From Brevinematales bacterium (GTDB lineage Bacteria > Spirochaetota > Brevinematia > Brevinematales > GWF1-51-8): a stretch of DNA of 44,613 nucleotides. The notes under the pieces are model-generated. The model had not been told where the DNA came from, made no database searches, and saw only the letters and a list, made by a program, of their open reading frames with translations. Positions 1-44,613 of the stretch are shown here, piece by piece. The stretch lies in assembly GCA_013177895.1 (NCBI GenBank), contig JABLXV010000023.1, positions 1-44,613 of the forward strand, written 5' to 3'. Each line of letters begins with the position of its first letter. The stretch's first letter is position 1. The translations under genes and the position numbers were made by a program.

Positions 1-68
1 CTGCGAATCACATCGAGAGCCGACCTTCCGATCGAACCTGTCGCGCCGAGTAAAACCAGCCGTTCCAT
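1..68 (-). CDS. dxr: 1-deoxy-D-xylulose 5-phosphate reductoisomerase, N-terminal 22 codons (cut by window edge)
   Basis: Only the start of this gene lies in the window. The ATG at 66-68 follows a good ribosome-binding site (AAGGGGG, 5 nt away). The visible protein begins MERLVLLGATGSIGRSALDV. The GATGSIG stretch is the NADPH-binding glycine motif that opens Dxr, the enzyme that converts deoxyxylulose 5-phosphate to methylerythritol 4-phosphate in non-mevalonate isoprenoid synthesis. The gene starts 9 bp after the stop of the preceding small membrane-protein gene, so it is probably the third gene of an operon that begins with the STAS protein. Identification rests on 22 residues. Another Rossmann-type enzyme is possible, but the GATGSIG-(R)S-LDVIR pattern is very Dxr-like. 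Confidence 0.8.
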   Translation of the reverse strand, partial: MERLVLLGATGSIGRSALDVIR

Positions 69-77
69 CTTGCCCCC

Positions 78-488
78 TTAATCCCACACCGCGAGGTTGC
101 GGGAGTGCTCGTCATAGAATATGACTCCGTCGGTGCGGAAAGAGTACCGGTAGGTAAAAAAAAGTTTGAGTCTTTCCTTCTCGTCAACACCGCCGGCGAA
201 AACACATGCGTACTTCTTGCCGCCCTTCCGCGCGAGAAAATCCACCTTCAGCGCGCACGCCTTCTCGTTATCGTCGATATAGAAATGATATTCATTGGAT
301 ACCGTGTGACGGTAGACCTCGAATCCCGCCTGCCGCAGTTTATACCAAAAAAACCTCCTCTCCTTAGGAAGGGAGAGAAGGCTTTTTAAAATTCGTTTTT
401 TTTCAAGAATTTTAACGCCGAGCCAAAGCCCGCCTGCCCCGCATACCAGAACAAATCCGGCAAGGGCAAGTAGAAAGCGCGAACCCAT
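78..488 (-). CDS. small membrane-anchored protein of unknown function
   Basis: A 136-residue protein with one N-terminal membrane segment (about residues 4-26) and a basic cytoplasmic part. I do not recognise the family. The region around residues 67-100 (YHFYIDDNE, then KVDFLARKGGKKYACVF) has the alternating strands of a restriction-endonuclease-like fold, as in small membrane-tethered proteins with a D-x(n)-ExK core. However, the usual E-x-K is not intact here (ACVFAGG), so nuclease activity is not supported. Its ATG overlaps the stop of the STAS gene by one base (TGATG), which implies translational coupling. It is followed 9 bp later by dxr. Confidence 0.75.
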   Translation of the reverse strand: MGSRFLLALAGFVLVCGAGGLWLGVKILEKKRILKSLLSLPKERRFFWYKLRQAGFEVYRHTVSNEYHFYIDDNEKACALKVDFLARKGGKKYACVFAGGVDEKERLKLFFTYRYSFRTDGVIFYDEHSRNLAVWD

Positions 489-823
489 CAGTTCGTCATA
501 ACTTTCGCGGCGTCATCCACACTATTGATAATCTCGAAAAGACCGTCCAATTCGACGATTTTCAGGGTTTTTACGACATTCTGGCTGAGATTGCTGAGTA
601 TCAGACGTCCGTTAATATCCTTCAACTGGCGTAAGGTGGCGATAAAAACACGGATACCGCTGCTGCTGAGATAATGCACATCGCCGAGGTCGAATATAAA
701 TAACTTACTGCCATTGTTTATATGTGTATTTATTACTTCTTCCAATTCAAGAGCTTGATTTATTTCAAGACGGCCGGAAACGCGCAAGATAATGATGTCA
801 CCTCTTTTTTCGGCATCAATCAT
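488..823 (-). CDS. STAS-domain protein (anti-anti-sigma factor type)
   Basis: A 111-residue single STAS domain, the fold of SpoIIAA/RsbV anti-sigma-factor antagonists. The phospho-acceptor loop is visible as DLGDVHYLSSSGIRVF, where the conserved D-x-S-S-G serine would be phosphorylated by a partner kinase. The order of strands and helices and the length fit the family. The start is set at the ATG at 821-823, because GGAGG lies 5 nt upstream of it. An in-frame ATG four codons earlier (833-835) has no ribosome-binding site and overlaps that GGAGG. A strong promoter lies at 859-887. No cognate kinase or phosphatase gene is present in the window, so the regulatory target is unknown. It is the first gene of an apparent STAS-membrane protein-dxr operon. 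Confidence 0.88.
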   Translation of the reverse strand: MIDAEKRGDIIILRVSGRLEINQALELEEVINTHINNGSKLFIFDLGDVHYLSSSGIRVFIATLRQLKDINGRLILSNLSQNVVKTLKIVELDGLFEIINSVDDAAKVMTN

Positions 824-858
824 ACCATCCTCCATAAAGATACATTTACATCCCCAAT

Positions 859-887
859 ATGATAAAAGAAATCAAGAAATTTGTCAA
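859..887 (-). promoter_or_regulatory. sigma-70-type promoter for the STAS-dxr operon
   Basis: On the minus strand: TTGACA (882-887), a 17-bp spacer, and TATCAT (859-864). The predicted start of transcription is about 30 nt before the STAS ribosome-binding site. Confidence 0.75.
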
Positions 888-917
888 TCTTGAGCCGGAA
901 ATTATTAGCCGGAAAAT

Positions 918-1277
918 CTATTCCGCTTTCGCGGTAGTCATCTCGCAGTTGCCCTCGAAGACAACCCCGTCGGCGATTTTCAGTTTGGGGGTTTTGATAT
1001 CCCCGTACAGTTTCGCGGTAGTCAGGAGTTCGAGACGCTTCCGCGCGGTAATATTCCCGCGGATCTCGCCGCCAATAATCACCTCGTCGCAATAAATATC
1101 GCCTTCCATCTTGCTGTCTGGCCCGATTACCAGCAGTCCCTTCGCGTCCACAGTCCCGTGATACTTTCCGTCTATACGAAGCGATTCTTTAAATTTCATC
1201 GTACCGTCAAAAAATGTGTTACCGCTTAACGTCGTCTTCGTCAGGAAATCGCGGTAAGGATCAATCGTCTGAGCCAT
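918..1277 (-). CDS. bactofilin-family cytoskeletal protein
   Basis: A 119-residue protein built of a short N-terminal tail and a DUF583/bactofilin core (about residues 14-110). The core shows the repetitive beta-helix pattern (IDGKYHGTVDAKGLLVIGP, then GDIYCDEVIIGGEIRGNI). Bactofilins polymerise without nucleotide and act as scaffolds for cell shape, stalks or, in Bacillus, flagellar hair-pin and basal-body assembly. The start ATG (1275-1277) follows GGAGGATTTGC. It is the last gene of fliW-csrA-TPR-bactofilin, 24 bp after the TPR gene, so its expression is probably tied to flagellar synthesis. It is unusual in lacking any long terminal extension. Confidence 0.9.
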   Translation of the reverse strand: MAQTIDPYRDFLTKTTLSGNTFFDGTMKFKESLRIDGKYHGTVDAKGLLVIGPDSKMEGDIYCDEVIIGGEIRGNITARKRLELLTTAKLYGDIKTPKLKIADGVVFEGNCEMTTAKAE

Positions 1278-1301
1278 GCAAATCCTCCAAATATCGTTTG
1301 G

Positions 1302-1523
1302 TTATTTTGTAGTCATCACAAATACGCCGTCCCAGTTTTCCGGGGGCGGTGTTTTCATAAAATGATCGCAGCGATCCATATAGAGCTGCGCGGGACCGTC
1401 GTTCGGGACAAACTCCAGGCATTTCTTAAAATATGCCTTAGCTTCGTTAAATTGTCTCTGCTTGTACAGTTCGAGCGCCTTATTGTAATAGGGCAGCATG
1501 TCGAGCTTTTCCTTTGCAACCAT
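1302..1523 (-). CDS. small TPR protein
   Basis: A 73-residue protein with about one and a half tetratricopeptide repeats (residues 9-45: YYNKALELYKQRQFNEAKAY and the following helix). It ends in a tail containing YMDRC and PPPENWDGV. That tail strongly resembles the extreme C-terminus of class III adenylate cyclases with a terminal TPR (the P-P-P-x-W-D-G-V pattern), but no cyclase domain is present here. It may be a stand-alone domain that binds a partner through the TPR groove. The ATG (1521-1523) follows AGGAGGGACAC. It lies 15 bp after csrA and 24 bp before the bactofilin gene. Its function in this flagellar-regulation operon is unknown. Confidence 0.75.
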   Translation of the reverse strand: MVAKEKLDMLPYYNKALELYKQRQFNEAKAYFKKCLEFVPNDGPAQLYMDRCDHFMKTPPPENWDGVFVMTTK

Positions 1524-1538
1524 GTGTCCCTCCTATCT

Positions 1539-1772
1539 CTACTCAGTTTTCTTCTTCATGACATCTTTCAACGCGTCCACTTTCGACGCGGTCAGAGCGG
1601 CGGCCTGGTTTTCCTTCTGGATTTCGTCATAAATCTCCATCCGGTAGATTTTTACTTCCTTAGGCGCAACAATGCCAAGCTTTACCTGGTCTGGTTTCAG
1701 GCTCACTATTTTTATGACTATGTCGTCATTGATAATAATCGACTCGTTTTCCTTTCGGGATAAAACCAGCAA
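1539..1772 (-). CDS. csrA: carbon storage regulator CsrA
   Basis: A 77-residue CsrA, the small dimeric RNA-binding protein that represses translation by covering GGA motifs in mRNA leaders. In FliW-containing bacteria it controls flagellin synthesis. The canonical N-terminus (M)LVLSRKENESI begins at a TTG codon (1770-1772), which follows GGGAGG with an 8-nt gap. An earlier in-frame TTG (1791-1793) would put that ribosome-binding site inside the gene, so it is rejected. The RNA-contact strand (IKIVSLKPDQVKLGIVAPKE, residues about 20-40) is intact. The C-terminal tail of about 20 residues is longer than in E. coli CsrA, as is common when FliW is the antagonist. It lies 34 bp downstream of fliW. 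Confidence 0.93.
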   Translation of the reverse strand: MLVLSRKENESIIINDDIVIKIVSLKPDQVKLGIVAPKEVKIYRMEIYDEIQKENQAAALTASKVDALKDVMKKKTE

Positions 1773-1806
1773 TGACGTTTCCTCCCACCCCAATCTTTAA
1801 ACGGAA

Positions 1807-2289
1807 CTATGCCTTGCTCCCGTTCAGCGACACTTTATCATCCGACGTTTCCTCGGTTTCCTTGACTTGGAACACGAGGGCTTTCGTACCGTAATCGTTA
1901 ATGTTCGATATGCCCTGGATACCGAAACGCTTGGTGGCGTTGATAACCAACGGGCCGAGTAAATTCATCGTCATCTTCGCGGGATCTTCAGGTATGTTCA
2001 CGATCACGTAATCGAGCACCTCATCTCCTTCGGCAATCTGGAGCTGCTTCATATCCGATTCGTCGATCTTCAGTTCGTAGCCGGACATGAACATCCGGGG
2101 ATTGATGACTATGAAAGCGACATTCGTCTCTTCCTTACTCTGAAGCCAATAAAATCCGGGAAGGTCCTGGATTTCGAGAAGATAATAGTTATGATAATCC
2201 TCAAATCCCAAAATAGGTCCGACGAAGTCGATTGCGCTATTCTCGGGAACTTCGATTTCGCCATAAGCCTTCGTTACAATCTTCTCCAA
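1807..2289 (-). CDS. fliW: flagellar assembly factor FliW
   Basis: A 160-residue FliW, the antagonist that binds CsrA allosterically and is itself titrated by unassembled flagellin, so that flagellin translation follows secretion. Family features are the early GEIEVPE strand, GPILGFEDYHNYYLL (about residues 24-38), FYWLQS, and the C-terminal MNLLGPLVIN segment. The start is set at a TTG (2287-2289) placed 5 nt after GGAGG. An upstream in-frame GTG (2308-2310) lacks a ribosome-binding site. The gene has its own promoter (2316-2344), downstream of the terminator that closes flgL. It leads fliW-csrA-TPR-bactofilin. Confidence 0.92.
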   Translation of the reverse strand: MEKIVTKAYGEIEVPENSAIDFVGPILGFEDYHNYYLLEIQDLPGFYWLQSKEETNVAFIVINPRMFMSGYELKIDESDMKQLQIAEGDEVLDYVIVNIPEDPAKMTMNLLGPLVINATKRFGIQGISNINDYGTKALVFQVKETEETSDDKVSLNGSKA

Positions 2290-2315
2290 ACTCTCCTCCA
2301 AATTTAACACACTAT

Positions 2316-2344
2316 ACTTTATTATTAATCCCTAATTTTAGCAA
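2316..2344 (-). promoter_or_regulatory. candidate promoter for fliW-csrA
   Basis: Minus strand: TTGCTA (2339-2344), 17 bp, TAAAGT (2316-2321). The -10 is only a 4/6 match, but it lies in an A+T-rich leader directly behind the flgL terminator. Confidence 0.5.
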
Positions 2345-2351
2345 GTTTTAG

Positions 2352-2385
2352 AAAAAAGCATAGAGATTTATCCCTATGCTTTTTT
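2352..2385 (-). terminator. rho-independent terminator after flgL
   Basis: A perfect 12-bp stem (AAAAAAGCATAG paired with CTATGCTTTTTT) around a 10-nt loop, with flanking A and T runs on both strands. It lies 7 bp past the flgL stop and separates the flgN-flgK-flgL transcript from fliW. The symmetry means it could work in both directions. Confidence 0.88.
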
Positions 2386-2392
2386 ATCTATT

Positions 2393-3643
2393 TTATCTCA
2401 GGAAATCGAGTAACGTTTTCGGCATCAGGCGCGCCCCGACATTCAGCGCGACGTTATGCGAGAACTCGAGCATCTTCATTTCCATCATCGCCTGCGACAG
2501 ATCGGTGCCGATGGTTTTCTGGCTGATATCGGCGATATAGACCTGCTCGTTCGACAAACGTTCCTGCACGGTCTGCATCCGCATCTCGACAGCGCCCATA
2601 CTCGCGCGGTATTTCAGGATATTGTCCATCGCCATATCGATCCCGCCTAGCACCTGCCCGCCGATAGCGAACTGGTCGTTCTTGATCAGCGCCTCGCGGA
2701 AATCCACCAGTACGTCGAATATGCTGCCGGAGTACATTTTCGCTGAGGGCGAAAGGTTATTCGGGGGCTGCGAACCGGGGTCGATGATACCGAGGTTCTG
2801 GAGCACCGAGCCGCCGTTCGTGTCCATCAGCGTCAACTGGTGCGGTGTCGTCGATTCCAATGTAAAATAGCTCGCGCCGTTCTGGGTAATCACTCCCGCT
2901 TTGACCGCGGCGCCGGAATCGTTGATTTTCTTCGATATGACGTCGAGAGAATCGCCCTGGCTGATCGCGATCTCCATCCCGTCGACGATGATCTTCGAAT
3001 CGTTCGGGGCGGTATACCCTGTCGACGGAAGCGTCGGGATGATGAGCGAGTTGTATGCCCAGAACAACTGGTTGCCCGGCTGGTTGACGTTCACATTCTC
3101 GTTCTGCTCGATCTGCATCACCTGACTCTGATTATTCCCGATATATTTGACGTCGCTGACGAACTGGTCTCCGCTTTTTGGATCGGTGATCGTGTACTGC
3201 TTGAACGGCACATCGCCGACGAACGTCCCGCCGAACATGGGGTCGCCTTTATAGGTCGAATTCCCGATCGACACGAGTTCGCGGATCAGCTGGTCGACCT
3301 CCATCGCGGTATTCAGCCGTTCCTCTTCGGAGTAGATACCGTTCGCCATCTGTACCGCGAGCTCGCGGATACGCTGGAGTATATCGGTCGCGCTCCCCAG
3401 TTTGCCGTCCACATAGTCCATCTTCGCGGTGGCGTTCTGAATCAGTTTCCCGTAGGTATCTATTTCTTTCAGACGGCTGTCGTAGTCCATGAAGTTGACA
3501 GTCCCCGTGGGGTCGTCGCTGGGAAGATTGATCTTCACCCCGCTCGTCAACTGGTTCTGCACCTTCTCCAATTCCGCCTCGCGGTTCATAGCGTTAAACG
3601 TGAACTGGTTAGCCATCGATATTTGTGAAATCCCTGCTGCCAT
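2393..3643 (-). CDS. flgL: flagellar hook-filament junction protein FlgL (HAP3)
   Basis: A 416-residue FlgL, exported through the flagellar type III system to form the second junction layer between hook and filament. The N-terminal coiled-coil helix characteristic of flagellin-like proteins is visible (residues 8-75, including NQLTSGVKINLPSDDP), as is the matching C-terminal helix (about 345-416). The middle is a variable domain of about 190 residues. The start ATG follows AAGGAGGAGATA. It lies 21 bp after flgK and ends at a strong terminator. Spirochaete and Bacillus FlgL proteins are of similar layout, and the middle domain makes this one somewhat long. Confidence 0.94.
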   Translation of the reverse strand: MAAGISQISMANQFTFNAMNREAELEKVQNQLTSGVKINLPSDDPTGTVNFMDYDSRLKEIDTYGKLIQNATAKMDYVDGKLGSATDILQRIRELAVQMANGIYSEEERLNTAMEVDQLIRELVSIGNSTYKGDPMFGGTFVGDVPFKQYTITDPKSGDQFVSDVKYIGNNQSQVMQIEQNENVNVNQPGNQLFWAYNSLIIPTLPSTGYTAPNDSKIIVDGMEIAISQGDSLDVISKKINDSGAAVKAGVITQNGASYFTLESTTPHQLTLMDTNGGSVLQNLGIIDPGSQPPNNLSPSAKMYSGSIFDVLVDFREALIKNDQFAIGGQVLGGIDMAMDNILKYRASMGAVEMRMQTVQERLSNEQVYIADISQKTIGTDLSQAMMEMKMLEFSHNVALNVGARLMPKTLLDFLR

Positions 3644-3664
3644 TATCTCCTCCTTGAGACGCGC

Positions 3665-5566
3665 TTACGCGCCCATTCTCATCAATGTTTCCAGCATCCG
3701 GTCGAACACCGACACGAGTTTCGCCGAGGCGTTATACCCGTGCTGGAAGGTTATCATCTTGGTCATTTCCTCGTCGACGTTGACGCCGCTCGTCTTTTCC
3801 TTGAGCGTCTGGAGGTTCTGCACCACACCGTCGTTCTTACTGAAGTTCACCTGCGCGGTTTCGGAACGTGTCCCGAAGTCGCCGATGATCGTCTGGAAAA
3901 AGTCCCCGAACGTGGACTGGGTCTCCACCATCGTCTTCGAGAAACGTAAGTCCATCATCGCGATAATGTTCCGGTTGTCCGCGAGGCCGTTCATAATATT
4001 CGGCTTGCCGTCGCCGGTGGTATCGATACCCTTTGAGGCGGCAATCGTCTGCGGGTCGGCAAGTATCCGTTCGTCGAGCTTCATCCATCCCGCGGCGTTC
4101 TCCTGCGGGGTGAACGATATATTGAACTCGGGCGATATGAACTTGGTGATATCGTTGACATTCTTATAGTCGAACGAGTTCTGCGCTCCGGAACCGGCGA
4201 GCAGTCCCGCGACCCCTGAGAGGAGATTTCCGCTGTCCTCGATATGACGGATAGCGAACTCCGGGAAACTTTTATCCTCGGGGAAACGCGCCTTGAAGCT
4301 CAGCTGCCCCTTGGGGTTCAGATAGGCGGACACTCCCGCCTGCGACTGGTTGATTTTATCCATCACATTCTGGATGGTATCGGTCGCTTTATAATCGATC
4401 ACTATATCCGGGCCGCCCTTCTTTGCGGGGCCGAAGTTCAGCGAACCGCCGACGCCCGCGAGGATGTTTTTATCGAGTATCTGCGTGCCGCTCACTTTGA
4501 AAATCGCGGTACCGTCGACTATCCCGTCGTTCGTGAAATCGTAGTCGCCGTTCGCGTAAGGGGATAGCGGAATTTCCTTGAAGAAGTTGACGCCGGTCGC
4601 CTTGTTGAGGCCGAAACCGTCCTTATGCACCTCGTTGAACGATTCGGTGATATTGACCGCGAGGGAGTTGAGATTATTCATCGCGCCCTGCAGGTCTTCG
4701 TCGCGCGCGGAGATCAGTCCGCCGAGATAACCGTCGCCGAGCTTCACCATCCGTCCGTCGCCCCACTTCACGTCGATATATCCCTTGTTATCGGGGTTCG
4801 CCACGCCGACTATATGATTGACCAGCGGCCCCTGCACAAGGTTCTCGGAGCCGAGGTAGATAATGACTTCTTTATTGTTCTTGCGCTCGACCTTGATCTC
4901 GACTATTTTCGAGAGCTTATCGATCAGGAGGTCGCGTTTATCGTAAAGGTCGTTCGGGAAATCCCCGAGCGCCTCGGATTTGACGATTTGTACGTTCAGC
5001 TTCGCGATCTCGTCCGCCATCGCGTTGACCTCGGTGATCTTATCGATCGCGAGCATATTCGCCTGGTTCTGGACGGTAGCCAGCGAGTTATACACATGGT
5101 TCACGGTGTCGGTCAGCGCCTTGGTGCGCTCGATGAGTTCGTAACGCGCCGCGACCTCGGTGGGATCCTGCGCGACCTTGGACATCCCGTCCCAGAACGC
5201 GTCCAACGCGGTGCGGATATTCGGCTTGCCGGGCTCGTTCATAATCATCTCGATCTGGTGGAGGAAATCCTTCTTGGCCTCCCAGTACCCGAGTCCGCCC
5301 TTTTCGTAAAATATCTGGTCGTCGATCATCACGTCCTTCACGCGCTGGATATCCTGTACGACTACCCCGGTACCGATCTGCCCGGCCTGCATCGGATGAT
5401 TGGCAGACGGTTCGTAGATCGGTTTGAAGGTGGTGTTGTTCACCTTCTGCTTCGAGTACCCGGGAGTATCTATGTTCGACAGGTTATGCGCGATCGTGTC
5501 CATCCCTATCGAATTTGCCGCAAGCCCTTTCTTTCCGACTTCTACCCCGTGAAATGTGGATAACAT
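3665..5566 (-). CDS. flgK: flagellar hook-associated protein FlgK (HAP1)
   Basis: A 633-residue FlgK, the first junction protein on the distal end of the hook. The N-terminus has the conserved rod/hook/HAP motif: GVEVGKKGLAANSIGMDTI followed by HNLSNIDTPGYSKQK. The C-terminus has the matching helix with VNVDEEMTKMITFQHGYNAS and VFDRMLETLMRMG, so the terminal coiled coil is complete. The start ATG is preceded by AGGAGGACAGC. It lies 19 bp after flgN, its likely export chaperone gene, and 21 bp before flgL. The central domain (about 200-500) is poorly conserved, as usual for FlgK. Confidence 0.95.
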   Translation of the reverse strand: MLSTFHGVEVGKKGLAANSIGMDTIAHNLSNIDTPGYSKQKVNNTTFKPIYEPSANHPMQAGQIGTGVVVQDIQRVKDVMIDDQIFYEKGGLGYWEAKKDFLHQIEMIMNEPGKPNIRTALDAFWDGMSKVAQDPTEVAARYELIERTKALTDTVNHVYNSLATVQNQANMLAIDKITEVNAMADEIAKLNVQIVKSEALGDFPNDLYDKRDLLIDKLSKIVEIKVERKNNKEVIIYLGSENLVQGPLVNHIVGVANPDNKGYIDVKWGDGRMVKLGDGYLGGLISARDEDLQGAMNNLNSLAVNITESFNEVHKDGFGLNKATGVNFFKEIPLSPYANGDYDFTNDGIVDGTAIFKVSGTQILDKNILAGVGGSLNFGPAKKGGPDIVIDYKATDTIQNVMDKINQSQAGVSAYLNPKGQLSFKARFPEDKSFPEFAIRHIEDSGNLLSGVAGLLAGSGAQNSFDYKNVNDITKFISPEFNISFTPQENAAGWMKLDERILADPQTIAASKGIDTTGDGKPNIMNGLADNRNIIAMMDLRFSKTMVETQSTFGDFFQTIIGDFGTRSETAQVNFSKNDGVVQNLQTLKEKTSGVNVDEEMTKMITFQHGYNASAKLVSVFDRMLETLMRMGA

Positions 5567-5585
5567 GCTGTCCTCCTACCGGACG

Positions 5586-6089
5586 TTAGGCGATCCTGTT
5601 AATGATGTGGAGGTTTTTATGCCCCTCGCCCCGTTCCCGGTAATTATAAGTTTCCGTAACCGCGCCGCGGTTCGCAAAATTCAACGTAAAATTGATGATA
5701 TTCAAATTCGACTGAATCATCCGGGAGTTCTCACGCATCGTCGTTTCCATCTTAGACGTGAGTTTCTTGATATTCTTCCGAAGCTGCTGGAATTCATCCT
5801 GCATCTCGAGAGGGAAATGCGCGATCAGCTCGCTGAGCGGAGCCGACATCTCGATCCCGAGTTCGCGGGTCAGCCTGCCGATAAGGAGCGCGCGTTTCTT
5901 GTCGAGCGCGTCCATCTGGTGCACGAGGACATCCTCCTCGGAATTAAGCTGCATCAGTTTCTTGATATCGACCTGCTTGAGCGCGTCGAATTTCTGTTCT
6001 TCGAACGACGCAAGCGATTCGATAACCCCGCTGATTTCCTTTAGCGCCGCACCCAACCCAGTGAGTTCCTTCATCCATTCTGCCGACAT
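5586..6089 (-). CDS. flgN: FlgN-family flagellar export chaperone
   Basis: A 167-residue, almost entirely helical protein. FlgN chaperones bind the C-terminal helices of FlgK and FlgL and hand them to the export gate. Here the long central coiled coil (about residues 25-130, with EEDVLVHQMDALDKKRALLI) and the position just before flgK-flgL support the call, although the sequence family is weakly conserved. The start is set at ATG 6087-6089, which has GGAGGG 5 nt upstream. An upstream in-frame extension of 35 residues would run through that ribosome-binding site and the sigma-28-like promoter. First gene of the flgN-flgK-flgL operon. Confidence 0.85.
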   Translation of the reverse strand: MSAEWMKELTGLGAALKEISGVIESLASFEEQKFDALKQVDIKKLMQLNSEEDVLVHQMDALDKKRALLIGRLTRELGIEMSAPLSELIAHFPLEMQDEFQQLRKNIKKLTSKMETTMRENSRMIQSNLNIINFTLNFANRGAVTETYNYRERGEGHKNLHIINRIA

Positions 6090-6133
6090 ATTATCCCTCC
6101 ATGGAATATTCAGACATCCCTGTCTCTCTTCAA

Positions 6134-6160
6134 GTATCGGCGTATTATGAAAAAGTTGTA
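6134..6160 (-). promoter_or_regulatory. candidate sigma-28 (FliA) promoter of flgN-flgK-flgL
   Basis: Minus strand: TACAACTT, 11 nt, GCCGATAC. The reference sigma-28 pattern is TAAAGTTT-N11-GCCGATAA, so the -10 matches 7 of 8 and the spacing is exact, while the -35 is weaker (5 of 8). The predicted transcript starts about 35-40 nt before the flgN ATG. No comparable sigma-70 promoter is evident here. Confidence 0.65.
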
Positions 6161-6237
6161 GGATTAATAAAGGTGGAATTTGCATTATAAACAAACTGAA
6201 ACGGTTAATTATATGAATTTGTTTTTCCTAAATGCAA

Positions 6238-6266
6238 TTGACTAATTCTTTGTGTACTTTTATAAT
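6238..6266 (+). promoter_or_regulatory. sigma-70-type promoter of the ATPase-nuclease island
   Basis: TTGACT (6238-6243), 17 bp, TATAAT (6261-6266). It is near-consensus, 28 nt upstream of the ATPase start codon, and divergent from the flagellar operon. Confidence 0.8.
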
Positions 6267-6293
6267 ACTTTAATCAGGATACAGGAGAATAAT

Positions 6294-7331
6294 ATGCTTA
6301 CTAAAATCACCTTTGAAAACTTTACTGCCTTTGATGAACTAGAAATAAAATTTTCAAAAGGGATAAATATTTTTATTGGCGAAAATGGAACTGGAAAGAC
6401 CCATATTTTAAAAGCCTTATATGCTGCTTGTGATATCACAAAGAGTAAAAAGGGATTTGCGGATAAGATCAATGATGTTTTTTATCCATCTATCAAGCAA
6501 ATTGGGCGACTTGTAAAAAGATCAAATACTAGTAATAGCGGGTATGTGGAAGTTAAACGCATTTTATCAAAAGAGCAAGAGATCGCACTTAGAATAACAT
6601 TAACAAATCATATTATTACCCCCGATAGAGCCAAGGTAACAGGAGCTACAAAACAATGGTTAGACAACCCATTTGAGTCAGTATTTATTCCGGTTAAAGA
6701 TATGATGGCAAATGCCCCAGGCTTTCGATCACTCTACGCAACAAGAAACATCCATTTTGAAGAAGTGTATGCCGATATTATTGACCGCGCTTTCCTCCCA
6801 CCCTTAAGGGGACCAATGGATAAAGACCGGGTAAAACTGTTAGAAATTCTTCAAAAATCAATGGATGGAAAAGTGAAATTAAAAAATGAGGAGTTTTTTC
6901 TTAAAAACAAACAGGGAGAGCTTGAGTTTACTCTATTAGCGGAAGGATTTAGAAAATTAGGACTTCTATGGTTACTCATTCAAAACGGTACTTTATTAAG
7001 CGGAAGCACATTATTCTGGGATGAACCTGAAACCAACCTAAACCCTAAACTCATGCGAACAGTTGTAAATATTTTAATGGAATTACAACATCTAGGAGTA
7101 CAAATTTTTCTCTCAACACATGACTATATCTTATTAAAAGAATTTGATCTTGCCGCAAAAAGAGATGACCATATTCGCTATCTCAGTTTATTTCGTTCTA
7201 AAACTACCGATAAGATCATTCATTCCCCAAGTGATACATTCCAAAATCTTTCACCAAACACAATTGATGATACTTTTGGTTCACTAATTGACCGCCAGAT
7301 TTCAAGAGATATGGGGGGATTGGGTAAATGA
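6294..7331 (+). CDS. compact ABC/SMC-type AAA ATPase, possible defence module
   Basis: A 345-residue ATPase of the RecF/OLD-like AAA_15/AAA_21 group. Visible motifs are Walker A GENGTGKT (residues 29-36), a signature-like AEGFRKLG (216-223), Walker B LFWDEPE with its catalytic glutamate (240-246), a D-loop-like TNLNP, and the switch histidine in STHD (274-277). There is no long coiled coil and no TOPRIM domain, so it is neither an OLD nuclease nor a Rad50/SMC. The start ATG is set by AGGAG 6 nt upstream; an ATG-less 14-codon extension was trimmed. Its stop overlaps the next gene (ATGA). The gene is clearly A+T-rich compared with its neighbours, which suggests transfer. Such ATPases paired with a small nuclease occur in several anti-phage systems; that role is an inference. 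Confidence 0.88.
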   Translation: MLTKITFENFTAFDELEIKFSKGINIFIGENGTGKTHILKALYAACDITKSKKGFADKINDVFYPSIKQIGRLVKRSNTSNSGYVEVKRILSKEQEIALRITLTNHIITPDRAKVTGATKQWLDNPFESVFIPVKDMMANAPGFRSLYATRNIHFEEVYADIIDRAFLPPLRGPMDKDRVKLLEILQKSMDGKVKLKNEEFFLKNKQGELEFTLLAEGFRKLGLLWLLIQNGTLLSGSTLFWDEPETNLNPKLMRTVVNILMELQHLGVQIFLSTHDYILLKEFDLAAKRDDHIRYLSLFRSKTTDKIIHSPSDTFQNLSPNTIDDTFGSLIDRQISRDMGGLGK

Positions 7332-7843
7332 AAGTAATTACGGATGGTTACCAAATCGATTTTACTGATGCCATTTACGCTTTTGTGTTTGATGAAAAAG
7401 ATATTACAAAAACAACATTTCATGGCGCTCCGATGAAAGCGATAGATGTTATTGCAGAATTAGCAAATGAATATTTATTTGTTGAAATTAAAGAATATGA
7501 TAAACCGGAAGAATTTGATGAATCAGTTGACGATACTGATGAAATGGTAAATAAAGCACGACATGATCAATTTAGATGGCTAAAAAACTATTTAAAATAT
7601 AAGTATAGAGATTCATTTTTATATCGTTTTGCTGAGAATAAAGTATCAAAACCTATTCACTATCTTTGTCTTTTAAACTTTGACAATGCTCTTAACATGA
7701 AAATGGCAAAAAGTTTGAGGGCTGAACTCCCAGTAGGAAAAGCTTCTAGGAATTGGAATACTGAAATATCAAAAAGTTGTCAGGTGCTTAATTTAATAGC
7801 ATGGAATCGTAGCTTTCCAAAATGGCCTGCCAAAAAATTATGA
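7328..7843 (+). CDS. putative PD-(D/E)XK-like partner of the ATPase
   Basis: A 171-residue soluble protein that I cannot place in a named family. Residues 37-57 read KAIDVIAELANEYLFVEIKEY. An aspartate (D40), then 12 residues, then E53-I-K55 on a hydrophobic strand is the layout of a PD-(D/E)XK nuclease core. A conserved-looking basic/aromatic helix follows (RHDQFRWLKNYLKYKY, about 79-94). The gene overlaps the ATPase gene by 4 bp (ATGA), so the two are translationally coupled and probably form one system. It shares the same low G+C. Nuclease activity is inferred from the motif only. Confidence 0.8.
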   Translation: MKVITDGYQIDFTDAIYAFVFDEKDITKTTFHGAPMKAIDVIAELANEYLFVEIKEYDKPEEFDESVDDTDEMVNKARHDQFRWLKNYLKYKYRDSFLYRFAENKVSKPIHYLCLLNFDNALNMKMAKSLRAELPVGKASRNWNTEISKSCQVLNLIAWNRSFPKWPAKKL

Positions 7844-7850
7844 GATAATT

Positions 7851-8456
7851 ATGACATTCTTCGATTATTTCCAGTTCATTACAGTAATCGCGTTCATCGG
7901 CACATTGATCGTCCGCGCGCTGACTATCGCCGTCCGGCAGGGAATTGTCCCGGTCGTATTCGGCAACGAAAAGACCCTCGGGCGCAGGATCGTCAACTTA
8001 ATGCTCTTCCCCGCGATGCTGTACTGGCTGTACGAAATAATCAACGCCTCCCTGCATCTGGGCATCCGCCTCCTGCCGGGCTTGATGTACACGTCCCTAT
8101 TCGGCCACATCGCGCCCATGATCGTCGGATGCGTACTGATCACCGCCGGATTCGTCCTTTTCGTCACCGCTGCTATTCAAATGGGCGGGTCGTTCAGAAT
8201 TGGTATCGACGAGAAACACCCCGGCGGGCTGGTCACATCGGGGGTATTTTCCTTCTCGCGGAATCCGATCTACCTGTTCTTTTTCTCGTTCTCGACGGGG
8301 ATATTTCTGCTCAACGGCTCAATTATTTTCCTCGTATGGATATGCATCTTCGTCCCGATTATCCATTCGCAGGCGCTCTCGGAGGAAAGTTTCCTCGAAT
8401 CGCGTTTCGGCGACAGTTACCGCAATTACATGAAACGAGTCCGGAGGTATCTATGA
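7851..8456 (+). CDS. ICMT/PEMT-like membrane methyltransferase
   Basis: A 201-residue integral membrane protein with about five hydrophobic segments. Its C-terminal part matches the isoprenylcysteine carboxyl methyltransferase / phospholipid N-methyltransferase fold: GGSFRIGIDEKHPGGLVTSG (about 120-139), then FSFSRNPIYLFFF. It ends with EESFLESRFGDSYRNYMKRV, the usual E-E-x-x-L-x-x-x-F-G-x-x-Y-x-x-Y signature. These enzymes use S-adenosylmethionine; bacterial substrates are mostly unknown. It starts 7 bp after the nuclease-like gene but has the host base composition, so it is probably not part of the transferred module. The ribosome-binding site is weak (GAGAT). Confidence 0.82.
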   Translation: MTFFDYFQFITVIAFIGTLIVRALTIAVRQGIVPVVFGNEKTLGRRIVNLMLFPAMLYWLYEIINASLHLGIRLLPGLMYTSLFGHIAPMIVGCVLITAGFVLFVTAAIQMGGSFRIGIDEKHPGGLVTSGVFSFSRNPIYLFFFSFSTGIFLLNGSIIFLVWICIFVPIIHSQALSEESFLESRFGDSYRNYMKRVRRYL

Positions 8457-8917
8457 GTTTCACGATAAGAGCCGCGTCGCCGGAGGACTATCCCGCGATA
8501 TACGATCTCCAGAAGCTCGCGTATATCACCGAAGCGGAAATCTATAACGACTATACGATTCCCCCGCTCGTGCAGACGTTCGACGAGATGGCCGCCGAGT
8601 GCGCGGAAAAGATCACGCTGATCGCGGATACCGGCGGGATACTCGCCGGATCGTTACGGGCAATGCTCGACGAAAAGGGTACCTGTCATATCGGCAGGGT
8701 GATGACTCACCCCGATTACCGCGGCAGAGGTATCGCGTCCGAACTGATGCGCCAAATCGAACGGGAGTTTCCGGGAGCGCGGCGATTCGAACTCTACGCG
8801 GGAGAATTGAGCGCGAATAATATCCGGCTCTACGAGCATCTCGGGTATCGCGCTTATTCCGTCAAGCCCCTGAGCGATACCATCAACCTCGTCTATATGG
8901 AGAAACTCCCCCTCTGA
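8453..8917 (+). CDS. GNAT-family N-acetyltransferase
   Basis: A 154-residue GCN5-related acetyltransferase. It has the N-terminal RAASPEDYPAIYDL helix, and the acetyl-CoA-binding motif A reads HIGRVMTHPDYRGRGIASEL (about 76-95, Q/RxxGxG/A as RGRGIA). Motif B reads FELYAGELSANNIRLYEHLG. The acceptor cannot be told from the sequence. The ATG overlaps the stop of the ICMT-like gene (ATGA) and follows CCGGAGGTATCT, so this start was chosen over an upstream reading-frame extension into the preceding gene. It is last in this transcription unit and is followed by a repeat element. Confidence 0.9.
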   Translation: MSFTIRAASPEDYPAIYDLQKLAYITEAEIYNDYTIPPLVQTFDEMAAECAEKITLIADTGGILAGSLRAMLDEKGTCHIGRVMTHPDYRGRGIASELMRQIEREFPGARRFELYAGELSANNIRLYEHLGYRAYSVKPLSDTINLVYMEKLPL

Positions 8918-8921
8918 GGCG

Positions 8922-9084
8922 TGTTGACAAACTGTTTTTTGTCACTGCGATGCGTCATGGTGAGCTTGTCGAACCATTGCCGAAACAATCTATTTTATTA
9001 ATGTGTATAATATTATATAGACTGCTTCTTCGCATTGCTCATCGCAGTGACGGAAAATAGTTAAATTTCCGTCTTCGTCAACCC
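8922..9084. repeat. MITE-like inverted-repeat element, copy 1
   Basis: A 163-bp non-coding element. Its ends are near-complementary (GTTGACAAACTG on the left, CTTCGTCAAC on the right), and a second internal pair reads GTCACTGCGATG against CATCGCAGTGAC. It also carries a palindrome of the form CATGGTGAGCTTGTCGAACCATTG. The same layout recurs at 25601-25765 and 43492-43656. Confidence 0.75.
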
Positions 9085-9142
9085 GCCCTGACTGAGGGTT
9101 ATCTTTATTTATCCACTCATTTATATTAAAAGAATTTCCCTC

Positions 9143-9170
9143 TTGACTAAACAAATCCTTAACCTATAAT
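9143..9170 (+). promoter_or_regulatory. promoter of the acyl-CoA synthetase gene
   Basis: TTGACT (9143-9148), 16 bp, TATAAT (9165-9170), 36 nt before the start codon. Confidence 0.75.
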
Positions 9171-9206
9171 AAAACGTCTTTGTTATTCAATTTTTGGAGG
9201 TGGCAA

Positions 9207-10940
9207 ATGGAAATCAAGACTTTTCAGGAGTATGTGAATTATATCGGTATCTACGGCAGTAAAACCGTCAGCCAGATGAAAGGGGCGGACGACCAATATA
9301 AGAAATACAGTTATGACGAACTGAAACGAAACGCGAAACTGGTATCCGTATATCTGGAACGCGTCAAACATATCGGAAAGGGCGGGTTCGCCTCGATCTA
9401 TTCGGAAAATCGTCCCGAGTGGATGATGGCTTATTTTGGGATTGTTTATAACGGCGTATGGGCTGTGCCTCTCGACGCGCGTCTGACCGACCGCGAGGTA
9501 AAAAACCTCGTCCTCGACTGCGGGGTGCGGGTCATGTTCCTGTCCAAGTCATGCTACGAGAATCTGATCGCCGAACCGGAGCTGATTTCACATATTCAGG
9601 AATTCATCATCTTCGACCCGAATGAGGAAATGCTGAAAAATAAAAAGATTAAAAGTTTCGAGTCGATTATGGAGGAAGGCCGGAAGTACGAGCTCAAGGA
9701 TCATCCGGTGAAGCCCCAGGACGTCGCTTCCCTCATCTATACATCCGGCACGACCGGCAAACCCAAGGGAGTTCTGCTCACCCACGCGAACTTCGCGTCT
9801 CAGGTCAACTCCCTCCAGCACGCTGTACCTCTCACATCGGAAGACAACCAGCTCAGCGTACTCCCGCTCCATCATACCTTCGAGTTCAGCGTCGAACTGG
9901 CGGTGATGTTCAAAGGGGGTACGGAAACCTACGCAGAATCGCTCAAACCGAATAAAATGCTCGCCAATGTCGCCGAAACAGGGGTTACCATCATGGTCGG
10001 CGTACCGCTGTTATTTGAAAAAATATACGAAGGGATAATGCGGAATATCCGCGCCCTGCCGTTCCCTACCCGTCAGATCGTGCTTCTCCTGTTCGGGATT
10101 GCGGGCGCTCTCACAAAGCCCACCGACGGAAAATCCGGAAAGAAACTGATGAAAATGATCCGTCAGAAAGCGCATCTCGATAAAGTAAAATTCATGATCT
10201 CCGGCGCCGCTCCTTTGAGCCAAAAGGTAGCGCAGGGATTCAAGATACTCGGGTTCACGCTGCTGAACGGGTACGGACTGACCGAATCCTCCCCGGTCGT
10301 ATCGGTGAACCGTCTCGAGAAAAAAATCCGCAACGAGACGGTCGGTATCCCGATTAAGGATGTGGAAGTGATGATCAATTCGCCGGATGTCGAGGGACAC
10401 GGCGAAGTACTGGTCAGAGGTCCGAATATCATGCAGGGGTACTACCGGAATAAAAAGGCCACCGATGAAGTGATCGATAAGGACGGATGGCTGCATACCG
10501 GGGATATCGGGAAACTGGATACGCTCAACGGCGATCAGTACCTGCATATCACCGGGAGAAGCAAGAGCATGATTGTCACCAAGGGCGGAAAGAATGTCTA
10601 TCCCGAGGAGATCGAGGAACTGATCAATAACTGTCCGAGCGTGCTCGAATCGATCGTTATCGGAGTACCGGAGAGTCAGGACAGCAAAGGGGAAAGCATC
10701 TACGCGTATATCGTACCGAACTACGAATACTTTGATACTCTTGCGAAAACGCAGGGATTTAGGAATACGGAAGATAATATCGAGAAACATCTGGATAAGG
10801 AAGTGCGCGAGGTCAACCGGATGCTCAAGGATTACCAGAAGATTCAGGGCTTCCGTATCCGCCGCGAAGAGTTCCAGAAAACGTCGACCAAGAAGATCAA
10901 GCGTTACCTGTTCTCCGGCAAGGACTATATGAACCTTTAG
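9207..10940 (+). CDS. long-chain acyl-CoA synthetase (AMP-forming)
   Basis: A 577-residue adenylate-forming enzyme that activates a fatty acid with ATP and transfers it to CoA. Motifs are all present: the phosphate-binding loop LIYTSGTTGKPKGVLLTHAN (about 168-187), LNGYGLTESSP (about 352-362), the hinge region with DGWLHTGDIGKLD (about 428-440), and the C-terminal catalytic lysine region TSTKKIKRYLF. The length fits FadD/FACL proteins. The start ATG (9207) follows TTGGAGG at a good distance; an upstream extension of nine codons passes through that site. It is transcribed alone from a near-consensus promoter. The substrate chain length is inferred from family likeness only. Confidence 0.93.
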   Translation: MEIKTFQEYVNYIGIYGSKTVSQMKGADDQYKKYSYDELKRNAKLVSVYLERVKHIGKGGFASIYSENRPEWMMAYFGIVYNGVWAVPLDARLTDREVKNLVLDCGVRVMFLSKSCYENLIAEPELISHIQEFIIFDPNEEMLKNKKIKSFESIMEEGRKYELKDHPVKPQDVASLIYTSGTTGKPKGVLLTHANFASQVNSLQHAVPLTSEDNQLSVLPLHHTFEFSVELAVMFKGGTETYAESLKPNKMLANVAETGVTIMVGVPLLFEKIYEGIMRNIRALPFPTRQIVLLLFGIAGALTKPTDGKSGKKLMKMIRQKAHLDKVKFMISGAAPLSQKVAQGFKILGFTLLNGYGLTESSPVVSVNRLEKKIRNETVGIPIKDVEVMINSPDVEGHGEVLVRGPNIMQGYYRNKKATDEVIDKDGWLHTGDIGKLDTLNGDQYLHITGRSKSMIVTKGGKNVYPEEIEELINNCPSVLESIVIGVPESQDSKGESIYAYIVPNYEYFDTLAKTQGFRNTEDNIEKHLDKEVREVNRMLKDYQKIQGFRIRREEFQKTSTKKIKRYLFSGKDYMNL

Positions 10941-10949
10941 GAATAAAGT

Positions 10950-10978
10950 TTGATATAAACTAACATTACGGCTATAAT
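10950..10978 (+). promoter_or_regulatory. promoter of the glycosyltransferase-mtnA-glgD-like operon
   Basis: TTGATA (10950-10955), 17 bp, TATAAT (10973-10978). It is followed by a leader of about 90 nt before the first ATG. Confidence 0.78.
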
Positions 10979-11072
10979 ATATATTAAGATAGCACCGGAA
11001 ATAGAGGGGAATCGGCTATTCTTATCCATGCAATAATTTCCTCATCTTCCGGCAGATTTTTAAGGAGCCCGA

Positions 11073-11819
11073 ATGATTCCGCTGCCAGTGAAATTTTTCG
11101 GTTTGAAGGTAACCCCGATCGACCGCGATACGCTCCGGGAGCACCTGATTCAAACCCTGTTCGAGAAAGGAAAGTTCAGGGCCATCATCCTTGACGAGAA
11201 AAAGCTGTTCCACACCATTTTCGATAAACAATTCCGTGAAATCGTCAACAGCGCGGAAATCGTGCTATGCGCGTCTCAGACTGTGCGATGGGTCGCGAAG
11301 CTATTCACAAAAAAGAAAGTCCCGATAATACTGCCGGTTACCCTGATGCTCGACCTTCTCCGCGCGTCGGAGGAAATGAGCTATACGATATTCCTGTTCG
11401 GCGGCAACCGCCAGATCAGCAGTCTGACTCTGAACGTCATCAGGAAATCGTTCCCGCAGGTGCGGATAGTCGGTAATTACCCGTCGAATATCTCCGCGGA
11501 GGAGCTGGAAAATGTCCAGATCGCAATCCGTAAAAGCGCCCCGCAGATATTTTTCGCGGGCCTGAACGGCGGGATGAAGCAGGAGATATGGCTGACCGGA
11601 CAGGAGCCGAACCTCACCAATTCGGTCATTGTCGGCGCCGACGACGCGTTCCGGGTGATCGCGGGACGTCAGCAGATGCCCCCGATCTGGGTACAGCAGA
11701 AAGAATGGACGGGGGTTTACCGGATCCTGAGAAACCCGTTTAACTTCGCGCGGATATTCAGGATATTCATCATCGTTATCGTCAGTCTCTACCGGAAAAT
11801 CTTCCGCCGAGAAACCTGA
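11073..11819 (+). CDS. WecG/TagA/CpsF-family glycosyltransferase
   Basis: A 248-residue protein of glycosyltransferase family 26, the group that transfers ManNAc-type sugars onto undecaprenyl-linked intermediates for teichoic acids, enterobacterial common antigen or capsules. Visible features are FGLKVTPIDRD at the start, YTIFLFGGNRQISSLTLNVI (about 106-125), the FFAGLNGGMKQEIWL loop that corresponds to the family's GxPKQE-W motif, and NSVIVGADDAFRVIAGRQ. The C-terminus is a basic amphipathic and then hydrophobic tail (IFRIFIIVIVSLYRK) that would attach to the membrane. The usual PxQE lysine and tryptophan context is slightly degenerate. The ATG follows AAGGAG; its TGA overlaps the mtnA start (TGATG). 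Confidence 0.85.
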   Translation: MIPLPVKFFGLKVTPIDRDTLREHLIQTLFEKGKFRAIILDEKKLFHTIFDKQFREIVNSAEIVLCASQTVRWVAKLFTKKKVPIILPVTLMLDLLRASEEMSYTIFLFGGNRQISSLTLNVIRKSFPQVRIVGNYPSNISAEELENVQIAIRKSAPQIFFAGLNGGMKQEIWLTGQEPNLTNSVIVGADDAFRVIAGRQQMPPIWVQQKEWTGVYRILRNPFNFARIFRIFIIVIVSLYRKIFRRET

Positions 11820-12862
11820 TGTCCCCCGAACCGGTCATACGGCATATCTACCTCGACGGCCGCGAACTGGTGATACTCGACCAACGCGCGTTACCGTCGG
11901 CGGAACGCCTCCTGCGCCTGAAGAACGCGGAGGAGATATACGACGCGATTAAGACTCTCGCGGTACGCGGAGCCCCGGCGATCGGGATCGCGGCGGCATA
12001 CGGAGTTTACGTCCATCTCGCGAATCAGGATTCGTTTACTATAGACGGTGCGCTGGCGGCAGTGAACCTGCTCAAGTCCGCGCGACCCACGGCATACAAT
12101 TTATTTTATACGCTCGGGCGGCAGGAAAAAATCATCCGCTCGGGCATAGACTCCCGGGCGATGCTCGACAGGCTTCGGGACGAGGCTCTGCGGATACACC
12201 GTGAAGACCTCGAACAAAGCGCGAGGATCGCGGAGTACGGCGCGGGGCTGATTCATGACGGGGACGGGATTATCGGCCATTGCAACGCCGGGGGATTGGC
12301 TACCGGCGGTAACGGCACGTCTCTCGCGCTGATTTACGGAGCGCACCGCGCGGGGAAACATATCAGGGTCTATGTCGACGAGACCCGTCCGCTGCTTCAG
12401 GGCGCGCGTCTGACGGCATGGGAACTCGAACGGGCGGGGGTGCCCTACGAGATTATCACCGACAGTATGGCGGGCGCGGTGATGCAAAGCGGCATGGCGA
12501 ATATCGTGCTGGTCGGCGCAGACCGTATCGCGATGAACGGGGATTTCGCGAACAAGATCGGGACATACAGTCTCGCGGTGCTGGCGAAGTATCACGGGAT
12601 CGGCTTCTATACGGCCGCCCCGGTTTCCACGTTCGACCCGGATACGACGGACGGGAAATCGATACCGATAGAACAGCGCGACCCTATCGAGGTGCTCGAG
12701 TTCGCGGGAGTACGTACCGCCCCGAAGGGCGCGAATGCGTATAATCCGGCGTTCGACGTCACCCCGTCGGAACTGTTAAGCGGGATTGTCTGCGACAGGG
12801 GATTAATTACCCCGCCGTTCGCGGAGAATATTATAAAAATGAGAGATCAGGAGCTGGAATGA
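11819..12862 (+). CDS. mtnA: S-methyl-5-thioribose-1-phosphate isomerase
   Basis: A 347-residue MtnA, which isomerises methylthioribose 1-phosphate to methylthioribulose 1-phosphate in methionine salvage. Family motifs are VRGAPAIGIAAAYG (about 49-62), GHCNAGGLATGG with the catalytic cysteine (about 157), VDETRPLLQGARLTAWEL, and GADRIAMNGDFANKIGTY with the catalytic aspartate. It is related to eIF2B subunits, but these motifs are those of MtnA. It overlaps both neighbours by 1-4 bp and is part of an operon with the WecG-like and GlgD-like genes. No other salvage genes are in the window, so a role in a nucleoside or deoxyribose shunt is possible. Confidence 0.93.
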   Translation: MSPEPVIRHIYLDGRELVILDQRALPSAERLLRLKNAEEIYDAIKTLAVRGAPAIGIAAAYGVYVHLANQDSFTIDGALAAVNLLKSARPTAYNLFYTLGRQEKIIRSGIDSRAMLDRLRDEALRIHREDLEQSARIAEYGAGLIHDGDGIIGHCNAGGLATGGNGTSLALIYGAHRAGKHIRVYVDETRPLLQGARLTAWELERAGVPYEIITDSMAGAVMQSGMANIVLVGADRIAMNGDFANKIGTYSLAVLAKYHGIGFYTAAPVSTFDPDTTDGKSIPIEQRDPIEVLEFAGVRTAPKGANAYNPAFDVTPSELLSGIVCDRGLITPPFAENIIKMRDQELE

Positions 12863-14034
12863 GTATCTTCGGCGGAAAAAAACGGCTGAATCTGGGAATA
12901 ATTATCGGGAATACCTACGGGGGATTCCTCTCGTTCGACGAATATGTCAATCACTTCCTCCTCCCGTTCTCGCCGCGATTCCGCACCATCGACTTCGCGA
13001 TCTCGACCCTGAACTCGGTAGGCGTGAAGGATTTCCTCGTCTTCGCGGACAAGGATAAAGAAATCATCGCGCGTTATCTGATGAATAGCTGGCCGTTCCT
13101 GGACTTCTACGTATTCGATAAAATCGACCTCAAGAGCGAGTTCATGGAATTCTTCGAGGAATACTCCAAGCAGAACCAGATCAGTATGGTCGGGGTGACG
13201 CACGGGGGCTTCCCGGTATGGTTCAATCTCCAGCACTACCACCAGCAGTATTCGAAGCATAAATATTCGGTCATGCGATGGGGCGAAGGGAAAAATGCCG
13301 CGTATCCGCTCATCATTCTCGAAAAGGGACAGTTTGTTAAGAAGATGAGTTCGATCATCGAGAAAAACGATATGCTGATCAATGTCGAAAAAATGCGCGA
13401 CGAGGTCGACCCGGAGATGGAGGTGATCGATATTGCCGACGGGTATGTTATCCCGATAAAAAATATCTCTGAGTTCTATAAGCTCCATATCAATATGATC
13501 GACCAATATCTCGAATATGACCAGTTTAACGCGTATGTCCCGATTCGCGGCGACAAGGCGCGTCTGGTTCCGGCGACAATCGCGCGCGGGGCGCATTTTA
13601 TGCACTCCATCGTCGGTGAAAATTCCGACGTATCCGGCAAGATTCAGGATTCGGTGATTTTCTCCAACGTCCGTGTCGCCCCCACCGCGGTCATTAAAAA
13701 TTCCATCATTATGCCCGGTAACCATATCGGGGCGGGCGCGGTCATCCAGAACACGATCGTCGACGAATTCTCCGGGGATAACTCGATCCCCAATATCGAG
13801 CGGAATGTCGTGATCGGCAACCCCAAACCGTCGCAGAAGAACGAGACCTACCCCGGCATCCTCAACTTCGGGGTGACGCTGATCGGCAAGGATGTGGTGA
13901 TCCCCGCGCGTACCGAGATCGGCGGAAACTGCTATATCGAGAGCTTTGTGAAGCCCGGTAAGATCGCCGCTGTCAGGAGTCTGTCCGACGGGAAATCGAT
14001 CCTTCAGGACGAGGAAATTCCACCCGCTGAGTAG
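12859..14034 (+). CDS. degenerate GlgC/GlgD-like nucleotidyltransferase with beta-helix domain
   Basis: A 391-residue homologue of glucose-1-phosphate adenylyltransferase. The region after residue 35 follows the family (SPRFRTIDFAISTLNSVGV), and residues about 245-375 form a left-handed beta-helix of hexapeptide repeats (HSIVGENSDVSGKIQDSVIF, then IIMPGNHIGAGAVIQNTIVD). The N-terminal catalytic loop GGxGTRL is absent: the protein reads LGIIIGNTYGGFLSFDEYV there. The loss resembles GlgD, the regulatory partner of GlgC in Firmicutes, so I expect a non-catalytic subunit or a binding protein. No glgC lies in the window. Its ATG overlaps the mtnA stop by 4 bp (ATGA). The operon context with a glycosyltransferase suggests a role in sugar supply. 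Confidence 0.8.
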   Translation: MSIFGGKKRLNLGIIIGNTYGGFLSFDEYVNHFLLPFSPRFRTIDFAISTLNSVGVKDFLVFADKDKEIIARYLMNSWPFLDFYVFDKIDLKSEFMEFFEEYSKQNQISMVGVTHGGFPVWFNLQHYHQQYSKHKYSVMRWGEGKNAAYPLIILEKGQFVKKMSSIIEKNDMLINVEKMRDEVDPEMEVIDIADGYVIPIKNISEFYKLHINMIDQYLEYDQFNAYVPIRGDKARLVPATIARGAHFMHSIVGENSDVSGKIQDSVIFSNVRVAPTAVIKNSIIMPGNHIGAGAVIQNTIVDEFSGDNSIPNIERNVVIGNPKPSQKNETYPGILNFGVTLIGKDVVIPARTEIGGNCYIESFVKPGKIAAVRSLSDGKSILQDEEIPPAE

Positions 14035-14044
14035 ATGCAATACA

Positions 14045-14180
14045 CACTTCGACAAGCTTCGGCTTCGCTCAGCACAAGGCTTAGGGTGACAAACTTCGGC
14101 TCGCTTCGGCTTCGCTCAGCGAAAGGCTCGGTGTGACGTGATTCACTACGCTTCGGCTTCGCTCAGCGTCCGGCTCATCA
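14045..14180. repeat. cluster of three short GC-rich repeats
   Basis: CTTCGGCTTCGCTCAGC occurs three times at intervals of about 50-60 bp, each followed by a short (A)AGGCT(C/T)-type sequence. No gene is visible. With the two hairpin elements that follow, it fills most of the 415-bp gap between the GlgD-like and CsgG-like genes. Confidence 0.7.
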
Positions 14181-14194
14181 TACCACTCTCTCGC

Positions 14195-14257
14195 ATCACG
14201 GGCTAAATATAAATAATATCGCATAGTTCTATTTCGGGGTAAGTGTACGCACTACAC
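14195..14257 (+). repeat. GGGCTA/TCGGGG hairpin element, copy 1
   Basis: ATCACGGGCTA (14195-14205), 28 nt, TCGGGG (14234-14239), then the hairpin GTGTA-CGCAC-TACAC. It has the same orientation as the next gene. See the finding on this repeat family. Confidence 0.75.
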
Positions 14258-14295
14258 GCAGGTCACATGTCACGTCTTTTCCGGCTCGCCACTTC

Positions 14296-14358
14296 ATCAC
14301 GGGCTATCTCTTTATCATGGTATTTAGTCTGACATCGGGGTTAGCCTGCGTAGCAGGC
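14296..14358 (+). repeat. GGGCTA/TCGGGG hairpin element, copy 2
   Basis: ATCACGGGCTA (14296-14306), 28 nt, TCGGGGTTAG (14335-14344), then the 6-bp hairpin GCCTGC-GTA-GCAGGC. A second small hairpin (AGTAC-ACGAA-GTACT) follows before the promoter of the CsgG-like gene. Confidence 0.8.
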
Positions 14359-14394
14359 GCAGTACACGAAGTACTATTTTCATACCTCAATCAC

Positions 14395-14423
14395 TTGATA
14401 CCGCGCGTTTTTTGCGTTATGAT
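14395..14423 (+). promoter_or_regulatory. promoter of the CsgG-like gene
   Basis: TTGATA (14395-14400), 17 bp, TATGAT (14418-14423), about 27 nt before the ATG. Confidence 0.7.
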
Positions 14424-14449
14424 ATTCTAGCAAGAAATCGGAGGATAAA

Positions 14450-15625
14450 ATGAAACGTATTCTGATAGCGGTGCTATTCGTCGCCGCGATAACGGGGGTT
14501 TCGTCCGGGAAGGACGTCGTATCGGTCATGTATTTCGATAACACCACGGGAAATAAAAACTTCGAATGGCTCCGCAAGGCTATCGCGGATATGCTGATTA
14601 CCGATATTTCCGAATCGTCGGAAATCGAGGTAGTCGAACGCGAGAACCTCCAGAAAATAATCGAGGAACAGAAGCTGTCGCTCGCGGGGCTTGTCGACGA
14701 GGATCAGGCGATCAAGATCGGCCAGATGCTGAACGCGAAAAAGATGATCTACGGCGCGTTCGTGATCAGCGGGAACGACGTGCGTATAGACGGGAAAATC
14801 ACCGACACCGAGAGCGGAAAAATTCTCGCGACCTTCTCGTCGAAGGGGATAGTGAAAAATATCCTGAACCTTCAGAACGATCTTGCCGGTAAGGCGTTGA
14901 CAGCGATGGGGATAAAAAAGCCCCAGATACTTGCGACGCCGCAGGCATTCGCGTTCGAGGCAGTAAAAACGTACTATGAGGGACTCGACCTTCTCGACAA
15001 AGGGGTCGCGGACGAGGCGCTCAAGAAGTTCCAGGAAGCCAGCGCCTACGACCCGACCTATCTGAAACCCTACGCGGGCATCGAGGAATCGTATAAATTC
15101 CTGAAAGACTTCAAGATGATGCGCTACCAGAAAGAGATCAACGATTTATACTATAAAATTCACCAGATGGAAGTACGCCTGAACGATCCCAAATGGATGA
15201 CGTTCGGCGACCTGATATCGACCCCGGAGTACGCGCAGTTGAGTAAGCAGGACTCCGACGCGGCGTTCAAGAAATTCTACGCTTATTATCAGGGCGACAC
15301 TCCGGCAATACTAACATGGAACCTCCAGAACGCGGTGATGGAGCTCGGCGGGATGTATGAGGAATATTTCGGCGATACCAATAAAGAAGCCTCGCTCTAC
15401 CAGGAGGTTATCAATATCGCGGATAAATCCGCCCCCAAGTTCAAGAAGGATAAATTCCTGCCGGAAATCATCTACCAGAAACTTCTCGCCCTCGTGTACC
15501 TCGAAAAATGGACGGAAGCCAAGACGGTCTGCGAGGACCTGATGGTGAATTTTTCGGATTACCGGATGATGTGGGCGGTGGAGGATATGTATGAACGGGC
15601 GCTGGAGCATCTCAAGGGGAAATAA
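14450..15625 (+). CDS. exported CsgG/FlgO-like protein with TPR-like C-terminal half
   Basis: A 391-residue protein with a cleavable signal peptide (residues 1-20, KRILIAVLFVAAITGVSSG). The next 130 residues match the CsgG/TolB-N-like fold: VVSVMYFDNTTGNKNFEWLR, SEIEVVERENLQKIIEEQ and AKKMIYGAFVISGNDVRIDG. This pattern is typical of periplasmic proteins that sum up 'penicillin-binding/CsgG' domains in spirochaetes and relatives. The second half (about 165-391) is helical with TPR-like repeats (AVKTYYEGLDLLDKGVADEA, LKKFQEASAYDPTYLKPYAG). There is no lipobox cysteine. The ATG follows CGGAGGATAAA. It stands alone with its own promoter. Role unknown; an outer-membrane or flagellar accessory (FlgO-like) function is a guess. 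Confidence 0.8.
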   Translation: MKRILIAVLFVAAITGVSSGKDVVSVMYFDNTTGNKNFEWLRKAIADMLITDISESSEIEVVERENLQKIIEEQKLSLAGLVDEDQAIKIGQMLNAKKMIYGAFVISGNDVRIDGKITDTESGKILATFSSKGIVKNILNLQNDLAGKALTAMGIKKPQILATPQAFAFEAVKTYYEGLDLLDKGVADEALKKFQEASAYDPTYLKPYAGIEESYKFLKDFKMMRYQKEINDLYYKIHQMEVRLNDPKWMTFGDLISTPEYAQLSKQDSDAAFKKFYAYYQGDTPAILTWNLQNAVMELGGMYEEYFGDTNKEASLYQEVINIADKSAPKFKKDKFLPEIIYQKLLALVYLEKWTEAKTVCEDLMVNFSDYRMMWAVEDMYERALEHLKGK

Positions 15626-15676
15626 GCGGCTGAGCGGCATTTGACATTGATATGATATAGAACTCCCATAAAATAA

Positions 15677-15701
15677 GGGGGGGCTCGCGATGAGTCCCCC
15701 C
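15677..15701 (-). terminator. terminator downstream of flgJ
   Basis: A ten-base-pair stem (GGGGGG plus one G-T pair plus CTC, with GAG...CCCCCC) around GCGAT. On the minus strand it is followed by TTATTTTAT, as expected for a rho-independent terminator 28 bp past flgJ. It also lies 51 bp past the CsgG-like gene and may serve both, though the plus side has no T run. Confidence 0.7.
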
Positions 15702-15729
15702 TGCGTATATAAAGGCAGATTTCGTTCGG

Positions 15730-16068
15730 CTAAACGCCCTGTTTTTCCGTCCGGTCTAAAAAGTCGTATATCATCTTCCCCAGCCCCAATCCCCCGTTAT
15801 AGGCGGATTGACGGGAGTACTCGGTATAAAGCATATCTTCAAAGATATCCTGCTTGAGCCCTCCGTTGAGCCATTCGTCCTTGGGAACCGTGTTTCGCAT
15901 CGCCTTATACATTTCCTGTATCAACAGCGACGCAAATTCGTCGGAGACATCTTTAAGCTGTTTATCTTCCATCGCTCCGAAATTCTTCTGGTTCATCGCG
16001 GTCGCCTTGGAAAGACTGAGTTTTTCCTGCGCAGAATAAAGGTATTCGCTCCCCAGCTTGATATCCAT
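15730..16068 (-). CDS. flgJ: FlgJ-like flagellar rod-binding protein
   Basis: A 112-residue protein that matches the N-terminal rod-capping domain of FlgJ: LKDVSDEFASLLIQEMYKAM (about 38-57), NTVPKDEWLNGGLKQDIFED (about 59-78), and the final LGLGKMIYDFL helix. The peptidoglycan hydrolase domain of enterobacterial FlgJ is absent, as in spirochaetes and alphaproteobacteria, where a separate enzyme opens the wall. The ATG (16066-16068) has GGAGGG 4 nt before it. It lies 66 bp downstream of the histidine-kinase fragment and far from the other flagellar genes in the window. Confidence 0.88.
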   Translation of the reverse strand: MDIKLGSEYLYSAQEKLSLSKATAMNQKNFGAMEDKQLKDVSDEFASLLIQEMYKAMRNTVPKDEWLNGGLKQDIFEDMLYTEYSRQSAYNGGLGLGKMIYDFLDRTEKQGV

Positions 16069-16134
16069 AAACCCTCCGCCGGTTTCTGTATTAGTTATCG
16101 GAACAGCGCTAAAAAGGGTTAGGATACGGCGGGA

Positions 16135-16878
16135 TTATATATTGAAAACTAAGCTGACGGTAGTACCGGCATCGGGCGTACTGTCAATCCCGATTTCGGC
16201 ATCGAGCGCCTTAGCCAATTCGAATACGATATACAGACCCAGACCGGTTGCATGCTGGGGGTCTTTGGTCGTAAAGAAAGGGTCGAATATTTTCGGGAGA
16301 TCCTCAGGTGATATTCCGCACCCGTTATCCCGGATATCGATACGGATACGGCCGGGATCGGGCCGATAAGCCTTAATAGCGATCTCCCCGTTCTCCAGGA
16401 CTGCGTCTATGGAATTACGGAGCAGGTTATACAGTATTTCCTCCAATCCCACTTCATCGGTATGAAGGTGGATTTTCCCGTTCTCTGTAGACAGTTTCAA
16501 AGAGATGGTCGAACTTTTCTTGCGTACCATATTCTGGAATACGGGATCGAGCGAATGAAAGAAATCCTGTATATCGAGGGGGCGTTTGGTGATCTGCTCA
16601 TGGCGCGCGAAGACATGCATCCGGTTTGTAATCTTAATCCCACGTTCGACCGCACGGGTAATGTTAGATAAATCCTCTTCGACATTCCGAACATCCGGGG
16701 ATGTAACGGAATACAGCAGAAGCTCGGCGTATCCCTTGATGATCGCGAATATATTGTTATATTCATGGGAAATACCGCCGACCAGATTCTTCAGGGTTTC
16801 CATTTTCTGCTGCTGGATCATCAGCGCGGTCATTTTTTCCTTTTGTTCTTCCATCTCTATCTGCGCGGTGATATCCAT
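16135..16878 (-). CDS. histidine kinase catalytic part (3' half of a frameshifted gene)
   Basis: A 247-residue reading frame with the full transmitter of a sensor kinase. The H-box is GGISHEYNNIFAIIKGYAEL with the phospho-accepting histidine (about residue 38). The N-box is LYNLLRNSIDAV, the G1 box is DIRDNGCGIS, the F-box is IFDPFFTTK, and the G2 box is GLGLYIV. The first ATG (MDITAQIEM) has no ribosome-binding site, and the frame is open for about 35 more codons upstream. Those codons encode the end of a PAS domain (DKTVRWFSAYESIIEY), which continues in another frame in the preceding reading frame. So this is not an independent gene but the 3' part of the gene at 16962-18893, separated by a one-base shift. 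Confidence 0.85.
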   Translation of the reverse strand: MDITAQIEMEEQKEKMTALMIQQQKMETLKNLVGGISHEYNNIFAIIKGYAELLLYSVTSPDVRNVEEDLSNITRAVERGIKITNRMHVFARHEQITKRPLDIQDFFHSLDPVFQNMVRKKSSTISLKLSTENGKIHLHTDEVGLEEILYNLLRNSIDAVLENGEIAIKAYRPDPGRIRIDIRDNGCGISPEDLPKIFDPFFTTKDPQHATGLGLYIVFELAKALDAEIGIDSTPDAGTTVSLVFNI

Positions 16879-16961
16879 CAGGTGAGCGAGTACCGCGGAT
16901 TTATGACGGTACTCGATAATCGATTCATACGCGGAGAACCAACGGACTGTTTTATCTTTTT

Positions 16962-18893
16962 TTATCCCTTGAAGGTATAAAAAACACCCCTATTCTCCTG
17001 GATAGTTCCCTGGTTAGCCAGATTAGTCTCCACCTCGACAATCGAATCGGGATGGATAAGAAACGACGAATCGATACCGTTCTCGATATCTTCGCCCGTG
17101 TATCCCGTGATCTCGAAGAATTTCGCATTGGCGATAAATATCCGGTTCTCCTGCATCAGGTAGATTCCAGTGAGGGAATGGTCGACCAGAGTACGGTATG
17201 TTTTTTCAGAATTATCCAACTCTTTAAACAGGGTATCGGCTTCGATCACCTCGGCGATTATTGTCGAGATATTTTTTATCGTCGATTCGGCAATTTCGTT
17301 ATAAATTATCCGGGGAATATTAAATAGTATAAACCCGTACTGATTCTTCGGGGTAAAGATGCGGGAAAGAATGTATAAGTTATCTCCCGATTCTTCAATA
17401 AAAAACGGCAGGTCAGATTTTATATAGAATTTCCGGGTTTTCCGGTCTTCATCGGCATTGAGAGTACCGAGTTTAAAAAACCCCTCATAAGTCAGGAGGT
17501 AGATATAAAACGAATTACTGGAAAAATATTCCTCCAGCAGTTTATTTATCTCCGGGAAAGCGTCCTGCCATGGGTCGGCGCCCAGGAGCAAATTAAATAT
17601 CATATTCAGCAATTTTGTGGCCTGCAGGTTACGGATGATATCCGAAATATTTTTTATCACCAGTATCTGGAAGGTCTTGCCACGCTCGGTAAACCGGGAA
17701 AGATTGACAGAAGCCCTGAACAACGACCCGTCCTTAACCAGGCAATCGGTTTCAAAACTGACACTTTCGCTATGACCGAGTAAGTGAAAATGATTCTGAT
17801 AGGTCAAGGTATCGTAAAAAAGAATTTCAGGGTTCAGTTTTTTAAATTCGCCCGCGGAATAACCGAACTGGTTTACCGCTTCGTTGTTGAAACTAATGAT
17901 CTTCCCGTCACCTATCGTCAGCAGGGGAATTCCCGTGAAATTATATAACTTCCGGTTCAGACGATTCAACTCATCGAGACGCTTCAGGTTCTTTATTTGC
18001 TGAAAATTGAAAAGAATAAAGATCACAAGAAAAATAAAAAAAAGAAGCACGAAGGGTTCTGAAAATGTTAAATGATGCCTGAATACCGAATTTATCGTAC
18101 TTGAGTCTAATACAATTGGAGTGTTTTGAAAATAATACTCCATTTGCAGCCTGAAATATAGCCAGGTAAAAAGGATATTCCCGACGAAAGATGCAATACC
18201 GATGCTTAAAATTATCCTCTGGCGTACCTTGAAGATAAACGGGTCGTTTATTAAAAAGAATATCAGCGTCAGGTAGAGTAATCCGACATGCAGATAAGAC
18301 AGAAAGAAAAAAAACTCATCGGGGGATTCCATAAAACGAAAGAGGTGAAAATAGCTCCCGATACTCAACCCTGTCATAAAAATGAAAATGACTACCTGAA
18401 ACTTATTTATTTTCATACTCATATAACGAATCGCCGCGATAAATCCCGTTATCGATATACCAGTTGCAAGTACAAAAAATGGAATTCTAGCAAAACTCGG
18501 TACTTCCCATATAAGCGTCATAACCCCGATAGTAGTTAAAGCCAATACCGGGAATATCAGCCATTTCATAAGTTTGGTACGGATTATAAAACATCCAATA
18601 AAAATCAGGTGGCAAAGAAAAATCAAGAAGGAAGGGATCAATAACCATTCCAAGTTCAAACGCCAATGTAAGTAAAGAGTGCACGAGCTTACTACACTTA
18701 TAATTATCGCAATGATATAGAGTTTAAAATGTTTCTTATCAGGACGGTTTTTCAAGATAAGCATCATTACTATTGTCAGGAACACTCCTAATAAAGATGC
18801 GCATAAAACCGTATAATCCGCCAATGGGGAGAATGTGCCGGGAACAAGGCTAAACTCGGTATTATAAAGATTAAAATAGGTAATATTGGTCAA
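16962..18893 (-). CDS. membrane PAS/GAF sensor (5' part of a frameshifted histidine kinase gene)
   Basis: A 643-residue protein. Residues about 25-300 hold eight or nine hydrophobic segments (a 7TM-type sensor). Then come PAS domain 1 (about 320-425: LLTIGDGKIISFNNEAVNQF), a GAF-like region (about 440-555), and the first two-thirds of PAS domain 2 (TYRTLVDHSLTGIYLMQENR, GYTGEDIENG). The frame ends abruptly inside PAS 2 at GVFYTFKG-stop. Inserting one T in the T6 run (plus-strand A6 at 16979-16984) continues it as GVFLYLQGIKKDKTVRWF into the kinase frame at 16135-16878. The probable start is a TTG (18891-18893) behind AGAGGGAT. Unless restored by slippage, the product lacks its kinase. Confidence 0.82.
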   Translation of the reverse strand: MTNITYFNLYNTEFSLVPGTFSPLADYTVLCASLLGVFLTIVMMLILKNRPDKKHFKLYIIAIIISVVSSCTLYLHWRLNLEWLLIPSFLIFLCHLIFIGCFIIRTKLMKWLIFPVLALTTIGVMTLIWEVPSFARIPFFVLATGISITGFIAAIRYMSMKINKFQVVIFIFMTGLSIGSYFHLFRFMESPDEFFFFLSYLHVGLLYLTLIFFLINDPFIFKVRQRIILSIGIASFVGNILFTWLYFRLQMEYYFQNTPIVLDSSTINSVFRHHLTFSEPFVLLFFIFLVIFILFNFQQIKNLKRLDELNRLNRKLYNFTGIPLLTIGDGKIISFNNEAVNQFGYSAGEFKKLNPEILFYDTLTYQNHFHLLGHSESVSFETDCLVKDGSLFRASVNLSRFTERGKTFQILVIKNISDIIRNLQATKLLNMIFNLLLGADPWQDAFPEINKLLEEYFSSNSFYIYLLTYEGFFKLGTLNADEDRKTRKFYIKSDLPFFIEESGDNLYILSRIFTPKNQYGFILFNIPRIIYNEIAESTIKNISTIIAEVIEADTLFKELDNSEKTYRTLVDHSLTGIYLMQENRIFIANAKFFEITGYTGEDIENGIDSSFLIHPDSIVEVETNLANQGTIQENRGVFYTFKG

Positions 18894-18965
18894 TTAATTA
18901 TCCCTCTCGATTGCCCTTATATATTTTAGCGACATCACGGGAATTGTCAAACAAAACGCTTTTTC

Positions 18966-18994
18966 TTGACAGAAGTATTGAAACCTAGTACATT
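18966..18994 (+). promoter_or_regulatory. promoter of hydE
   Basis: TTGACA (18966-18971), 17 bp, TACATT (18989-18994), 22 nt before the ATG. Confidence 0.65.
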
Positions 18995-19016
18995 AATAGA
19001 TTAAGGAGTCTGCCGC

Positions 19017-20117
19017 ATGAAATGGGAAACCCTCGATTTTAACGATATACCCGCAATTCTGAGTTCCGGCGACGATGATTTATACCGCGGCCTGCTCGAT
19101 TATGCCTACGGCGTCAAGCGCCGGACGGTCGGCGCTAAAGTATACTTCCGGGGATTGATCGAATACAGCAATATCTGCGTGAAAAACTGTTACTACTGCG
19201 GCATCCGCCGCGATAACCATACCGCGCACCGTTATACGATGACTCCCGCCGAGGTGATCGACGCGGGAATGCTCGCGCACCGGCAGGGGATGGGCTCCAT
19301 CGTCCTGCAGGCAGGGGAACGCACCGACCCGGCGTATATCGAGACGATTACGGGATTAATCACCGGGCTCAAGTCCGCGTCCGGCGGGAAGCTCGGGATC
19401 ACCCTGTCGCTCGGCGAACAGTCCCCGGACGTATACCGGCGGTGGTTCGACGCGGGCGCGCACCGTTACCTGCTCCGTATCGAGACTTCCAGTCCCGCAC
19501 TCTACGCCCGCCTCCATCCCGCCGACCACAGCTACGCCCGGCGGGTGGAATGTCTCGGCATCCTGAAGGATATCGGGTATCAGGTGGGCACAGGCGTGAT
19601 GATAGGCCTGCCTTACCAGACTGTGGACGACCTCGCGGGCGATATAGCATTCTTCCGCGACAGGGATATCGATATGATCGGGATGGGGCCGTATATCCTG
19701 CATACCGATACCCCGCTCGCGGACGGGTTCGACGATACCCCCGAGTCGGGCGGGGCACGGTTCCGGCTGGCGCTGAAAATGGTCGCGTTGACACGGATAC
19801 TTCTGAAGGATGTGAATATCGCGGCGACTACCGCGTTACAGGTGCTTGACCCCGCGGGGCGCGAGAAGGCGCTGCACGCGGGCGCGAATATTATGATGCC
19901 GAATATCACTCCCTCGGTCTACCGGCCGGACTATACCCTTTATCAGGGCAAGCCGTGCGCCGACGAGGAGCCGGATCAATGTATGGGATGTCTCTCCGCT
20001 AGGATTCGTTTGTCCGGCGAGGAGGTGGGATTGAACGAATGGGGCGATTCCCCGCATTTCACGGGGAAGGCGTCAACAGCGACAGAGAACTCAGTTCCCG
20101 GCCGAAATGATACCTGA
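19017..20117 (+). CDS. hydE: HydE-like radical SAM protein
   Basis: A 366-residue radical SAM enzyme. HydE helps build the dithiomethylamine bridge of the [FeFe]-hydrogenase H-cluster. The [4Fe-4S]/SAM motif is CVKNCYYC (C-x3-C-x2-C, about residues 53-60), followed by GIRRDN as in HydE and PylB. Other features are SIVLQAGERTDPAYIE, TGVMIGLPYQTVDDLAGDI and MMPNITPSVYRPDYTLYQGK. The second site C-ADEEPDQ-C-MG-C (C-x7-C-x2-C, near residue 316) corresponds to the auxiliary cluster of Thermotoga HydE. The ATG follows AAGGAG. The 3' end overlaps convergent recO by 59 bp. Neither hydF/hydG nor a hydrogenase is in the window, so a HydE-like paralogue cannot be excluded. Confidence 0.87.
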   Translation: MKWETLDFNDIPAILSSGDDDLYRGLLDYAYGVKRRTVGAKVYFRGLIEYSNICVKNCYYCGIRRDNHTAHRYTMTPAEVIDAGMLAHRQGMGSIVLQAGERTDPAYIETITGLITGLKSASGGKLGITLSLGEQSPDVYRRWFDAGAHRYLLRIETSSPALYARLHPADHSYARRVECLGILKDIGYQVGTGVMIGLPYQTVDDLAGDIAFFRDRDIDMIGMGPYILHTDTPLADGFDDTPESGGARFRLALKMVALTRILLKDVNIAATTALQVLDPAGREKALHAGANIMMPNITPSVYRPDYTLYQGKPCADEEPDQCMGCLSARIRLSGEEVGLNEWGDSPHFTGKASTATENSVPGRNDT

Positions 20118-20796
20118 ATATCCGGGCGATCAGCGTGATCAGTTCGTTCTGCACCGATAAGGAAATCTCCTTCCCGTCCCAGAACTCCATCCCCTCCGCG
20201 ATTTCGCAGTCATGGATAAACCGCAGGGTGCCGTTCCCGAAATGATGCTTTTCCGACGTCAATTCCTTCAGTTCCTCCGCGAAATCGGCGGAATACTCGG
20301 GAAAGATTCCCTCGGAGTTCAATGTCAGGATGATAAAATAGAGCGCGTATTTCTCGAAACGTTTCTCGGCCGCCATCCGCGCGAGAAGGGATTCCGCGAG
20401 CGGGAATAACGGGAAAGGGTGGTCGCTCGTGAGGGCGGTGTCGAGGGTCTCGAAGACGAGATAAAGGTACGACAGGCGTTTCAGCTCGGCGCGGATACCG
20501 TCGAAACTGTTCCCGAGCGAGATTTCCCGTACCGACAGGATAAGCCCGTTATCGGGATTTTTCGCCCTTACCGCGATACCGTTAACAAGGTTTCCCGCCA
20601 TCACGGCGCTCTTCCGGCGGCTTTTTTCCCTCGCCGCGCCGAACGCGAAGAGGCGGATTTTTCCGAGCTTTTCGTCTAATAGGGTGATGATTCGATTACC
20701 GTCGCCGAAACTGTCGGCGCGGAGGATGATACCGTTAAAACGGAGATGGTTCGATTTGAAGGTTTCTTCGCCCGCCGGGCTATTCCTTCGGTTCAT
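20059..20796 (-). CDS. recO: DNA repair protein RecO
   Basis: A 245-residue RecO, which loads RecA onto SSB-coated single-stranded DNA together with RecR. The N-terminal OB fold is recognisable (NGIILRADSFGDGNRIITLL about 21-40, GKIRLFAFGAAREKSRR about 45-61), followed by the helical domain (LKRLSYLYLVFETLDTALT). There is no CxxC zinc motif in the C-terminal half, as in E. coli but unlike Deinococcus. The ATG lies 17 bp inside the end of the preceding proline/glutamine-rich gene, so translation is probably coupled. Its 3' end overlaps the end of hydE. Confidence 0.87.
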   Translation of the reverse strand: MNRRNSPAGEETFKSNHLRFNGIILRADSFGDGNRIITLLDEKLGKIRLFAFGAAREKSRRKSAVMAGNLVNGIAVRAKNPDNGLILSVREISLGNSFDGIRAELKRLSYLYLVFETLDTALTSDHPFPLFPLAESLLARMAAEKRFEKYALYFIILTLNSEGIFPEYSADFAEELKELTSEKHHFGNGTLRFIHDCEIAEGMEFWDGKEISLSVQNELITLIARIFRYHFGRELSSLSLLTPSP

Positions 20797-21511
20797 TGGT
20801 GATTCGTTCGAGAATGGTGTAATTTTTCAGGCGGCCGCGTTTATCGAATATCTCGCGGACTATCGCGAAATTACCCGAACCGATATAATACAGCTTCCGG
20901 CCCTTCTGCTGAAGGTCGGGCTTCGTTTTCTGGATTTCCCCCATCACGCAGTCGAAGTGCGCGAACTGCCCGGTCGGCCCGTGCTTGAGCGCGAATATCA
21001 GTCCCTGGATGGGTTTATCGCAGATGGGGCATATATTCTCGGCCTTTTCCAATTCCTGGAGTTTCTTGCTGGGTTCGAGGCCGGTCATGCCTAATTGTTC
21101 CTTTATTTCGTCCGCTATTTCGACAGGCGGGAGATTTCTTACAGGCTGAGGCGGGCGCTGTTCGGGGCGGAACTCGCGGTTGGGGTTCTGCTGGGGGGGC
21201 TTCCACCCGGGCTGCTGCTGACGGTTCCCGTCGGGGCGCCTGTTGCGGAAATCCCTCGAATGCTGGGACGGTTCCTGCCGCCGCTGGGAATTATCGCGGT
21301 TCTGTTGGGGTCTCGGCGCTTGTCCCTGCTGCCCCTGCGGCTGCGGCCTGTTCTGGTTCGGCAACGGGGGCCGCGCGGCCTGAGCCTGCTCGCCCGGACG
21401 GACTTCGGCGGGCTTGTTCTCGCCGGATGGGTCGGGCTGGCCGTCGGTACGGTGGTAATGCGGCTTTCCGGGGGCTAACGGCGGATGATGCCTCTTTCTA
21501 TTATGTGACAT
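20780..21511 (-). CDS. proline/glutamine/arginine-rich protein with a zinc-finger-like C-terminal domain
   Basis: A 243-residue protein of unknown function. Residues 1-125 are low-complexity, rich in P, Q, R, N and H (for example NQNRPQPQGQQGQAPRP), and surely disordered and basic. The last 110 residues form a compact domain with CPICDKPI and, about 25 residues later, HFDC: a C-x2-C...H-x2-C zinc-binding arrangement. The mix suggests nucleic-acid binding, but that is inference. The ATG at 21509-21511 (MSHNRKRHH) follows AAGGAG; a 21-codon upstream extension lacks a ribosome-binding site and crosses the promoter. It overlaps recO by 17 bp, and its promoter (21534-21562) abuts a hairpin repeat. 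Confidence 0.82.
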   Translation of the reverse strand: MSHNRKRHHPPLAPGKPHYHRTDGQPDPSGENKPAEVRPGEQAQAARPPLPNQNRPQPQGQQGQAPRPQQNRDNSQRRQEPSQHSRDFRNRRPDGNRQQQPGWKPPQQNPNREFRPEQRPPQPVRNLPPVEIADEIKEQLGMTGLEPSKKLQELEKAENICPICDKPIQGLIFALKHGPTGQFAHFDCVMGEIQKTKPDLQQKGRKLYYIGSGNFAIVREIFDKRGRLKNYTILERITNEPKE

Positions 21512-21533
21512 TTCTACTCCTTTTACGTACCAT

Positions 21534-21562
21534 ATTATAACTATTTTCAACATTTTTTGCAA
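21534..21562 (-). promoter_or_regulatory. promoter of the proline-rich protein-recO operon
   Basis: Minus strand: TTGCAA (21557-21562), 17 bp, TATAAT (21534-21539). One base separates the -35 from the hairpin of repeat copy 3. Confidence 0.78.
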
Positions 21563-21624
21563 GGTGCTGCGCACACTAAACCCGATTTCGATCTAAGTAC
21601 CTCGACCGATAAATAGCCCGTGAA
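21563..21624 (-). repeat. GGGCTA/TCGGGG hairpin element, copy 3
   Basis: Minus strand: TTCACGGGCTA (21614-21624), 28 nt, TCGGGTTTAG, then the hairpin GTGC-GCA-GCAC (21564-21574). It points at, and touches, the promoter of the proline-rich protein gene. Confidence 0.8.
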
Positions 21625-21645
21625 GTAAGGTAGGCACCCGGAATC

Positions 21646-21706
21646 ATCACGGACTATCTGCCGATAGAAAGCCGCCGGTTCGTATCGGAGCTAGTTTACG
21701 CAGTAC
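21646..21706 (+). repeat. GGGCTA/TCGGGG hairpin element, copy 4
   Basis: ATCACGGACTA (21646-21656), 28 nt, TCGGAGCTAG, then TTTAC-GCA-GTACC with a weakened stem. It is head-to-head with copy 3, with 21 bp between them. Confidence 0.65.
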
Positions 21707-21944
21707 CCCGTGGTGAAAATATTGGGTAGTGACTCGGGTAGAGACATCATAGTGAGCTAGTCGAACTATGGCGTCTCCTGCGACCCCCACGAAGGGGGCT
21801 AACCCCGCAGCGGCATTGATGTCAGGATGCGGGGCGCACACTAAACCCAGATTGCTTCGCCGCATTGCGTCTCGCAGTGACGGGGAATTTTAAAGTGTTC
21901 AGAAGTACGGTATCGGAGTTAGTTTACCCGCAGAGTGCAAGTAG
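21707..21944. repeat. repeat-filled intergenic region
   Basis: No gene is visible. It contains a palindrome around CATAGTGAGCTAGTCGAACTATG (about 21749-21772) and a partial hairpin element on the minus strand (GCGGGGTTAG followed by CCCCC-TTCGT-GGGGG, 21784-21807). It also holds part of a MITE-like end (TTCGCCGCATTGCGTCTCGC, then AGTGACGGGGAA) and a degenerate TCGGAGTTAG box at about 21912-21921, just before the DUF4349 promoter. Confidence 0.6.
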
Positions 21945-21973
21945 TTGACAAAAATCATACGGGATATTAAAGT
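21945..21973 (+). promoter_or_regulatory. promoter of the DUF4349 gene
   Basis: TTGACA (21945-21950), 17 bp, TAAAGT (21968-21973), 21 nt before the ATG. Confidence 0.68.
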
Positions 21974-21993
21974 GTACTATGATAGGAGGAAAT

Positions 21994-22938
21994 ATGAAAG
22001 AGAAAATTATCCGCGGGCTGATTATTCTGGCAATCGGTTTCGGGGCGTTATTTTTAATCCGTATGATCTACGCGTTCGCGGCGGGGGAAAAACCCTACAG
22101 CCCGCCGGGGTATCAAGATAACACTATGATGCTGAACAATAATATCAATGTCAGCGCAGGGTTGGAACAGGGTACACCGGCTTCGTACTACAGGTACGGT
22201 AACTTTATGAGCGAAACGACGATGAAATATATCAACGATAAGGGCGGCGCTCCCCAGCCTGTCACGATCGAACAGAAGTACGAGATGGTCGCGAATATTT
22301 CCCTCCGCAGTTCGCGGTTCGAGACGGATGAAGCGGATATCCGCGGGCTGATCGCGTCCAATCAGGCGGTCATCCAGAATGAGAGCCGCAACGGGCTTCC
22401 CGGAAACCGCATCCTCCAACTGGTGATCGGCGTGCCCCCGGAGCATTTCGACAGTATAATAAAATCTCTCCAGAAATTCGGTACGGTTAAGAGCTTATCG
22501 ATCAACAAGTACGATAAAACCGGCGAATACCAGGACTTGAACGTACAGAAACAGTCGCTCGAGACGATGCGGGATTCCTTGGTCGCGCTCAAAAAGAAGC
22601 CCGGTACGATCAACGAAATGATCGAACTGGAGAAACAGATACTGGAGATAGAAAAAACGATACGCGGATTGGGAGTCAGCCTCGGCGGGTTTTCTAAGGA
22701 GAACGAGTTCTGCACGGTTGAGTTGACGGTCTCGGAAGGCAGCGGCGTCCTCTCGTACATATTCGCGGTGATCGTCCTCTCGCTGGAATGGACATTCTGG
22801 ACCTATCTTGCGATCATGGGATTTGGCGCGCTGGCATTAGTCTCTGTCTTTGTAGTGATAAAAATTATGGAAAAAACGGGATTTCTTTTTAAGGCCTCGC
22901 CGAAACAAACCGCTAAAAAGAAGCGCATAAAAGCCTGA
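21994..22938 (+). CDS. DUF4349-domain membrane protein
   Basis: A 314-residue protein with a membrane segment at each end (about residues 5-26 and 255-285). In between is an extracytoplasmic DUF4349 domain: EQKYEMVANISLRSSRFETD, NRILQLVIGVPPEHFDSIIK, FGTVKSLSINKYDKTGEYQD, then a coiled coil (about 185-225, NEMIELEKQILEIEKTIRGL). DUF4349 proteins are widespread, probably lipoprotein or envelope-associated sensors, and have no firm function. The start is MKEKIIRG at 21994, which has AGGAGG 6 nt upstream; an earlier in-frame ATG overlaps that site. It is monocistronic or co-transcribed with the deacetylase 171 bp downstream. Confidence 0.87.
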   Translation: MKEKIIRGLIILAIGFGALFLIRMIYAFAAGEKPYSPPGYQDNTMMLNNNINVSAGLEQGTPASYYRYGNFMSETTMKYINDKGGAPQPVTIEQKYEMVANISLRSSRFETDEADIRGLIASNQAVIQNESRNGLPGNRILQLVIGVPPEHFDSIIKSLQKFGTVKSLSINKYDKTGEYQDLNVQKQSLETMRDSLVALKKKPGTINEMIELEKQILEIEKTIRGLGVSLGGFSKENEFCTVELTVSEGSGVLSYIFAVIVLSLEWTFWTYLAIMGFGALALVSVFVVIKIMEKTGFLFKASPKQTAKKKRIKA

Positions 22939-23054
22939 AAGTCCGCTATGAGCAAGATTGTTTAAGAATTAAAGAAGGAATACCGATTCATATAATGGCG
23001 CTTCATTTCATTTTTTATCGAAGCGGTTATCGGGCGGAATACCGGCTAAATGCC

Positions 23055-23092
23055 CGGATTTCACTTCTCATTCGCGCTATCAGTGAAATCCG
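23055..23092 (+). promoter_or_regulatory. perfect hairpin in the leader of the deacetylase gene
   Basis: CGGATTTCAC and GTGAAATCCG form a perfect 10-bp stem with an 18-nt loop, ending 17 nt before the start codon and just before the ribosome-binding site. There is no T run, so it is not a classic terminator. A TATAAT box lies upstream at 22991-22996, with a poor -35. It could be a regulatory leader structure or an operator. Confidence 0.5.
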
Positions 23093-23109
23093 CCCATAAA
23101 GGAAGTAGA

Positions 23110-24312
23110 ATGGATCGGTTTGAAGAAGACCTTTTTCAGCTCAAGAAGCGGAGAAATCCGTTATGGACCGAAACAAAAAAGGAAGGCGGTAACGTGTTTC
23201 CCGTGAAGCGTATTATTATCAACGCGCTGATCGTGCTCGCCGCCGCGGGAGTATTGATTGTCAACGGAATGCTGATACTGAACGCGATGGACAACCATTC
23301 CGGTCCCAAGAAGTTTACCTACGGCGATAAGGTCGACCCGTACACCAACCAGACTATCGACGATATTTTCAGCGGGGTGGCCGGAAGGATACCGATACTC
23401 ATGTACCACAATTTCATCACCCCCGCGTCCGCCGGACAGATCGGGTATATTTCTAAGGGAAAGATGCGGTATTATGTCTCGTCGGACGAGTTCCGCGAGC
23501 AGCTCGAATTGCTGTACGCGAATAATTTCAGGAATATATCGCTTGACGAATACTTATCGCTGATGAAAGGGGATAAGAAGACGCTCGACAGGCTGCCCCC
23601 GGACTGCCGGCTCTATGTGCTGACATTCGACGACGCGACCTACGGGCAGTTCGATTTCCTCGGCGCCGATAAGAACGGGGAACCTATTATCGACCCCGAT
23701 TGCGCGGTCGGTATCATGATCGGGTTCTCGAAGAAACACCCGGACTTTAAGCTGAACGCCGCGTTCTGCATCGATTTCGAGAATACCCCGTTTATGCAGA
23801 ACGGGTATGTGGAAAAGAAGCTGAATCTGCTTCTCGATTACGGATTCGAACTGGTAAACCATACCGCCGACCATGAATACCTTGCGAACCTTTACCCCGA
23901 TAATAAGGCGAAGATCGATAAGGAGATCGGCAGGGCGATGGAGCTGTTCGAGTCCTATCTGGGATACCGCGCCCGGACGATCGATAAAATCTGCTATCCC
24001 GGCGGGTTCGACAGCCCGGAGATGTACGGCTACCTGAAGAAGATTACCTATAATGGAAAGACGTATCAATTCGAGGCGGCGTTGGACGCGGAGGGGTTGC
24101 AGGCGTATAATCCGAACGATTCCCGTTTTAACCCGTTCGATATCGCCCGTATCGAGATTAACGCAAAGGATTTTAAGACCTTTGTCCTCAATGCCCCGGG
24201 GCTATATAAAACCCCGCCGGTACTGGCGTTTAAGAAAGGAAATAACGGCTATATAGAAAAAGCATTCGAATTTATCCCGGAATCCGTGATAACGGGAAAC
24301 GCTCATGAGTGA
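23110..24312 (+). CDS. membrane-anchored polysaccharide deacetylase-like protein
   Basis: A 400-residue protein with a cytoplasmic N-terminus, one membrane anchor (about residues 34-58, IIINALIVLAAAGVLIVNGM) and an external carbohydrate-esterase family 4 (NodB) domain. Motif 1 is LTFDDATYGQ, with the metal and base aspartates (about 182-183). Motif 2 is NHTADHEYL (H-x3-H, about 258-262). A later CYPGGFDSPEM matches motif 3 (R/YPxG). The canonical TFDDG has A in place of G. A long insert between motifs 1 and 2 is unusual. The start ATG at 23110 follows AAAGGAAG. It ends 26 bp before the cNMP-binding gene. Likely target: peptidoglycan or surface glycans. Confidence 0.85.
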   Translation: MDRFEEDLFQLKKRRNPLWTETKKEGGNVFPVKRIIINALIVLAAAGVLIVNGMLILNAMDNHSGPKKFTYGDKVDPYTNQTIDDIFSGVAGRIPILMYHNFITPASAGQIGYISKGKMRYYVSSDEFREQLELLYANNFRNISLDEYLSLMKGDKKTLDRLPPDCRLYVLTFDDATYGQFDFLGADKNGEPIIDPDCAVGIMIGFSKKHPDFKLNAAFCIDFENTPFMQNGYVEKKLNLLLDYGFELVNHTADHEYLANLYPDNKAKIDKEIGRAMELFESYLGYRARTIDKICYPGGFDSPEMYGYLKKITYNGKTYQFEAALDAEGLQAYNPNDSRFNPFDIARIEINAKDFKTFVLNAPGLYKTPPVLAFKKGNNGYIEKAFEFIPESVITGNAHE

Positions 24313-24338
24313 AAAGAAATCGTAGTTGAGGCGGATTA

Positions 24339-25583
24339 ATGAACGGACAGGAAAATAAGTTTAAAATCGTACGCTTCCAGAAGGGGAGTTTTCCGCTGAT
24401 CGAGGGACAGCCCAGCGAGGATTATTTCTTCATTATTAAGCAGGGAAAAGTACGTCAATTCACATCCAGTATCACCATCGGATCGCAGAGCGAACTTATC
24501 CTGAACGAGGGGGATTTCTTCGGGGTCATATCCTGTATGGCTTATCGCTCCCGCCTTCATTCCATCGAAATGCTCGAGGATACTCTCGCGATCATGGTCA
24601 AGCGCGACGATTTTAATTTCCTGATCGAGAAGAACGCCCCGATTGCGTTGAAAATCCTCCGTTACTTCAGCAAACAGCTCCGTTATTTCAACGCGCTCCT
24701 GACCGAGCTATCGTTGAAATCCTACACCACCGAAAATCCCATCCACCTCTACGACCTCGGCGAGTACTACGATTCGAAGAAGATGCAGTTCAATCACGCG
24801 GCCTACGCGTTCTACCAGTATATCAAGCATAATCCCGAGGGAAATTATGTCCCGCTCGCCAAATCCAAGCTCTCGAAGATTATCACCAATCACCGGGATA
24901 AACTGCACCTCGAACCCCGGCGGGAAGATAATTATATCTACTACTACGAGGATTCGCAGATCATATTTCTCGAGCACGAATTGGGGAATAATCTTTTTAT
25001 CATACAGGAAGGCGAGGTAAAAATATCGAAGGTCGAGAATAAACAGGAAGTGCTGCTGAATGTCCTAAAACAAGGGGACATCTTCGGCGAAATGGCAATC
25101 CTTGAAAATAAGCCCCGTAACGCGACGGCGGTCGCATCGGGAAAAGTTAAACTGATGGCGGTCAGCCGCGAGAACTTCGTGAATATCGTCAGCAACCATC
25201 CCCAGATCGCCACCAAGATTATCTCGCTCCTCTCGGAGCGCATCTGGTTCATCCACCGGCATATCACCAATATGATGATCGCCGACCCGGAGACGCGCCT
25301 CTACGACGCGTTCCATATCCTCCTGATGAAGGGGCGTGTAAATATCGGGGGCGGCGGGCCGTTTACCTTCGACGTCGGTTTCGACGATATGCTGAAATTT
25401 ACCGGGCTCGAGAATACCTCCAGCGGCTTCAGCGCGTTACGGAATATAATGGAAGTGGATAAGACGACGTTCGGGCTGAAGGCGGGTAAGATTGTCTGCT
25501 ACGACATCCGTAAGATCGAGGAAAAAATGGCGATGGTACGCCGGAACCGCGAGCTCCAGAATAAGCGTAACCTGCCGCAATAA
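24339..25583 (+). CDS. protein with two cyclic-nucleotide-binding domains
   Basis: A 414-residue protein with two CAP-type cNMP-binding beta-rolls. The first (about 10-110) has FFIIKQGKVRQF and ILNEGDFFGVISCM. The second (about 205-310) has LFIIQEGEVKISK and the phosphate-binding cassette QGDIFGEMAILENKPRNATA, which keeps the G-E-x(6-8)-R-N-A arrangement of real cAMP/cGMP sites. The first domain lacks this R-x-A. A helical linker (about 125-190) and a C-terminal domain of about 100 residues (FDDMLKFTGLENTSSGFSAL) follow. The latter could be a degenerate winged helix, but I see no clear DNA-recognition helix. The ATG follows GAGGCGG. Partner and ligand are unknown. Confidence 0.85.
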   Translation: MNGQENKFKIVRFQKGSFPLIEGQPSEDYFFIIKQGKVRQFTSSITIGSQSELILNEGDFFGVISCMAYRSRLHSIEMLEDTLAIMVKRDDFNFLIEKNAPIALKILRYFSKQLRYFNALLTELSLKSYTTENPIHLYDLGEYYDSKKMQFNHAAYAFYQYIKHNPEGNYVPLAKSKLSKIITNHRDKLHLEPRREDNYIYYYEDSQIIFLEHELGNNLFIIQEGEVKISKVENKQEVLLNVLKQGDIFGEMAILENKPRNATAVASGKVKLMAVSRENFVNIVSNHPQIATKIISLLSERIWFIHRHITNMMIADPETRLYDAFHILLMKGRVNIGGGGPFTFDVGFDDMLKFTGLENTSSGFSALRNIMEVDKTTFGLKAGKIVCYDIRKIEEKMAMVRRNRELQNKRNLPQ

Positions 25584-25600
25584 AAAAATGGGCTTATATG

Positions 25601-25765
25601 AGGCTGTTGACGAAGACGGAATTTTTACATTTTCCGTCACTGCGATGAGCAGAGCGAAGAAGCAGTCTATATAGTTTTATACATATTAATAGAATAGACT
25701 GCTTCGCCGCTTCGCGTCTCGCAGTGACAAAAAAGAGCTGACATTCCTTCTTTATCATCAAGCCC
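25601..25765. repeat. MITE-like inverted-repeat element, copy 2
   Basis: About 165 bp between the cNMP gene and nadC. The left end GGCTGTTGACGAAGACGGAA is nearly the reverse complement of the right end of copy 1. Internal arms: TCACTGCGATGAGCAGAGCG and TTCGCGTCTCGCAGTGAC. It is flanked by convergent gene ends, so it may also act as a terminator. Confidence 0.75.
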
Positions 25766-25780
25766 CGTGTTTTTCAATTT

Positions 25781-26671
25781 TTATTTATCGATCAATAACG
25801 ACAGGTCGAGGTTTTTCACCGTATGGGTAAGCTCCCCCATCGAAACAAAATCCACCCCGATATCGCCGAGTTCCCGCAGACGCTTCTCGTCGATATTCCC
25901 CGATACCTCGATATGTTTAGCCCCGTCGATCATCTTCATCGCCTCGCGAACTTTGTTATTATCCATATTATCGAGCATGAGGATATCCGCGTCCGTCTCC
26001 GCCGCTTCGGCAACCTGTTCGAGCGTCGCGGTCTCGATCTCGACCGTCACCATCGGGTATGCCTTTTTCGCGAGCTCCACCGCGCGGGTAACCGACCCCA
26101 CGGCGGCGATATGGTTATCCTTGATCAGAATCATGTCGTATAGGCCGAGACGGTGATTATACCCGCCGCCGGTCGCGACCGCGTATTTCTGGAGTTCCCG
26201 CAGGCCGGGCAGGGTTTTCCGGGTATCGAGGAGTTTGGTGGGAGTCCCGTCGAGGAGTTTCACATAACGGTTGACTTTTGTGCTGATGCCGGAGAGCAGG
26301 CCGAGAAAATTCAAGGCGATTCGTTCGCCCGTCGTGATCGCGGACGGTTTACCCTTGATGATCATCAGGGTGTCGCCTTTTTCCACAAACTCGCCGTCTT
26401 TTTTATGATGTTCGATTTCGATACTGATAGAACTGGAAACCATCGAATAAACCCGCGCGGCGACATACACTCCGCAGACAATGCCGCTCTCTTTCGCGAA
26501 TATCCTCCCGGTACGCGACGCCTCGCTCAATCCGCCGAATAATGATGTTGTCGTTATGTCGCCGCGGCCGTCCAGATCCTCGATAATCGCCGAGTGTACG
26601 ACCGACCTCAGCATCTCGTCCGAAAGCCGCTCGATCCGCTTAGGAAAATCGATCCCCTTCTTTTTCTTCAT
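25781..26671 (-). CDS. nadC: nicotinate-nucleotide pyrophosphorylase (carboxylating)
   Basis: A 296-residue NadC (quinolinate phosphoribosyltransferase), which makes nicotinate mononucleotide from quinolinate and PRPP in de novo NAD synthesis. Family motifs are IIEDLDGRGDITT (about 29-41), ERIALNFLGLLSGIST, LLDTRKTLPGLRELQKYAV (the R-K-T-x-P-G-x-R substrate loop), GGGYNHRLGLYDMILIKDNH, and VEIETATLEQ. The C-terminal barrel with VSMGELTHTVKNLDLSL is complete. It lies 15 bp after the REC/PilZ gene on the same strand. nadA and nadB are not in the window. Confidence 0.95.
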   Translation of the reverse strand: MKKKKGIDFPKRIERLSDEMLRSVVHSAIIEDLDGRGDITTTSLFGGLSEASRTGRIFAKESGIVCGVYVAARVYSMVSSSISIEIEHHKKDGEFVEKGDTLMIIKGKPSAITTGERIALNFLGLLSGISTKVNRYVKLLDGTPTKLLDTRKTLPGLRELQKYAVATGGGYNHRLGLYDMILIKDNHIAAVGSVTRAVELAKKAYPMVTVEIETATLEQVAEAAETDADILMLDNMDNNKVREAMKMIDGAKHIEVSGNIDEKRLRELGDIGVDFVSMGELTHTVKNLDLSLLIDK

Positions 26672-26686
26672 ATCACCCCGTCAAAT

Positions 26687-27496
26687 TTACTCTGAAGCCG
26701 TCGCCGCGGAATTATCCGAAGGGGCTTCAGGAGCCTTTTCAGGTTCTTTCACGGACGCATCGGAAATCCGTGATATCTTGTCGAAGATAAACTGGCTCAT
26801 CGCTTCCCTGTCCTGCTGCGAAAGGTGCGTGAAACGGAACGCGCAGAAATTTTTCTGGTACGCGACCACAACCGCGTTCACCAGTACATCCCGCGTATCC
26901 AGCATGAACTGCATATTCTTCACTTCCATCCCGTTCTCGATTGCAGTCTGTTCGAACGTACCGACCAGCTCCACCGCGATCCCGCCTGCGCTGATATCTT
27001 TAATCACCCCTAAGATAAGCTGCATATTTAACGGCGACCGGAATTTTATCCCGATTCTTTCGGATTCCATGGAGGTATTTAACGTAACACGGGCAAACTT
27101 GCGCTGAGGCGGTATCCCCCGTATCTTCTGGTAAATCTCAATAATGTACTTGGAGATCGTTTCTTCAGACGCGTTACTCTTGATAAACCCGATCACACCC
27201 AGTTGGAGGGCGCGCGTAATCTGCGCTTTATCCACCGTGCCGATCAGCATGAGAAGCCCGATTTTTTCCGGCAATCCCGGTTCGGTTCCCTGCTTGATTT
27301 TTATCAATTCTGGGAAAATTTCCTCATAGTTTTCCTGGATAACGTCGAAAACAATTAACTCAATCGAATTTTTTCTGACCGCACTGAATAAGGAGCCGAT
27401 ATGGTCGATTTGAAATACCGATATGCCTACCGGAATGAGCGCGTTGATAAACGTCTTACGCGCATAGAAAGATTGGGTATACACCAGAATATTCAT
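26687..27496 (-). CDS. REC-like/PilZ protein, probable c-di-GMP receptor
   Basis: A 269-residue protein. Residues 1-125 have the fold of a response-regulator receiver (NILVYTQSFYARKTFINALI, ELIVFDVIQENYEEIFPEL, and GFIKSNASEETI with the conserved K). The N-terminal acidic pair is replaced by TQ, so phosphorylation is doubtful. Residues about 135-240 form a PilZ domain: QRKFARV supplies R-x3-R and KDISAGGIAV supplies D-x-S-x-x-G, both needed to bind cyclic di-GMP. The C-terminal tail is low-complexity (EPEKAPEAPSDNSAATAS). It probably transmits c-di-GMP levels to motility or envelope functions. It sits between uvrC (52 bp) and nadC (15 bp). Confidence 0.85.
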   Translation of the reverse strand: MNILVYTQSFYARKTFINALIPVGISVFQIDHIGSLFSAVRKNSIELIVFDVIQENYEEIFPELIKIKQGTEPGLPEKIGLLMLIGTVDKAQITRALQLGVIGFIKSNASEETISKYIIEIYQKIRGIPPQRKFARVTLNTSMESERIGIKFRSPLNMQLILGVIKDISAGGIAVELVGTFEQTAIENGMEVKNMQFMLDTRDVLVNAVVVAYQKNFCAFRFTHLSQQDREAMSQFIFDKISRISDASVKEPEKAPEAPSDNSAATASE

Positions 27497-27548
27497 GGTA
27501 CGTCCTAAATGAGAGTTCCCCCCGGCAATTGTAATATATAAGATTCTT

Positions 27549-29378
27549 CTAATCTGATGGCTTATTATACAGCGTTTTAAGGGAATTGTAAACTTTTTCC
27601 GCAGAATCCGCGGGGATACCTTCGTCGGTCAGATCCTTCAGCGTCAGATTTTCGATAATCTCCCGCTTCAGGAATTTCCGCGTGATGATACTTTTCCGTT
27701 TTTCGCCGATACCCTCAATCCCGTCGAACACCGATTCCACCGCGGACTTCCGCTTCAGACGGTTATAGCACTTATTGGAGAAACGGTGCGATTCGTCGCG
27801 CACCCGTTGGAGCACATGAAGCGCCGGGGAATTCCGTTCGAGCACGATCGGCTCGTCGAGCCCGGGGACATAAATCTCCTCGTTCTTCTTCGCGAGCGAC
27901 GCGATGTTGAGCGAAACCCCGAGCTCCGCGAGCGCGTCCCCCGCCGCGTGAAGCTGTCCCTTCCCGCCGTCTATCAGCACGAGGTCTGGGAACTCCTGCC
28001 CCTCGTCGCGGAGGCGTTTGTACCGCCGGAACACCGCCTCGCGGATCATCGTAAAATCGTCGGGCGTGCTTTTGGAACGGATATTGAAGTGCCGGTAATT
28101 GTCCTTATCCGGGTCGCCCCCGTAGAACGAGACCATCGCCGCGACCGCCTGCTGTCCGAGAATGTTCGCGATATCGAAGCCCTCGATCCGCATCGGCACC
28201 CGGTCGATCCCCAGCGTGTCGCGGAGAAGAGCGAGGCTCTCCGAATTCTCGATCTTGCTGAGCACCTGCGCGAGATGGAGCTCGGCGTTCTCATGCGCGA
28301 TACGCAAAAGCGCGGACTGGTCGTTATCCTCCGGCGCGGCAACCCTGACCTTACCGCCCGCCGCGTCCGCGAAGTACCCGTTCAGCGCGGGGATATACTC
28401 GTTATATTCCCCGCCGACGACGATCAGGTCGGCCTTTTTATCGGATTGGTTGTAATACTCGATCACGAAACGCTCCATCATCTCCCGCTCGTCCTCGTCG
28501 ATACGCGGCGACGCGGTATAGCTGCGCTTCCCGATCATCCTGCCCTGCCGGATAATATTCACCACGTAGAGGATTTTCCCCAGACGCGACGCGGCGGCGA
28601 TAAAATCGGCGTTCACGCGGGACTGGAGATAGACATGCTGGCCCTCGACAAAGAAGCGTACCGCCTCGATTTTTTCCTTGACAGCCTGCGCCTTCTCGTA
28701 CAGGAGCGCCTTCGACGCCGCCCGCATCTCGTTATCGAGGTCGTTCAGGAGTTCGTCGGTCTCCCCGCGCAGGAGTTTCACCACCAGCTCGACCTGCGAA
28801 CGGTATTCCTCGCGCGTCACCATCCGGATACACGGGGCGCTGCAGCGGTGCATATGATAATAGAGGCATTCCCGCTTGGGAAGCTCGCGGCATACCCGGA
28901 GCATGAAAAGCCTCTGCACCATATCGATATACCGCCGCACCATCTGCGTGCTGGTGTACGGCCCGAATATCAGGGAACCGTCCTTGCGCGGCTCGCGGGT
29001 GAGGAAGATACGCGGGTACTCCTCCTTGATCGTGACTGTGATGAACGGGTAGAACTTGTTGTCCTTATAGTCGACATTATAGCGCGGGTGGTGTTTTTTG
29101 ATGAGGGTGGCCTCGAGGATGAGGGCCTCCATCTCGTTCCCGACAGTGATATAGTCGATGAGCGCGATATTCGATACCAGCATTCTCGTCTTGATATCGG
29201 GGTGATTCTTCTGGAAGTATGACGATACCCGTTTTTTCAGGTTGATCGCCTTGCCGACATAGATAATCCCGCCGGCGGTATTTTTCATCAGGTACACGCC
29301 GGGCGATAACGGGAGTTCGGAAACCCGTTCGGGTGTGATATATCCCTTGTTTTCTTCTATATTTTGTTTATCGGACAT
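27549..29378 (-). CDS. uvrC: excinuclease ABC subunit C
   Basis: A 609-residue UvrC, the nuclease that makes both incisions in nucleotide excision repair. The GIY-YIG domain is at residues about 23-100 (SPGVYLMKNTAGGIIYVGKA, LKKRVSSYF), followed by the cysteine-rich segment (CRELPKRECLYYHMHRCSAP with C-x7-C and C-x3-C). A UVR motif (about 205-235) interacts with UvrB. The RNase H-like C-terminal nuclease shows FDIANILGQQAVAAMVSF and LVLIDGGKGQLHAA, and the helix-hairpin-helix tail follows (FDGIEGIGEKRKSIITRKF). A TATAAT box lies at 29388-29393 directly before the gene. It is first in a uvrC-REC/PilZ-nadC cluster. Confidence 0.96.
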   Translation of the reverse strand: MSDKQNIEENKGYITPERVSELPLSPGVYLMKNTAGGIIYVGKAINLKKRVSSYFQKNHPDIKTRMLVSNIALIDYITVGNEMEALILEATLIKKHHPRYNVDYKDNKFYPFITVTIKEEYPRIFLTREPRKDGSLIFGPYTSTQMVRRYIDMVQRLFMLRVCRELPKRECLYYHMHRCSAPCIRMVTREEYRSQVELVVKLLRGETDELLNDLDNEMRAASKALLYEKAQAVKEKIEAVRFFVEGQHVYLQSRVNADFIAAASRLGKILYVVNIIRQGRMIGKRSYTASPRIDEDEREMMERFVIEYYNQSDKKADLIVVGGEYNEYIPALNGYFADAAGGKVRVAAPEDNDQSALLRIAHENAELHLAQVLSKIENSESLALLRDTLGIDRVPMRIEGFDIANILGQQAVAAMVSFYGGDPDKDNYRHFNIRSKSTPDDFTMIREAVFRRYKRLRDEGQEFPDLVLIDGGKGQLHAAGDALAELGVSLNIASLAKKNEEIYVPGLDEPIVLERNSPALHVLQRVRDESHRFSNKCYNRLKRKSAVESVFDGIEGIGEKRKSIITRKFLKREIIENLTLKDLTDEGIPADSAEKVYNSLKTLYNKPSD

Positions 29379-29399
29379 TTTATTCCCATTATAACATCG

Positions 29400-29727
29400 T
29401 TGTCTATTGATAGAATTTCCGCTCCTCGACTACGCTCGGAGACCGGGGAGATTGAAGCAGTCTCCGAAAAAATAACTGTCATAAAACAGATCGCTTCGCT
29501 GCGCTCGCGATGACAATGGTTCGGCTGCCCCTCGGTTTCACTCCCTTCACTTCGTTCAGGACAAGCAGGGATCGCGCCCTGCGAATACCGGGTTTTACTA
29601 TTCCGTCACCCTGAGCCATGTGCTGAACGCAGCCGAAGCCTGTCGAAGGGAGAACAACTGCCATATAACAAATCGCTTCGCTGCGCTCGCGATGACAAGG
29701 TCGAATTAAATTTCTACATTATATCGC
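29400..29727. repeat. repeat-filled intergenic region
   Basis: No gene is visible. TCGCTTCGCTGCGCTCGCGA with flanking ATGACAA occurs twice (about 29490-29516 and 29670-29700) in direct orientation. Related GC-rich palindromes of the forms CTGAGCC..GTGCTGAACGCAG and CTTCACTTCGTTCAG lie between them. These resemble the TTCGCTCAGC cluster at 14045-14180. Confidence 0.65.
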
Positions 29728-29792
29728 ATCACGGGCGCTTTCTATCAAACCTGTTCCTAGCTTCATATCGGGGTAAGACCCCGCTAGCGGGG
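29728..29792 (+). repeat. GGGCTA/TCGGGG hairpin element, copy 5
   Basis: ATCACGGGCGC (29728-29738), 29 nt, TCGGGGTAAG, then the strong hairpin CCCCG-CTAG-CGGGG (29779-29792). It ends 1 bp from the stop of the CDF gene. In this copy the orientation is opposite to the neighbouring genes, so it could act as a terminator for the CDF gene. Confidence 0.75.
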
Positions 29793-30767
29793 CTAGTGGC
29801 CGTCGCAGAGGATCGTATCACGGGCATACTTCCGGGTCTCCGGCTGAATCACGATATGCGTTATCCCCATCGTTTTGAGTTTCTCACGGATACGTTCGAG
29901 CAGATTCTCCACCTCTTCCATCGGCATCTTCGACGGTACTACGATATGCGCGGTGAACAGGGTATCTTTCGATGACGGATGGGTCATGTGCACGCCGTGG
30001 ATATTTTCAATCTCGGGGAATTCCTTCATCGCCTCGACTATTTTATTCAGGTTGCCGTCCGTCCTGTCCATCAGGCTGAAGAAAGTCGCCCGGAGGATGC
30101 CGATTCCCTTGATAGTAATATATACCGCGAACAGGATGGAGATGATCGGGTCTATCGCCGGGATTTGCCAGAGGGTGATGGCAAGCCCGCCGAGGATGAC
30201 CGCGGCCGATATCGCGACATCGCTGAGGAGATGCAGGGTCGCCGCGCGGATATTCATATCCTCCACCTCGCGCCTCGGGACATCCTCATGCGCGACCACC
30301 TCGCAATTCTCGCCATGCAGGTCGTGTCCATGCTCGCGCTCGTGATCGTGCCCATGATGGCACGCATGCCCCACCCCGGCGCCGCGCAGAAGCATCACCG
30401 ATAGCCCGTTAGCGAGCACCGCCACCCCCGCGACAATCATCATTGTAACACCCTGCACCGGTTCGGGCGAGAGGAGCTTCTTCACCGATTCAAACACGAC
30501 GTACATCATCGCGAGTATCAGGAAAATGGAGTTCACGAACCCCGCCATCATCTCGGAACGGATATACCCGTAGGTCATCTTCTCGCTGACCTCCCGTTCG
30601 GCGTACTTCAACGCTATAAACGATATCCCGAGCGCGATCACGTCGCTGAAGTTATGGATAGCGTCCGCCACCAATCCCAGCGAGTTGCCGATTACCCCGA
30701 ATATAATCTCGGTTACGACAATGACGATATTCAGGATAATGACCGCGATAAGCCTTCTGAGTTTCAT
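29793..30767 (-). CDS. cation diffusion facilitator (zinc/cobalt/cadmium efflux)
   Basis: A 324-residue CDF transporter with six membrane segments. Metal-site motifs are ADAIHNFSDV in TM2 (H-x3-D) and HLLSDVAIS in TM5 (H-x3-D). A histidine-rich loop of about 35 residues lies between TM4 and TM5 (ACHHGHDHEREHGHDLHGEN), as in ZitB/ZnT-type zinc carriers. The C-terminal cytoplasmic ferredoxin-like domain reads FPEIENIHGVHMTHPSSKDT. The H-D/H-D pairs favour zinc over iron. The ATG has GGGGAG upstream. Two potential promoters precede it: a TATAAT at 30785-30790 with a GGGACA -35, and a better one at 30927-30955. Confidence 0.93.
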   Translation of the reverse strand: MKLRRLIAVIILNIVIVVTEIIFGVIGNSLGLVADAIHNFSDVIALGISFIALKYAEREVSEKMTYGYIRSEMMAGFVNSIFLILAMMYVVFESVKKLLSPEPVQGVTMMIVAGVAVLANGLSVMLLRGAGVGHACHHGHDHEREHGHDLHGENCEVVAHEDVPRREVEDMNIRAATLHLLSDVAISAAVILGGLAITLWQIPAIDPIISILFAVYITIKGIGILRATFFSLMDRTDGNLNKIVEAMKEFPEIENIHGVHMTHPSSKDTLFTAHIVVPSKMPMEEVENLLERIREKLKTMGITHIVIQPETRKYARDTILCDGH

Positions 30768-30792
30768 TTTCCGTCTCCCCTATAATTATAGC

Positions 30793-30855
30793 GCCCCGCG
30801 GGTGGGCTTGTCCCCGATACCAAATGAAGCGTATGTACCGGTATATAGCCCGCGA
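30793..30855 (-). repeat. GGGCTA/TCGGGG hairpin element, copy 6
   Basis: Minus strand: TCGCGGGCTA (30846-30855), 28 nt, TCGGGGACAAG, then GCCC-ACCCGCG-GGGC. It ends 2 bp before the TATAAT of the CDF gene, and its GGGACA may serve as the -35. Confidence 0.7.
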
Positions 30856-30926
30856 CGGTAAACTGCCGCGCAGGTAAAATACTACCCGGTTTAATAACCG
30901 CCGACCCGTAATCGAGAGATATAATA

Positions 30927-30955
30927 ATTATAGCAATTAAACCGGAATTGGGCAA
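30927..30955 (-). promoter_or_regulatory. upstream promoter of the CDF gene
   Basis: Minus strand: TTGCCC (30950-30955), 17 bp, TATAAT (30927-30932). The hairpin of repeat copy 7 starts at the next base upstream. Confidence 0.7.
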
Positions 30956-31019
30956 GTCACTGCGTGACGGCTAATTCCGATATCAGTCTAGATACCAACA
31001 GATGAAGATTACCCGTGAT
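30956..31019 (-). repeat. GGGCTA/TCGGGG hairpin element, copy 7
   Basis: Minus strand: ATCACGGGTAA (31009-31019), 28 nt, TCGGAATTAG, then the perfect hairpin GTCAC-GCA-GTGAC (30956-30968) directly against the -35 at 30950-30955. Confidence 0.8.
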
Positions 31020-31152
31020 GAAAGAAACCTGCGATATTGGTACAGTACTCCTGCGTGACGGCTTGTCCCGATATCGGCCTAGATACCAATAGATGTAGAT
31101 TACCCGTGATGAAAGAAACCTGCGATATTGGTACAGTACTCCTGCGTGACGG
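30961..31152. repeat. 91-bp tandem duplication
   Basis: TGCGTGACGG begins at 30961, 31052 and 31143, which is a period of exactly 91 bp. The first two units are about 90% identical, and the third stops after about 10-12 bases. Each full unit contains one copy of the hairpin element (copies 7 and 8) plus AAAGAAACCTGCGATATTGG. Two copies and the lack of interspaced variation rule out a CRISPR. Confidence 0.85.
31048..31110 (-). repeat. GGGCTA/TCGGGG hairpin element, copy 8
   Basis: Minus strand: ATCACGGGTAA (31100-31110), 28 nt, TCGGGACAAG, GTCACGCAG. In this duplicated copy the 3' arm of the hairpin is lost at the junction of the tandem repeat. Confidence 0.7.
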
Positions 31153-31434
31153 TTTGTCCTCGCGTAAGCGGGGGCGTGAAAACAGGGTGCAATATCCCGA
31201 CCCTATTTCACACGGATTCCACGGGTAACACAGATCGACGCGGATTATATTTCTTATTCGCGCCCATTAGCGTGCACTCGACTGGCTCGGTACAGGTGTA
31301 CACCAATGGCGCGAATAAATGCCGTAGAGACATAAAGCGCGCGGACAGTGAGCGAAGCCGAACTGGAAGCATCGATTTCACAAAAAGGGCTTCGTCGAAT
31401 ACTACAATTTTTCTAAAAAAGGAGGTAAAAAATA
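31153..31434. other. non-coding region with a second pair of long repeats
   Basis: The stretch 31155-31245 (TGTCCTCGCGTAAGCGGGGG, then GGTGCAAT, then an ACACAGATCGACGCGGATT-type end) is related to 43195-43298, in the same order. The rest has only short chance reading frames, and I see no gene in it. Confidence 0.55.
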
Positions 31435-31463
31435 TTGACAAATGAACGATAATCATTTACTGT
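31435..31463 (+). promoter_or_regulatory. candidate promoter of the lipoprotein gene
   Basis: TTGACA (31435-31440), 17 bp, TACTGT (31458-31463). The leader is about 75 nt. Confidence 0.55.
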
Positions 31464-31541
31464 TGAGTCGTATTTTATTTATTTAAAAAATATGGAGGAT
31501 AGAAACATACGATAAGAATTTGTAAAATATTAGGAGGATGC

Positions 31542-32246
31542 ATGAAAAGTAAAATTCGTTTCCTGTGGTGTATGTTCGCCGCGATGATGATACTTTCCTG
31601 CGGCGGGGGGAGCGCCTCTGTTAAGGCGGAGGTTCAGGTGAAGGTATATGTCCCGAAGGCATACCAGAACCAGTTCGGGGACAAGTTTGCCAAGTATGAC
31701 GATACGCTCCGTAAGGCTAACGATATCAACGAGCTGTTGGTTAAGGCCGCCGCGGATGTGGACGATTTCACATCGAACCTGAAATTAATTATCGGCGATA
31801 CCAAAGCCGCTATCAGCGATCCTGAATCCGCTCTGGCGGCGTTCGTCGACTCACTCAAGAGCGCGGAAGTTTCGGTTGCACTGAAGCTCGAGATCTACGC
31901 GGAGGATGGAAAGGCGAAATTTAAAGTGAACCCTACGGCAAGCGTGGAAATCCCGGCTGATATTCAGGCCAAGATAGACGCGTTCGAAAAGGTAATCAAA
32001 GCATTGCCGTCCGCGGCGGAAGAAGTGACGAAAGCCGGAACGACCAGCGTTCAGCTTGCCAAGGACTGTAAAAACCTCGCGCAAAGCGCGCCTAAGGATT
32101 TCACCGGGCTGGACGCGTTGAACGCCCCCAAGGCAGCCGGTGCGCTTACCGACGCCGCAGCGAAACTTGCCGAGGTACCGTCCAAGGTTACCGTGCTCGC
32201 GAAAAAGCTCAGCGATCTCCTGTACTATGTAAATTCCGCTTTTTAG
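31542..32246 (+). CDS. putative lipoprotein of unknown function
   Basis: A 234-residue protein. The signal sequence ends in a lipobox (MMILSCGGG, cysteine about residue 20), so it should be lipidated. The mature part is alpha-helical with much alanine and lysine and long amphipathic helices (AFEKVIKALPSAAEEVTKAG; AAKLAEVPSKVTVLAKKLSD). I do not recognise the family. The ATG follows AGGAGG 5 nt upstream. It has its own promoter and terminator, so it forms a one-gene unit. Confidence 0.85.
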   Translation: MKSKIRFLWCMFAAMMILSCGGGSASVKAEVQVKVYVPKAYQNQFGDKFAKYDDTLRKANDINELLVKAAADVDDFTSNLKLIIGDTKAAISDPESALAAFVDSLKSAEVSVALKLEIYAEDGKAKFKVNPTASVEIPADIQAKIDAFEKVIKALPSAAEEVTKAGTTSVQLAKDCKNLAQSAPKDFTGLDALNAPKAAGALTDAAAKLAEVPSKVTVLAKKLSDLLYYVNSAF

Positions 32247-32264
32247 CTAAGTACCATATATGAA

Positions 32265-32298
32265 GGGGCGGCATTTTGCCGTCCCTGAATTTTTTTTC
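32265..32298 (+). terminator. terminator of the lipoprotein gene
   Basis: The stem GGGGCGGCA / TGCCGTCCC (one G-T pair) around TTT, followed by TGAATTTTTTTT, 19 bp past the stop codon. Confidence 0.9.
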
Positions 32299-32302
32299 CT
32301 CT

Positions 32303-32395
32303 CTATGCCTCCGCGGCTAACGATTTCATTTTATCCGCGTGTATTCTCGTTTCCCTGTACCGGGCGCAGTCGAGGTATTCGCGGATAGTTTTCAC
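32303..32395 (-). CDS. possible 30-residue small gene or gene remnant
   Basis: A GTG (32393-32395), preceded at 7 nt by AGG, opens a short frame (MKTIREYLDCARYRETRIHA, then DKMKSLAAEA) that ends at 32303. The composition looks like real helical protein and not chance. It could be a tiny gene or the 3' end of a lost one, for example an antitoxin. No promoter is evident. Confidence 0.25.
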   Translation of the reverse strand: MKTIREYLDCARYRETRIHADKMKSLAAEA

Positions 32396-32466
32396 TGTTA
32401 TCCTACTTGTCTAACGCGAAACGGGAGAAAATTATCGAAGATAAAACAATACCCCTCCCTTTTTTC

Positions 32467-32494
32467 TTGCCTTTTACCCGGTTTGTGGTAGAAT
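32467..32494 (+). promoter_or_regulatory. promoter of the toxin-antitoxin pair
   Basis: TTGCCT (32467-32472), 16 bp, TAGAAT (32489-32494), 33 nt before the antitoxin ATG. Confidence 0.6.
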
Positions 32495-32526
32495 ATATCC
32501 AGCAAGTATATTTTCAGGAGAAAGCC

Positions 32527-32724
32527 ATGATTTTACATGGAATTTACGATAACGGGAAAATCGAGATAAAAGAAAAAAATCTGCCGAATATCCGCTTGGA
32601 AATCGAAATAAATTTACCGGTCGATACCCCTGTAAGTTCACGTTTCACCAAGGCATTACAAATCATTGATAATTATCATGGTAATATCGAAACATGGTCG
32701 CGGGAAGAAATTCATGAGCGATAG
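32527..32724 (+). CDS. probable antitoxin of a VapBC-like pair
   Basis: A 65-residue acidic/basic protein (MILHGIYDNGKIEIKEKNLP, then LEIEINLP, and a C-terminal helical ALQIIDNYHGNIETWSREEI). The beta-hairpin start resembles the DUF104/AbrB-like N-terminus of small antitoxins (G-x-Y-D-x-G-K-I-E). The C-terminal tail would wrap around the toxin. Its position directly before a PIN-domain gene, which it overlaps by 11 bp, supports the role. The start ATG follows CAGGAG; a reading-frame extension upstream of it has no such site. Confidence 0.78.
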   Translation: MILHGIYDNGKIEIKEKNLPNIRLEIEINLPVDTPVSSRFTKALQIIDNYHGNIETWSREEIHER

Positions 32725-33136
32725 GATTTTCCTGGATACCAATATTCTGGTATATGCCTTCGATAAAGAAATTCCTGTCAAACAAACGAGAGCTAAAGAT
32801 TTATTGAAAAATCTTTTTGAATCCGTAACGTGTTTTATCAGTACCCAAGTTATTTCCGAATTTTGTAATATTGGTATAAAAAAGATGAGGCCCGCCTTAG
32901 ACGATGCAACCCTTGCCGAGTTTACTGCTCTTATTCCCGAATCCCAAATACATATTATCACCAAACAGGATATACTCAATGCCATCGGAAATACTACCCG
33001 TTTGGGATTATCCTATTGGGACGCCCTGATTGTAGCAGCTTCTCTTTCAGCAGACTGCGAAATACTTTATACCGAGGACTTGCAGGACGGTTTTCGGATC
33101 GGCAATCGCTTGACTATCGTCAATCCGTTCAGATAA
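32714..33136 (+). CDS. PIN-domain ribonuclease toxin (VapC-like)
   Basis: A 140-residue PIN domain. The four acidic metal-binding positions are visible: D in FLDTNILVYAFD (residue 7), E in QVISEFCNI (about 48), D in SYWDALIVAA (about 101) and D in YTEDLQDG (about 120). VapC toxins cut tRNA or rRNA and are kept silent by the upstream antitoxin. It starts inside the end of the antitoxin gene (11-bp overlap) at ATG 32714 with GGGAAG upstream. Length and motifs are complete, so it is probably active. Confidence 0.9.
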   Translation: MSDRIFLDTNILVYAFDKEIPVKQTRAKDLLKNLFESVTCFISTQVISEFCNIGIKKMRPALDDATLAEFTALIPESQIHIITKQDILNAIGNTTRLGLSYWDALIVAASLSADCEILYTEDLQDGFRIGNRLTIVNPFR

Positions 33137-33151
33137 ATATCGGAGTATTCT

Positions 33152-34147
33152 ATGACCGCACAGCAGTTCACCGCGAAAAACCGCGCCCTATGGAGCCGCC
33201 TGACCGAGCTCCTCAAGAAGCGCAAACGCACGTTCGACGAGACCCGCGAGACGGGCGAACTTTACCGCACCGTCACCGAGCATCTTTCGCTCGCGCAGAC
33301 CGGATTCCCCGAGCACCCCATCACCCAATATCTCAACCAGCTCGTGCGCGACTGCCATCTGCTGTTCTACCGACCGGAAAAGACGCGCTTCCAACGACTC
33401 CTGCAATTCCTGTTCCGTACGTTCCCGGAAACCCTCGCGCGGCTGGGAATCCCTATCCTCATCGCGCTGGGCGTTTTCCTCGCGGGGACAGTCGTATCGT
33501 TCGTCATGGTCACTAATAACGTCAAACTCGCCGAGATGTTCCTCGACCCCGGGACTTACCAGATGGCGCGCTATGACCTCGAGAACAAACAGAAATTCGG
33601 CAATTTCGACAATATCCCTGAGGAATACCGGGTCTCGGTATCGTTCTTCATCTGGTATAATAACAGCCGGGTCTCGCTGTACTGCTTCGCGCTCGGCATC
33701 ACATTAGGACTGGGCACGATTTATATCCTCGCGAGTAACGGGTTCATGCTGGGCGCGCTCGGGGCGTTCTACTACCTCAACGGGAGTTTCGACGATTTCG
33801 TATCGCTGATTATGATACACGGATCTATCGAGCTCCCGGCGATCATCATCGCGGGGGGCGCGGGATTATATATCGGCTCGGCGATACTCCTGCCGGGGCG
33901 GCAGCCGCGCGGGGTAAGGCTGAAGAATAACGCGCGGGACGCGTTCCGGGCGCTCGCGGGAGTCGTGTTCCTGCTGTTCATATCCGGCCTCATCGAGGGT
34001 CTGATCACCCCGATGAAGATCGCCATCAACCTGCGCCTGTTTGTCGCGATGATCAATACGGTGTTTATATTGAGCTATTTCCTGATCGGGTTCGTATGGA
34101 AACGCAGAAATGAGTCGTTTGCGGAGACGGCTCCTGTAAAGGTTTAA
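33152..34147 (+). CDS. SpoIIM-family (DUF95) membrane protein
   Basis: A 331-residue protein with a cytoplasmic helical N-terminus (about 1-85) and five to six membrane segments. The family pattern is recognisable in FFIWYNNSRVSLYCFALGIT, LGLGTIYILASNGFMLGALG and IHGSIELPAIIIAGGAGLYI (H-G-x-x-E-L-P). In sporulating bacteria SpoIIM works with SpoIID/P in engulfment. In non-sporulating bacteria it usually sits beside RDD, DUF58 and MoxR genes, as it does here. It is on the opposite strand to that operon and convergent with the DUF58 gene, 203 bp away. The ATG follows CGGAG. It may be co-transcribed with the vapC-like gene (15 bp upstream). Confidence 0.88.
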   Translation: MTAQQFTAKNRALWSRLTELLKKRKRTFDETRETGELYRTVTEHLSLAQTGFPEHPITQYLNQLVRDCHLLFYRPEKTRFQRLLQFLFRTFPETLARLGIPILIALGVFLAGTVVSFVMVTNNVKLAEMFLDPGTYQMARYDLENKQKFGNFDNIPEEYRVSVSFFIWYNNSRVSLYCFALGITLGLGTIYILASNGFMLGALGAFYYLNGSFDDFVSLIMIHGSIELPAIIIAGGAGLYIGSAILLPGRQPRGVRLKNNARDAFRALAGVVFLLFISGLIEGLITPMKIAINLRLFVAMINTVFILSYFLIGFVWKRRNESFAETAPVKV

Positions 34148-34215
34148 TGATAAATATAAAGATTGGTTTTCATATGTCCCTGCGATACCGCGTACAATAA
34201 ATATTTGAAGCGCGG

Positions 34216-34335
34216 TAGAAGAAATCTAATAATCAGACTGCTTTACTACGTTCGCAGTGAAACAAGGCTGATAATTGGTTTTTAGATATTTTTCCGTCAC
34301 TGCGGGCGGCCGTAGGGAGCGAAACAGTCTGTTCG
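34216..34335. repeat. partial MITE-like element, copy 3
   Basis: Contains the CAGACTGCTT...CGCAGTGA and TTTTCCGTCACTGCGGGCGG arms shared with the other MITE-like copies, but not the GTTGAC/GTCAAC ends. It lies between convergent spoIIM-like and DUF58 genes. Confidence 0.6.
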
Positions 34336-34349
34336 TTCTCAGCTCAACC

Positions 34350-35630
34350 TCATACCGACAGGTAGGTATTCACGACCTTCTGCTTGATATTCTCCGCGTT
34401 GACGCGGATAGTCCGTATCCCCGTCTTGGAAAGTTCGCGCACGATCGTCTCCTTCTCGGCGATCTGTTCCTCCTGTAAAATCCTCCGCGCGATACTCCCC
34501 AAATCCTCGCCCTTCGCCCATTCCTCGATCTCCTCGAAGCTGACGAAATAGATCTGGTGATGCCCGGCTAATAACCGGAGCAGGCTCATCAGGTCCTGCG
34601 AGACGATCCGGTCGTAGAGTTCGGAGAATACGAAGATGATGGAGTTCTTCCGAAGGCGGTGCATGAGGTAACGGTAGGCGGCGAGGTAGTCGCTGCGGTA
34701 GAAATCCGCCTCGGTCTTATAGAGCGCGGAAAGCACCTCGTTCAGCACCCGGTTCTTCCGGCTGGGCTTGATATACGAATGCACCTTGTCCGAAAAGGTC
34801 AGGAGTCCGAAAAAGTCCTTTTTCCGAGACGCCGCGCCCGCGAGTATCAGCGACGCGTCCACCGCGTAATCGAGCTTCGTCAGGTCGCCGTAACGGGTCG
34901 TCATCATACGCCCCGCGTCGATCAATGTGAACACGTTGCGGTTGTACTCCTTCTCGTCCACCTCGACTATCGGGTAACGGTGCTTCGCGGTGGCCTTCCA
35001 GTTGATCTTGCGGTAATTGTCGCCCCATAGGTACTCCCGCAGGAAATCGAACTCGTTCTCGCCGCCGTGCATCGGGCGTTTGTACCCGATCTGCTCGAGA
35101 CGGTTCATGCGGAACATCATCAGGTACTTCTTCAGTTCGAGGATGTTCGGGTAGACCTTCACATCGGTGGGGATATCGTAACGGTACTGCCGCGCGGTCA
35201 GCCCCCATCGCCCGGACACCCGGAGCTGGACTCCCCCGAAACGGTAATCTCCCTTACGGAGGGGCTTGATCTGGTATGCGGCGGCGGCAATCGACATCGG
35301 CGCGGAGTCGATCGTCACGCGGTCGTCAGCGGTCTCCATCTCTCCGGGATACTCGTCGCGCAGTTCTATCCCGCACGCGAACCCGCTCTTATTAGCGACA
35401 CGGAAGCGGATGAGATTCCCGGCGCCGATAGACAGGAACTTCTCATGCTCGCGGGCGACGGACAGTTCCTTCTTGCGGGGTATCAACGCGATATCGATAC
35501 CGGTCAGCACGACCAGCGCGAGGTAATAGACGTACTGGAGCACGCCGAACACCGGCGCGGCGAAACCTAGAAGCGAGAACGCGAACCCGCAGGCGAGCAG
35601 GATAAGAAATTTACGGCGCGGAACAATCAT
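34350..35630 (-). CDS. DUF58-domain protein
   Basis: A 426-residue protein: two membrane segments at the N-terminus (about 8-50), a beta-rich middle (about 60-165) and a C-terminal von Willebrand A-like DUF58 domain. The latter contains DFLREYLWGDNYRKINWKAT (the R-x-Y-x-x-G-D-x-x-R-x-I-D/N-W signature), NVFTLIDAGRMM with a MIDAS-like D-x-G-x-M, and IIFVFSELYDRI. DUF58 proteins pair with MoxR ATPases, which may act as their chaperones. The ATG overlaps the moxR stop by 4 bp (35627-35630). Last gene of a six-gene operon. Confidence 0.92.
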   Translation of the reverse strand: MIVPRRKFLILLACGFAFSLLGFAAPVFGVLQYVYYLALVVLTGIDIALIPRKKELSVAREHEKFLSIGAGNLIRFRVANKSGFACGIELRDEYPGEMETADDRVTIDSAPMSIAAAAYQIKPLRKGDYRFGGVQLRVSGRWGLTARQYRYDIPTDVKVYPNILELKKYLMMFRMNRLEQIGYKRPMHGGENEFDFLREYLWGDNYRKINWKATAKHRYPIVEVDEKEYNRNVFTLIDAGRMMTTRYGDLTKLDYAVDASLILAGAASRKKDFFGLLTFSDKVHSYIKPSRKNRVLNEVLSALYKTEADFYRSDYLAAYRYLMHRLRKNSIIFVFSELYDRIVSQDLMSLLRLLAGHHQIYFVSFEEIEEWAKGEDLGSIARRILQEEQIAEKETIVRELSKTGIRTIRVNAENIKQKVVNTYLSV

Positions 35631-36571
35631 CTCGGCACCTTGACGCTTTCTATAATCGTCTTGACCACATCGTCGGTCTTATACCCCTCGATCTCCGCGT
35701 CGGCCTGAAGGATGACACGGTGACGGAGCACCGGGGACGCGGACTGCTTCACATCGTCGGGGATGACATAGTCGCGGCCGTCGAGCCCCGCCCGGTAACG
35801 CGCGATATTCAGGAGCGCAATCCCCGCTCGCGTACTCGCCCCGAGCAGGATAGCCGGGTTTACCCGGGTCTCGCGGATTATATTCATAATGTACTCCATA
35901 ATCCAGTCGTCCACACGGATTTTCGCGGCTTCCTTACGGCACTCGCCGATGCTCTTTTTATCGATAGTCTCGAATTTTACCTTGTCCAGTTCCTTCGAGT
36001 CGAACCCGTCCCGGAACTTCTTCAGCACATCGGTCTCGACGTCCTTCTCCGGGTAATCGACGTTGATTTTCATCAGGAAGCGGTCGAGCTGAGCCTCGGG
36101 TAACGGGTATGTCCCCTCGAACTCCACCGGGTTCTGGGTCGCTAGCACCATGTACGGCGGCTCCATCGGGTAACTCTTCCCCTCGATAGTGACCTGCTGT
36201 TCCTCCATCACCTCGAGCAGCGCGGACTGGGTCTTCGGCGACGCGCGGTTGATTTCATCGGCGAGCATGATGTTGGTAAACACCGGGCCGGCGTGGAACA
36301 CGAACCGCCCGCCCTGCACGTCGTAAACCATCGTACCGAGGATATCCGACGGCATCAGGTCAGGGGTGAACTGGATGCGGGAGAACTTCACGCCCGTAAT
36401 CATCGAGAACGTCCGCGCGATCAGCGTCTTCGCGAGGCCCGGTACCCCCTCGAGGATGACATGCCCCCCGGTCAGGAACGCGAGCGTGATGAGATCGATC
36501 ACCCCCTCCTGTCCCACGATGACCTTTTTCATTTCTTTCCTGATATGTTCGCCGAATTCGCGGATTTTCAT
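35627..36571 (-). CDS. MoxR-family AAA+ ATPase
   Basis: A 314-residue AAA+ ATPase. Motifs: Walker A GVPGLAKT (about 42-49), Walker B IMLADEINRASPKTQSALLE (about 104-123, with the MoxR-typical E-x-x-x-x-P), sensor 1 LATQNPVEFEGTYPLPEAQL with the arginine-finger DRF next to it, and sensor 2 GASTRAGIALLNIAR. MoxR proteins remodel or insert cofactors into VWA-domain partners; here the partner is probably the DUF58 product next door. It overlaps both neighbours by 4 bp, so expression is coupled. The ATG follows AGGAGTAATAA. Confidence 0.95.
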   Translation of the reverse strand: MKIREFGEHIRKEMKKVIVGQEGVIDLITLAFLTGGHVILEGVPGLAKTLIARTFSMITGVKFSRIQFTPDLMPSDILGTMVYDVQGGRFVFHAGPVFTNIMLADEINRASPKTQSALLEVMEEQQVTIEGKSYPMEPPYMVLATQNPVEFEGTYPLPEAQLDRFLMKINVDYPEKDVETDVLKKFRDGFDSKELDKVKFETIDKKSIGECRKEAAKIRVDDWIMEYIMNIIRETRVNPAILLGASTRAGIALLNIARYRAGLDGRDYVIPDDVKQSASPVLRHRVILQADAEIEGYKTDDVVKTIIESVKVPR

Positions 36572-37812
36572 TTATTACTCCTTTCCTGTTCGTTCATTAT
36601 TTTCACCAATTCCCTGAGTTTAACAACAGCGTCGCCGTCGCCGGTCTCCGAACCTTCGAGCGCCTTTTTTACCGCGGCTTTAGGGTAGCGGTTCGGCAGG
36701 AGCGCGCCGAGTCGGGTCAGGTTCACCCGCGCGAGCAGGAGCAGACGCCCGGCGTAACGCCGCCGCCCGAGCAGCCCCGCCATCCCCTCGGAATAGTAGT
36801 AGATTTTCTCCTCGCGCGCGTCTTTCGGGTAACGGTACCGCCCGAAACGCAGCCCCGCCGCGAAGAAGTACGCCAGCAGAAAAAGCGCCGCCTGCACGAT
36901 CAGGTGACGGAACTCCGGCTTCGCGATGAAGTAGAATATCGTCATCTGCCCCTGTATGCCGTGGTGGTACTCGTCGAAATATAAGCTATTTCCGCCCCCT
37001 ATGTAATGCGATACCATCCGGTAGATGAACGCGCCGTTATCGCCCTCGCGGAGTTTCAGGTTCGACAGGAACTCCGAGTCGGACACCAGTACGATATGCC
37101 CCTTCCCGATCTTACGCTCGAGCGCGAGCGTTCCCATACTGTCGATCACGAGCGGGTCCCATTTCATATTCCATATCGTGAACCGTTTCATATCGGGCAT
37201 ATCGAGTTTCTTGATATCCTTGAAAATTCCCGCGAAATCTTTCACTATCATGGATGTATTAGAATAAACGCTGAAAAAAGCAACGTGCTTGAATCCGTCA
37301 TCGGGCGGCGCTTCCGTCGGGTCTTCGTCCTCCGGGGCGATAAACTCCGCGATCTTCGACGAATCCCCGGTAAATATCATCACCGTGAACCCGCCGTCAG
37401 CGAATTTTTCAAAGAGCGCGACGTCGTCCTTCGAAAATACGCCGCCCGGTTCCACGCAGAGCATCACCCCGGTCGCGGCGGACTTCTCCTGCTTGACGAA
37501 CCAGTTATCCTCGTTGGTGTAGAACTCCGTGCGCGCGTAAAAATCCACGAGCGGCTCGGTGATCTGTTCGGGCTTCAGCCCGAGAGCGGTGAAGTACTCC
37601 CAGAGCGCCATCGTCCCGGACGTGCCGGAGTTGAAGATGCTCCGGTCGGCAAACAGGTCGTGATCCTTCGGGCGGCCGGCCTTCGCGCGTTCCATAATAT
37701 ACAACGCCCCGATCAGGACGGCGGATAGAACGACGAGGATGACCGCGGTCGACTTAAACGACTTGCCGCGATAAAAAGGTTTCAACTTGTCCCAGTATTT
37801 CCCTGCATTCAT
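36568..37812 (-). CDS. DUF4350-domain membrane protein
   Basis: A 414-residue protein with a single N-terminal membrane segment (about 22-40), a soluble Rossmann-like domain (about 50-260; SIFNSGTSGTMALWEYFTAL, MIFTGDSSKIAEFIAP, GHIVLVSDSEFLSNLKLREG), a second membrane segment (about 300-320), and a basic tail. This is the layout of DUF4350 proteins, which accompany MoxR-DUF58-DUF4129 clusters and resemble GATase1-like folds. The ATG lies 59 bp inside the DUF4129 gene, behind GGAAGAAG, which is unusually deep. The next ATG would delete the membrane anchor, so this start is preferred. Confidence 0.85.
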   Translation of the reverse strand: MNAGKYWDKLKPFYRGKSFKSTAVILVVLSAVLIGALYIMERAKAGRPKDHDLFADRSIFNSGTSGTMALWEYFTALGLKPEQITEPLVDFYARTEFYTNEDNWFVKQEKSAATGVMLCVEPGGVFSKDDVALFEKFADGGFTVMIFTGDSSKIAEFIAPEDEDPTEAPPDDGFKHVAFFSVYSNTSMIVKDFAGIFKDIKKLDMPDMKRFTIWNMKWDPLVIDSMGTLALERKIGKGHIVLVSDSEFLSNLKLREGDNGAFIYRMVSHYIGGGNSLYFDEYHHGIQGQMTIFYFIAKPEFRHLIVQAALFLLAYFFAAGLRFGRYRYPKDAREEKIYYYSEGMAGLLGRRRYAGRLLLLARVNLTRLGALLPNRYPKAAVKKALEGSETGDGDAVVKLRELVKIMNEQERSNK

Positions 37813-38461
37813 CTTCTTCCAACCTGTCTTTATAAAATACCGCTATCTCGGACTTTCTGACAATCGTCTGCAATTCGCCGAATTTCCCGTGCCGTTTCAG
37901 ACGGGCGAGATACTCGCGGTCGGTGCGGCTTTTATCGTAGGCGACCGTCCCGTCCCCGGAAAGGTACAGCCATACCGCGTTCAGGAACATGTCGACCGCT
38001 TCCTTGAAACGCCCGTCCCTCATCAGGGATTTCCCGCGTTCTATCTCAAGCTGGTAATCGAGATTCAGGATTTCCTGCCCGGGCAGGTCGTCCTTGATTT
38101 TCTTCCGTTTCGTGAAATTCATGTTACGGACGGCGGTCAATACCAGAAACACGATCAGCCCGCCGACGACGACGATCACCAGAATAAGAAAGATACTGGA
38201 CAGCTTCCCGAGTTGAGTAAAAATATCGTCCCAGAATTTACCGACCGAACGGAGAATATCCTGAAGCCATTTGACAAACCCCGGAGTCTCGGGGATATCC
38301 GGTTTGACAAATTCCGTGTACTGGAATTTCGGCTGAGCGATCACTTTCTGTAATCTCGAATCGAGCTCGTCCTTCGGCAGGTTTCCCGCGAATACCGCGC
38401 CGCCCTTTATCAGCAGAAAGATAAAGGTAGTAAATATCCGCGCGCTATTTCGGTGTGTCAT
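37754..38461 (-). CDS. DUF4129-domain protein
   Basis: A 235-residue protein with a signal-like N-terminus (about 8-26), a periplasmic segment, a membrane segment (about 88-110, SIFLILVIVVVGGLIVFLVL) and a cytoplasmic C-terminal domain. The C-terminal part has the DUF4129 signature: DGRFKEAVDMFLNAVWLYLS and TDREYLARLKRHG (R-T-x-x-E-Y/L). DUF4129 proteins often carry transglutaminase domains in fusion; here that domain is absent. It overlaps the next gene by 59 bp and the previous one by 17 bp. Part of the RDD to DUF58 operon. Confidence 0.85.
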   Translation of the reverse strand: MTHRNSARIFTTFIFLLIKGGAVFAGNLPKDELDSRLQKVIAQPKFQYTEFVKPDIPETPGFVKWLQDILRSVGKFWDDIFTQLGKLSSIFLILVIVVVGGLIVFLVLTAVRNMNFTKRKKIKDDLPGQEILNLDYQLEIERGKSLMRDGRFKEAVDMFLNAVWLYLSGDGTVAYDKSRTDREYLARLKRHGKFGELQTIVRKSEIAVFYKDRLEEDECREILGQVETFLSRQVV

Positions 38462-39320
38462 CGGGTATCTTCACTTTTTTGATTCTGTCTATCAGTTCCG
38501 CGCCGTCCTGTACGTTTTTCAGATTATAATAACATAGGGTCAGCGACAGGTTCTGGAGCGGCAGGATGAACACCTGAAGGATCAGGACGAGCGCCGTGTT
38601 GAGTACATACATCATCAGGATATTCCCGCCCATCATATCTGCCGCGGCGGGTGCGCTGTATCCGCCCTGCTGAATCATCTTTACGATGCTCTCGACCAGC
38701 GGTACGATATAGATCGCGAGAGTCACTATCTGTCCGACCGACGCCATCAGGAGTCCGTACACAAGGATAATGACCGCCACGGTGATGAAGCTCTTCGTGA
38801 CCAGTTTGAAACTGGTATCGATCGCGCGGACATAATACTTATTGTCGAGCATGATTGCTTGCGGGATAAATATCAGGAACACGCTGAGCACCGCGAACGC
38901 GACGACGCACATGACCACCCCGAACGCGTACATCAGCGCTATCAGCAGGCCGGTCAGGAATAACGGTATCAGCCGTTTGAGGGTCTCCCGCGCGACTTCG
39001 CCGAGAGACATCTCCCGCCCGAATAACTTTCCCTCGATAGACTTGATCGACGCGGCCTCGGTCAGCCCGAACCCGAAGAGGTACACGACGAACGCGAGGA
39101 AGTAATAGAGAAGTTTGATGAAAAAAAAGATGTCCTGCAATTCTTCGGGACTGGGGAGTCCGATAAACGTCACGATCAATCCGCAGACGATCATCGTAGG
39201 GATAAAAAAGACGGCAATCACCTTCACATAGTACCAGAAGTCGCGGCAGAACAGTTTCACCGACCATGTGAGGATATCGTCGATGGTCATCCGTTTGGTC
39301 AGATCAGGCAGGTTGTCCAT
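38445..39320 (-). CDS. polytopic membrane protein, not assigned
   Basis: A 291-residue protein with about six hydrophobic segments (for example VKVIAVFFIPTMIVCGLIVT, VVMCVVAFAVLSVFLIFIP, FITVAVIILVYGLLMASVG). Two cytoplasmic motifs, TIDDILTWSVKLFCRDFWY at the start and AIMLDNKYYVRAIDTSFKLV in the middle, resemble the membrane domain of glycerophosphodiester phosphodiesterase-like proteins and DUF975. I do not assign a function. The ATG follows GGAGG and lies 17 bp inside the RDD gene. Second gene of the operon. Confidence 0.82.
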   Translation of the reverse strand: MDNLPDLTKRMTIDDILTWSVKLFCRDFWYYVKVIAVFFIPTMIVCGLIVTFIGLPSPEELQDIFFFIKLLYYFLAFVVYLFGFGLTEAASIKSIEGKLFGREMSLGEVARETLKRLIPLFLTGLLIALMYAFGVVMCVVAFAVLSVFLIFIPQAIMLDNKYYVRAIDTSFKLVTKSFITVAVIILVYGLLMASVGQIVTLAIYIVPLVESIVKMIQQGGYSAPAAADMMGGNILMMYVLNTALVLILQVFILPLQNLSLTLCYYNLKNVQDGAELIDRIKKVKIPDDTPK

Positions 39321-40104
39321 CGCCGCCTCCTTCGCCGCTCAGGATAGCGTTAATAGATATGATATATCCGCTCTTCTCCGCGCCCTCGGGACATTTCACC
39401 CCGGTCTTCTCCTCGAGCCACCCCACCATCTCGTTCTCGATATTCTTTATGGAATGAAAGTGATTGGTCTCGTAGAGGAAATCCCTCGAGGGGAAATAGT
39501 CCTCGATAATCTTCCGCTCTTCGGCGGTAAATCCCCGGTTCAGCTCGTCCTCCCTACCCTTGAAAAGCCCCCTATCGACCGTCAGTTTCCGCAGGTCGGG
39601 GAGCGCGGAGGCCTTCTCGCGCACCACGATCGTTCCGGCGACCAGGTCGCCCAACCGTTTTCTATCCTTGTTCACGAGCGCGCAAATCCCGCCCGCGAGG
39701 TACACGACCGGGAGGAAATCCACGAGCCGGAAAATATTCCGCAGGACGAGCGATAACGCGGACGCGGAACCGCCGTTATCCTGCACCACCCGGATATGCA
39801 GGAGTTTTTTACCGGGCGTCTGCCCCTTCCATAATAGTTCGAATATCAGGTGATAGGAGGTAACCAGTACCGCAAGGATAATAAGGAATACGATCATCGC
39901 AGGCACTACAAACGAATCGTTCTCGAGCTGCGCGCAGGTTCCGCCTAAAAGGACGAATGCGAGGACGATGAACAGTCCCGCGGTAATCAGGAATTGGAGA
40001 ACCATATCTACCGCGAACGCCGCGTAACGCAGGAACACCCCGGCGACTTCGAAATCGACCCTGATTTTTTCGGACGTCTGATAGGACTGCGACAAATCCT
40101 GCAT
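39304..40104 (-). CDS. RDD-family membrane protein
   Basis: A 266-residue protein. The RDD domain occupies about residues 10-160, with three or four membrane segments. The family's hallmark is present in modified form: FLRYAAFAVDMVLQFLITAG (R-x-x-A-x-x-x-D) and LLWKGQTPGKKLLHIRVVQD (G-x-T-x-G-K-x-x-x-x-I-R-V). The C-terminal 100 residues are soluble. RDD proteins are thought to act as small transporters or channels. It is the first gene of RDD-membrane protein-DUF4129-DUF4350-moxR-DUF58, with a strong promoter at 40130-40158 and AAGGAG before the ATG. Confidence 0.88.
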   Translation of the reverse strand: MQDLSQSYQTSEKIRVDFEVAGVFLRYAAFAVDMVLQFLITAGLFIVLAFVLLGGTCAQLENDSFVVPAMIVFLIILAVLVTSYHLIFELLWKGQTPGKKLLHIRVVQDNGGSASALSLVLRNIFRLVDFLPVVYLAGGICALVNKDRKRLGDLVAGTIVVREKASALPDLRKLTVDRGLFKGREDELNRGFTAEERKIIEDYFPSRDFLYETNHFHSIKNIENEMVGWLEEKTGVKCPEGAEKSGYIISINAILSGEGGGDGQPA

Positions 40105-40129
40105 CGGCGTTACTCCTTATCCGTGATAA

Positions 40130-40158
40130 ATTATACCACCCGACACGAATTCTAGCAA
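40130..40158 (-). promoter_or_regulatory. promoter of the RDD-MoxR-DUF58 operon
   Basis: Minus strand: TTGCTA (40153-40158), 17 bp, TATAAT (40130-40135), 25 nt before the ATG. One base separates the -35 from the hairpin of repeat copy 9. Confidence 0.82.
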
Positions 40159-40219
40159 GGTGCTTCGCACTTTTACCCCGATATTTATCTCATCCCGGTA
40201 TCGATACTTAGCCCGTGAT
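40159..40219 (-). repeat. GGGCTA/TCGGGG hairpin element, copy 9
   Basis: Minus strand: ATCACGGGCTA (40209-40219), 27 nt, TCGGGGTAAA, then the hairpin GTGC-GAA-GCAC (40160-40170), adjacent to the promoter of the six-gene operon. A partial copy on the plus strand (CATCGGGACTAGACTACGCA, about 40243-40262) lies head-to-head with it, before the argS stop. Confidence 0.8.
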
Positions 40220-40268
40220 CGGAGGTTGATAAGAATCATACGGCATCGGGACTAGACTACGCAGCAGA

Positions 40269-41984
40269 CTACATCCGTTCGACCGTATCCACCCCCAGTA
40301 AATCGAGGCCGGTCTTGATCACCCGCGAGACCCGTTCCGAAAGCAGGAGGCGCGAGTACATAAGCTCGTCCTTTTCCTTCAGCACGGGAAGGGCGTTATA
40401 GAAGGAGTTATAGTTCTGGCAGAGTTCGAACAGGTAATCGGCGATCAGGTTCGGCGAATACGCCTCGGCGGCCTTCATCACCGCGACCGGGAACTGCGTC
40501 AGCCGCATAGTCAGCGCGCGCTCGAGTTCGTCATGGAACAGGATATCGGCGTCCTCGCGGAGATTCTTACCCGCGTCCTCAGCCTTACGGATCATCGAAC
40601 GGATACGCGCGTAGGTATACATCAGATACGGCGCGGTATTCCCGTCAAAACTCAGCATCTTGTCCCAGTCGAATATCACGACACTGACGCGGTTCTTGCT
40701 CAGGTCGGCGTACTTGACCGCCCCGATACCCACCTTCTCGGCGACAATATCCTTTTCGCTGTCGGGCAGGCCGGGATTCTTTTCCTCGATAACCGCCCGC
40801 GCGCGTTTGACCGCCTCGTCGAGCAGGTCGTCCAGCAGGATAACATTACCCTTCCGTGTCGAGAACATCCCGTCGGCGAACTTCATAAACCCGAACGGGA
40901 CATGCACCTTCGGCTCGTTCCACCCCATCCGTTCGGAGATACGGAACACCTGCCGGAAATGGTCGACCTGCCGGTCGTCGGTCACATAGACGATACGGTT
41001 GATTTCGTAATGCTCGCGGCGGAACTGGATGCACGCGAGGTCGGAGGTAGCGTAGAGGAACGCGCCGTCCTGTTTGCGTACAATGCACGGAGGGAGATGC
41101 TCGGACTCCTCGAAAAACACGACCGTCGCGTCCTCGGAGAGTTGGGCGATTCCCTTATCGAGCAGGCCCCTCACCACTCCGGGCATCCGGTCGTGATAAT
41201 ACGACTCGCCGTAATTGGTATCGAACGAGACATTCATCCGCCCGTATATCTTGCCGTACTCGATAAGCGACATCTCGACAAACTCCTTCCAGAGCCGGGT
41301 GTTTTCAGGGTCGCCGTCTTGGAGCTTCTTCAGCTCTTCTCTCGCCTCTTCCGCGATCCCGGGTTCGGCTTCGATACGCCGTTCGAACTCGACATAAATC
41401 CGTTCGAGCTCCCCGATGGGGGATTTTTCGTAGTCCGCGCGGTTCAGCCATTTCCGGTAGCCGACAATCAGCTTGCCGAACTGGGTGCCCCAGTCTCCGA
41501 GATGGTTGTCGCCGGTCACCTTATATCCCAGAAATTTATATATCCGTTTGATAGAGTCGCCGATCACCGTACTGCGGAGATGCCCGATATGCATCCGTTT
41601 CGCGATATTCGGCGAGGAGTAATCGATTATCACGTCTCCGCGCCGGGGGATGAAGTCGAATTCATACCCGAGGGTACGCGCGGACTTCACATATTCGCCG
41701 AGGAATTTGTCCGACAGGTAGAGATTGAGGAACCCCGGCCCCGCGACCACCGCGCGTTCGACCGCGGAACTGTTCACATACCTCGCGGCGATCTCGTTCG
41801 CCATCTCCACAGGATTCCTGCCGATCGCCTTCGCGGTAACCATCGCGAAATTGGTCTGATAATCCCCGAATTTGGCGTCGCCGGTCTTCTGCACGAACAG
41901 TTTCCCCGCCGGGTCGATCTCAGGATAGAGTTCCTTCACGACCGCGAGTAATTCCGATTCCAGCGTCTTTTCGATTAACTTCAT
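40269..41984 (-). CDS. argS: arginyl-tRNA synthetase
   Basis: A 571-residue class I synthetase. The N-terminal Add1 domain is present (DAKFGDYQTNFAMVTAKAIG, about 32-51). The HIGH motif occurs in SSPNIAKRMHIGHLRSTVIG (about 123-142). The KMSKS counterpart is FSTRKGNVILLD, which lacks the second lysine, as in many ArgS proteins. The C-terminal helical anticodon domain ends in the conserved LGVDTVERM. Near-standard length. The ATG follows ATGGAGGAATGA. It is transcribed alone from a strong promoter at 42013-42041. No T-box leader is visible. Confidence 0.97.
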   Translation of the reverse strand: MKLIEKTLESELLAVVKELYPEIDPAGKLFVQKTGDAKFGDYQTNFAMVTAKAIGRNPVEMANEIAARYVNSSAVERAVVAGPGFLNLYLSDKFLGEYVKSARTLGYEFDFIPRRGDVIIDYSSPNIAKRMHIGHLRSTVIGDSIKRIYKFLGYKVTGDNHLGDWGTQFGKLIVGYRKWLNRADYEKSPIGELERIYVEFERRIEAEPGIAEEAREELKKLQDGDPENTRLWKEFVEMSLIEYGKIYGRMNVSFDTNYGESYYHDRMPGVVRGLLDKGIAQLSEDATVVFFEESEHLPPCIVRKQDGAFLYATSDLACIQFRREHYEINRIVYVTDDRQVDHFRQVFRISERMGWNEPKVHVPFGFMKFADGMFSTRKGNVILLDDLLDEAVKRARAVIEEKNPGLPDSEKDIVAEKVGIGAVKYADLSKNRVSVVIFDWDKMLSFDGNTAPYLMYTYARIRSMIRKAEDAGKNLREDADILFHDELERALTMRLTQFPVAVMKAAEAYSPNLIADYLFELCQNYNSFYNALPVLKEKDELMYSRLLLSERVSRVIKTGLDLLGVDTVERM

Positions 41985-42012
41985 TCATTCCTCCATAATT
42001 TGCGCGAGCTAT

Positions 42013-42041
42013 ATTATAACCCTAACACGCGCATTTCGCAA
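42013..42041 (-). promoter_or_regulatory. promoter of argS
   Basis: Minus strand: TTGCGA (42036-42041), 17 bp, TATAAT (42013-42018). The preceding bases CTGCACC match the GCACC that precedes the -35 at 21557 and at 40153. Confidence 0.78.
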
Positions 42042-42119
42042 GGTGCAGGTGTAGGTGTGCCGTAGTTCGACAGGCTCACTATGACGTACGCGTCCGGTTC
42101 ATTATTATACCTCGCTTTC

Positions 42120-42180
42120 ATCACGGTCTATATTTATATTAAGTCGAATAGCTCAATATCGGGATTAGCGTGCGCAGCAC
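42120..42180 (+). repeat. GGGCTA/TCGGGG hairpin element, copy 10
   Basis: ATCACGGTCTA (42120-42130), 28 nt, TCGGGATTAG, then the hairpin GTGC-GCA-GCAC (42170-42180). Four bases later the -35 of the ABC ATPase promoter begins. Confidence 0.8.
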
Positions 42181-42184
42181 TTAC

Positions 42185-42213
42185 TTGCGAAAATCCCGTT
42201 CGCTTTCTATAAT
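42185..42213 (+). promoter_or_regulatory. promoter of the ABC ATPase gene
   Basis: TTGCGA (42185-42190), 17 bp, TATAAT (42208-42213), 20 nt before the ATG. Confidence 0.8.
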
Positions 42214-42233
42214 ATATCCCATTCGGAGGAACC

Positions 42234-43160
<927 letters not shown>

Positions 43161-43389
43161 GACACTGCGCACGAATCGATTGTCACCCTGAGCCTGTCCT
43201 CGCGAAGCGGGGGCATAGTCGAGGTGCAATCGAAGGATGCCACAGAGGCACGGAGGGGATTTGTTCGACCCCTTTCCACGCGGATGGACACGGATAACGT
43301 CGGCTTTGGCTTTCCCTCCACGCTTTGCGTGAAGGCAAGCTGCCTTAGCACGGCACTCCCCCCCCCGTCCTTGGGGGTCGCCACATTGG
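43161..43389. repeat. repeat-filled region between the ABC gene and a membrane-protein remnant
   Basis: No gene is visible. It contains CCTGAGCCTGTCCTCGCGAA, then GCGGGGGC and GGTGCAAT, then CCACAGAGGCACGGAG and ACGCGGATGGACACGGATAA. This is the same series of motifs as at 31155-31245. A run of nine C and a CCCCC...GGGGG hairpin lie at about 43348-43377. Confidence 0.6.
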
Positions 43390-43487
43390 CGGATAACGGC
43401 AGCCTGCCAGTCGTCTGCGTGTGGCTCCCGAACCTGTTATTCCTGACCGCCGGGATAGTCATGTTCGCGCGGAAATCGTACGCATAA
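43390..43487 (+). pseudogene. 3' remnant of a membrane permease gene
   Basis: The frame ending at TAA 43485-43487 reads SLPVVCVWLPNLLFLTAGIV then MFARKSYA. A final hydrophobic helix with the pattern W-L-P-N-L-L-F-L followed by a basic end is typical of the C-terminus of LptF/LptG (YjgP/YjgQ) permeases, and also occurs in ABC-2 permeases. Upstream of about 43390 the frame dissolves into repeats, with no start codon or membrane domains. So it is the last fragment of a gene mostly lost to repeat insertion or deletion. The family assignment rests on about 25 residues. Confidence 0.5.
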
Positions 43488-43491
43488 GAGT

Positions 43492-43656
43492 GTGTGGACA
43501 ACCCCTGTTTTGTTATTGCGAATCCCCGCGCTACAATATTTTTTCGTTGCGCGGGGGCGAAGCAATCTAATTAATAACTCAAAAGAAATTATACAGACCG
43601 CTTCTCGTCTCGCAGTGACAATAAAAGAACTAAGATTCCTTCCTCGTCAACAGGCT
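43492..43656. repeat. MITE-like inverted-repeat element, copy 4
   Basis: 165 bp, from GTGTGGACAACCCCTG to TTCCTCGTCAACAGGC. It holds the internal arms TTATTGCGAATCCCCGCGCT / GCGCGGGGGCGAAGCAAT and TCTCGCAGTGAC. It separates the remnant above from the convergent metallo-beta-lactamase gene. Confidence 0.7.
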
Positions 43657-43667
43657 TATAACGTAAA

Positions 43668-44441
43668 CTATTTTTCCATCGTAAGGGTTTTCACTTCTAT
43701 ACCCTTATCAACCAGTTCCGCGAATTTCTGCGCGTTGGTCTCCCCCAGGACATAATGCGTCGGCACGGCGAACTTCGGCTTGATCGTGTTCACCGCGTCC
43801 GCGGCCTCCGGGATATCCATACAGAAGAAAATAGGCGTCAGCGCAACCGTAATATTCGTGATCGATTTCATTTCGGGGATAAACTCGGTGTCCCCCATCG
43901 TGTATATCCGCACTTTCCCGAACGTCAGGATATATCCCGCCTGCTGGGATTCCTTGGGATGCGATACAATCCCTAAAAACCCGGCGCGGGTCGTATATGC
44001 CGGGACTACCTCGCACTCGAAGCCGTCGAATTTGAGGATATCGCCGGGTTTGACCACTTTCACCGTAAAGCCCGCAAGCGGATCGGCCGAAGTTTTCGTG
44101 CAGACAATCACCGTACCGGGCTTCATCAGCTTTTTGATATCCGCCGCCGAAAGATGGTCGGCATGCTCGTGGGTAATGAAGATATAGTCCGCCGAGTTGG
44201 AATCGTCCGTCACAACCGGATCGAGATAGATCGTTTTCCCGCCCGCGACAATCTTAAAGCTCGACGGGAAGAAATCCATCCCCACCATCTTAACCGCCCC
44301 GCCCGCGAAAAGCGTCACATCGGGGGAGAGCGCCAAACTCTGCGGAACCGCATCCCGTTTCGCGCTCGGGGACGCGTCGAATAGCCCGCACGATGCGGTC
44401 ATTACAGCGAGCAGGGTAATCATTAAAAATCGTCGTTTCAT
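43668..44441 (-). CDS. lipoprotein with metallo-beta-lactamase fold (UlaG-like)
   Basis: A 257-residue protein with a signal sequence ending in a lipobox (AVMTASCGLF, cysteine about residue 19). It is followed by a metallo-beta-lactamase-fold hydrolase of the UlaG/L-ascorbate lactonase-like group. The metal motif is THEHADHL (H-x-H-x-D-H, about 91-98), followed by GYILTFGKVRIYTMGDTEFI (the aspartate in GDT) and PTHYVLGETN with the last histidine. Relatives are usually cytoplasmic, so lipidation at the cell surface or in the periplasm is notable. The ATG follows GGAGG. Its promoter is at 44471-44499. Confidence 0.88.
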   Translation of the reverse strand: MKRRFLMITLLAVMTASCGLFDASPSAKRDAVPQSLALSPDVTLFAGGAVKMVGMDFFPSSFKIVAGGKTIYLDPVVTDDSNSADYIFITHEHADHLSAADIKKLMKPGTVIVCTKTSADPLAGFTVKVVKPGDILKFDGFECEVVPAYTTRAGFLGIVSHPKESQQAGYILTFGKVRIYTMGDTEFIPEMKSITNITVALTPIFFCMDIPEAADAVNTIKPKFAVPTHYVLGETNAQKFAELVDKGIEVKTLTMEK

Positions 44442-44470
44442 ATCAGCCTCCGGTCGATTATCATGGAAAT

Positions 44471-44499
44471 ATTTTAACTGGCGGAGAACGGAATAGCAA
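44471..44499 (-). promoter_or_regulatory. promoter of the metallo-beta-lactamase-fold gene
   Basis: Minus strand: TTGCTA (44494-44499), 17 bp, TAAAAT (44471-44476). Confidence 0.78.
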
Positions 44500-44542
44500 T
44501 AGGGATTTTATCCCATTTTACCAAGATTCCCTCCGGCGCGCG

Positions 44543-44613
44543 CTATTTCCCGAAAATGGGATGAGAGTGCCTGAACGAAGGGATATCCCCGGAACCGTGG
44601 ATAAAGTTCAGGG
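44543..44613 (-). CDS. possible 3' end of a gene cut by the window edge
   Basis: Twenty-two codons are open from the window edge to TAG at 44543-44545 (LNFIHGSGDIPSF, then RHSHPIFGK). The stretch is too short to tell a gene end from chance. Confidence 0.2.
   Translation of the reverse strand, partial: LNFIHGSGDIPSFRHSHPIFGK

Follow-up and report, generated by a model that had tools for sequence, protein, structure and literature searches.

A stand-alone HEC-02 ATPase-nuclease pair, a candidate defence cassette, inserted beside flagellar genes in a Brevinematales genome

Introduction

WonAB, an experimentally tested two-gene system from the WASA-1 prophage of Vibrio cholerae, was described in 2025: it aborts infection and requires both of its active sites, it halts translation while leaving the chromosome undegraded, and the toxicity of its nuclease depends on its ATPase (PMC12137116). 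The same paper calls PD-T4-4, an operon of an ATPase and a small nuclease, similar to WonAB. In PARIS, phage Ocr is detected by an ABC ATPase (AriA), which switches on a small, tRNA-cutting nuclease effector (AriB), as reported in PMC12839542. PARIS is also found in Salmonella embedded in BREX, an established defence operon, where no PARIS activity was found (PMC11341690). A BREX survey of January 2026 further described dyads of an OLD-ABC ATPase and a PD-(D/E)XK nuclease inside BREX and proposed them as backup effectors (PMC12839542). Among the catalogued HEC families (for Hma-embedded candidate), HEC-04, HEC-05, and HEC-06 have been reported to be active or functional (PMC12111858; PMC11411939; PMC12988326). 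For HEC-02, a literature search that did not cover the HEC-defining preprint returned neither a phage-challenge assay nor its naming as a defence system.

Here, we analyze a gene pair in a 44,613-nt stretch of DNA from a Brevinematales bacterium, hereafter the window. An earlier note, made from the sequence letters, had pointed to an A+T-rich ATPase-nuclease module inserted beside flagellar genes as a candidate defence system, possibly of an undescribed type. We find that the pair is, by its protein profiles, an intact and stand-alone member of HEC-02 and not a new type.

Results

An A+T-rich insert at a variable intergenic site

The two genes lie exactly where they had been placed, at 6294-7331 (345 residues) and 7328-7843 (171 residues); both are uninterrupted, they overlap by 4 nt (ATGA), and an AGGAG ribosome-binding site precedes the ATG at 6294. 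The setting is flagellar, with FlgN, FlgK, flagellin, and FliW as neighbors. The features are as follows:

5586-6089, minus strand: FlgN flagellar chaperone, left neighbor, outside the system (Pfam FlgN, 9.5e-22; kept in all congeners)
6166-7850, no strand: A+T-rich inserted segment (missing from three congeners; G+C 0.330 versus 0.519)
6238-6266, plus strand: promoter-like site TTGACT-17 nt-TATAAT within the insert (11 of 12 matches, by sequence)
6294-7331, plus strand: HEC-02A, predicted OLD/Rad50-type ABC ATPase, 345 residues (PADLOC, Pfam AAA_21, structure model, motifs in 42 of 42 members)
7328-7843, plus strand: HEC-02B, predicted small PD-(D/E)XK nuclease, 171 residues (PADLOC, model and Foldseek, residues in 42 of 42 members)
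7851-8456, plus strand: PEMT/ICMT-like methyltransferase, right neighbor, outside the system (Pfam PEMT, 2.4e-11; kept in all congeners)

The lower G+C content that had drawn attention to the locus was borne out, as the insert (6166-7850) has a G+C of 0.330 versus 0.519 for the remaining window, and the lowest value in any other 1685-nt stretch of the window is 0.382. The insertion itself was equally clear: DNA homology to three same-genus genomes (G001, G002, and G003) stops at 6165 and restarts at 7850/7851, and in all three the FlgN and PEMT-like genes lie head-to-head without the ATPase-nuclease pair between them. By composition and comparison, the insert with its gene pair is a horizontal acquisition by the lineage of the window. 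In the insert, neither a recombinase nor a flanking repeat was recognized. As to the near-consensus promoter that the earlier note had ascribed to the module, the 11 of 12 consensus positions at 6238-6266 stand, but promoter-like matches as a class are not commoner than in shuffled sequence; because A+T-rich DNA often contains matches of this kind, the site is compatible with, and not proof of, a promoter of its own.

Depending on the genome, the same intergenic site (6089-7851 in the window; L055, L056, and L057 in the congeners) is empty or contains either HEC-02, an A+T-rich gene for a membrane protein, or a GNAT gene. The gap measures ~193 nt in G001, carries an unrelated membrane-protein gene in G002 (gap of 29% G+C), and carries a GNAT acetyltransferase gene in G003. 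The contents of the site thus vary from genome to genome, and it is possibly an insertion hot spot.

A Rad50-like ATPase and a PD-(D/E)XK nuclease

The first protein matched the PADLOC-DB profile HEC-02A (PDLC04213) at 3.4e-127 and 423 bits, with residues 1-341 aligned to positions 1-335 of 337, and it contains the Pfam domains AAA_21 (3.7e-24) and AAA_15. The ATPase motifs named in the earlier note were all present and conserved in relatives: Walker A GENGTGKT (29-36), Walker B LFWDEPE with D243 and E244, and the H-switch STHD with H276, to which we add an ABC-signature-like AEGFRK (216-221). Across 42 diverse members, Walker A, AEGxxK, D243/E244, and H276 are invariant, with the exception of one T36S. 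The structure model (pLDDT 83.5) found its best matches in Septu PtuA (8eea, E 3e-16), retron PtuA, Rad50, and SMC heads. Motifs, profiles, and model together identify HEC-02A as a predicted compact ATPase of the OLD/Rad50-type ABC class. The matches to Rad50 and SMC heads would also suit a Rad50-like ATPase-nuclease pair for DNA repair or housekeeping, but the foreign base composition, the absence of the pair from nearly all relatives of the window genome, including all three congeners, and the embedding of its relatives in BREX (see below) make this reading extremely unlikely.

The second protein matched HEC-02B (PDLC04229) at 1e-59, with residues 1-170 on positions 1-167 of 171. A single-sequence search of the PDB gave nothing useful; an AlphaFold model built from an alignment of 29 relatives (pLDDT 87.1) resolved the fold. 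In this model, D40 immediately precedes a strand at 41-44 and E53 and K55 lie within a strand at 49-55, after which come a long helix and a strand at 110-116. Foldseek returned PD-(D/E)XK enzymes almost throughout, with the small subunit of R.BspD6I as the best match (probability 1.00) and Nt.BspD6I, the RecB nuclease domain, Can2, Hjc, and McrC as further ones; the E-values are modest (best 1.5e-3), yet the matches agree on one fold. Besides the start Met, the only residues invariant across the 42 diverse members are D40, E53, K55, K92, R94, and P135. The D40-x12-E53-x-K55 core read from the sequence is thereby upheld, and by predicted fold and invariant active site HEC-02B is a PD-(D/E)XK nuclease; the modeling thus gave no sign of the non-nuclease fold that would have spoken against the proposal. 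Pfam and PADLOC profile searches of HEC-02B gave no AriB, DUF4435, TOPRIM, HNH, or PtuB match, in agreement with the earlier description of the partner. A weak Pfam PoNi_C match (E 0.0027, below cut-off) was taken as chance.

The pair belongs to HEC-02

The suggestion of an undescribed type did not hold. Because PADLOC-DB (2023; v2.0.0) contains both proteins at full length as HEC-02A and HEC-02B, and because the window has a full-length HEC-02A with a full-length HEC-02B alongside, the pair belongs to a catalogued family, from which no distinguishing difference was found; the window copy stands alone beside flagellar genes, in neither Hma nor BREX. Pairs of an OLD-ABC ATPase and a PD-(D/E)XK nuclease are likewise on record in the BREX survey (PMC12839542) and as WonAB (PMC12137116). 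The backup-effector dyads of the survey are of the same protein classes as HEC-02, compared here by description and not by sequence, and are located inside BREX, whereas the window copy is outside it.

In architecture, on which the comparison rests, WonAB resembles the window pair in that its operon joins an OLD-type ABC ATPase to a PD-(D/E)xK nuclease, and the C-terminal part of its ATPase has been proposed as a nuclease dock (PMC12137116), as we propose for HEC-02A. WonA is longer before Walker B, with its catalytic E300 and its H333 corresponding to E244 and H276 in HEC-02A, a numbering that implies different inserts. WonAB is also prophage-borne, whereas 50,697 phage records and IMG/VR contigs, the latter scanned by pattern, yielded no relatives of HEC-02B, and carriage by phages or viruses was rejected on that basis.

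Membership in PARIS, Septu, or PD-T4-4 was rejected because the effector of the window pair belongs to none of their effector types. HEC-02A matches AriA profiles at the superfamily level, and PARIS shares the combination of an ABC ATPase with a small nuclease effector and an occurrence within BREX, but its effector is DUF4435/TOPRIM and not PD-(D/E)XK. Septu supplies the best structural match of HEC-02A in PtuA, but its PtuB is an HNH nuclease. For PD-T4-4, likewise an operon of an ATPase and a small nuclease, HEC-02A showed only a local match of 57 bits to PD-T4-4_A (compared with 423 bits for its own profile), and PD-T4-4_B was not matched.

Strict pairing and a recurrent slot in BREX

A scan of genome contigs yielded 36 relatives from many phyla. 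In 34 of them, the ATPase precedes the nuclease with an overlap of exactly 4 nt, and the other two, L031 and L032, have a broken reading frame for the nuclease. Strict two-gene pairing and mobility as a single cassette could reflect an addiction pair similar to a toxin-antitoxin system, with A neutralizing B and with no dedicated role in phage defence, and the Pfam ATPase domain is in fact named "putative AbiEii toxin, Type IV TA". However, all 42 diverse members keep an intact ATPase site, including the catalytic Glu and the H-switch, which is unexpected for a simple antitoxin, the embedding in BREX points to defence, and sequestration was ruled out in WonAB because toxicity of the nuclease needs the ATPase (PMC12137116). 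We hence consider an addiction pair very improbable.

The defence association that had been proposed was strong in the relatives, as 25 of the 36 adjoin BREX core genes, a proportion that is not a population frequency because the sample consists of sequences similar to the nuclease of the window. In 22, the pair is preceded by brxC and followed by pglX, all on the same strand, and in a further three one of these genes is present; the same brxC-pglX slot is occupied in two plasmid homologues (28-29% identical) and in one genome (L074) from the phylum to which the window belongs. Within the stretches examined, the remaining 11 relatives lack BREX genes. The co-occurrence check thus favored the defence reading by strict pairing and BREX adjacency, but a defence-island signal was not found around the annotated stand-alone relatives, whose neighbors are mostly housekeeping genes.

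The slot showed further variation. A Schlafen/AlbA gene with HATPase_c_4 lies between brxC and HEC-02A in five loci (L001:5029-6744, L003:5095-6762, L004:5024-6790, L005:5033-6799, and L026:5191-6861), so the slot can stack two accessory modules. In Pseudomonas mandelii (L002:5144-10457; NZ_NMOJ01000092.1), the HEC-02 pair lies between ORFs matching PglX residues 1-591 and 600-1161, which indicates a BREX methyltransferase gene split around the cassette. At a locus of a second BREX type (L011:11954-15433), a 1160-residue protein without a Pfam or PADLOC match directly follows pglX.

The window pair itself is flanked by the FlgN and PEMT genes and not by a BREX operon, and its genome (95% complete) gave no PglZ or BrxC match and only a weak partial match to a PglX query; with no detectable BREX in the genome, the window copy stands alone. 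A conserved vertical pairing with housekeeping genes across the phylum, which would have counted against a defence module, was looked for and not found: the congeners lack the pair, a close nuclease query found it in none of the relatives drawn from genus to phylum (one weak match, E 8e-4, was not counted), and the HEC-02B profile matched in 13 of the 393 genomes searched in the phylum, 10 of these being distant pairs in one genus. As far as these searches reach, the distribution of HEC-02 in the phylum is patchy. The pairs of a single genus of this phylum (L075-L080) form a distant stand-alone HEC-02-like branch whose nucleases are longer and retain the D/E/K/K/R residues, and some genomes of that genus have two nuclease copies.

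Given that most relatives are embedded in BREX and that the window genome lacks PglZ and BrxC, HEC-02 might be an accessory module of BREX only, protecting it in the way proposed for PARIS, with the window copy a functionless stray passenger. Against this, stand-alone copies in several phyla are intact with every catalytic residue kept, distant stand-alone pairs are present in the window's own phylum, the window copy retains a promoter-like site of its own, and the PADLOC family name contains no mention of BREX. We regard this reading as improbable.

Unequal divergence along the ATPase

In both unrooted trees, the BREX-1-embedded pairs occupy one side of a branch (support 100/100 for A and 83/81 for B), whereas the stand-alone pairs intermingle with those of the second BREX type. 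Between stand-alone and BREX-1 members, ATPase identity rises from 14% in residues 51-125 to 25% in 126-200 and 50% in 276-345, and nuclease identity is 60%; between stand-alone members and those of the second BREX type, the corresponding values are 60%, 75%, and 61%, with 62% for the nucleases. In these alignments, the nuclease and the ATPase C-terminus diverge little while the ATPase insert region gets replaced, a pattern that may reflect an unchanging dock for the effector and a sensor that can change. Partner swapping between ATPases and nucleases had been suspected from the identity table; the tree orders of A and B agree, which leaves swaps unproven and points instead to unequal divergence along the ATPase.

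Discussion

Sequence and comparison support membership in the family, the nuclease fold and its invariant active site, strict pairing, acquisition, BREX embedding, and the pattern of conserved and variable regions. Building on the precedents of PARIS and WonAB, we infer for the window pair a complex, a trigger, a nuclease target (DNA or RNA), and a phage-defence phenotype, and we consider it likely that the locus is a horizontally acquired, stand-alone HEC-02 system in which an ATPase dimer senses infection and licenses a PD-(D/E)XK effector that aborts it. HEC-02A, as an OLD/Rad50-type ABC ATPase dimer, would serve as both infection sensor and gate, and HEC-02B, as the effector, would probably dock onto the conserved C-terminal part of HEC-02A (residues about 276-345). 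The variable insert region of HEC-02A (about 51-225) would recognize a trigger brought in by the phage; where the host carries BREX, this trigger could plausibly be a phage protein directed against BREX. ATP binding or turnover would then activate the nuclease, which would cut nucleic acid, DNA or RNA, and so lead to abortive infection. As the window genome lacks BREX and the annotated stand-alone relatives lie beside housekeeping genes, a role outside BREX is proposed by analogy.

A broader and rather doubtful proposal casts HEC-02 as a mobile BREX guard whose sensor can be exchanged. The insert region would vary with the BREX subtype, perhaps matching its anti-BREX proteins, the ATPase C-terminus and the nuclease would be fixed, and stand-alone copies would have left BREX to sense something else.

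Two aspects are new here: the location of most sampled relatives beside the BREX core, usually between brxC and pglX, with the window copy outside BREX, and the fixed nuclease and ATPase C-terminus set against a replaced insert region across the HEC-02 family. In the BREX-less genome of the window, a catalogued, little-studied candidate system forms an intact cassette that stands alone and has exact borders, which makes it a clean cloning unit. Together, the fixed nuclease and docking segment, the replaced sensor region, and the brxC-pglX slot would allow a direct test of whether such ATPase-nuclease modules shield BREX from the anti-restriction proteins of phages, a role that has been proposed for PARIS.
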